Translations under genes and position numbers: made by a program
In this document: positions 1 to 32,892 of the stretch, in pieces
How the letters are laid out: each line of letters starts with the position of its first letter
How positions within the stretch are numbered: the first letter of the stretch is position 1
Assembly (NCBI RefSeq): GCF_039822205.1
Contig: NZ_JBAGBW010000020.1
Coordinates: forward strand, 1 to 32,892
Length of the DNA: 32,892 bases
Reading direction: 5' to 3'
Source of the DNA: Thermodesulfobium sp. 4217-1
GTDB taxonomy: Bacteria; Thermodesulfobiota; Thermodesulfobiia; Thermodesulfobiales; Thermodesulfobiaceae
Notes under the pieces: model-generated
The model's database searches: none
Told to the model about the DNA's origin: nothing
Seen by the model: only the letters and a program-made list of their open reading frames with translations

Positions 1-592
1 TCTTTAATATTTCATCCCCTTTGTTATGCCCGAACGTGTCGTTAAAATGTTTAAAGTTATCTATATCGAACATTATTGCCCCAAAAGAACATTCTGTTTG
101 AGATATTTCTTTGAACTTATCTTCCAGAGAAAATCTATTACATATTCCAGTTAGAGAATCCGTTTGAGCTTTATCATCAAGTTTATCCATTCGTTTAAAA
201 AGGTCTGTAATATTAAAAGCGCTAATGAGCAAAAACTTTTTTCCACCCTGTTCGAATTTAAGCATCCTAAATTTTGTGCGAACGAAAGTTGATTTTTTTA
301 TTCTCCTAAGCCTTATGTATTTTTTACCAAAATCACTCTCGTCTAAGTTATTTAATAAAATGTTCATATATTTATTGAAATAATCAAAGTAATTTGGGTC
401 TAAAAGAGTAAGAGGGTCTTCTAAGCCAAGTATCTCTTCTATTTCTAAGTTTACTAGTACAGAGAAATATTTATTAGCAAATATTATCTTATTTATCTGT
501 GCATCATAAATACAAAAACCTACCTCAATATTTTCAAAAATAAACTTGAAATTATCTAAGCTCAGATCAAGGCTGTTTTCTGTCTTACACAC
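1..592 (-). CDS. PAS-like/GGDEF diguanylate cyclase, C-terminus cut by window edge
   Basis: The reading frame is open from a GTG at 592 to the window edge, so only the first ~197 residues are present. GTG is chosen because AGGGGAG lies about 5 nt upstream and no ATG is near. Residues ~10-125 look like a PAS-type sensor domain (FENIEVGFCIYDAQ, then FANKYFSVLV). A GGDEF domain follows, recognised by DSLTGICNR and by the metal/substrate loop FDIDNFKHFNDTFGHNKGDE. The GGDEF signature itself lies outside the window, so catalytic competence cannot be judged. The expected role is cyclic di-GMP synthesis in response to a cytoplasmic signal. No membrane segment is visible in the part present. It seems to be transcribed alone, 188 bp from the next gene. 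Confidence 0.85.
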   Translation of the reverse strand, partial: MCKTENSLDLSLDNFKFIFENIEVGFCIYDAQINKIIFANKYFSVLVNLEIEEILGLEDPLTLLDPNYFDYFNKYMNILLNNLDESDFGKKYIRLRRIKKSTFVRTKFRMLKFEQGGKKFLLISAFNITDLFKRMDKLDDKAQTDSLTGICNRFSLEDKFKEISQTECSFGAIMFDIDNFKHFNDTFGHNKGDEILK

Positions 593-780
593 CAGGCTCC
601 CCTAATTAAAAAAGTTTATAAACAAATAGGAAAAACAATATTTGATATTATATCACAATTCTTTTTATCTTTAAGTTATAGTAAAAAAATAATTAATAAA
701 TAGCTTTTAATTTTTTTAGCAACAAATTAGACTTACAATGATACCTTAAAACATCTTCCAGCCTCTTTGCTAATTATTTA

Positions 781-1236
781 TTATTTTTTTTCAGAAATAA
801 TTTTTATTAATTTAGCTATAATTGAAAAACTTTTTAACTTTCCAAAATCAATAATTAACTTTTTTATTTCCTCTTTCTTTTTTGGATTTGATTCATCTAA
901 AAGAATTTTATATATCTCTTCAAACAAATTATCTAATCCATGTTCGTGCATTTTGCTTTGAATAGTTCTTAAAATTTCTGATGTATGCTCGATAAGGTCA
1001 CCCTTTGTTTGAATTTCTTGGTAAAAACCAAAACGATTGTAATCTTGTCTCTTTATAGAGTTTGAAAGTATGAAATAGGCTTCATTTATTAACTTCATTT
1101 TTTCTTCTGCATTTGGATCAGTTTGGTTTATATCTGGATGATATTTTTTTGACAAATTTATATAGGCTTGTCTAATTTTTTCATATGTTGCATTTCTACT
1201 TAAACCCAATATTTCATAATAATTTTTGTCGAACAT
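781..1236 (-). CDS. Small J-domain (DnaJ-like) co-chaperone
   Basis: A 151-residue protein with an N-terminal J domain (residues ~4-68). It shows the opening NYYEILGLSRNATYEKIRQAY, the invariant HPD (KYHPDINQTD) and a final helix ending in YNRFGFYQE. The HPD loop stimulates the ATPase of a DnaK partner. The Gly/Phe region, zinc-finger CxxCxGxG repeats and substrate-binding domains of full DnaJ are absent. The remaining ~80 residues are charged and helical, ending in a Lys/Ile-rich stretch, with no known domain recognised. This makes it a type III J protein, likely specialised to one client or pathway. The start is an ATG with GGGAG about 5 nt upstream. An inverted repeat AAGTAT-N5-ATACTT (1250-1266) overlaps the region just upstream and could be an operator. 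Confidence 0.85.
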   Translation of the reverse strand: MFDKNYYEILGLSRNATYEKIRQAYINLSKKYHPDINQTDPNAEEKMKLINEAYFILSNSIKRQDYNRFGFYQEIQTKGDLIEHTSEILRTIQSKMHEHGLDNLFEEIYKILLDESNPKKKEEIKKLIIDFGKLKSFSIIAKLIKIISEKK

Positions 1237-1610
1237 AAAATCTCCCTTTAAGTATTTTATATACTTAATAATTAATGCATTTCATAATGAAAATATTATA
1301 AACCCTAAATAAAATTAGAAAATTGATTTTAGTAACGATTAAGTACTATTTTTTTCTGTAAAATCGTCTTATGACAGAATCAATTATGGTTGGCCTTATT
1401 TCAAAATAATAAATCTTACTTATTCGATGTCAAGAAAAGTTCTTTTTTCCTCTAAATTATTTTTCCATATTATACCCTCCATATTCTTTTTAGATTTAGT
1501 TTAGATATACCTTAAATACAATAGCTGTAAAGTAAAGTGGGTTATGCGATATTAAATCTCTTTGATAGATAGATTCTACTTGTTAAAGTCAATTCAAATT
1601 TGCACTTCCA
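1237..1610. other. Intergenic stretch, no gene seen
   Basis: AT-rich DNA between the J-protein gene and the transposase remnant. Both strands are broken by frequent stops, and no SD-plus-ORF combination longer than a few codons was found. The 1250-1266 inverted repeat and a TATAAT-like block near 1294 could belong to the J-protein promoter. Some of this may be decayed insertion-sequence DNA, but I cannot recognise it. Confidence 0.5.
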
Positions 1611-1780
1611 TTACCAATATTCATCCATATCAAAGTATTTATAACCTTTAGACCATAATTCATCTTGCTCCATTAAAAGTGCACCTATTAGCCTTTTGGC
1701 TGAAGTCTCGTTCGGAAATATGCGTTGTATTTTTTTCCACGGCATATTTCTTCGTTTAAACATTCAACGCTGTTTGTAAT
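1611..1780 (-). pseudogene. Remnant of an IS256/Mutator-family transposase, C-terminal end
   Basis: Only the last ~55 codons of a transposase remain. In one frame the minus strand reads ITNSVECLNEEI. After a +/-1 frameshift near 1750 it continues as MPWKKIQRIFPNETSAKRL, then LIGALLMEQDELW and YKYFDMDEYW, ending in TAA at 1611. The pattern N-x-E-R/C-LN-E-EI followed by IFPNE-(S)-A-x-RL-x-x-ALLME is the conserved C-terminal end of Mutator-type transposases. Upstream of residue ITNS there are immediate stop codons, and the catalytic DDE region is absent. It is therefore an inactive fragment. Terminal inverted repeats were not identified. The identification rests on family pattern recognition. 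Confidence 0.7.
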
Positions 1781-1848
1781 ACTTAGTTACTATCGTCTAA
1801 TAGTTTTTTCTCAAAAAACCTAAACTATGTATTCCGAATTAATTAAGC

Positions 1849-1881
1849 TTTTAGAGGGCTATTCAACATATCCCTCTAAAA
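1849..1881. terminator. 10 bp inverted repeat downstream of the reductase gene, possible terminator
   Basis: TTTTAGAGGG (1849-1858) pairs perfectly with CCCTCTAAAA (1872-1881) across a 13 nt loop, 23 nt beyond the stop of the reductase gene. It is well placed to end that transcript, but neither strand has a clear U-tract directly after the stem, so termination is uncertain. Confidence 0.4.
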
Positions 1882-1903
1882 ATAAAGAAAATTTCAAATT
1901 ATT

Positions 1904-3493
1904 TTATTTTTTCAGCCAATAAGGCGACAATATATCTTCAAATGCAGATGTGGCAGCTATAGCGCCCCTTGAGACTGCTACTACAATTTGTTTTTCCCCT
2001 CCTACTATATCGCCTGCTGCGTATACTCTGTGAACGTTGGTTCTCATTTTTCTATCGACCTTTATATAGCCCTCTTCGTCAATCTGAACGCCTAAGTCCT
2101 TTGCCAGTGAATTGTTTGGCATATAACCAACTGCTACAAACAGCCCATCAAGGGCAATGGTCTGCTCTTCACCTGTAATGTTATTTACAATCTTAATAAA
2201 CTCAATCGAATTTTTCCCTAAGATTTCTTTTACCTCGCTGTTCCATATAACCTCTATTCCAAGCTTGAAAAATGAATCTTGAAGATATTTTTCAGCCCTT
2301 AGAGTATCTCTTCTATGAATAAGCGTTACGTCAACTCCGACATTTTTAAGATATATTGCATCAGTTAAAGATGTATTTCCTCCTCCTACGAGAAATACCT
2401 TCTTTCCTTTATAAAAATATCCATCACAAAGCGCGCAGTAGCTTACTCCTTTGGCATAGAAAGAATCTTCACCCGGAACGTTTAACTTTTTCTTGGAGGC
2501 ACCGCTTGCTATCAATATTGCCTTTGATTTATATGAGCCATCGGATGTGATTACTTCAAAATAATCCTCTGCTTTATTGATCTTTTTAACTTCCTCACCA
2601 ATACTGATATTCACATAATTTAGTGCATGCTGCGTCAAGATATCTACCAAAGATTTGCCAGTGATGTCGATGAATCCAGGATAATTTTCCACCTGAGGAG
2701 TAGTCAGTACTTGACCTCCTACCATCTCACCCTCAAAAATACCCACAGAAAGTCCTGATCTTCTCGCGTATATTGCAGCAGAAAGCCCTGCAGGACCTGC
2801 CCCTACTATTGTTAAGTCAAATTCTTTTGCCTTGTCTTTATCGTTGTGAAGTAGTTCCTGAACGTCCTTGCCTATCAATGATAGTATAAATTCTTCATTT
2901 GACTGAAGGCCTACTGCTACCTGTTCATTATCTACATAAGTAACTGGCACAGATCTAATAGCCTTTTTTTGAGCAATATCTTTATTTTCAAATATTTCTA
3001 CTATTCTTGTCTTGATATTTCTGTTAACCGCACTTGCGCTAATGGCCATAATAGCTTGTTGAGGACAATATGGACAGGTAGGGCTCACATAAACCTCTAC
3101 AACTGTTTCTTTTTTCACGTCGCTAATTAACGAAATATCTTTGTCAGCCAGGAATTGTTTAGCTCCAGAAATAACTAAAATAGCGTTTACCAATGTGTGG
3201 GCCTCTTCCCCAATAGGCGTTCCCACGAATATTGCGTCAAGCTTTTCGTCGTCAAATATAACTATAGGGCACTTTATTTCTTCATCTATAAGATTTGAGG
3301 GCAAGTCACTTTTTGATATAAACTGAACTGAAATTTTCTCTGAAACTTCTGGCAAAACCTCAAAAATTTCTTTAGTATATTCATAAAATTGATCTTTTAC
3401 CTCTGGCAAAAAAACCTTTATATTTACATTGTCCTTCAATATCACGAAGCTCTCTTTTAAAGAATTTTTTACCTTTTCGTCAATAATTCCCAT
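1904..3493 (-). CDS. AhpF-like disulfide reductase (double thioredoxin fold fused to thioredoxin reductase)
   Basis: This 529-residue flavoprotein has the architecture of AhpF. Residues 1-120 form a first thioredoxin fold without a CxxC. Residues ~130-205 form a second with the redox pair C140-P-Y-C143, and residues ~224-529 are a thioredoxin-reductase module. The reductase part shows the FAD motif GAGPAGLSAAIYARR (~231), the redox pair C353-A-L-C356, the NAD(P) motif GGGNTSLTDA (~370), HRRDTLRAEK, and AAGDIVGG near the end. HRRxxxR usually signals NADPH. Electrons should pass from NAD(P)H through FAD and C353/C356 to C140/C143, then to a client peroxidase or protein disulfide. No ahpC lies nearby, so it may instead serve as a general protein-disulfide reductase. 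SD AAGGAG precedes the ATG. The small membrane-peptide gene at 3589 is transcribed divergently. Confidence 0.88.
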   Translation of the reverse strand: MGIIDEKVKNSLKESFVILKDNVNIKVFLPEVKDQFYEYTKEIFEVLPEVSEKISVQFISKSDLPSNLIDEEIKCPIVIFDDEKLDAIFVGTPIGEEAHTLVNAILVISGAKQFLADKDISLISDVKKETVVEVYVSPTCPYCPQQAIMAISASAVNRNIKTRIVEIFENKDIAQKKAIRSVPVTYVDNEQVAVGLQSNEEFILSLIGKDVQELLHNDKDKAKEFDLTIVGAGPAGLSAAIYARRSGLSVGIFEGEMVGGQVLTTPQVENYPGFIDITGKSLVDILTQHALNYVNISIGEEVKKINKAEDYFEVITSDGSYKSKAILIASGASKKKLNVPGEDSFYAKGVSYCALCDGYFYKGKKVFLVGGGNTSLTDAIYLKNVGVDVTLIHRRDTLRAEKYLQDSFFKLGIEVIWNSEVKEILGKNSIEFIKIVNNITGEEQTIALDGLFVAVGYMPNNSLAKDLGVQIDEEGYIKVDRKMRTNVHRVYAAGDIVGGEKQIVVAVSRGAIAATSAFEDILSPYWLKK

Positions 3494-3588
3494 ATTATCA
3501 CTCCTTTTTTATATTAATAAACATATTTCAATTTTATACTTAAAATGTTAAAATTTAAATAATAAAAATTATTATCAGGGAGGAATCT

Positions 3589-3753
3589 ATGCCAAAATCA
3601 ATTAGAGCTATTATGTTAATTACCGTAGCCATACTTTTGATAGTGGCTTTTTCATTTCCTTTTAGTCTTTACGTGAGAATTATTAGCACGTTGTTTTCAA
3701 TATTCTTTATATATGTAGCGCTTTTCAAACCAAACATTTTTGAAAAATTTTAA
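3589..3753 (+). CDS. Small membrane protein, 54 aa
   Basis: A short plus-strand ORF with a good SD (CAGGGAGG, 5-6 nt before ATG). The predicted peptide begins MPKSIRAIML and has two hydrophobic helices, residues ~7-24 and ~31-46. They are separated by a short turn with a basic residue (FSLYVR) and followed by the polar tail KPNIFEKF. I recognise no family. It is divergent from the AhpF-like gene, and its stop lies one base from the end of the radical SAM gene at 3755, so the two transcripts converge. The good SD, basic N-terminus and helix-turn-helix membrane layout argue for a real gene, though it is short enough to be chance. Confidence 0.6.
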   Translation: MPKSIRAIMLITVAILLIVAFSFPFSLYVRIISTLFSIFFIYVALFKPNIFEKF

Positions 3754-3754
3754 G

Positions 3755-4816
3755 TCAAAAGATGCACTGAGGATCTTCATCTAAATATCTATCCTCTTCT
3801 CTTGTCGATAGAGCGAAACATACCGCCCTGCAGCCTCTACATTTCATAAATTCAGAACATTCCTTGCATTTTCCGAAATAATTTTCTTGATCCCTGAGCT
3901 TATTTAATACCTCAGAATTAGCCCATATCTCCCTAAATGAATCCCTTCTTAGATTACCAAGAGGGATCTTTAACCTCCTGCAAGGAACAACCGTTGCATC
4001 GCTTAAAACAGTTATCCCTGCAAATCCTGCTGCGCAACCGCCAAAACCATATGTTGATTCACAATCGATGTATAAGGAAGCGATCGGATCGCCTGTGTTT
4101 ACTTTAAAATCAGAAATCTTGTTATTTTCCTTAACAAAATTATAAATCGATCTCAACTCTTCTTTGCTTAATATTAAATCCTTGCTATCTTGCGAGTGCC
4201 CAGTTGGGACCAGCCTTGAGAAGACCAGTCCACTAACTTGCAGACTTTTGGCAACTTGAAATAGATCCTGAAAAGATTCATAGTTAATTTTAGAAATTGT
4301 AGTGTTCAAAGTTACGTCAATTTCATTTTCTATAAGGTTATTTATGCCGATAACAGCTTTTTCAAATGAACCTTGACCCCTAATATAGTCATGAATTTTT
4401 TCAGGACCATCCAGACTGACCTGTACCGCAGATACGTGATAATCCTTAAGCTTTCTTGCGACATCTCTGTCTATCAGAGTAGCATTGGTAAGTATATAGT
4501 ACTCTATGTGTTCTTTAGAAAAAAAATCTAAAATCTCTTCCCAATCTCTTCTTACAAAAACCTCTCCCCCTAATAAATTTATATTGGGCAGAAAAGTGAT
4601 TTGCGACTTCTCTGCCCAATCATGAACTACTTCAAATATTTCTTCCGTGATGTCTTCAATTTCTTTCAGACTCATCTCATCGGATATTTCATTTTCTTGA
4701 TAACAGTGCCTGCAGTTCAAATTGCACCTTTCAGTGATGTGTATTTGAACTGTAAATGGAACACTCATATTAGCTGCCAAACTGACAGCTGCACGATCTC
4801 CTATCAGCTCTTTCAC
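3755..4816 (-). CDS. Radical SAM/SPASM-domain protein (second of the pair)
   Basis: A 353-residue radical SAM enzyme. The [4Fe-4S]-SAM motif is C31-x3-C35-x2-C38 (ITERCNLNCRHCYQEN), with LLGGEVF as the GGE SAM-binding motif and QVSLDGPEKIHD following. The C-terminal third is SPASM-like, with cysteines in GGCAAGF, VPCRR, GKCKEC, KCRGC, AVC and finally DPQC, enough for auxiliary Fe-S clusters. SPASM enzymes commonly modify peptides, forming thioether or C-C bonds, or mature quinone or heme cofactors. The start is GTG at 4816, whose GTGA overlaps the stop of the 34 aa peptide gene upstream, implying translational coupling. An internal ATG at residue 17 (MSVPFTVQ) is an alternative. It is a clear paralogue of the gene at 4942-5976, sharing CxHCYQEN, SRLVPxG, AGFxxITVLSD, PCRR and DPQC. 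The substrate is unknown. Confidence 0.88.
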   Translation of the reverse strand: MKELIGDRAAVSLAANMSVPFTVQIHITERCNLNCRHCYQENEISDEMSLKEIEDITEEIFEVVHDWAEKSQITFLPNINLLGGEVFVRRDWEEILDFFSKEHIEYYILTNATLIDRDVARKLKDYHVSAVQVSLDGPEKIHDYIRGQGSFEKAVIGINNLIENEIDVTLNTTISKINYESFQDLFQVAKSLQVSGLVFSRLVPTGHSQDSKDLILSKEELRSIYNFVKENNKISDFKVNTGDPIASLYIDCESTYGFGGCAAGFAGITVLSDATVVPCRRLKIPLGNLRRDSFREIWANSEVLNKLRDQENYFGKCKECSEFMKCRGCRAVCFALSTREEDRYLDEDPQCIF

Positions 4817-4917
4817 TTGCGGCAGACTTTTCCAGAACCTTTCTTAAGATTATCCTTAATCTTATTCCAGAAGTCTGTCTCTTTTTCAAGAGTCTTCTTA
4901 TCAAACTCTTTCTTCAT
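4813..4917 (-). CDS. 34 aa peptide between two radical SAM genes, candidate modified-peptide precursor
   Basis: A very short ORF with a textbook SD (AAAGGAGGTGA, spacer 4-5 nt) before ATG at 4917. The peptide starts MKKEFDKKTLEKETDFW, continues as a charged amphipathic segment (NKIKDNLKKG) and ends GSGKVCRK with a single Cys four residues from the C-terminus. Its TGA stop overlaps the GTG start of the downstream radical SAM gene. A helical charged leader, then a Gly-Ser-Gly turn and a short Cys-containing tail, directly beside SPASM enzymes, would suit a ribosomally made, post-translationally modified peptide. No PqqD-like recognition domain, protease or exporter is seen nearby. It could also be only a coupling leader for translation of the downstream gene. 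The function is inference; the translation signals are seen directly. Confidence 0.62.
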   Translation of the reverse strand: MKKEFDKKTLEKETDFWNKIKDNLKKGSGKVCRK

Positions 4918-4941
4918 TTTTATCACCTCCTTTGTTATCCA

Positions 4942-5976
4942 TTATTTTATCAAAGACTCAGCGAAAAAGCACTGAGGGTCTTTGTCCAGCCAGCCCTGTT
5001 TATCTTTTGACAAAGAATACGCTATCGCCCTGCAACCCCTGCATATATTCCAATACAGGCAGCTGTTGCAGCCATTTTTATAGCTGTCCTTTTCCCTTAG
5101 AGATAGCAATACTTCATTATCAGACCAGATTTCTCTTAGATCATCTTTCAGTATATTTCCTAAAGAAATAGGCATCCTTCTACAGGGTACTATCTCGCCA
5201 TCAGATAGAACTGTTATGCTTGAGAATCCAGCCGAACAGCCGCCTACAGTATCTATCTTATCTTCGAACTCGTCATCCAGCACGCAAACTCCAAGGGGAT
5301 CCTCTACCAACAATTCAAATGATGTTATATTTTTTGATTTCAATGTCAAATAGAATTCTTTCAGCTCTGAACTTGAAAGCATATCGTCGTGCAGCTTTGA
5401 GCCGCTGCCAATAGGGACCAATCTTGAAAACCCCAGTCCATCCACCTTCCACTCATTTGAGATATCTATCAAGTCATCTAAATTTTTATGATTTAGCTTT
5501 GATATGGTAGTCTTCAAAACTACCTTAAAGTTCTCTTCCTTCAGAAGTTTTACTGATTCTTTAACTTTCGCAAAAGTGCCCTCTCCTCTAATACTATCAT
5601 GGGTATCCTTGCATCCTTCCAAGCTTATCTGAAATCCATCAAATCTAAATTTTTTTAAATTAGAAATCATATCTTTATCAATGAGAGTACCATTTGTAAG
5701 AACGTATGGCTCAATATCAATCTCATTTAAAAATTTTACAATATCAAAAAAGTCCTCTCTTAAAAAGGGCTCGCCACCAGTTAGCTTTATTAGAAGGGGG
5801 ATCTCAATATCATATTTAGCCTCCCATTCTCTGATTAAATCTTTACTGTATGTGAAGAATCTTTTCCAATCGTCGAACTTTAGTTCACTTATTTGATTTT
5901 CTTGATAACAGTGCTTACACCTGAGGTTACACCTCTCTGTAAGATGAGCCTGAATAAAAAAGTCAAACTTTAACAT
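4942..5976 (-). CDS. Radical SAM/SPASM-domain protein (first of the pair)
   Basis: A 344-residue paralogue of the protein encoded at 3755. The cluster motif is C16-x3-C20-x2-C23 (LTERCNLRCKHCYQEN), followed by KLTGGEPFLREDF (GGE motif) and FQISLEGCKDTHD. The C-terminal SPASM-like region has GGCSAGFSSITVLSDG, VPCRRMPISLGN, NGCNSC, NICRGCRA and DPQCFF. The N-terminus lacks the ~15-residue extension of its partner. The ATG at 5976 overlaps the end of korB by 7 nt, so it is translated from the same message. Only a weak SD is visible inside korB. The pairing of two related SPASM enzymes around a 34 aa ORF suggests either two successive modifications of one substrate or a heterodimer. Heme or cofactor maturation is the main alternative. 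Confidence 0.87.
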   Translation of the reverse strand: MLKFDFFIQAHLTERCNLRCKHCYQENQISELKFDDWKRFFTYSKDLIREWEAKYDIEIPLLIKLTGGEPFLREDFFDIVKFLNEIDIEPYVLTNGTLIDKDMISNLKKFRFDGFQISLEGCKDTHDSIRGEGTFAKVKESVKLLKEENFKVVLKTTISKLNHKNLDDLIDISNEWKVDGLGFSRLVPIGSGSKLHDDMLSSSELKEFYLTLKSKNITSFELLVEDPLGVCVLDDEFEDKIDTVGGCSAGFSSITVLSDGEIVPCRRMPISLGNILKDDLREIWSDNEVLLSLREKDSYKNGCNSCLYWNICRGCRAIAYSLSKDKQGWLDKDPQCFFAESLIK

Positions 5977-6812
5977 ATCAGAGACTTTATGTCAGGAAAA
6001 TTTTGCATTGAAACAAGTGTATTATCTCTTATTACGGGCATATTTTTTTCAAAAGTTGGCCTTGAATTAGAATAAAATACCCCAAGTGGAATTTTGTCTC
6101 CAAATTCTTGAGATTTTTCAAATGCCTTGAGTTTGTCATTAAGCTCGTAATCAGCACTGAATTCATAAATTCTGTTTTTATACCAGTCAAAGCTATTTAC
6201 TTTATTGAAGCTTACGCATATTTGAAGTATATCCACAAGGGCGAATCCTTCGTGCATTATAGCCATCTTCATAATCTCTTTAAGGTGATCCAGTCTGCCA
6301 GAGAAGCTCCTTGCTACAAATGAGCAATCCATCGCAATAGCCAATGCCAGAGGATTCAGAGGTTCAGAAAGTGCTCCAAAAGGTTGGGCCTTTGTATGTC
6401 TGCCAAATTCTGTGGTGGGAGACGCCTGCCCCTTGGTGAGGCCATATACTTCGTTGTTGTGGACGAAAAGCGTTATATTTGGATTCCTTCTGAATGCGTG
6501 CAAGAGATGATTTCCGCCTTCTCCATAGGTATCCCCGTCTCCTCCAAAAACTATTACCTTTTGTTTGTGATTGGCCACGCTAACGCCAGTAGCTACTGGC
6601 AGAGATCTTCCGTGTAGACCGTTGAAACCATTGCATTTTAGATAATGTGGCATTTTGCTCGACTGACCTATTCCTGAAACCAACGTAATTTCGTGAGGAT
6701 CAAGCTTTAGCTCGAAAAGGGCTTTTTTAAAGGCGTCTAAAATTCCAAAATTTCCGCACCCTGGACACCAGGCAGGGCTTATACCGTTGTCAAAATCCTT
6801 ATATGATTGCAT
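5970..6812 (-). CDS. korB: 2-oxoacid:ferredoxin oxidoreductase, beta subunit (TPP-binding)
   Basis: A 280-residue beta subunit of the KorB/PorB type. It carries the CPGCG cluster and TPP region (W-C16-P-G-C19-G), the SGIGQSS motif, HGRSLPVATG, the TPP-Mg motif GGDGDTYGEGG with the downstream NNEVYGLTKGQASPT, and TEFG after it. With KorA it oxidatively decarboxylates a 2-oxoacid to acyl-CoA and reduces ferredoxin, or runs in reverse in autotrophs. Whether the substrate is 2-oxoglutarate, pyruvate or another 2-oxoacid cannot be told from the motifs alone. The start at 6812 is chosen because GGAGGG lies 5 nt upstream. An open frame extends to 6857 but has no SD there. It overlaps the end of korA by 14 nt. 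No dedicated ferredoxin (delta) subunit is present in the run. Confidence 0.9.
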   Translation of the reverse strand: MQSYKDFDNGISPAWCPGCGNFGILDAFKKALFELKLDPHEITLVSGIGQSSKMPHYLKCNGFNGLHGRSLPVATGVSVANHKQKVIVFGGDGDTYGEGGNHLLHAFRRNPNITLFVHNNEVYGLTKGQASPTTEFGRHTKAQPFGALSEPLNPLALAIAMDCSFVARSFSGRLDHLKEIMKMAIMHEGFALVDILQICVSFNKVNSFDWYKNRIYEFSADYELNDKLKAFEKSQEFGDKIPLGVFYSNSRPTFEKNMPVIRDNTLVSMQNFPDIKSLIC

Positions 6813-8511
6813 ATATACCCTCCAAAACCTCGTCGTAATTAAAAGGCCTACCGTCAAATTTTCTTATGTTATTAGAAAATTTTAATCTATATTCAGATTC
6901 GATCAGTTTTTGAAACTGTCCAGAGGCGTTATTCTCGATGCATATGGTTATGTAAGCGTTGAGCATCTTATTTAGAGCTTCTTCAGAGTTTTCTCTTAGC
7001 GGGAGTGGGAAGATCTCGCTGTAGTGTATGGCGCAGATTGACAATTTTTTGTTGTTCGCAATTTCTTTAAGTATTCCAAGATTTGACCCAAATCCAACCA
7101 ATACTATCTTAGAATTTTTATTGCCATAGATTCTTGGAGGGGACATCTCTTTTCGAATGTTTTCAATCTTCCAAAAGTATCTCCTCTCCAGCTGTTTCTT
7201 TCTTACTTCGCCATCTTCAGTTATGTGACCCTCTTCGTCGTGCTCATCGCTATCTGTAAATACCAACTGTTTGCTGTCTCCTGGAACAGCTAATGGGCTA
7301 AGTGGATTCTCCTTATTAAGATCTAAAAATTTATGTCTTTTGTAATCCTGATAGCTCTCAAATTCTGCCGATCTGAGCCTATAGTCTTGATTTTTCAGAT
7401 CAATTTTTAGATCTTTTTCATAAGAGTACAAAGAATCTACCAGATGCTGATCCGTCAAAACTATAGCGGGTATCTGATATTTTTCAGCTAAATCAAATGC
7501 CTTGTTTGTAAGAAGAGCGCACTCGAGCGGATCTCCAGGCGCAAAGACGACTTTCGGAAAGTCTCCATGCCCCGCATGTATTGCATACAGCAATTCTCCC
7601 TGTTCTGTTCTGGTTGGAAAACCTGTTGCAGGACCGGGGCGCTGGGAAAGAAGCATCACTATCGGTGTTTCTGTCATCCCAGAGAGAGATAGGGCTTCGT
7701 TCATAAGGGCAAAGCCTCCTCCAGATGTGCCTGTCATTGCCCGTACACCCGCAAAAGACGCGCCAAGAGTCATGTTTATAGCGCTCAATTCATCTTCAGC
7801 CTGTTCAACTACAATGTTATACTTTTCAGCATTTGCCCCCACATACTGAAATACCCCTGTAGAGGGTGTCATAGGATAAGCTGAATAAAATTTGCAGCCT
7901 GAACCTATAGCTCCTATGCCTACTCCTTTTACCCCATCCAATAAAATCTTGCTATCGCTGTTAGAAGGCGCCAAACCTATTTTCTTTTTTATATCATAAG
8001 TATATCCAATATTTATTGCCTTCATATTTTGAGCTAATATCTCTTCTGACTTATCAGAGAAAATATCTTGAATAACTTTATAGACATATTTCTTATCAAT
8101 CGAAAATATATTTGATACCAGCGCAAATGATAGAACATTTTCAAATATATTTTTAAGTCCTGCATCCTTTAGCATCCCCCTGAAGGGGCAATTTATAAAT
8201 CTTTCATCTGATTCAGATTGCTTTAGAGAATCAGCGTCATAAATTACAATGCCGCCCCTCTGCAGCAAATCTTTATACTCTAAGCCTCTTTTGTCGAATG
8301 TAAGGATTAAGTCTAAGAATTTTTTAGGCGCAAAAACTTCATCTGTGCCAAAAGTTATCTGATAAAAGTTGTGACCCCCTCTTATCCTTGATTCATAATC
8401 CTGAAAGGAGAAGACGTTATAGCCCAAAGAGCTAAAAAGTCTTGAAAAACCCTCTCCTGTAGTTTGAATGCCCTGACCTGCTTCACCGCATATTCTTATA
8501 GTATAATTCAC
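6799..8511 (-). CDS. korA: 2-oxoacid:ferredoxin oxidoreductase, fused gamma-alpha subunit
   Basis: A fused gamma-alpha subunit of ~570 residues. Residues 1-180 are the gamma domain, beginning YTIRICGEAGQGIQTTGEGF, with the FQDYESRIRGG loop. Residues ~190 onward are the alpha domain (GVGIGAIGSGCKFYSAYPMTPST), with EQAEDELSAINMTLGAS and TGTSGGGFALMNEAL as the conserved core. MLLSQRPGPATGFPTRTEQGEL and the C-terminal pyrimidine-binding-like part follow. This order matches the KorA family, and the partner beta subunit is encoded next. GTG at 8511 is preferred over the TTG two codons upstream because GGAGG sits 6 nt before GTG and directly abuts the TTG. It is the first gene of the run that ends with the radical SAM genes, so the whole set is probably co-transcribed. 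Confidence 0.9.
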   Translation of the reverse strand: MNYTIRICGEAGQGIQTTGEGFSRLFSSLGYNVFSFQDYESRIRGGHNFYQITFGTDEVFAPKKFLDLILTFDKRGLEYKDLLQRGGIVIYDADSLKQSESDERFINCPFRGMLKDAGLKNIFENVLSFALVSNIFSIDKKYVYKVIQDIFSDKSEEILAQNMKAINIGYTYDIKKKIGLAPSNSDSKILLDGVKGVGIGAIGSGCKFYSAYPMTPSTGVFQYVGANAEKYNIVVEQAEDELSAINMTLGASFAGVRAMTGTSGGGFALMNEALSLSGMTETPIVMLLSQRPGPATGFPTRTEQGELLYAIHAGHGDFPKVVFAPGDPLECALLTNKAFDLAEKYQIPAIVLTDQHLVDSLYSYEKDLKIDLKNQDYRLRSAEFESYQDYKRHKFLDLNKENPLSPLAVPGDSKQLVFTDSDEHDEEGHITEDGEVRKKQLERRYFWKIENIRKEMSPPRIYGNKNSKIVLVGFGSNLGILKEIANNKKLSICAIHYSEIFPLPLRENSEEALNKMLNAYITICIENNASGQFQKLIESEYRLKFSNNIRKFDGRPFNYDEVLEGIYAII

Positions 8512-8632
8512 ACACAACCTCCCTATAAGTTATATATAAATGATAGTCTTTTCCAACCAAATAATCAAGTAAATTTCTAATAAATTATTTTATTTAGCAA
8601 AAAAACCTTATAGTAAGTTTAAAAATTTAAGC

Positions 8633-9523
8633 TTAACTGAAGAGCTTTTTAAGAATACTTTTCAGCTCCAGCGTTTCCAGAAATTTTCTAAGTGAGATCT
8701 TTTGATCCTCTGTGAGATCCTCCCATGGCTTTTCTCTGATGTCAATTTCCATTGAAATGTTTGTGTCCAGCAGAGTTATAGACTTATAAAAAAGAATTTT
8801 ATCTTTATTTTCGTAGATCAATTCTTTATATCTCTTATTCTTGAGCCGATCAATATTTTGCAACAGCTCTTCTACGGTATCAAATTGTTTCAATATCTCA
8901 ATAGCCGTCTTTTTCCCTATCCCCTTCACGCCTGGAATCTCATCAGAAGAATCTCCTGATAAAGCCTTCATATCTACGATCTGAATCGGATTAATTTCAA
9001 ATTTCTCTAAAAATTTATATAAATCGTATTTCTCTACCTCGCTAATGCCCTTTTTCATAATAAGAACCTTTATATTCTCGTTTATCAGCTGCAAGAGATC
9101 AAAGTCTCCAGTCAGTATCAAGGCATCACAATCTCTCTCTACAACTTGTTTTGCCATACTGGCTACAATATCATCGCTCTCATATCCGGGCATTTCATAA
9201 AAGTCTATGTTAAACAGCCTTAAAAATTCTTTTATTAATAAAATCTGTGAAATTAGAGATTCTGGCATTTTAGGCCTTGATGCCTTATATTCTTTGAAGC
9301 TTTCATGTCTAAATGTCTTCTCAGGGGAATCAAATGCTACAAAGACCGAATATGGCTCCTCTTCTTTTATTAGCTTCAAGAGTATATTTATAAAGCCATA
9401 GAGGGCATTTGTAGGTATGCCGCTCGAAGAATTTAATTCTGGAATAGCATAATAAGCTCTATAAATTACCGAGTGTGCATCGATAAGACAAATTGATCTA
9501 TCGGTGTCAAATAGATTTTTCAC
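8633..9523 (-). CDS. Stand-alone 5'-3' exonuclease (Pol I N-terminal/FEN-type)
   Basis: A 296-residue nuclease equal in length and motif content to the 5' nuclease domain of bacterial DNA polymerase I. It shows ICLIDAHSVIYRAYYA (first metal-binding Asp), VFVAFDSPEKTFRHE, the helical arch Lys/Arg cluster, GYESDDIVASMA, LTGDFDLLQL, and the helix-3-turn-helix GVKGIGKKTAIEIL. The expected activity is removal of RNA primers and 5' flaps in replication and repair. No polymerase domain follows; the ORF stops after LKSILKKLFS. It overlaps the 3' end of ruvB by 17 nt and so is the last gene of the yebC-ruvCAB run. This suggests co-regulation with Holliday-junction repair. The start ATG at 9523 lies inside ruvB. 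Confidence 0.9.
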   Translation of the reverse strand: MKNLFDTDRSICLIDAHSVIYRAYYAIPELNSSSGIPTNALYGFINILLKLIKEEEPYSVFVAFDSPEKTFRHESFKEYKASRPKMPESLISQILLIKEFLRLFNIDFYEMPGYESDDIVASMAKQVVERDCDALILTGDFDLLQLINENIKVLIMKKGISEVEKYDLYKFLEKFEINPIQIVDMKALSGDSSDEIPGVKGIGKKTAIEILKQFDTVEELLQNIDRLKNKRYKELIYENKDKILFYKSITLLDTNISMEIDIREKPWEDLTEDQKISLRKFLETLELKSILKKLFS

Positions 9524-10466
9524 AATAAGTATTATCCAGATAATTTATAGCATTCTCAGTTAACACCCTTCCCCTTGGGGTTCTCTGAACAAAATCAATC
9601 TTCAAGAGATATGGCTCACAAAGGTCTTCAATTGTCTCAGCGCTCTCGCCTAAAAACTGAGAAATATTATCTATCCCCGCAGGACCGCCCTTGAAAATGT
9701 CTTTTAGCGCGCGTAGATACTTTCTATCAAGGTCATTTAAGCCCAGGTCATCAATGTTTATGATTTTTAAGGATTCTGCTGCTGCTATTACATCTATTGA
9801 CTTGATTTTGTTAACCTGAACATAATCTCTGACTCTTCTTAAGAGTTTATTTGCAACCCTGGGGGTAAATCTCGATCTCTTTGCTAAGAAATTGGATGCC
9901 TCTTCTTCAATCTCTAACTCCAGAAATTCAGCAGATCTTTTGATAATAGAAGAGAGCTCTTCTTCTTGATAGAATTCGAAATACCCGTGAATTCCAAACC
10001 TGTCGATAAGTGGAGAAGAAAGCGAGCCAGGTTTTGTGGTAGCGCAGATTAGCGTAAATGGCGGCAAATTTAGGCGAACGCTTTGCGCGCCAATTCCTTT
10101 TGAAACGCTTATGTCTACGATATAGTCTTCCATCGATACATACAGTATTTCTTCAAGGTTTTTTGGCAATCTGTGGATCTCATCTATAAATAAAACGCTT
10201 CCATCTTTGTCAATGGACGTTAAGAGTCCCACAAGGTCTATTGGCTTTTGCAATGCTGACGCTATAGCAAATTTAAAATTTTTACCCATCTCGTAAGCGA
10301 GTATAGATGCTATAGTTGTTTTGCCCAGCCCAGGAGGTCCAGATAACAGTATGTGATCTAACATCTCATTCCTGCTTTTGGCAGCCTCCACAGAAATCTT
10401 CAAAAGTTTTTTTATATTTTCCTGCCCTATATATTCATCAAATGATTTTGGCCTTAATACGTTCAT
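9507..10466 (-). CDS. ruvB: Holliday junction branch-migration helicase RuvB
   Basis: A 319-residue AAA+ ATPase. It starts MNVLRPKSFDEYIGQENIK, slightly shorter than typical RuvB (~330-350) because the variable N-terminal extension is missing. Walker A is GPPGLGKTT (residues 43-51), Walker B is VLFIDEIHRLP, and sensor 1 is ICATTKP. The arginine finger region is PLIDRFGIHGYFEFY. The C-terminal winged helix ends QRTPRGRVLTENAI, the DNA-binding signature of RuvB. It powers branch migration on junctions held by RuvA. The ATG at 10466 overlaps the ruvA stop by 4 nt, indicating translational coupling. Confidence 0.96.
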   Translation of the reverse strand: MNVLRPKSFDEYIGQENIKKLLKISVEAAKSRNEMLDHILLSGPPGLGKTTIASILAYEMGKNFKFAIASALQKPIDLVGLLTSIDKDGSVLFIDEIHRLPKNLEEILYVSMEDYIVDISVSKGIGAQSVRLNLPPFTLICATTKPGSLSSPLIDRFGIHGYFEFYQEEELSSIIKRSAEFLELEIEEEASNFLAKRSRFTPRVANKLLRRVRDYVQVNKIKSIDVIAAAESLKIINIDDLGLNDLDRKYLRALKDIFKGGPAGIDNISQFLGESAETIEDLCEPYLLKIDFVQRTPRGRVLTENAINYLDNTYCEKSI

Positions 10467-11047
10467 CTTATCCTTTGGATAGCCATAGTGATAATATCCT
10501 CGCTCTTAAGAATGTTTATGTCTGGAATATCTTTCAATGTATCAATTACCACTTCCTTGGCCCTTTGAAAAGTTACTCCCAAAGAGACCAGCGCATCTAC
10601 TGCTAATTTTGCTTTATCGTCAAACTTTACATCAGAAAACTCTGGGAAACAGCCCTTAAGCTCATCGAATATTCTTTTTGCAGTCTTCTCGCCAACTCCA
10701 GGAATGGACTTTAGCGAATTTACCCTATCGTTTTTTAGATCGACTATCAACGTGGGATTGGTCTTGAAAGAGGATACTATTTGCAACGCCAGCTTAACGC
10801 CAATTCCGTGAATTTTCAAAAGTTTTTGGAAGCTCTCAAGATCGGGAATTGACTCAAAACCAAATAGCTGTTGTGACTCTGCGATAAATTGATGACTTAT
10901 ATAAAATTCTAAAATATCGCCTTTTCTATTCTTGTTCTTTTCAAAAAGATATGGAGGGAGCTTTATCAAATATCCCAAGCCGTTATTTTCAACAATTATG
11001 CTATTTTCTACAAAGCCAAGTAAATTACCTACTATATATGCTATCAT
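10463..11047 (-). CDS. ruvA: Holliday junction DNA-binding protein RuvA
   Basis: A 194-residue protein starting MIAYIVGNLLGFVENSIIVENNGLGY, matching the OB-fold N-terminus of RuvA. The two helix-hairpin-helix motifs are visible as LLKIHGIGVKLALQI and LKSIPGVGEKTAKRI. The C-terminal domain III that contacts RuvB is present (AVDALVSLGVTFQRAKEVV). The start at 11047 is chosen over an upstream in-frame codon at 11074 because family members begin at this Met. It overlaps the ruvC stop by 23 nt, and no SD is evident, as expected for coupled translation. Confidence 0.94.
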   Translation of the reverse strand: MIAYIVGNLLGFVENSIIVENNGLGYLIKLPPYLFEKNKNRKGDILEFYISHQFIAESQQLFGFESIPDLESFQKLLKIHGIGVKLALQIVSSFKTNPTLIVDLKNDRVNSLKSIPGVGEKTAKRIFDELKGCFPEFSDVKFDDKAKLAVDALVSLGVTFQRAKEVVIDTLKDIPDINILKSEDIITMAIQRIR

Positions 11048-11501
11048 TGTCTGAATATACCAGCGCAAGAGCAATAGCGTCCGTTACATCATCTCTGAGA
11101 TTACTAAAATCAGATCCCAATATGAACTCTACAGATTTCCTAACCTGTACTTTATTGGCAAGACCATTCCCAGAAATAAGACGCTTTACCTCTTTCGGCG
11201 TGTATTCCCTATATGAAATATTTTTTTTGCTCAAAACCAACTTTATTACTCCTCTACCTTCTGACACGTCCATAACTGTTTTTTGATTCTTAAAATAGAA
11301 AAGCTTTTCGACAGAGCAGGCATCAGGACTATACTTGTCCACAATAGAGCTCAGCTCATCAAATATAGCGCACAATCTTTCATCCTGAGTGCGATTGTAA
11401 ATCTGTATCAAACCGCAACTTTCCAAAGAAATACCCTGGTCCTTTTTTACGATTGCATAGCCTATATCGGCTACGCCAGGATCAATTCCCAATACTATCA
11501 T
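11025..11501 (-). CDS. ruvC: Crossover junction endodeoxyribonuclease RuvC
   Basis: A 158-residue resolvase with an RNase H fold. The acidic catalytic residues are in MIVLGIDPGVADIGYAIV (first Asp), CSVEKLFYFKNQKTVMDVSEGRGV (Glu) and NLRDDVTDAIALAL (last Asp pair). YTPKEVKRLISGNGLANKVQV is the conserved DNA-binding segment. It cuts Holliday junctions bound by RuvAB. It lies immediately downstream of yebC (23 nt) and overlaps ruvA, the common yebC-ruvC-ruvA-ruvB order. Confidence 0.95.
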   Translation of the reverse strand: MIVLGIDPGVADIGYAIVKKDQGISLESCGLIQIYNRTQDERLCAIFDELSSIVDKYSPDACSVEKLFYFKNQKTVMDVSEGRGVIKLVLSKKNISYREYTPKEVKRLISGNGLANKVQVRKSVEFILGSDFSNLRDDVTDAIALALVYSDNDSIYSR

Positions 11502-11524
11502 AATTTAGCTTTCATAAGAGATTG

Positions 11525-12286
11525 CTACTCTTCTTTCTCAATTTCCTCCATTATGTTCTCTGGGATATCGAAATTAGCATATACGTTTTGGACGTCATCG
11601 TGCTCTTCCAATTGCTCCAGGAAACCAAGAACCTTTTTTGCTTCTGAAATATTGCTAACTTGTACATAAGTAGATGGAACCATTACTACTTCACAATTTA
11701 CTATATTGAAATTAGCATCTTTTAGTTTACCTTGAACCTGATAAAGATTTTCTGGTTCAGTAATGACCTTAGTTTCTCCGTCTCCCTGTTCTATATCTTC
11801 GATTGCAAGGTCTTCGTCAAGAGCCAATTCCATAATTTTTTCCTCGTTTTCGCCCTCAACAATGATCTCGCCTTTTCTTGAAAACATCCAGGCTACAGCC
11901 CCTGCGTCAGCCATATTTCCGCCAGATTTTGAGAAAATTTTTCTAATCTCTGGAGCAGTTCTATTTTTATTGTCGGTCGTTACGTTCATTAGGACTGCAA
12001 TGCCTAAAGGACCGTAACCTTCATAGACCATTTCTTCATAGTTCGCTCCGTCGTTGAGCTCGCCGGTGCCCTTTTGGATCGCCCTCTTGATGTTATCAGA
12101 AGGCATATTTACGCTCTTTGCCTTTTCAATTGCAATTCTCAATCTTGCATTAGCTTCTGGACTGCCGCCGCCTGTCCTTGCAGCAATCGTAAGCTCTCTT
12201 GCAAGCTTAGTAAATACCTTGCCTCTTACAGCATCTTCTTTAGATTTCTTATGTTTAATATTAGCCCACTTGGAATGTCCAGAAAT
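11525..12286 (-). CDS. yebC: YebC/TACO1-family protein, apparent ATT start codon
   Basis: With the proposed start this is a 253-residue protein opening SGHSKWANIKHKKSKEDAV, the invariant N-terminus of the family. The conserved core RIAIEKAKSVNMPSDNIKRAI, YEGYGPLGIAVLM and NRTAPEIRKIF follows. Family members act as transcriptional regulators or as translation factors that relieve stalling at proline runs. The frame from the conserved N-terminus back to the SD holds no ATG, GTG or TTG. It reads GGA GGT GGA ATT ATT TCT GGA CAT. The SD GGAGGTGG (12291-12298) is spaced 7 nt from the ATT at 12286, which directly precedes Ser-Gly-His-Ser. An internal ATG at 12142 would delete ~48 conserved residues and has no SD. 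It lies 66 bp downstream of dut. Confidence 0.92.
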   Translation of the reverse strand: MSGHSKWANIKHKKSKEDAVRGKVFTKLARELTIAARTGGGSPEANARLRIAIEKAKSVNMPSDNIKRAIQKGTGELNDGANYEEMVYEGYGPLGIAVLMNVTTDNKNRTAPEIRKIFSKSGGNMADAGAVAWMFSRKGEIIVEGENEEKIMELALDEDLAIEDIEQGDGETKVITEPENLYQVQGKLKDANFNIVNCEVVMVPSTYVQVSNISEAKKVLGFLEQLEEHDDVQNVYANFDIPENIMEEIEKEE

Positions 12287-12351
12287 AATTCCACCTCCAG
12301 AAAAATTTATAATTATAGAATAGGGAATTTTAACAAATTATACCAAATATT

Positions 12352-12780
12352 TCAAACGCCTGTGTGTCCAAAACCTCCAATATTCCTTTTGGTTTCGTCT
12401 AATTCAGTAAAAACAAATTGTGCACCGTAAATCTTTTGAAACACCATCTGCGCTATTCTGTCATAGGGATTGATAGTAAATGTATCATTTCCCAGGTTAA
12501 TCAAGATTATCTTTACTTCGCCTCTATAGTCAGAATCAATTGTTCCAGGACTATTTAAAACGAAAACGCCCTTTAGTGCAAGGCCGCTTCTTGACCTTAT
12601 TTGCGCTTCGTAACCAGTAGGTATCTGTAGCCTAATCCCAGTCGATATTAACCCTATCGCGCCTTTTAAGATTTCAACAGGACTATCGATAAAGGCCTTT
12701 ATATCATATCCGCTACTGCCTTCTGTTTTTCTTTCTGGCAGACATCTCTTGTCTGATAGTTCAATTCCAATATTAATCAT
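12352..12780 (-). CDS. dut: dUTP diphosphatase (trimeric dUTPase)
   Basis: A 142-residue enzyme with the five dUTPase motifs: EGSSGYDIKAFID, IRSRSGLALKG, GTIDSDYRGEVKIILIN, PYDRIAQMVF, and the C-terminal RNIGGFGHTGV that closes over the substrate. It hydrolyses dUTP to dUMP and pyrophosphate, keeping uracil out of DNA and supplying dTMP synthesis. The ATG at 12780 overlaps the tyrS stop (TAATG), with AAGGA 8 nt upstream inside tyrS. The pair is therefore translationally coupled. Confidence 0.95.
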   Translation of the reverse strand: MINIGIELSDKRCLPERKTEGSSGYDIKAFIDSPVEILKGAIGLISTGIRLQIPTGYEAQIRSRSGLALKGVFVLNSPGTIDSDYRGEVKIILINLGNDTFTINPYDRIAQMVFQKIYGAQFVFTELDETKRNIGGFGHTGV

Positions 12781-13961
12781 TAGACTATCCTTGCAAAAAT
12801 TTTTCTGCCCACTTTCAATTTAAATTTGTCCTTTTTAACTATAAACTTCTCATCATTTATAGCTTCTTCGTTAATCTCTATTGCTCCCTGAGCAAGAAGT
12901 CTCTTCCCCTCGCTCGTGCTCTTTAAGAGTCCAAGATCGACCAAAAGCTTTGGCAGCCATACCTCATTTTCACTTTCATAGGGCCATCTGTACTCTGCAG
13001 CATCATCTGGAAATGATCTTTTTTCGAATGCAGTCTCGAAATTTTCCCTTGCCTTTGCAGCATCTTCCTCAGAAGAATACCTTTTTGTGATGTCAAAGGC
13101 TAAAACCTTTTTTATATCTTTTGGATTCTCATATTTTTTAAACAGCACAGAAATTTCATCTTCTGTAAAATCGGTAAGCAAGATAAAATATTGTCTTAAC
13201 AGCTCATCTGGCATTGACATCAGCTTACCAAATATCGTATTTGGCTCTTCAGCAATGCCGACATAATTTCCAAGGCTTTTGCTCATTTTTTGCTTTCCGT
13301 CAAGGCCTGCAATAATAGGCATAGTAAGACACACCTGAGGTTCCATTCCCATTTTCTCCATTAGATCTCTGCCTATCAGGAGATTGAACGTCTGGTCTGT
13401 TCCGCCAAGCTCCACATCAGCATTGATAGCCACCGAATCGTATGCCTGGAGCAAAGGATACAAGATCTCATGAAGGCTGATAGGTTCGTTTGCTTTCAAT
13501 CTCTCTGAAAAAGTCTCCCTTTCAAGGATTCTGGCGACAGTAAACTTTGCACTCAGTTTTATCAACTCTTCAAGGCTTATTTTTGACAACCATTCTGAGT
13601 TATATCTAATGGTAGTCTTTTCTTTGTCCAATATTTTAAAAGCCTGAGTTTTGTAGGTTTCAGCATTTTTATTGATTTCTTCTACGTTTAGGGCTGGCCT
13701 AGTCTTTGATTTTCCAGTCGGATCGCCGATCAAGGTAGTGAAATCACCAATAATTAATATTACTCTGTGCCCAAGGTCTTGAAAACTCTTTAGTTTACTA
13801 AGCACTACGGTATGCCCCAGATGTAGATCGGGAGCTGTAGGGTCAATACCCAGCTTAATATTTAGCTTTCTACCTGACTTAATCTTTTTTTCAAGATCGT
13901 CAAAAGGTATAATTTCTTCAGTGCCTCTTTTAATTAACTTAATCGATTCATCAAAGTTCAA
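12780..13961 (-). CDS. tyrS: Tyrosyl-tRNA synthetase
   Basis: A class I synthetase of 393 residues. HLGH (residues 47-50, in PTAPDLHLGHTVVL) and KMSKS (GKQKMSKSLGNYV) are the two ATP-binding signatures. GGTDQTFNLLIGRDLM is the tyrosine-pocket region, and the C-terminus carries an S4-like RNA-binding domain (EGKRLLAQGAIEIN). The start is TTG at 13961 because AAGGAGGG lies 6 nt upstream and the protein then begins NFDESIKLIKRG. The frame stays open to 14027, but that region has no SD and resembles no family N-terminus. It heads the run tyrS-dut-yebC-ruvCAB-exonuclease, divergent from rpsT. Confidence 0.95.
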   Translation of the reverse strand: MNFDESIKLIKRGTEEIIPFDDLEKKIKSGRKLNIKLGIDPTAPDLHLGHTVVLSKLKSFQDLGHRVILIIGDFTTLIGDPTGKSKTRPALNVEEINKNAETYKTQAFKILDKEKTTIRYNSEWLSKISLEELIKLSAKFTVARILERETFSERLKANEPISLHEILYPLLQAYDSVAINADVELGGTDQTFNLLIGRDLMEKMGMEPQVCLTMPIIAGLDGKQKMSKSLGNYVGIAEEPNTIFGKLMSMPDELLRQYFILLTDFTEDEISVLFKKYENPKDIKKVLAFDITKRYSSEEDAAKARENFETAFEKRSFPDDAAEYRWPYESENEVWLPKLLVDLGLLKSTSEGKRLLAQGAIEINEEAINDEKFIVKKDKFKLKVGRKIFARIV

Positions 13962-14006
13962 AAAAAACCCTCCTTTCAAAGTTACACAAGGAATGATATC
14001 ATATAC

Positions 14007-14035
14007 AAGACAGACTTTAAATAACATGTTATAAT
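14007..14035 (+). promoter_or_regulatory. Probable promoter of rpsT (extended -10)
   Basis: A perfect TATAAT (14030-14035) is preceded by TG one base upstream, forming an extended -10, with a weak AAGACA at the -35 position. It lies 46 bp before the rpsT start in the divergent tyrS-rpsT region. Confidence 0.5.
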
Positions 14036-14080
14036 TTACATTCGTTAAAAATTTTAGATAAGGGAAAATGGAGGAATTAT

Positions 14081-14374
14081 ATGCCAGTTACAAGAACCGC
14101 TACAAGAGAGTTAAGAAAAAGCTTAAGAAAAAAACACCATAACCAATCGGTAAAATCTGCCACCAAGACTAGCATCAAAAATTTTGAAAAATTGTTGCAA
14201 GTTGAAGCCACAGCAGAGCAAAGAGAAAAGGTTTTAGATCTCTTTAAGAAAGCAGTAAGCTCTGTGGACAGATTGGCGAAAAACAATATCTATGATAAAA
14301 ATAAAGCTTCTAGAAAGAAATCCCAACTCCAAATAAAACTCAATAACTTTTTAAATCAGAAAACAGAGTCTTAA
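14081..14374 (+). CDS. rpsT: 30S ribosomal protein S20
   Basis: A 97-residue, Lys/Arg-rich all-helical protein. It contains TATRELRKSLRKKHHNQSVKSATKTSIKNF near the start in overlapping blocks and ends in SRKKSQLQIKLNNFLN, the S20 pattern. It binds the 5' domain of 16S rRNA early in 30S assembly. GGAGGA lies 6 nt before the ATG. It is the only plus-strand housekeeping gene in this part. Its last 35 bases overlap the 3' end of holA on the other strand. The rpsT-holA-comEC neighbourhood is a familiar bacterial arrangement. Confidence 0.95.
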   Translation: MPVTRTATRELRKSLRKKHHNQSVKSATKTSIKNFEKLLQVEATAEQREKVLDLFKKAVSSVDRLAKNNIYDKNKASRKKSQLQIKLNNFLNQKTES

Positions 14375-15203
14375 GAACTAAATTTAAAGAGTCATCGTTG
14401 GACAGAAGGCCAGACTTCAGTTGACCTTCTGTTTTTATTACTCTTAATAGGACTTCACCTATCCTTTTAGGAGTAACTTTTGTGTATTGGATGTGCTTTA
14501 GCTGCCAGGCTTTGCTAGGATCTGATTTTAACAGGTTGCGGTATTTTAAATTGAAATAGCCCAAGAGCAAATCTTTTTTTAGAACCTCTATCAGAACAAA
14601 TACTTCTTCTGGCTTAACATTAAAAATTGATATATCGCTGACAGTCTGACCTTCAAAAAAATATTTTGATATATCCCATATCTTTCTTGATTCTGATATG
14701 GAAGATTCTGAGCCTAAAAATATTTTCAAAAGTTCATTTTTCGTCCATTCATAGTTTTTATCGTATCCGTTGTAGATGTCTTTAGCAATTTTTTTATCAA
14801 ATTTAAATTGATATTTACTAAAAAAATTATTTAAGCCTGCATTTACAAAATTGAGATCTTCTTTATAAACTTTTATCCCCTTGTTTTCAAGGCCTTTCAG
14901 GGTCATAGCATTAATTTTTTCACACACAGCAAATAATTTTTTATCATCAGACGCCTTTAACTTTAGGATTAACTTAGCAGTATCTTTTGTAATCTCAATA
15001 GTTTTAAAATAAATATGCTCTTCCCCAAACAATGAAGATGAGCTGAAATTGTTCATCATATCTTCTACATTGTCTACCTCGACAATATTGATGTCTTGTT
15101 CGTGAAAATATGGTACAAGATAGTCCTGCCATAAAGAAATATTCCCCACAAACAGGTTCTTTAAGTCGAAATCTAAGATATTTTTTCCCTCAGCCTTTTT
15201 CAT
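14340..15203 (-). CDS. holA: DNA polymerase III delta subunit
   Basis: A 287-residue protein that fits HolA by size, context and C-terminal pattern. The N-terminal part (LFVGNISLWQDYLVPYF, then SSLFGEEHIYFKTIEI) corresponds to the start of the delta fold. The C-terminal collar segment reads LLLGYFNLKYRNLLKS, AWQLKHIQYTKVTPKRI and VIKTEGQLKSG. HolA opens the beta clamp within the clamp loader. The sequence is divergent, so the call leans on its position directly after comEC and beside rpsT. The gap to comEC is 8 nt, with AGAGGT before the ATG. A generic clamp-loader-like protein is the alternative. Confidence 0.7.
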   Translation of the reverse strand: MKKAEGKNILDFDLKNLFVGNISLWQDYLVPYFHEQDINIVEVDNVEDMMNNFSSSSLFGEEHIYFKTIEITKDTAKLILKLKASDDKKLFAVCEKINAMTLKGLENKGIKVYKEDLNFVNAGLNNFFSKYQFKFDKKIAKDIYNGYDKNYEWTKNELLKIFLGSESSISESRKIWDISKYFFEGQTVSDISIFNVKPEEVFVLIEVLKKDLLLGYFNLKYRNLLKSDPSKAWQLKHIQYTKVTPKRIGEVLLRVIKTEGQLKSGLLSNDDSLNLVLKTLFSDLKSY

Positions 15204-15211
15204 TTTTACCT

Positions 15212-16837
15212 CTACTTATTATTATATGAATCTGGATAGATTAATTCATAATCACGATAGATTTTAACTCCATCTTTCTCGCACAATACAATTACATCTT
15301 TCAACGGTTTGAAAATCTGATTGGTTGAAATAACAAACTTACTGGTAGGCGTTTTTACGCTGCAATTTTCAATTTGCTTATAAAATTCGAAACTTCCTTC
15401 ACTGGATTGTAAAATTATACCCTTTTTATCATTATATACTTTTATGTCGTCAGGTTTGAAGACCATCAATGAGAAAAACACAGATCCTAAGAAAATATAA
15501 AAAATTACAGAATTATATTTGTTGAAAATTATTAAGAACAACACTAAATAATATAGATAAACGCTAAATGCGGGTATTTTGGCGAAAAAGACTGAAGACA
15601 AGGGCATATTTGACCAGCCTTTGATTATATAGATTACTATATCTGTCATGTATGTGACAAAATGACCAATATATTGTGAAAAAATACCAGAAATAGTCAT
15701 AAGAAAGCTCAATATAAATCCTATAAGTATAAATATTTCTAAAAAGGGCGTAATGAAGATATTTGTAAACAACGCAAGAAGGGAAAGGTTATTAAAATAG
15801 TTTACTATAGGAGGAAATAAGAATATAAATACTGAGAATGATAGTATAAAGAGCTCTGCTATATAATTATGTACGTTTAGTTTATTTCTTATCTCGCTTG
15901 CGAAAAACATTGCAAATATACACAAAAATGTTAATTGAAAACTAATATCAAACAGTGAAACAGGCTCGAATATAAGAAGCAATATTAATGCTAACAAAGT
16001 TAAGTTAAAAGATGAATAGTTAAATCTAAATAGCTCTGCTAATGCGACAAACAATATCAAACAGCCAGCTCTCATCACAGGCGGATCAAGGCCTACATTT
16101 AAACAAAATAGCGATGTGAAAAAGGATATTATAACAAAAGACATGACAGGATTCATCGACATTCTCTTCAGAAAGTAAAAGAACATAGAAAATATCATCG
16201 ACACCTGAGCTCCAGACACCACAAGTATGTGTAGAAGTCCAGTGCGGTTAAAAGCGTTATAAACTTCTTTGGGCGGCTGAAAAAGATCGTCCCCATATAG
16301 CATTGCGCCAAAGACCATACCCTCTTGCTCTGAAATATTTTGTCTTATAGCATTTTCAACATACTGTTTAAAAAATAACTTGTTGTTGGAGCTATTTTTC
16401 TCAATTCTTGTCGCCAAAATAATAGAATTGCCAAGTGACTCTCCGTCAATTGTAATATTATCTCCTTGTTGAAAATTGGTTTTTCCTCTAAAGATGACTC
16501 TTTCAATCTTGGAAGCAAATGGATCTGGGCTATGAAGATATACTTTCAGCAAATTATTTTTTTGATTTATTACTGTAGCGGTGAAGAAAAAGTTTTTATA
16601 GCTAAATTTAGTTAGGTCTTTAGAATAAGAAAGAAACAAGCCGCTAAATAAGAGTAATGTGGAAATTGTAGTTATTAATACATAAAATTCCAGCCTTTTA
16701 AATTCAAATGATATTAATAAAAAAAGCATACAGGTAAAGATATAAGCCAAAAGTGCCAAAATTGAATAGTTGTAGTAAAAAAATATGCCTGCGCAAAATG
16801 AAAAAGAAGGCAAAAGTAAAGGATATCTCCAAATCAA
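15212..16837 (-). CDS. comEC: ComEC/Rec2-family DNA-uptake channel lacking the beta-lactamase-like domain
   Basis: A 541-residue polytopic membrane protein. Helices at ~8-70 are followed by an OB-like soluble segment (~80-150) and then the competence domain, which begins GMVFGAMLYGDDLFQPPKEV. The hallmark NRTGLLHILVVSGAQVSM follows, with about eight to nine further helices. ComEC forms the inner-membrane channel for single-stranded DNA in transformation. After the last helices (~residue 450) only ~75 residues remain, without the HxHxDH metallo-beta-lactamase motif found in many ComEC proteins, so this is the short form. The start is TTG at 16837, overlapping the comEA stop (TTGA). Its neighbours comEA and holA support the call. 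Confidence 0.9.
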   Translation of the reverse strand: MIWRYPLLLPSFSFCAGIFFYYNYSILALLAYIFTCMLFLLISFEFKRLEFYVLITTISTLLLFSGLFLSYSKDLTKFSYKNFFFTATVINQKNNLLKVYLHSPDPFASKIERVIFRGKTNFQQGDNITIDGESLGNSIILATRIEKNSSNNKLFFKQYVENAIRQNISEQEGMVFGAMLYGDDLFQPPKEVYNAFNRTGLLHILVVSGAQVSMIFSMFFYFLKRMSMNPVMSFVIISFFTSLFCLNVGLDPPVMRAGCLILFVALAELFRFNYSSFNLTLLALILLLIFEPVSLFDISFQLTFLCIFAMFFASEIRNKLNVHNYIAELFILSFSVFIFLFPPIVNYFNNLSLLALFTNIFITPFLEIFILIGFILSFLMTISGIFSQYIGHFVTYMTDIVIYIIKGWSNMPLSSVFFAKIPAFSVYLYYLVLFLIIFNKYNSVIFYIFLGSVFFSLMVFKPDDIKVYNDKKGIILQSSEGSFEFYKQIENCSVKTPTSKFVISTNQIFKPLKDVIVLCEKDGVKIYRDYELIYPDSYNNK

Positions 16838-17412
16838 AAGGTTATAAAACCTCTTAACTTCTCAATCTTTGAACTTGAAAAATTTAATCGCTGTTTAAAG
16901 TCCTCTAAATTAATAAACTTCGACTTATTTCTTTCATCGATTATCTTTTCTGCAGTAGCCCTTCCAATGCCAGGCAAGGAATCAATCTCTTCCAATGACG
17001 CCAAGTTTACATTCACAATTGTTCCATGTGCTGACCCAGAGCTAACGAATGGCACTTTGATAGTCTGATTTTGCCTAAGCTTCTTGTTTAGCGCCAACCC
17101 TGATGTGTCGGCGCCCTCAAGACAGCCCCCTGCAACTATTATAAGATCTTGAACCTTAGATCCATAGGGAACCTGATAATCACCAGGATTCTTTATAGCC
17201 CCCTTTATATGAACAACTATATCTTTTTCTGCTGTAGTAGAGTTAATTTTTACCTTGCTGCTCTTGCTTTTATCATCATATTGATTGCTTTGATTATTTT
17301 GTGTCTCGCCAATAGGATTTACAGGATTATTCGATCCCTGGCTAAAACCCCAATAAGCCACGATAGAGGCTACAAATATCAATGATAATATTAGAGATAG
17401 CTTTTCTTTCAT
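16834..17412 (-). CDS. comEA: ComEA-type competence protein (SLBB + helix-hairpin-helix)
   Basis: A 192-residue membrane-anchored DNA-binding protein. Residues 5-25 form an N-terminal signal anchor. A polar Asn/Gln/Ser-rich linker follows, then an SLBB domain (VVHIKGAIKNPGDYQVPYG, residues ~65-125). The C-terminal pair of helix-hairpin-helix motifs reads VNLASLEEIDSLPGIGRAT and FINLEDFKQR. ComEA receives double-stranded DNA outside the membrane and hands it to ComEC. It lies 8 nt downstream of leuS and overlaps comEC by 4 nt. No SD is evident, suggesting coupling to leuS translation. Confidence 0.92.
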   Translation of the reverse strand: MKEKLSLILSLIFVASIVAYWGFSQGSNNPVNPIGETQNNQSNQYDDKSKSSKVKINSTTAEKDIVVHIKGAIKNPGDYQVPYGSKVQDLIIVAGGCLEGADTSGLALNKKLRQNQTIKVPFVSSGSAHGTIVNVNLASLEEIDSLPGIGRATAEKIIDERNKSKFINLEDFKQRLNFSSSKIEKLRGFITF

Positions 17413-17419
17413 GTCATAT

Positions 17420-19900
17420 CTATTTGACCACTATATTGAAAATCTTGTTCTTTACATAAATTTTCTTCAAGATATCCTTGCCCTCGATAAACTTTTTCAC
17501 TCTGAGACTCGACATTACCATATCTTCTATAACGTCTTCGGTTTGATCTTTTTCTACCATAATCTTGTCTCTAAGTTTTCCATTGATCTGTATTGCAATC
17601 ACGCATATATCGTCTTCAAGATAATTTGTATCTACTTCTGGCCAATTCTGTGAACTTATCAGGTCTTTATTTCCCATTTCAGACCATATTTCTTCGCACA
17701 TATGTGGAGCAAATACAGAAAGAATTATGGTGAATGTCTCAAATATCTTTTTAACAAGCTCGGGTCTTATTTTTTTGTTCCTTAGAGAAAAAGAAAATTC
17801 ATTCGTGAACTCCATCAGAGCAGCGATCGATGTATTAAAATGAAACTTGTCCTCAATGTCGTTTCCAGCCTTTAACAATGTCTTGTTTAATTTTTTGTAG
17901 ATATCGACCTCATCTTTGTTCAAATCATCGAAAGTTAACTCTTTTGTGACCTTTATCAAATCAATATTATCGTGGAATAGTCTCCAAACCCTTGATAGAA
18001 AACGGTGAGCGCCCTCTACACCCTGGTCGCTCCATTCAAGATCCTTTTCTGGCGGAGCCGCGAAAAGAATAAATAATCTAGCTGTATCTGCGCCGTAAGT
18101 AGCAAGGATCTCTTCTGGGTCTACCACATTTCCCTTTGATTTAGACATCTTTTCGCCTTCTTTTAGGACCATACCCTGAGTTAAAAGGTTCGAAAAAGGC
18201 TCATCAATTTCCAAAAATCCTAAATCTCTTAAGACCTTCACGAAAAATCTTGAGTAAAGTAGATGAAGGACTGCATGCTCGACTCCACCAATATATTGAT
18301 CTACGCTCATCCAGTACTTAGCTTTATCTTTAGAAAAGGGTTCGGTAACATTTTTTGGATCGCAAAACCTCAGATAGTACCATGAAGAGTCGACAAACGT
18401 GTCCATTGTGTCGGTCTCTCTCTTGGCATCCGATCCGCATATTGGACATTTTACATTTACGAACTCATCGATATTGGATAATGGAGATCCGCCTGTTCCA
18501 GTAAATTCGACATTTGTCGGCAGAATAACTGGCAAATCCTTCTCGCTCAAAGGCACAATTCCACATTTCTCACAATATACTATTGGGATAGGAGTGCCCC
18601 AATATCTTTGCCTTGATATGAGCCAGTCTCTTAGCCTTATCTGTTTGGCGAATTTTGCTATTTTTTCTTCTTGAAACATCTCTACAATCTTCTTTTTAGC
18701 ATCTGAGCTCTTTAACCCAGAGATATGAGGCGAATTTACGACAATTCCCTCATCTTCATAAACACTGCTCTCATCGCAGGCGTCCTTATCTTCGGGCTTT
18801 ATTACGTATTTAATAGGAAGATTTTTCTCCCTTGCAAAGTCAAAATCCCTTGCATCGTGAGCTGGAACTCCCATCACAGCTCCTGTACCGTAGCTCATAA
18901 GAACGTAATTTGAGGCAAAGACTTGAATATCTTCATTTGTAAGCGGATTCACAACTGTTATGCCAAGAGATACGCCTTTTTTATCATTTACACCAACTGT
19001 AAACCTATTTTGAATCTTTTCTTTTTCATAATCCTTTAAAAACTCTATCAATTCTTCATTATTTTTGCTGTCTAAGATATTTTTCACTATTGGGTGTTCG
19101 GCTGAAACCACCATAAAGGTTGCTCCGCCCAGAGTATCTGACCTTGTGGTAAATACCTCTATAAAATCGTCTTTATACCCATCTACTTTCTCAGAGAGCT
19201 TAAATTTTATCATTACTCCTTCTGATAAGCCTATCCAATTGCGCTGCATAACTTTTACTTTTTGAGGCCAGCCCCTCAAGATATCAAGGTCTTTTACAAG
19301 CTCCTCAGAGTAGTCTGTAATCTTGAAGAACCACTGTTCAAGCTCCTTTAATTCTACTTCGCTTTTACATCTCCAGCATCTTCCTTCTTCTGCCTGTTCA
19401 TTTGCAAGAACAGTTTTACATTCGGGGCACCAGTTAACTTTTGATTTCTTCTTATATGCCAATCCCTTTTTGTAGAATTGAAGAAATAGCCATTGGTTCC
19501 ACTTATAATAATCAGGAAAGCATGTAGCTACCTCTCTATCCCAATCATAACTAATTCCTAAAGAATTTAGCTGTCTCTTCATATTCTCAATATTTTTTAC
19601 TGTCCACTCATAAGGATGAACGCCGTATTTAATAGCTGCATTTTCAGCAGGCATCCCAAAAGCGTCCCAGCCCATTGGATGAAGAACATTGTATGATTTC
19701 ATCCTGTGATAGCGAGCTACAACATCACCAATGGTATAGTTTCTAACATGCCCCATATGAAGATTCCCCGATGGATAAGGGAACATTTCCAATATAAATA
19801 TTTTTTTGTTTCCCTTTTCCTCTTCTGTTTTAAAGACCTTCTTTTCTTTCCATGTTGCCTGCCACTTCTTTTCGATTGTTTCAAAAGGATATAAGCCCAA
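17420..19900 (-). CDS. leuS: Leucyl-tRNA synthetase
   Basis: A class I synthetase of ~826 residues. HMGH is at 48-51 (PSGNLHMGHVRNYT), and KMSKS lies in GEKMSKSKGNVVDPEE. The editing domain has TTRSDTLGGATF, and GTGAVMGVPAHDARDFDF is its catalytic segment. A zinc-binding-like CPECKTVLANEQ-x-CWRC block sits near residue 160, and DSSWYYLRFCDP is the leucine-specific domain. The start is TTG at 19900 because GGGGAGG lies 8 nt upstream and the protein then begins GLYPFETIEKKWQ as in relatives. An ATG 33 nt further upstream has no SD. It heads the run leuS-comEA-comEC-holA. Confidence 0.95.
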   Translation of the reverse strand: MGLYPFETIEKKWQATWKEKKVFKTEEEKGNKKIFILEMFPYPSGNLHMGHVRNYTIGDVVARYHRMKSYNVLHPMGWDAFGMPAENAAIKYGVHPYEWTVKNIENMKRQLNSLGISYDWDREVATCFPDYYKWNQWLFLQFYKKGLAYKKKSKVNWCPECKTVLANEQAEEGRCWRCKSEVELKELEQWFFKITDYSEELVKDLDILRGWPQKVKVMQRNWIGLSEGVMIKFKLSEKVDGYKDDFIEVFTTRSDTLGGATFMVVSAEHPIVKNILDSKNNEELIEFLKDYEKEKIQNRFTVGVNDKKGVSLGITVVNPLTNEDIQVFASNYVLMSYGTGAVMGVPAHDARDFDFAREKNLPIKYVIKPEDKDACDESSVYEDEGIVVNSPHISGLKSSDAKKKIVEMFQEEKIAKFAKQIRLRDWLISRQRYWGTPIPIVYCEKCGIVPLSEKDLPVILPTNVEFTGTGGSPLSNIDEFVNVKCPICGSDAKRETDTMDTFVDSSWYYLRFCDPKNVTEPFSKDKAKYWMSVDQYIGGVEHAVLHLLYSRFFVKVLRDLGFLEIDEPFSNLLTQGMVLKEGEKMSKSKGNVVDPEEILATYGADTARLFILFAAPPEKDLEWSDQGVEGAHRFLSRVWRLFHDNIDLIKVTKELTFDDLNKDEVDIYKKLNKTLLKAGNDIEDKFHFNTSIAALMEFTNEFSFSLRNKKIRPELVKKIFETFTIILSVFAPHMCEEIWSEMGNKDLISSQNWPEVDTNYLEDDICVIAIQINGKLRDKIMVEKDQTEDVIEDMVMSSLRVKKFIEGKDILKKIYVKNKIFNIVVK

Positions 19901-20129
19901 TAATATTGCCTCCCCAATTTTTAGTAATTTCATTTGAATTATTATAAACCCAAATTATAATTTTATAAATTTTAAATAAATTTAAATATAATAAATCATT
20001 TCAATTTAAACTCTTATTAATTCATAAAATATTGTTATAAAAAAAAGTTTTTAATAGTGCTATTATTAAATAAAAGCTTAATGTTGTAAGTGTATTTAGT
20101 ACAAAATGAATTTACAAAAGGAGGGTAGA

Positions 20130-20591
20130 ATGAAAATCTTGGTAGGAGTAAACGATTCTAAGGACTCCCAAGATGTTGCAAGATGGGCTATTAACTTTGC
20201 TAGCCAGGAAAAGGATTCTGAGGTCACTTTGGTATTTGCAGAGAAAAGGATGCCTTTTGTTTCATACGAAGATATTACTGACGATCAGCTAATGGCACTT
20301 GCTCAGGTAGACGGTGAAATGATTTTTGATAAGTGCTTGAATGGCTTCAACACAAAAGGAACTACAGTAAAAGAAAGAATTCTCATAGGCGATCCTTCTG
20401 CTGAAATTTTGAAAATTGCAAAAGAAGAAGGAGTTGATTTTATCGCTCTTGGAACCAGAGCCCTTTCACCAGTGTGCCAAATGTTTATGTGCTCAGTTTC
20501 AGAAAGAGTTATAAAAAAGTCTCCAATACCTGTAATAATTAACAGGTTCCCATCAGAAACTGTAAAAGACTTACACACCATCAAGGCTTAA
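20130..20591 (+). CDS. Universal stress protein (UspA family), degenerate nucleotide-binding loop
   Basis: A 153-residue UspA fold beginning MKILVGVNDSKDSQDVARWAI, with the typical GDPSAEILKIAKEEGVDFIALGTRA and SVSERVIKKSPIPVIIN blocks. ATP-binding Usp proteins carry G-x2-G-x9-G-(S/T). Here the stretch is GTRALSPVCQMFMCSVSERV, so the second and third glycines are replaced (Ala and Cys) and two cysteines sit in the loop. ATP binding is therefore doubtful, and a redox or protein-interaction role is possible. The start at 20130 is chosen because AGGAGGG lies 4-5 nt upstream; an ATG at 20106 has no SD. It is monocistronic and ends before a strong hairpin. Confidence 0.9.
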   Translation: MKILVGVNDSKDSQDVARWAINFASQEKDSEVTLVFAEKRMPFVSYEDITDDQLMALAQVDGEMIFDKCLNGFNTKGTTVKERILIGDPSAEILKIAKEEGVDFIALGTRALSPVCQMFMCSVSERVIKKSPIPVIINRFPSETVKDLHTIKA

Positions 20592-20658
20592 GGGGGTTAT
20601 AAAGTTTAAAGTTATGCAATTTATTGATAGCGTCGTCCCTTTTTTACCCATAGGTCAT

Positions 20659-20694
20659 ACATACCCAGCTATCTAAAAAATAAGCTGGGTATGT
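20659..20694. terminator. Bidirectional terminator-like hairpin
   Basis: A perfect 12 bp inverted repeat (ACATACCCAGCT / AGCTGGGTATGT) with a 12 nt loop, between the converging uspA-type and YgjP-type genes. AT-rich sequence follows on both sides, but U-runs are short. Confidence 0.7.
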
Positions 20695-20697
20695 AAT

Positions 20698-21363
20698 TTA
20701 GACTATCAGTTCATGACCAAATTCTTTTAACCATTTTCTCTTCTCTTTATAGTTTGGGACAAGCCCTTCAACCTTACTCCAAAATTCCTTTGAATGGTTT
20801 TTAATTATTATGTGTATGATTTCATGCACTACTACATAATCAATAATATCTATAGGAGCCATAATAAGCCTCCAAGAAAGACTTAGAGTATTTTTATAGG
20901 AACAAGACCCCCAATTCGTCTTTGCGCTGGAAATTCTTAACTTGTTAAATTTTAGTCCTGTTAAATGCGAGTAAAATGTAGCTCTTTCAGAAAATATTTC
21001 ACGAGCACGATTCTTGTACCAATTTGTCAATATGCTTTTAGCTTGTGGTAGATGATTTTTTGCAATATAAAACCCATTATTAAATATTATAGGTTTAGCT
21101 TGAAAGTCGGCTACTTTTAATTTAAATAAATTTCCCAAATAAAAAAATTCTTCTCCATCACAAAATTTCTTCTCTAAAACTTTTGAATTTCTTTCGATTA
21201 ATTCAGATTTTTTTCTCTCAATCCATTCAGCGTATTTCTCAACAACTTTATCTATGTCCACATCAGTTACATAATATGGAGCCTTTACGACAAGCTTTGC
21301 GCCCTCTATTATCTGAAGAGAGATTGTTCTCCTTTTTGAACGTAATATTTTGTCTATTTTAAT
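20698..21363 (-). CDS. YgjP-type M48-like metallopeptidase, apparent non-AUG start
   Basis: The protein has the YgjP/DUF45 zinc-peptidase signature VVHEIIHIIIKNHSKEFW (HExxH with a downstream His and Glu/Phe-Trp). SSAKTNWGSCSYKNTLSLSWRL, the conserved W-G-S/C block, and RAREIFSERATFYSHLTGLKF precede it. Members often sit with restriction or housekeeping genes, and their substrates are poorly known. A GTG at 21261 gives 187 residues but lacks an SD and omits the family's N-terminal strand region. The frame remains open upstream, encoding LRSKRRTISLQIIEGAKL and VKAPYYVT, typical of this family. Between the TAG at 21370-21372 and the GTG at 21261 there is no ATG, GTG or TTG. The best candidate is ATT at 21363, 9 nt after AGGGG, giving ~221 residues. 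Confidence 0.8.
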   Translation of the reverse strand: MKIDKILRSKRRTISLQIIEGAKLVVKAPYYVTDVDIDKVVEKYAEWIERKKSELIERNSKVLEKKFCDGEEFFYLGNLFKLKVADFQAKPIIFNNGFYIAKNHLPQAKSILTNWYKNRAREIFSERATFYSHLTGLKFNKLRISSAKTNWGSCSYKNTLSLSWRLIMAPIDIIDYVVVHEIIHIIIKNHSKEFWSKVEGLVPNYKEKRKWLKEFGHELIV

Positions 21364-21442
21364 AGAAATCTACCCCTATAAGCATAAAGTGAAATACTGC
21401 ATTTTACACAAACTTGCTACAAAAAAATGTATATCAATTCGA

Positions 21443-24136
21443 TTATGTCTCTCGCTTCATTTTACGATATTCTTTGATTATAGCTCTCTCTAAAACCTTT
21501 TCAATTTCTTTTATTCTGTCCCATTTGTTCTCACTTGGATTATTGTTCATGTCGTTTACAGCAAGATAGTATTCTTCATAATATTTAAATATCAGGCTGT
21601 CATCTGATACGTACATATTTTTCATATCAATATAAAGCTGGCTATTTTTAAAATCAGTAAAACACAAAATATCCTCAATGTGTGAACCAAAATATATTGA
21701 CCTCTCCAAAATGCCATGCTGAACCAGCTGCCTGGAATAAATGCCCAAAAGGCTTTTTAGGGATCTAAATCTAAAATATCCTGTATTTAAGAAATCTTTT
21801 AGCATATCCTTTGGCATTGGTCTTGCTATTGCATAGCCCTGAAGCAGCGGAACTCCCATAGAAGTTAGGGCATCAAATATGTCTGGAGTCTCTACCCCCT
21901 CTACCACAAAATATATGCCCTTCGCTCTTGCCAGACCGAAGATAGATTCTACAAAGTGAAGGTCTTGAGGATTCTTTTCTAACCCACGAATAAAGCCTTG
22001 ATCCAATTTTATCTTGTCAACAGAAAGATTTTTTATTCTCAACAGTGACGAATATGCACTGCCTACATCGTCAAGCGCAAGCTGAACCCCAATATCCTTT
22101 AACTTCATAAGATATTCTATTGCCTTTTCGATCTGAGTGAACTCAGTTCTTTCAAGTATTTCGAAAAATATCTTTGAAGGCTCTACCTTGCTTTTTTCTA
22201 TAATATTCTTAACAATTTCTACGAAATTTTCTGACACAAAACCAGGCTCTATGTTTACAGAAACAACTAAGGAATGTCCATCTTCATCCAATTCCTCAAC
22301 ATCCCTTAGAGCAATTGTTAATACCTGACGAGTTAATTCCAATAAATCTTCATTTGTAAATTTTGATAAAAATTTATCTGGCGTAAGTATGGCTCCACCA
22401 TCATCAAGCAGCCTTGCAAGGGCTTCTATCCCAACAATGCTTGAAGTTTGATTGTCAAAAATCGGCTGATAGTAGACCATTACTCTACCCTGACTTAATA
22501 ACATCTGACAATGATTTTGTTTTTTCGATACCGCCTCGCCGTATATAGTCCAAAAGTTAGCCCTGTCCTGTTTGTGTTTCTTGCTATCATAGAGAGCTTG
22601 CAGGGCATAGCGAATCATTTCACTTTGATTCTCAACTTTCACATAAGGATAGATACACACACCCATACTAAGACCTACTATGTTTATTTCTAAATTATCT
22701 TTTAAAATAATTGGCTCAAGAATACTCTTTTCTATCTTTTTAAATATTACAGAAAGCTTATTTTTATCCTGACAGTTTTCAAAAATTATTGCAAATTCAT
22801 CTCCCACGAGGCTAAGCCTACAAATAAAATCAGTCTTTCTGAGAGATTCCTGCAATCTTTTGGCTACGATTTTTAGCACTTCATTCCCTACTGCATAGCT
22901 AAATTTTTCATTAATCATTCTAAAACAATCAAGGTTTATTACAGCAAGAGCCATTAGCCAATCATTTCTTTTTGCCCTTAAAAATGCTTTATTTAGCTCA
23001 CGCTCAAGCATGGCTCTATTTGGAAGTCCCGTCAGAGGATCGAAACTCTCTTGATATCTTAACTCTTCACTTAGTTTATCTCTTTCTGTAACGTCTATAA
23101 CAGTCCAAATTACATATTTATTATTGTCCTGAACTTTAGTTAACACTCCAGATAAATCTACATAAAGACTTGTTTTATCGCAGCGGACAAAATGAACGTT
23201 TTTCAATACGTCATTTTTGCCTTGAAAAATTGTAGCTTCAGTAAAATTCCCAACTTTGTTGTAAGTCTCATCGTTAGGATAAAAATCTCTAATCTTTAAC
23301 CCAAGCATTTCCTTTTCATCCTTGAAGCCCATCATAATAGCAAAGGTCCTGTTTGCGTCAAGGATATCCCTATCAGGATATCTAAGCATCACTATCCCGA
23401 CACCAGCATTGTTTAACAAAGCCTCTCTTAGCTGAGCAGATTCTTTTTCTTTGTTAAAAAGATCTATATGGTCTAATCCGAAACCAATATCATATGAAAT
23501 CTTTTCAAGGATTTCTTTAAGAAGTTCATTGTCAAAGAAACCTTCATTTGAATGATAAAAGGATATTACCCCCCAAATATCTTTATTTCTAAAAATGGGA
23601 AATGTGGCCCCAGATGCTATATCATATTCTTTTGCTTTTTCTTTCCATGGATTCTCTAAGGGATCTTTTACAAATGACGTATAGTAAGGTCTTTTCTCTC
23701 TATAAGTCTTGCCAACCATACCCTGACCTTCAGGAATATCTGAACAAACGGATATTTTAATATCATCTAAAATCTGTGTAACGCCTGCTACACCGATAAA
23801 TTCTATGTTTTCATTTAAATTCGCTTTGCCAATAAAAACAAGTTTTATGTCAGTATGTATTGATATTAGTTCACAAATTGTTTTGAGAAAAAGATTTTCA
23901 TCTTTTGTTTGAGAAGCAATCTGATTTATCTGGGTTAACGATACATTTAACTCGACTAAATTTGTTAAGAACTCCTTACCATTTTTAAATTTATTTTTTG
24001 GAAGGTTATTGCTAATGGTGCCTTCAGTAGCCTGAAGAAAGAAATGTAAATCAGGAGTTTTTTCAATATAAATTTCTTTTGAATTTATATACTTTTTAGA
24101 TTTAAAATTTTTTGAACTATTTTTATCATGCTTCAT
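21443..24136 (-). CDS. GAF-PAS-GGDEF-EAL cyclic di-GMP signalling protein
   Basis: An 897-residue cytoplasmic sensor. Residues ~60-220 form a GAF domain (FLKTICELISIHTDIKLVFIG, GQGMVGKTYREKRPYYTS). A PAS domain follows at ~230-350 (VGIVMLRYPDRDILDANRTF), then GGDEF at ~355-525 and EAL at ~530-785. The GGDEF signature is altered to RLSLVGDEF, two residues longer than RxGGDEF and missing a Gly, so cyclase activity is unlikely. The EAL domain looks intact: GIEALAR, SVNIEP, EILERTEF, LALDDVGS, DKIKLDQGF, VVEGVET and LLQGY. Net c-di-GMP phosphodiesterase activity is therefore expected. A ~110-residue helical C-terminal extension has scattered His, Cys and Tyr residues and may be a degenerate CZB-like sensor. 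A poly-G tract lies ~115 bp upstream of the start. Confidence 0.93.
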   Translation of the reverse strand: MKHDKNSSKNFKSKKYINSKEIYIEKTPDLHFFLQATEGTISNNLPKNKFKNGKEFLTNLVELNVSLTQINQIASQTKDENLFLKTICELISIHTDIKLVFIGKANLNENIEFIGVAGVTQILDDIKISVCSDIPEGQGMVGKTYREKRPYYTSFVKDPLENPWKEKAKEYDIASGATFPIFRNKDIWGVISFYHSNEGFFDNELLKEILEKISYDIGFGLDHIDLFNKEKESAQLREALLNNAGVGIVMLRYPDRDILDANRTFAIMMGFKDEKEMLGLKIRDFYPNDETYNKVGNFTEATIFQGKNDVLKNVHFVRCDKTSLYVDLSGVLTKVQDNNKYVIWTVIDVTERDKLSEELRYQESFDPLTGLPNRAMLERELNKAFLRAKRNDWLMALAVINLDCFRMINEKFSYAVGNEVLKIVAKRLQESLRKTDFICRLSLVGDEFAIIFENCQDKNKLSVIFKKIEKSILEPIILKDNLEINIVGLSMGVCIYPYVKVENQSEMIRYALQALYDSKKHKQDRANFWTIYGEAVSKKQNHCQMLLSQGRVMVYYQPIFDNQTSSIVGIEALARLLDDGGAILTPDKFLSKFTNEDLLELTRQVLTIALRDVEELDEDGHSLVVSVNIEPGFVSENFVEIVKNIIEKSKVEPSKIFFEILERTEFTQIEKAIEYLMKLKDIGVQLALDDVGSAYSSLLRIKNLSVDKIKLDQGFIRGLEKNPQDLHFVESIFGLARAKGIYFVVEGVETPDIFDALTSMGVPLLQGYAIARPMPKDMLKDFLNTGYFRFRSLKSLLGIYSRQLVQHGILERSIYFGSHIEDILCFTDFKNSQLYIDMKNMYVSDDSLIFKYYEEYYLAVNDMNNNPSENKWDRIKEIEKVLERAIIKEYRKMKRET

Positions 24137-24240
24137 AATTATTCACCACACTAGAGGTGATTATATACAAAAAAAGAGTAGAAAAAGTTCTTTTCAAATA
24201 GGAAAATAAAATCTTTTCTATTTTTATCTTGTGTAAATTT

Positions 24241-24264
24241 GTGTGTGTGTGGGGGGGGGGGGGG
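24241..24264. repeat. (GT)5 followed by a G14 homopolymer
   Basis: Five GT repeats (24241-24250) run directly into fourteen G residues (24251-24264) in otherwise very AT-rich DNA. The tract lies ~115 bp upstream of the minus-strand GAF/PAS/GGDEF/EAL gene, a place where a change in length could alter promoter spacing. Confidence 0.95.
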
Positions 24265-24679
24265 CTAAAGAACTTATAAAATATAAATGAATTTGAAGTA
24301 AATAAAATCTTAAAGAGTTTAAAAAAATAAAAAAATAATTTACAACTTACGCTACAAAAAACAAAGTTACTTTTTAAAAAGTTAAAAAACATGGGACAAA
24401 TGCTTTACAACAACAATAAAATAGGTTTATCCCCTCGTCAAATTACATCATCTCCATATTCTTAAATTAAAAACCAAAATTAAAGAAAATATAATATTAT
24501 CATGCTATGCAAACCTAGTTATTTAATAACACAATAAAAATTGTATCATAAAGTATAAAATATTGTGAATAGCAATTTGCTGCTTTGCAATTTAAATATT
24601 AACATATAAATAAATTAGTAAAAACTAAATTTATTACAATTGATTTCTATAAAAAACTAAATTATACTATAAGGTATTG
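24265..24679. other. AT-rich intergenic stretch, no gene seen
   Basis: About 415 bp with few G or C bases. Open frames here are low-complexity and lack SD sequences. It must contain the promoter for the structured leader that begins at ~24680 (AT-rich blocks such as TATACTATAAGG at 24663-24674), but I cannot assign -35 and -10 elements with confidence. Confidence 0.5.
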
Positions 24680-24780
24680 TTTCTCCGAGTTTGCATATCT
24701 AAAGCTTAAGTGCTATGAGTGCAAACCAATACGGTAGCTTTGGAAACGAAACTGCCCCCCTTTTGGAAAGGAGGAAAATA
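24680..24780 (+). ncRNA. Structured mRNA leader, candidate riboswitch sequestering a ribosome site
   Basis: This ~100 nt region folds into a closed multi-stem structure. P1 pairs TTTCTCC (24680-24686) with GGAGGAA (24770-24776), which is the SD of the ORF at 24782. P2 is a perfect 7 bp stem, GTTTGCA (24689-24695) with TGCAAAC (24720-24726). A third stem pairs GGTAG (24733-24737) with CTGCC (24752-24756). After a C-A mismatch it continues TTTG/CGAA, with one G-U pair, to a GAAA tetraloop (24743-24746). A fourth hairpin, CCTTT/AAAGG (24759-24771), competes with the inner end of P1. The stem order and the CTCCGAG...GGTAGC...GGAAAC...CTGCC...GGAAAGG sequence recall the molybdenum/tungsten-cofactor RNA class, but I am not certain of that match. 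P1 formation would block translation. Confidence 0.55.
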
Positions 24781-24781
24781 T

Positions 24782-24859
24782 ATGAGGTTTGTTTATTCAG
24801 ATTATTGTGCTTATTGTGCTTATTTTCTTGCCTCCCTCATCATCTTGTTCTTTCCTTAG
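24782..24859 (+). CDS. 25 aa hydrophobic peptide ORF under the structured leader
   Basis: An ATG follows AAAGGAGG at 7 nt spacing, the best SD in this part of the window, and the SD lies inside the RNA fold described above. The peptide starts MRFVYSDYCAYCAYFLAS and ends in a hydrophobic run before LFFP. It contains a tandem Cys-Ala-Tyr repeat encoded by two identical TGTGCTTAT copies. It is too short to assign. It may be a small membrane peptide, a leader peptide whose translation controls the downstream aldehyde dehydrogenase (starting ~145 bp later), or the remains of a larger gene once under riboswitch control. Confidence 0.4.
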   Translation: MRFVYSDYCAYCAYFLASLIILFFP

Positions 24860-25004
24860 AAATATTTTTATTTTTTTGATTTTAAAAATTTAAAACATTG
24901 GTTCATTTATTTAAGAATTGAATATAGCTTTATCAAATACTCCTAAGGTTGGAGATATCTAAATGGTGCCCCAAATTTAAAATCTGAAATAATTGGAGGT
25001 TGAT

Positions 25005-26645
25005 GTGAATCAAAATAAAGATGATATTAACTTTAACTTCAAATTCCCCATTATAAATAAAATCCCAGCTAAATTTGTTCTGAAAGATCGCATTGATCAA
25101 ACAGAATATCTTTGTAATGGAGAATTACAATCTTGGACAAAAGACAAAATAACCGTTCTTTCTCCCATTTTTTGTTGTAAAAATGAAGATTCAATACCTG
25201 AACAGATAATACTTGGAAGCTATCCATCATTAGATGAAGAAGAAGCACTAAAAATTCTTGATAGCTCAATAAATGCATATAATAACGGAAATGGGGCCTG
25301 GCCTTCAATGAAGGTTGAAGACAGAATAAAATGTGTTGAAAAATTTGTATATTTAATGCAAGACAATAAAGATGAAATCGTAAATCTTTTAATGTGGGAG
25401 ATTGCAAAATCACATATAGATTCAGAAAAAGAATTCGACAGAACTGTTAAATATATAATTGATACCATTGATGCGCTAAAAACTCTTGATAGAAACTCAT
25501 CAAAATTTTTAATAGAAGAATCAATAATTGCACAAATAAGAAGGTCTCCACTTGGTATAGTGCTCTGTATGGGCCCATTCAACTATCCTCTGAATGAAGC
25601 TTTTACAACCCTTATACCAGCTCTAATCATGGGAAATGTGGTTATTTTTAAACCACCAAAACATGGCATTCTTTTATATAGACCTTTGCTAAAAGCATTT
25701 AAAGAAGCCTTTCCACCTGGCGTTATAAATACTCTTTATGGAAGAGGAAGGACAGTTGCATCGGCTTTGATGGCAACAGGGAAGATAAATTGTCTCGCCT
25801 TTATCGGCACAAGTAAAGCTGCCGACTCGCTCCAAAAAACACATCCAATGCCTCACAGGCTAAGAATGATACTTGGACTTGAAGCAAAGAATCCTGCAAT
25901 TGTTTTGTCTCACGCAGACATTACCCTCGCCGTAAAAGAATGCTTGCTCGGAGCACTTTCTTTTAATGGACAAAGATGCACAGCGCTTAAAATACTATTT
26001 GTTCATTCTGAAATTGTAAATGTTTTTCTCAAAAAATTATCCGATGAGATTGAAAAATTAAAAATTAATTCTCCATTTGAAGATGATGTATTTATAACCC
26101 AAATGCCCGCAGAAGATAGGGTAAAATATTTTTTAGAGCTAATTGAAGATGCAAAAATGCTTGGAGCAAAAGTGATAAATAAATTTGGCGGTTCATACAA
26201 TAAAACCTACTTTTATCCAACAATTTTATATCCAGTTAATAAAAAAGCCAGAATTTATCACGAAGAACAATTTGGACCGATTATTCCAGTTGTTCCATTC
26301 TCAGACATTGATGAACCATTAAAATATATAACTGAATCTAATTATGGTCAGCAAGCAAGCATTTTTGGGTCTGATCCTGATGCAATAGCTAAAATTATAG
26401 ATGCACTTGTAAATCAGGTATGTAGGGTAAATTTAAATTCTCAATGCCAAAGAGGTCCAGATATATTTCCTTTTACTGGTAGAAAAGACTCTGCGGTCGG
26501 CACACTTTCAGTGTCTGATGCCTTAAGATCATTTTCTATCAGAACACTTGTAGCCGCAAAATCTTCAGACCTAAATAAAAATTTGATAACAAAAATAGTC
26601 AATGAAAATAAATCACAATTTTTATCAAGGGATTTCATATTGTAA
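25005..26645 (+). CDS. Aldehyde dehydrogenase, possibly non-phosphorylating GAPDH (GapN-like)
   Basis: A 546-residue NAD(P)-dependent aldehyde dehydrogenase. The Rossmann part shows GPFNYPLNEAFTTLIPALIMGN and KPPKHGIL, and the nucleotide-site glycine region is AFIGTSKAAD. The general base is E293 (LGLEAKNPAIVL) and the nucleophile is C325 (NGQRCTALK). The late core is EEQFGPIIPVVPF. The N-terminal ~75 residues are longer than in classical ALDHs. Sequence style suggests the GapN-like branch, which oxidises glyceraldehyde 3-phosphate to 3-phosphoglycerate, but substrate residues were not verified. GTG at 25005 is preferred over TTG at 24993 because GGAGG (24995-24999) lies 5 nt before it and overlaps the TTG region. 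It seems monocistronic, downstream of the structured leader. Confidence 0.9.
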   Translation: MNQNKDDINFNFKFPIINKIPAKFVLKDRIDQTEYLCNGELQSWTKDKITVLSPIFCCKNEDSIPEQIILGSYPSLDEEEALKILDSSINAYNNGNGAWPSMKVEDRIKCVEKFVYLMQDNKDEIVNLLMWEIAKSHIDSEKEFDRTVKYIIDTIDALKTLDRNSSKFLIEESIIAQIRRSPLGIVLCMGPFNYPLNEAFTTLIPALIMGNVVIFKPPKHGILLYRPLLKAFKEAFPPGVINTLYGRGRTVASALMATGKINCLAFIGTSKAADSLQKTHPMPHRLRMILGLEAKNPAIVLSHADITLAVKECLLGALSFNGQRCTALKILFVHSEIVNVFLKKLSDEIEKLKINSPFEDDVFITQMPAEDRVKYFLELIEDAKMLGAKVINKFGGSYNKTYFYPTILYPVNKKARIYHEEQFGPIIPVVPFSDIDEPLKYITESNYGQQASIFGSDPDAIAKIIDALVNQVCRVNLNSQCQRGPDIFPFTGRKDSAVGTLSVSDALRSFSIRTLVAAKSSDLNKNLITKIVNENKSQFLSRDFIL

Positions 26646-26998
26646 AGTTATAGTAGAAGAACTAAACGTTGTACTCAAAAATTGATTATAAAACACTCAT
26701 AGTTTCAAGGGTAACTATATCTCTTAAATTATGCGTACATTATTAAAAGCAAAACTAATTTGTATTTGTTTTTTATTTTTATATTATAAAATGCAATTTT
26801 CTGCTTTCGATAATTGAATTTTAAATTTAATTACATATAATATTCAAATAAAAATTGTTCAAACAATGACAGAATTTAAAATAGATAAACATTTATATTG
26901 TTAAACGATTTCTAAAATTAAAGATAAGGATTTGTGATAATATTAGTTTAGGTTATTCCGAATATTTATAAACATTTATTTCGGATGGAGGGAAAAAT
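26646..26998. other. Intergenic region upstream of the cytochrome b cluster
   Basis: About 350 bp of AT-rich DNA with no convincing gene. An extended -10-like TGTGATAAT (26934-26942) could be the cluster's promoter. An inverted repeat TCCGAA (26957-26962) / TTCGGA (26980-26985) lies just after it and before the SD of the first gene, where it could act as an operator or mRNA hairpin. Confidence 0.45.
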
Positions 26999-27154
26999 AT
27001 GATACCAGCTCAAGGTTTGCCCCCTGTTCCTCATTTTGCTTTTGGAATATTCAACCTTGCAACACCTGACATCATTGCATGGATGATTGTTCTAATTGTT
27101 TTTGTCATATCAATTTGGCTTAGATTGCCAAAGTTTTTTGAAGGGGATGAGTAA
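26999..27154 (+). CDS. 51 aa single-helix membrane subunit of the cytochrome b cluster
   Basis: A short ORF with a strong SD (GGAGGGAAAA before ATG). The peptide starts MIPAQGLPPVPHFAFGIF and has one hydrophobic helix (residues ~25-43, IIAWMIVLIVFVISIWL). It ends LPKFFEGDE. Its stop is one base before the ATG of the b6-like gene, so the two are almost certainly co-translated. Small single-helix subunits (PetG/L/M/N type) surround cytochrome b6 in b6f complexes, and this peptide could play a similar structural part. No family is recognised from the sequence. The strong SD, the tight spacing and the membrane context make it a likely real gene. Confidence 0.75.
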   Translation: MIPAQGLPPVPHFAFGIFNLATPDIIAWMIVLIVFVISIWLRLPKFFEGDE

Positions 27155-27155
27155 A

Positions 27156-27737
27156 ATGAATATTACAAGAAAAACAAAAAACTTTTTTAAGGAAAATCTA
27201 ACTTCAGATGACATTTTTCCTACAACTATGCCAACTTATGTTAATTCTTTTGCTTACATATTTGGCGTTATATCTCTTTCCTCTTTTGCTTTTATTGTAA
27301 TTACAGGAATAATATTGGTTTCATTTGGTCCAGCATGGTATCACTTTTCAAAAATCGGCGCTTTTGTTAACTCTCTTCATTTTTGGGGGGTCCAAATTTT
27401 TTTTGGAGGACTTATTCTTCATCTATTATCAAAATTCTCAATGGCAGCATATAGAGATGGACGAGGCAAAACATGGCTTTTCGGAATGTTGGCCTTTGGA
27501 TTAACAACCTTTGAAGGTTTTACTGGATATCTCTCACAAACAAATTGGGATTCTCAATGGATTGCTGTACAGTCAAAAGATTTGCTTAATGCTATGGGAA
27601 TTGGTGGATTTTTCGATCCAATGAACACGGCACAAATTTTAGGTTTTCACATTTTAGTTGTGCCTATCGTATTAATTGTGTTAATTATAATCCATCTTTT
27701 TCTCGTAAGAAGTGAAGGTCCTGTAAAACCTTTATAA
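27156..27737 (+). CDS. Cytochrome b6-like di-heme membrane protein
   Basis: A 193-residue four-helix membrane protein matching the N-terminal half of cytochrome b. Heme ligands are H75 and H89 in helix B (SLHFWGVQIFFGGLILHLL) and H165 and H180 in helix D (LGFHILVVPIVLIV...IIHLFLVR). Spacings of 14 and 15 reproduce the b6-type pattern; mitochondrial-type cytochrome b has 14 and 14. It should carry electrons across the membrane between low-spin hemes and exchange them with a quinone. ATG at 27156 is chosen, 9 nt after AAGGGG; ATG at 27147 and the open frame back to 27096 run into the upstream gene. No Rieske iron-sulfur protein or cytochrome f/c gene is present nearby. Confidence 0.88.
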   Translation: MNITRKTKNFFKENLTSDDIFPTTMPTYVNSFAYIFGVISLSSFAFIVITGIILVSFGPAWYHFSKIGAFVNSLHFWGVQIFFGGLILHLLSKFSMAAYRDGRGKTWLFGMLAFGLTTFEGFTGYLSQTNWDSQWIAVQSKDLLNAMGIGGFFDPMNTAQILGFHILVVPIVLIVLIIIHLFLVRSEGPVKPL

Positions 27738-27758
27738 ATTTATGTGGGGTGAGAAAAT

Positions 27759-28706
27759 ATGAGCTTAAAATCTGATAAATATTTAAAGAATGTTCCATTA
27801 AAATCTTATGATCTTATAAAAGAGGGCTTGGTTGTATTCGTATCCATAGCCATAATAATATTTGCTCTTGCCTTAGCATTTGGTTCTCCAGACTATCCTC
27901 CAGTTACCGCAAAACAAATTGCAAAATATGAATCTATTTCCTATCTGAAAACATTTATCAATATTCTTGACGACAAAAGCCCAATTGGCGACTATGGCCC
28001 GCCATACGATAGCGATACTTCTCAGTCTCAGAATTTTTTTGGTATTAAGCCTTCAGCTATTTTAGGTGTAACTACTCCGATTAATTCAATAAATGATTAT
28101 ATAATAAATCCTCTTGAAAAGGTTGCTGTTTTTGACAATAATTTAAAATCTGCTCTTGAAGCATATAAAAATGCTACCAATGAACAAAAATTGAAATGGG
28201 TAAAATCTTATGATAAGGCGCTTGAAAATGCAAAAATTGAACACAACAATGTAATAATTCCTAATGGTGACTACGGTCCTATAAAAACAATGATGAACAG
28301 TTTATTTAAGTTGGGTTTGTCTGGCTTACTCGAAGGATCAATTGTCTCTTCAAATTCTCCTTATGACTTTTATAATATGAATTTTACGAAACCATTGCTG
28401 CTTTTTCAGGGAAAAGTTTATCACAGTGTTGCAAGGCCATTGGATATGCTTGGAGAAGATTGGGGTATATCTAATGAAACAGGAAATTATCCTGGCGCTT
28501 GGTGGCTTTGGCCATATACACTCGCATACCAGCTACCGCCCATGTCAACATCTCCTAATGGAGATTTACAGGTTGGAATATTGATGATAACGTTTTTCTT
28601 AATACTTTTATTCTTGCCATTCTTGCCATTTCTCAATAAAATCCCAAAATTTTTAAAAATTTATAGAATAATCTGGAGAGATTGGTATAAAAATCAAAAA
28701 AATTAA
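27759..28706 (+). CDS. Membrane protein resembling the C-terminal part of cytochrome b with a large external domain
   Basis: A 315-residue protein with only two clear helices, residues ~24-44 (EGLVVFVSIAIIIFALALAFG) and ~274-297 (VGILMITFFLILLFLPFLPFL). About 225 mostly polar residues lie between them, presumably outside the membrane. Just before the second helix is YPGAWWLWPYTLAYQLPPM, in the position where subunit IV/cytochrome b carries PEWYLLPxxxxLR. The glutamate of PEWY is not seen. NKIPKFLKIYRIIWRDWYK follows the last helix on the cytoplasmic side. It is encoded 21 nt after the b6-like gene with SD GGGGTGAG. The likely role is the quinol-site partner of the b6-like subunit in an unusual complex. 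The external domain shows no CxxCH heme site or Rieske CxH motif. Confidence 0.75.
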   Translation: MSLKSDKYLKNVPLKSYDLIKEGLVVFVSIAIIIFALALAFGSPDYPPVTAKQIAKYESISYLKTFINILDDKSPIGDYGPPYDSDTSQSQNFFGIKPSAILGVTTPINSINDYIINPLEKVAVFDNNLKSALEAYKNATNEQKLKWVKSYDKALENAKIEHNNVIIPNGDYGPIKTMMNSLFKLGLSGLLEGSIVSSNSPYDFYNMNFTKPLLLFQGKVYHSVARPLDMLGEDWGISNETGNYPGAWWLWPYTLAYQLPPMSTSPNGDLQVGILMITFFLILLFLPFLPFLNKIPKFLKIYRIIWRDWYKNQKN

Positions 28707-28841
28707 ACTTACAAAATTAAATAATTAGTAAATTCATTATTATTTTCACAATAATTTATCCTATCTTTTAAAATCATTTAAGGCTTGAAAACTGTTTTGT
28801 ACATTTATATATACTTTATTAAATGTAAGATTTCATATTGA

Positions 28842-29576
28842 TTATTTTATATATAAACTATCTCTTCTCAAAGATTTTTCCTTTTCAACTACTATCTTTT
28901 CGTAAACTGAAATCTTATAATCAAGTCTTTCTAGGGTCTTTTTCGTATTTTCCATCTTTTCAATTAGATATTTACGCTGTTCAATAAAAAGATTTTTTCT
29001 CGCTTCGATAGTGTCATCTCTTTGCAAAAATAGCCTTGCATAGTCTATCAAGACTTCAATAGACAATCCTGCATTACGCATACATTTTATAAATTCAATC
29101 CAGTTGCAGTTTTCTTCTGTATAATTCCTAATTTTACTCTTGTTGCGACCGACATGAGGTATGAGTCCAATACGTTCTTGACATACTCCCCACGGCTAAA
29201 GCCGGGAGATTCTGGTATCAACGAAACTGCCTACTAAGCAAATTTTCTTGCTGTGCAGGTCTTACAATTTCTCCTCCAAGAGTCGATGCCCCAACTCATA
29301 GTACATTCTACGCCTTGAATATTTTACACAGCAGAGGCATGGAAGATTTTACTCTATCTCATTTTCCTGCTGTAACCTCATATATTCAGTTATCAATGTA
29401 CTAATTGCTGATATATGTGGTAAAATAGATTTTGATGGATGTCAAGTGCAACATTTACCTAACGGCAAGCGTCTTATATCCCCATAGTTGAAACAAGGGG
29501 TTTTACGACGCTTTTGATAATAGCGAAGAGTATCCTTCGAAATATCAAATTTCTCGCTTACTTCAGAAATTGTCAT
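28842..29576 (-). pseudogene. MerR-family regulator split by an IS200/IS605-type insertion
   Basis: The 5' part (ATG at 29576, AGGAG upstream) encodes MTISEVSEKFDISKDTLRY and a final Tyr at 29517, the winged-helix opening of MerR proteins. The 3' part (29177 down to 28842) encodes ERIGLIPHVGRNKSKIRNY, then TEENCNWIEFIKC, then the long dimerisation coiled coil (LIEKMENTKKTLERLDYKI). Removing exactly 29178-29516 rejoins the two in frame as ...LRYY|ERIGLIP..., the consensus of the family, giving a 131-residue protein. As it stands the first part runs into insertion DNA and the gene should be non-functional. It is adjacent to and codirectional with the aldo/keto reductase, its likely target. No Cys-rich metal site is seen in the C-terminal half. 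Confidence 0.88.
29178..29516 (-). mobile_element. 339 bp IS200/IS605-group remnant with both terminal hairpins
   Basis: The element lies 3' of TTAT on the minus strand and ends in TCAA, with no target-site duplication. This is as expected for HUH single-strand transposition, where IS608, for example, uses TTAC and TCAA. The left-end hairpin pairs AAGCGTC (29467-29473) with GACGCTT (29507-29513), with an inner CCCC/GGGG. The right-end hairpin is CTCCCC-GGCT-AGCC-GGGAG (29186-29208). No tnpA remains. A short frame on the minus strand (29218-29295), VGASTLGGEIVRPAQQEN and LLSRQFR then stop, resembles the C-terminal tail of a TnpB protein. This is therefore a deleted or MITE-like derivative that needs a transposase in trans. 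Confidence 0.78.
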
Positions 29577-29611
29577 ATAATTTCTCCTCTAAATTTTAAT
29601 AAGACTAAAAA

Positions 29612-29649
29612 ATATTTAGGAGTAAGAATCAATCCATACTCCTAAATAT
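29612..29649 (-). terminator. Rho-independent terminator of the aldo/keto reductase gene
   Basis: A perfect 13 bp stem (ATATTTAGGAGTA / TACTCCTAAATAT) with a 12 nt loop. On the minus strand it is followed by TTTTTTAG, a proper U-tract. It separates the reductase transcript from the merR remnant. Confidence 0.8.
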
Positions 29650-29740
29650 AATAATATATTTTACTTTAAATTTCAGCATTCATTATATTCTGATGACTAA
29701 TATGACATTGCTATCTTTAAAATCAATCGTTTAAAATCTA

Positions 29741-30769
<1,029 letters not shown>

Positions 30770-30790
30770 TTACAAACTTTACTTAGGTTA

Positions 30791-30821
30791 ACTTTAACAC
30801 TTAGAGTTAACTCAATGTCAA
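30791..30821 (-). promoter_or_regulatory. MerR-type promoter with 19 bp spacer and palindromic operator
   Basis: On the minus strand a perfect -35, TTGACA (30816-30821), is separated by 19 bp from TAAAGT (30791-30796). The 10 bp palindrome GAGTTAACTC (30804-30813) lies inside the spacer. Overlong 19-20 bp spacers with a central dyad are characteristic of MerR-activated promoters. It points at the aldo/keto reductase gene starting at 30724. Confidence 0.75.
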
Positions 30822-30847
30822 TGGAGAAAGTTTAAGTCTCAAGATTG

Positions 30848-31312
30848 TTACAATTTTAGCTCCATAAATATTGCGCCCTTTATTGGGTTATATCTGTATG
30901 GCTCAATTTCATAAAAACCTAAGGCTCTATATAATTTGATAGCAGCCCTCATATCAGACACGCTATCAAGCCTCATAAAAGAATAGCCAATTTCTTTCGC
31001 TATGGATATGATCCTTATAGACAGCTCCTTGCCTATACCCTCTCCCCTGTAATCTGGTCTTACATAAAGTCTCTTCATCTCGCAAAATATATCATCAATC
31101 TTTCTCAATGCCACACAGCCGCCATATTCTTCATCAAGTTTTGCAAGTAATATTGCCCCATTTGGCTCACAATACTCACCTGGCAAATTAGCAATCTCAT
31201 CTCTAAAATTCTGAAAATCTAAATCAAAATTCAAAGAAGCAGCATATTCTTTAAATAAATCTCTTACACTTCCGAGGTCTTCAGGAAATATTGGCTTGAT
31301 AATATCTAACAT
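30848..31312 (-). CDS. GNAT-family N-acetyltransferase
   Basis: A 154-residue GNAT protein. The acetyl-CoA-binding motif A is clear: EMKRLYVRPDYRGEGIGKELSIRIISIAKEIGY, containing R/Q-x-x-G-x-G/A (RGEGIG). This is followed by FMRLDSVSDMRAAIKLYRALGFYEIEPYR, the typical motif B with LYRALGF. The N-terminal region supplies substrate binding and does not reveal the acceptor. The ATG at 31312 overlaps the stop of the DUF985 cupin gene (ATGTTAG), so the two are translated together. Confidence 0.9.
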   Translation of the reverse strand: MLDIIKPIFPEDLGSVRDLFKEYAASLNFDLDFQNFRDEIANLPGEYCEPNGAILLAKLDEEYGGCVALRKIDDIFCEMKRLYVRPDYRGEGIGKELSIRIISIAKEIGYSFMRLDSVSDMRAAIKLYRALGFYEIEPYRYNPIKGAIFMELKL

Positions 31313-31815
31313 CTTGTTAATCTATCAACCAAGTTTTTGTGATCTGGAAACTCATTTAGCAACTTATCACGCTCTCCCATCTCAAAGTCTTCAAAGTCAA
31401 ATCCAGGTGAAACGCTGCAGCCAACCAATGAATAACTACTTTTATCATCAATATCAGCACCAAACCAATGCCCAGCCTTTACTATTTGCTGAAAAGACTG
31501 ATTTCTACCAATATCTGGACCTAAAAATCTTTTTTCCAGAGATCCTGTTGGAGAAAATATATACAAGGTTAAAGAACTGCCAAAATAGAAATGCCACACT
31601 TCATCAGACTTTAGTCTGTGCAATGCTGAAAATTGATCGTGGTCTAATAAAAAATATATTAATGTAAATAGAGGTCTGTTAATATTTATGCCATTTACAA
31701 ATGAGCCATCCAACATTAGTTCTGATTTGTAAGTTTGACGATAATAGCCGCCTTCAGGATGTGGCTTCAAATTTAAATGTTCAATCCAATATCTTGCGTT
31801 ATATCTCTTTTCCAT
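31306..31815 (-). CDS. DUF985-type cupin protein
   Basis: A 169-residue single-domain cupin. The conserved opening is YWIEHLNLKPHPEGGYYRQTYKS. LIYFLLDHDQFSALHRLKSDEVWHFYFGSSL holds the first cupin motif (HRLxSDExWHFYxG). AGHWFGADIDDKSSYSLVGCSVSPGFDFEDFEMGERD closes the barrel. Structures of the family are known, but the reaction is not established; sugar-epimerase-like or metal-dependent roles have been suggested. ATG at 31815 is chosen because AGGTGG lies 8 nt upstream and the protein starts at the usual family position. The frame extends to 31890 through a hydrophobic, SD-less stretch that I regard as non-coding. It is coupled to the GNAT gene. Confidence 0.88.
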   Translation of the reverse strand: MEKRYNARYWIEHLNLKPHPEGGYYRQTYKSELMLDGSFVNGININRPLFTLIYFLLDHDQFSALHRLKSDEVWHFYFGSSLTLYIFSPTGSLEKRFLGPDIGRNQSFQQIVKAGHWFGADIDDKSSYSLVGCSVSPGFDFEDFEMGERDKLLNEFPDHKNLVDRLTRC

Positions 31816-31943
31816 CTCATCCGCCACCTTAAATCTATCACTTTTAATTTTAAAACTTAAAATTAAATAAATACTAAGCTTGTGATACATTTTATCAGAA
31901 AAAATATATAATTATTGTTAACAAATTTGTAAAGGGGGAAATG

Positions 31944-32405
31944 ATGCTATTTAGATTTGTAATAATATTGTTTTTATTTTTTATTTCGATTGATTTTTGC
32001 CAATGTTCTAAAGCTTATGCTCTTACATTTGTAAATTATTATACCGATTCGTACAACGATACTTTCTCGTATACAAAGGAGGGCATCGAAGTTATTCCTG
32101 ATGGGAAAATGAAGATTTCTGTTGTAGAAGAATATTCATATAATGGAAAACTAAATTTAATCAAATTGAGATCTAAATATGGCCTTTCGCTGGCTGGATA
32201 TGACAATCTTTCATTTACAATATTTGTTTTTGAGTTAGATATGGACAATTACAAGTACACGCTTCTTGGTTATGGTGATTTTGATTCAAGTGGCAATATT
32301 ATATTTTCCTATGTTTACAAAGATAAAAAGTGGTATTTTGCAGAAAAAGACTCTCCTGCCAGAAGTTTAATCGAATCGATAAAGAGTTTTTACAAAAGCA
32401 CTTGA
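31944..32405 (+). CDS. Exported protein of unknown function
   Basis: About 153 residues with a Sec signal peptide: MLFRF, a hydrophobic core VIILFLFFISIDF, and a likely cleavage site after AYA (KAYA-LTF). The mature part is rich in Tyr, Ser and aromatic strand-like segments (LSFTIFVFELDMDNYKYTLLGYGDF), suggesting a small beta protein outside the membrane. No family is recognised. Tandem ATGs occur at 31941 and 31944; the second is preferred because AGGGGG ends 5 nt before it. It is monocistronic and ends at a strong terminator. Confidence 0.75.
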   Translation: MLFRFVIILFLFFISIDFCQCSKAYALTFVNYYTDSYNDTFSYTKEGIEVIPDGKMKISVVEEYSYNGKLNLIKLRSKYGLSLAGYDNLSFTIFVFELDMDNYKYTLLGYGDFDSSGNIIFSYVYKDKKWYFAEKDSPARSLIESIKSFYKST

Positions 32406-32411
32406 TAAAGA

Positions 32412-32439
32412 AAAACGGCAGAAAAGAATCTGCCGTTTT
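32412..32439. terminator. Bidirectional rho-independent terminator
   Basis: AAAACGGCAGA (32412-32422) pairs with TCTGCCGTTTT (32429-32439) across a 6 nt loop. The A/T-rich outer arms give a U-tract in both directions. It lies between two converging genes encoding exported proteins. Confidence 0.9.
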
Positions 32440-32460
32440 AAGTTTAGATAATGTTAAAAA

Positions 32461-32766
32461 TTAGTGATTATTTGCATAATCAATGCCATCTCTAACTTCA
32501 TGGATGGCTCTATCTGTATATTCTATAGCCTTAACCCTATGACCATTGAAGTCATGAGCTGCATTGTTAAGATGTTCTCTTGCTTTTATCAAAAGATTTA
32601 AAGCTGCTTCCATTTCAGGATGATTCCCCCAAGCTACCTGTTGATAGTATCCGGGCACAATTGGTTGAGCTTGAGCAGAGCTTTGGTTAGAAACCATATT
32701 AAACGAAGCAGTGGATGCAAACATTAGTATGCCGCCTACGAGTAAACCAAATAAAAAATTTTTCAT
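32461..32766 (-). CDS. Small exported helical protein of unknown function
   Basis: A 101-residue protein. The signal peptide is MKNFLFGLLVGGILMFASTASF, with possible cleavage after AQA. The mature part is a short polar linker and a helical hairpin: HPEMEAALNLLIKAREHLNNA, then DFNGHRVKAIEYTDRAIHEV and RDGIDYANN. The pattern HPxMxAAL-LxxAR-xL-xA-D-x-GHRxKA-xxxxAIxEVxxGI recurs in small periplasmic proteins of many bacteria, whose role is not established to my knowledge. The repeated histidines on one face could bind a metal or a ligand. GGGAGG precedes the ATG by ~6 nt. Confidence 0.8.
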   Translation of the reverse strand: MKNFLFGLLVGGILMFASTASFNMVSNQSSAQAQPIVPGYYQQVAWGNHPEMEAALNLLIKAREHLNNAAHDFNGHRVKAIEYTDRAIHEVRDGIDYANNH

Positions 32767-32892
32767 AACTACCTCCCTGTTTTTAATTTAGATCATATTT
32801 TTATATTATTTTACTATTATTAGAATTTGATTAGTTTTATAGAAAGTTTAAAAGTGAATATAATAATTCTAAATAGTTAAATCAATATTTAA

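Follow-up and report, generated by a model that had tools for sequence, protein, structure and literature searches.

A probable selenium RiPP-type precursor gene between two radical SAM/SPASM enzyme genes in Thermodesulfobium

Known selenium RiPPs and the layout of the locus

To our knowledge, SbtM is the sole characterised SPASM enzyme known to have a selenocysteine (Sec) precursor. The targets of the ACGX radical SAM system are, going by its name, peptides with Cys repeats (ACGX). The closest known system to the locus described here is the selenobacteriocin pair SbtA/SbtM (TIGR04081/TIGR04082), which belongs to the thio(seleno)oxazole RiPPs, and among the 119 families of prokaryotic selenoproteins inventoried in 2026 there is one selenium RiPP, the selenobacteriocin TIGR04081. 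According to PMC11002830, SbtM takes off four hydrogens to form a thiooxazole and acts on a Sec precursor that is read through a TGA codon.

The window, which is the whole stretch of 32,892 nucleotides from Thermodesulfobium sp. 4217-1 that was analysed, carries an apparent operon on its minus strand. The operon is opened by a korA-like 2-oxoacid:acceptor oxidoreductase alpha gene (6799..8517; TIGR03710 above cut-off), followed by a korB-like 2-oxoacid:ferredoxin oxidoreductase beta gene (5970..6857; TIGR02177 above cut-off) that overlaps the start of the next gene, rSAM2 (4942..5976), by 7 nt; the peptide precursor gene (4804..4917, 38 codons with TGA as Sec) and rSAM1 (3755..4816) come last. 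Both rSAM2, upstream of the peptide gene, and rSAM1, downstream of it, contain the Pfam domains PF04055 and PF13186, and their 43% identity bears out a first-pass annotation of this DNA, which had called them paralogous radical SAM/SPASM enzymes and had pointed to the motifs CxHCYQEN, ITVLSD, PCRR and DPQC that are indeed common to both. That annotation was equally right in describing an operon without a recognition domain, protease or exporter, and in placing a peptide ORF with a strong Shine-Dalgarno sequence at 4813-4917; the ORF lies on the minus strand and has 34 codons plus the stop (MKKEFDKKTLEKETDFWNKIKDNLKKGSGKVCRK + TGA), the stretch upstream of it is AAAGGAGGTGATAAAAATG, and AAAGGAGGTGATAAAA precedes its start. 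The overlap of this TGA with the GTG of rSAM1 at 4816, also recorded at that stage, mostly follows from the UGA being a probable Sec codon. A short membrane-peptide ORF at 3588-3755 on the plus strand (MPKSIRAIMLITVAILLIVAFSFPFSLYVRIISTLFSIFFIYVALFKPNIFEKF) is convergent with rSAM1, and its own convergent neighbour is an AhpF-like fusion of glutaredoxin-type and thioredoxin-reductase-type domains (1904-3493, minus strand).

The peptide gene was found between both enzyme genes in all four species of the genus compared. Against the most distant of these its omega is ~0.01, and the two enzymes have values of 0.08 and 0.12. Identity to the three other species is 100, 100 and 94% for the peptide and 94, 94 and 84% for rSAM2. 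Given this cross-species identity, and the 12 synonymous versus 2 nonsynonymous changes that separate the most distant species pair, conservation of the ORF as a gene is beyond chance. Used as a query beyond the genus, the 34-residue form returned only noise, and relatives outside the genus surfaced only once TGA was read as Sec.

Related enzymes and peptides in other genomes

Neither rSAM1 nor rSAM2 reached a cut-off in the NCBIfam search, the nearest models being AhbD, ACGX, GeoRSP and SbtM. Every SPASM Cys of rSAM2 is conserved, and the solved folds nearest to its AlphaFold model (mean pLDDT 82.5) are SuiB, SkfB, PqqE and anSME, so that the closest structural matches of the predicted fold are mostly peptide maturases. 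The heme enzymes AhbD and NirJ belong to the SPASM superfamily too, with HMM scores similar to those of the window enzymes; membership of AhbC, AhbD or NirJ was rejected at no more than 174.6 bits against cut-offs of 500-650, as was a heme/tetrapyrrole identity, since the AhbD/NirJ-like genes of the same genome (contig C7) lie outside the rSAM1/rSAM2 clade. A PqqD-type recognition element (RRE) is absent from both the operon and the enzymes. The sole PqqD-like domain of the genome (G000:C13:48561-48731; L045:1339-1692) sits beside an OPT-family transporter, far from the rSAM pair, and could be either a recognition partner of the pair or unrelated to it.

Peptide genes beside homologous rSAM genes in other genomes fall into several groups. 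In the operons of family f12 (L076, L077 and L136-L152), the rSAM gene is followed by a PqqD gene and then by one to three peptides of 39 residues with AEEFY leaders. Most of these peptides end SCYSUKECK with an in-frame TGA, a CYSUKSCK form occurring as well, and paralogs ending CYSCKSCK or CYSCKGCK have a Cys codon where the others have UGA; Sec and Cys forms can be found within one genome (three copies in L076). These operons apparently constitute a selenopeptide family with no existing name, and no model in NCBIfam or Pfam was matched by the f12 peptides or by the window peptide. Cys-only relatives include the peptide ending VCRQCSGCHGCR that follows an rSAM gene (38% identity to rSAM2) and a PqqD protein gene in genome G004, and a further peptide, ICRQCSSCHACR. 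A Cys-only subfamily ending [VI]CRQCSxCHxCR (L153:1699-1782, reverse-strand coordinates, and L039:4344-4484) adjoins rSAM genes in two genomes from different families. Elsewhere, in MAGs labelled Clostridium and Tenericutes (L033:4442-7764 and L034:2350-5978), the neighbours of related rSAM genes encode LemA and DUF2207-like membrane proteins, possible candidates for a protein substrate, and on a Labilibaculum-labelled contig (L032:42-1429) a 104-residue protein ending CSSCSSCSSCGGCS, a Cys-repeat target resembling ACGX, precedes the related rSAM.

The nearest outside rSAM among the matches listed comes from an unrelated, GC-rich genome (G288), and in the rSAM tree this one outside enzyme forms a single clade with rSAM1 and rSAM2 (99/97). 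An ORF directly upstream of its gene encodes MKKSLTPAARELEAAHWTALKKALTEKTVKVCRKUSSUKS-TGA and is preceded by GGAAGGAGGTGA; it aligns with the window peptide without gaps (16 of 38 residues identical, pairwise E 5e-10), both TGAs being kept. The third TGA of this ORF probably acts as the stop, because the loop of the hairpin is only 7 nt off. About 100 nt separate the peptide from the rSAM start in G288, and the two genes (L180:9907-11176) are preceded by a dihydrolipoamide dehydrogenase-like gene, which loosely recalls the upstream korAB genes of the window. Within the collection, the rSAM is present in one of the two genomes of this phylum. No Sec genes were found in the 0.48 Mb of the G288 draft genome that was read (12%), and the pattern KVCRK-UGA-x-S-UGA was absent from the viral contigs searched. 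The peptide/rSAM family may extend beyond the matches listed.

Selenocysteine reading of the UGA codons

The Sec reading was prompted by these related peptides. In the window, the frame stays meaningful past the TGA (GTC TGC CGC AAG TGA AAG AGC TGA TAG), and translation with TGA as U gives MKKEFDKKTLEKETDFWNKIKDNLKKGSGKVCRKUKSU, 38 residues followed by a UAG stop (4801-4803, minus strand), with a C-terminal CxxUxxU tail formed by C32, U35 and U38. The first UGA (Sec35; 4813..4815, minus strand) aligns with UGA or Cys in the f12 peptides, with UGA in G288 and with Cys in L039 and L153; the second (Sec38; 4804..4806, minus strand) is matched by the third Cys in the peptides of f12, L039 and L153 and, in G288, by the second UGA. 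An in-frame UGA opposite a Cys of the homologs, as in bacterial selenoproteins, is therefore present. The 18 nt around the UGAs (AAG TGA AAG AGC TGA TAG) show zero differences across the four species of the genus, while synonymous sites upstream have diverged. The Sec decoding of the peptide is strongly supported: the first UGA is very probably decoded as Sec, and the second only slightly less so.

The genome encodes the full set of genes for Sec insertion, all above curated cut-offs: tRNA-Sec (selC) at 76 bits (cut-off 47), SelB at 349 (cut-off 242), SelA at 526 (cut-off 268) and SelD at 325 (cut-off 125). Since this set is complete, the organism very probably decodes UGA as Sec; its own selD and fdhA (formate dehydrogenase) genes have an in-frame TGA, and selA, selB, selC and selD are also found in the three other species of the genus.

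A candidate SECIS element lies downstream of the UGAs. According to PMC13188914, the bSECIS model allows a loop of 3-9 nt whose first two positions include a G, a stem of 4-16 bp, a distance of 16-37 nt from the UGA and an MFE <= -7.5 kcal/mol. The hairpin in the window (AGCUGUC-AGUUU-GGCAGCU, 7 bp; 4772..4790, minus strand) falls within these limits for both UGAs, at 20 nt from the second and at 29 nt from the first (within the model, short of optimal), and with -7.6 to -10.7 kcal/mol across the four species. Its seven pairs are kept in all four, with one compensatory change (C-G to U-A) and one one-sided change (U-G/U-A), a covariation that is thin, as 134 of 500 shuffles of these four close sequences were equally good. 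Among the 76 ORFs of the window that end in TGA and have at least 30 codons, the peptide ORF is the only one with such a hairpin behind it, and shuffling of the stretch produced the hairpin in 1 of 20000 shuffles. The hairpin loop of fdhA in the same genome, AGUUUA (AGUUUG in G001), starts with AGUUU as does that of the window hairpin, and the selD loop is AGGUG; in G288, the hairpin CGUCGCC-GGUC-GGCGACG lies 16 and 25 nt from the two UGAs. An AG[GU]U hairpin follows 13 of 13 Sec forms in f12 (12 with >=5 bp) and one of the five Cys forms (with the threshold set at 5 bp, Fisher's test gives p 0.008, indicative only as the rows are related), and some of these minimal hairpins, at -5.0 to -6.1 kcal/mol, fail the -7.5 kcal/mol limit. 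An Rfam search with the window hairpin gave zero matches; bacterial SECIS elements are poorly covered in Rfam.

The first ~17 codons of rSAM1 overlie both the Sec codons and the hairpin. A comparison of G000 with G001 shows 7 nonsynonymous and 0 synonymous changes in these codons, whereas omega for the whole rSAM1 gene is 0.12. Because this 5' end is unconserved as protein and the gene as a whole is constrained, it appears to have the pattern expected of an RNA element, the N-terminal tail of rSAM1 being unimportant or the real start lying downstream.

Interpretation and comparison with known systems

The first-pass annotation had suggested that the peptide could be the precursor of a modified peptide, with the two related SPASM enzymes as its maturases. 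The precursor idea is supported by the conserved ORF, by related rSAMs that adjoin PqqD and CxxCxxC peptides and by a predicted fold nearest to RiPP maturases; its single-Cys GSGKVCRK tail is not, the peptide having been ended too early at a probable Sec codon (UGA/Cys exchange, SECIS, Sec machinery), and is likely to be a CxxUxxU core. The expectation that the class would be unusual was sound, though on account of Sec, which was invisible to that reader. An ordinary 34-residue RiPP precursor with one core Cys, as in that earlier form, would agree with UGA as the default stop and with the UGA/GTG overlap, a common coupling arrangement, but it is very unlikely in view of the exchange of UGA and Cys at the matching position of related peptides, the two UGAs and hairpin of the G288 homolog, the invariant 18 nt amid diverged upstream synonymous sites in the four species and the lack of protein conservation in the 17 codons at the start of rSAM1 that overlap it. 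The GTGA overlap would also suit a short ORF that serves rSAM1 as a translational coupler or leader and whose peptide has no function; since purifying selection acts strongly on its amino acids and uncoupled homologs exist (e.g., G288, with its ~100 nt spacing), this is hardly credible.

It is also improbable that the product is an unmodified selenopeptide, with a thiol/selenol redox or metal-binding role, while the rSAM enzymes perform other chemistry such as that of cofactors or tetrapyrroles. AhbD is among the best NCBIfam matches of the enzymes and CxxU is a frequent redox motif of selenoproteins, but the cut-offs of the heme families are all widely missed, the AhbD/NirJ-like genes on C7 fall outside the clade, the two enzymes flank the peptide in each of the four species compared, and in other genomes related rSAMs occur together with PqqD and peptides of a similar kind.

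The locus is thus best read as a selenium RiPP-type precursor with a Cys/Sec tail that is probably processed by two SbtM-like SPASM enzymes, a reading in which the conserved peptide, the Sec-type tail, the SECIS and the complete Sec machinery are well supported. Ribosomes would initiate at 4917, read the UGAs at 4815-4813 and 4806-4804 as Sec with the aid of a single hairpin (4790-4772) placed over the 5' end of the rSAM1 gene, and terminate at the UAG at 4803-4801, yielding a 38-residue peptide in which a charged amphipathic leader would be followed by a C-x-x-U-x-x-U core at the C-terminus. Given a correct Sec reading, modification of the peptide by the flanking enzymes is quite likely; presumably both use it, and by analogy with known maturases they would most likely act on the chalcogen residues C32, U35 and U38. 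The PapB work, as cited in PMC10470005, indicates that SPASM auxiliary clusters can bind a substrate Sec directly. The chemistry may be an oxazole-type oxidation of Cys/Sec to thio- or selenooxazole, in analogy to SbtM, or the formation of thioether or selenoether crosslinks, in analogy to ranthi- and sactipeptide synthases. The product would remain intracellular and serve as a redox- or metal-active cofactor, since the operon has no exporter or protease and opens with a 2-oxoacid:ferredoxin oxidoreductase; the more specific proposal of a peptide-derived Se/S redox or metal cofactor, made by the two SPASM enzymes and working with that oxidoreductase, is rather unlikely. Among the points that speak against the selenium RiPP reading are that a single hairpin has to serve two UGAs 9 nt apart, at a distance from the first that is short of optimal, that the covariation of its pairs is thin, that one Cys-type f12 peptide retains the hairpin, and that the operon lacks an RRE and a protease.

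If the selenium RiPP reading is true, the window locus, together with its relatives in f12 and G288, would represent a second kind of selenium RiPP, unrelated in sequence to SbtA, with two Sec within 38 residues and two maturases in the window. Such genes escape annotation, as UGA truncates them and the SECIS is hidden within the next annotated gene. The locus offers a clear test of one SECIS serving two UGAs, and the related peptides a natural set of Sec/Cys pairs ready for the study of how SPASM enzymes handle selenium.

Compared with the window locus, the f12 operons share homologous enzymes, a C-terminal C-x-x-U/C-x-x-C core and an AG[GU]U hairpin downstream, and differ in having one rSAM with PqqD, an AEEFY leader, one Sec rather than two and a normal stop one residue later. 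The ACGX rSAM family (TIGR04340) is the best or near-best match of the window enzymes, yet these score 168.2 and 152.3 bits against a cut-off of 400, and the window peptide lacks ACGX repeats and has Sec replacing Cys. As described in PMC11002830 and PMC13188914, SbtA/SbtM resembles the window locus in combining an rSAM/SPASM enzyme, a precursor with an in-frame UGA as Sec and a SECIS directly downstream. The window peptide is nevertheless unrelated to SbtA, ending in CxxUxxU where SbtA has SGUG, and the SbtA model TIGR04081 gave nothing at E<=10 when searched against it with Sec given as Cys. The two window enzymes reach 119.3 and 160.3 bits against the SbtM cut-off of 350 (TIGR04082) and match profile positions 199-516 only, and their operon is without an RRE. 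The system in the window would work like SbtA/SbtM and is not a member of it.

Follow-up and report, generated by a model that had tools for sequence, protein, structure and literature searches.

The leader RNA that precedes an aldehyde dehydrogenase gene in Thermodesulfobium sp. 4217-1 is, to judge from its sequence, almost certainly a genuine and ordinary member of the Moco/Tuco riboswitch family (RF01055). It lacks the P3 arm and, in the reading that we favour with moderate confidence, it is an off-switch, probably sensing the tungsten cofactor (Tuco), that acts through a short leader ORF on an operon for metal-free, NAD(P)-dependent aldehyde dehydrogenases. The identity of the RNA comes from direct matches and counted pairs; the ligand, the direction of control and the transfer of the signal by the leader ORF we infer from gene context and comparison. 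The window, which is the whole stretch of DNA analysed, comprises 32,892 nucleotides.

Identity and fold of the leader RNA

The whole window was scanned against Rfam and RF01055 was the only family matched, at positions 24671-24789 of the forward strand, with 63 bits against a cut-off of 36 (E 4.5e-13). The alignment runs end to end through the model (1-135 of 135) with most of the P3 positions deleted, and the resemblance to a Moco/Tuco RNA without the P3 arm, which the original prediction had offered with reserve, is thereby confirmed. Folded alone, the segment 24680-24780 has an energy of -30.5 kcal/mol, the mean of shuffled sequences being -19.7 (z -3.0, with 4 of 200 shuffles equally good). 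The fold comprises P1, P2, a small hairpin inside P2, a GAAA-capped hairpin and a P5 of 2 bp, with P1, P2 and the capped hairpin placed as that prediction had drawn them. P1 is formed by seven pairs between UUUCUCC (24680-24686, +) and GGAGGAA (24770-24776, +). Fold, Rfam alignment and sequence agree on the latter strand, which holds the Shine-Dalgarno GGAGG (24770-24774) of the next ORF, 7 nt before its ATG, as had been proposed for the closing stem. The GAAA tetraloop of the long hairpin (24743-24746, +) is invariant in 28 aligned copies and is predicted to dock with a candidate receptor formed by two strands within P2, UCUAAAG (24698-24704) and CUAUGAG (24713-24719), a role like that described for this class (PMC2408646).

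Nineteen P3-less relatives were aligned for covariation, and 90.4% of the cells in this alignment are paired, against 36-49% when the partner is slid. Double-change cells number 132 (shuffled mean 51) and are found in 23 of the 33 pairs. Covariation among homologues, whose absence the original prediction had named as a refutation, is present in P1 and P2, in the hairpin inside P2 and in the GAAA-capped stem (P4); both P5 pairs are invariant and therefore uninformative. The Rfam match, the alignment to the full model, and the pairing and double changes in relatives together settle the Moco/Tuco class.

Copies in the genome, the genus and beyond

The genome containing the window (2.0 Mb) has three RF01055 copies. 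One carries P3 and precedes modA (molybdate); another lacks P3 and precedes wtpA (tungstate), both ModA and WtpA scoring over their curated cut-offs; the last, also without P3, is the window copy before the aldehyde dehydrogenase. The same number of copies was identified in each of the four genomes of the genus, which has its own phylum (Thermodesulfobiota), the comparison genomes outside these four being related at the domain level only. P3-less RNAs associate with tungsten metabolism (PMC2408646), and the split between modA and wtpA agrees with this published rule. The window RNA has the marks of the Tuco subtype, being P3-less in an organism that encodes WtpA and AOR-family proteins. Beside the mod riboswitch, two sister genomes (G001 and G003) have a complete tRNA-Arg(TCG) gene that abuts the RNA; at this position the third sister (G002) and the window's genome retain only a tRNA-like fragment without its 3' end, and ARAGORN finds no gene.

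The genes behind most other RF01055 copies examined are moaA, transporters of molybdate or tungstate, or AOR genes. At five loci the gene immediately after a Moco-family RNA encodes an extracellular solute-binding protein (SBP_bac_1/SBP_bac_8 type), which is unusual as a target of this riboswitch. A genome from another phylum (G144) is an independent case of a P3-less switch before an NAD-type aldehyde dehydrogenase. Behind its RNA, which scores 87.5 bits, lies a terminator (-16.3 kcal/mol), and the 5' arm of this terminator can alternatively pair with the P1 3' strand (-14.6); as modelled, this is how an off-switch would be laid out. The gene after it encodes an NAD-type glutamate-semialdehyde dehydrogenase (761 bits, cut-off 613.6) with no near same-strand gene behind it, and the genome encodes two AORs.

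Promoter, expression platform and leader ORF

Directly 5' of the aptamer there is a candidate sigma-70-like promoter, TTGATT and TATACT with a spacer of 17 (24640-24668, +). Its 9 of 12 matches are below the level of shuffled sequences, and the argument for it is its location, not its score. It is the single promoter-like site in 24560-25060, none other being found between the aptamer and the dehydrogenase. Further upstream (24236-24264) a TG repeat leads into a run of about 14 Gs, likely a slippage-prone spot or a weak point of the assembly. No intrinsic terminator was found in the window leader on the forward strand, and the ribosome site lies within P1; the covariance model and the comparison of relatives bear out the translational-riboswitch layout of the original prediction.

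The Shine-Dalgarno buried in P1 serves a short ORF and not the dehydrogenase. This ORF (24782-24859, +) comprises 25 codons, MRFVYSDYCAYCAYFLASLIILFFP, and its orthologues in the three sister genomes have 22 codons with the same start, stop and motif, MRF..SDY..FL..LII.F.P, the window ORF carrying an in-frame insertion of 9 nt. Of the pairs compared, a single one shows significant constraint at the codon level (p 0.013). From the stop of this ORF to the Shine-Dalgarno of the dehydrogenase there are 135 nt in the window. An ORF was identified in the same place in all four wtp copies, with a hydrophobic start and a different sequence; in the mod copies modA begins directly at that place, with no leader ORF. 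In G002 the wtp leader ORF is 61 codons long, and the overlap of this ORF with the start codon of wtpA (TTGA) is what translational coupling would predict; its counterpart in the window's genome ends earlier because of one base difference. Such an overlap with the next gene was seen only in that G002 copy and is absent from the window.

Compared with the coding sequence of the window, the 3' half of the leader ORFs stands out for its pyrimidine content and, in most cases, for its YC steps, as would be expected of a Rho-loading or anti-Shine-Dalgarno stretch. In G001 and G002 the short ORF is computed to close fully the Shine-Dalgarno of the next gene (unpaired probability 0.00, rising to 0.34-0.38 without the ORF), and the leader ORF of the wtp copy in the window's genome does likewise. 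In the window and in G003 the computed openness of the dehydrogenase Shine-Dalgarno is not changed by the short ORF. An anti-Shine-Dalgarno hairpin was thus discarded as a universal mechanism, being clear in the former copies and missing in the latter two. A candidate terminator hairpin, located where the short ORF ends, was likewise discarded as the main platform, being weak in G001 and G003 (-3.6 kcal/mol at 37 C, -1.6 at 55 C) and hardly present in the window. On the conservation of the leader ORF, its pyrimidine content and the Shine-Dalgarno closure, a relay of the signal to the dehydrogenase gene by the short ORF is tentatively proposed as plausible, with a probability that we judge about evenly balanced; it could take the form of Rho polarity, Shine-Dalgarno release or coupling.

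The dehydrogenases and their operon

What the RNA regulates had been left unclear by the original prediction and is now answered in part: a conserved short ORF, followed by aldehyde dehydrogenases independent of tungsten and molybdenum. The gene order given then stands; the start of the dehydrogenase is best moved from the mechanical TTG 24993 to GTG 25005, with a GGAGG Shine-Dalgarno (24995-24999, +) 5 nt before it. The proposed regulated gene of the window (25005-26645, +) encodes a GAPN-like NAD(P)-dependent aldehyde dehydrogenase of 546 aa (Pfam Aldedh, 309 bits). Among proteins of solved structure its eleven top matches are exclusively NADP-dependent GAP dehydrogenases (206-234 bits, the next family at 153), and it keeps the NYP, QRC and RGPD motifs; it misses the NCBIfam GAPN equivalog cut-off (203 against 780). 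In nearly all aligned members of its clade the general-base motif LELGGK is replaced by LGL[ED]AKN (LGLEAKN in the window), displacing the acidic residue by two positions. The substrate is uncertain because of this altered catalytic-base motif.

In G001 and G002 the riboswitch and the short ORF are followed by an ExaC-like aldehyde dehydrogenase of 493 aa, a small ORF of 71 codons without a Pfam family, and the GAPN-like dehydrogenase. From this comparison the ancestral operon appears to have been riboswitch, short ORF, ExaC-like dehydrogenase and GAPN-like dehydrogenase. Aligned with these two genomes, the window presents a deletion scar (24892-24961, +) where the ExaC-like gene and most of the 71-codon ORF were lost: the match of its leader to G001 breaks off at about 24899 and is taken up again within the small ORF, of which a 3' remnant is visible to 24961. 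The ExaC-like gene is also absent from G003, where the scar is another one and the start of the gene survives; since the scars differ, the two losses were separate deletions. Switch, short ORF and GAPN-like gene are retained in both lineages. Elsewhere in the window's genome no ExaC orthologue was found, the best other matches being 29-30% identical. The cytochrome b genes at 27096-28706 were rejected as operon members, as they are missing behind the dehydrogenase in G001. Outside the genus, none of 79 loci with related GAPN-like dehydrogenases has a Moco/Tuco switch nearby (best 16.6 bits, E 0.14).

ExaC-like and GAPN-like enzymes are not expected to need molybdenum or tungsten, given the chemistry of the ALDH superfamily. 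Each of the four genomes in the genus encodes AOR-family proteins, two in that of the window and three in the sisters; for one of these proteins the nearest solved structures are tungsten AORs (309 and 298 bits). None of the AOR proteins tested was identified as a GAPOR-type enzyme, and GAPOR was for this reason set aside as the direct tungsten counterpart of the GAPN-like enzyme.

Proposed regulation and alternatives

The proposed sequence of events is as follows. With the tungsten cofactor bound, P1 would close and hide the Shine-Dalgarno of the short ORF, which would stay untranslated; the dehydrogenase gene would then be little expressed, whether because Rho terminates on the pyrimidine-rich leader left bare, because the downstream Shine-Dalgarno is closed, or because translational coupling is lost. 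With the cofactor in short supply, P1 would open, the leader ORF would be translated and the metal-free enzymes would be made, substituting for the tungsten aldehyde oxidoreductases. The off-with-ligand direction is suggested by the position of the Shine-Dalgarno in P1, as in E. coli moaA (PMC2408646), and the G144 case helps. An exchange of tungsten and metal-free isozymes is likely, because the switch precedes genes for metal-free enzymes in a genome that encodes tungsten-type AORs.

The role of the short ORF admits two other explanations. It could be the only gene controlled, as a small hydrophobic protein with a function of its own, the dehydrogenase being made otherwise, for example from its own promoter. 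The hidden Shine-Dalgarno is indeed that of the short ORF, an ORF conserved in the four genomes, and the dehydrogenase has a strong one of its own, well past the short ORF. Nevertheless we consider this explanation improbable: the interval between aptamer and dehydrogenase has no second promoter-like site, each of the two separate deletions left the dehydrogenase on the same leader, and the differing sequences of the wtp-copy ORFs are easier to reconcile with a leader role than with a single shared protein. It is also possible, although rather unlikely, that the short ORF is incidental to a simple off-switch of translational or Rho-dependent type: the bound P1 would lower translation of the leader, and the message would be lost or terminated. 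In favour are the layout of E. coli moaA, with P1 and Shine-Dalgarno together (PMC2408646), a leader rich in pyrimidines and YC steps, and the weak codon constraint. An incidental ORF would hardly be expected to keep its start, stop, length and motif in four genomes, with an insertion that is in frame, nor to recur in this place at every wtp copy and at none of the mod copies.

The ligand has an alternative too. The aptamer could sense Moco, or either cofactor, and the dehydrogenase replace a molybdoenzyme, and several PF00384 molybdopterin oxidoreductases are encoded in the genome. The specificity of P3 is a correlation only, and the E. coli RNA without P3 lost regulation with no switch of specificity (PMC2408646). 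Within this same genome, however, P3 separates cleanly between ModA and WtpA, and AORs are the obvious metal counterparts of aldehyde dehydrogenases; we therefore give sensing of Moco little credence beside the tungsten cofactor.

Relation to known systems

In sequence, stems, GAAA tetraloop and P1 Shine-Dalgarno, and in the P3-less subtype accompanying tungsten-type enzymes and a tungstate transporter, the window RNA is like the Moco/Tuco RNAs of Regulski et al. 2008 (PMC2408646). It differs from them in its target, a metal-free aldehyde dehydrogenase operon, and in that the Shine-Dalgarno hidden in P1 is the one of a conserved short ORF. The targets described there are genes for cofactor synthesis, transport and use, the repression of alternative enzymes being merely speculated for two S. 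wolfei cases; direct ligand binding could not be shown since the cofactors are unstable, and P3 as discriminator of molybdenum and tungsten is a correlation (PMC2408646). No description of a metal-free dehydrogenase target with a leader-ORF arrangement was found for this class in the open-licence papers searched, and an earlier one elsewhere is possible.

Close parallels are two B12 riboswitches of M. tuberculosis (PMC11260477). That of metE is a cofactor riboswitch on a cofactor-independent isozyme, and that of ppe2 controls a translated uORF needed by the next gene, as is predicted here. Aptamer and ligand are different, and the isozyme and uORF features are there on separate leaders; ppe2 overlaps its uORF by four bases, whereas the short ORF of the window is at a distance from its gene. 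A further likeness is the glycolytic GAPN/GAPOR pair, for example in Methanococcus maripaludis, where according to the part of PMC4902934 consulted NADP- and ferredoxin-dependent enzymes carry out the same oxidation in one cell; that part describes no riboswitch, and here the GAPOR-type partner is missing among the tested proteins.

The genus offers a clean natural test of P3, with, inside a single genome, a P3 switch on molybdate uptake, a P3-less one on tungstate uptake and a P3-less one on enzymes that are likely a tungsten-free backup. As a tentative generalisation, in which we place less than even confidence, Tuco switches may toggle between tungsten and metal-free aldehyde oxidation, an arrangement that would have arisen at least twice and that in this genus would work by gating a conserved leader ORF that turns on the following genes. 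If true, the principle known from B12 and metE, by which a cofactor riboswitch governs an isozyme that can do without the cofactor, would be extended to tungsten, with a leader-ORF relay in addition.
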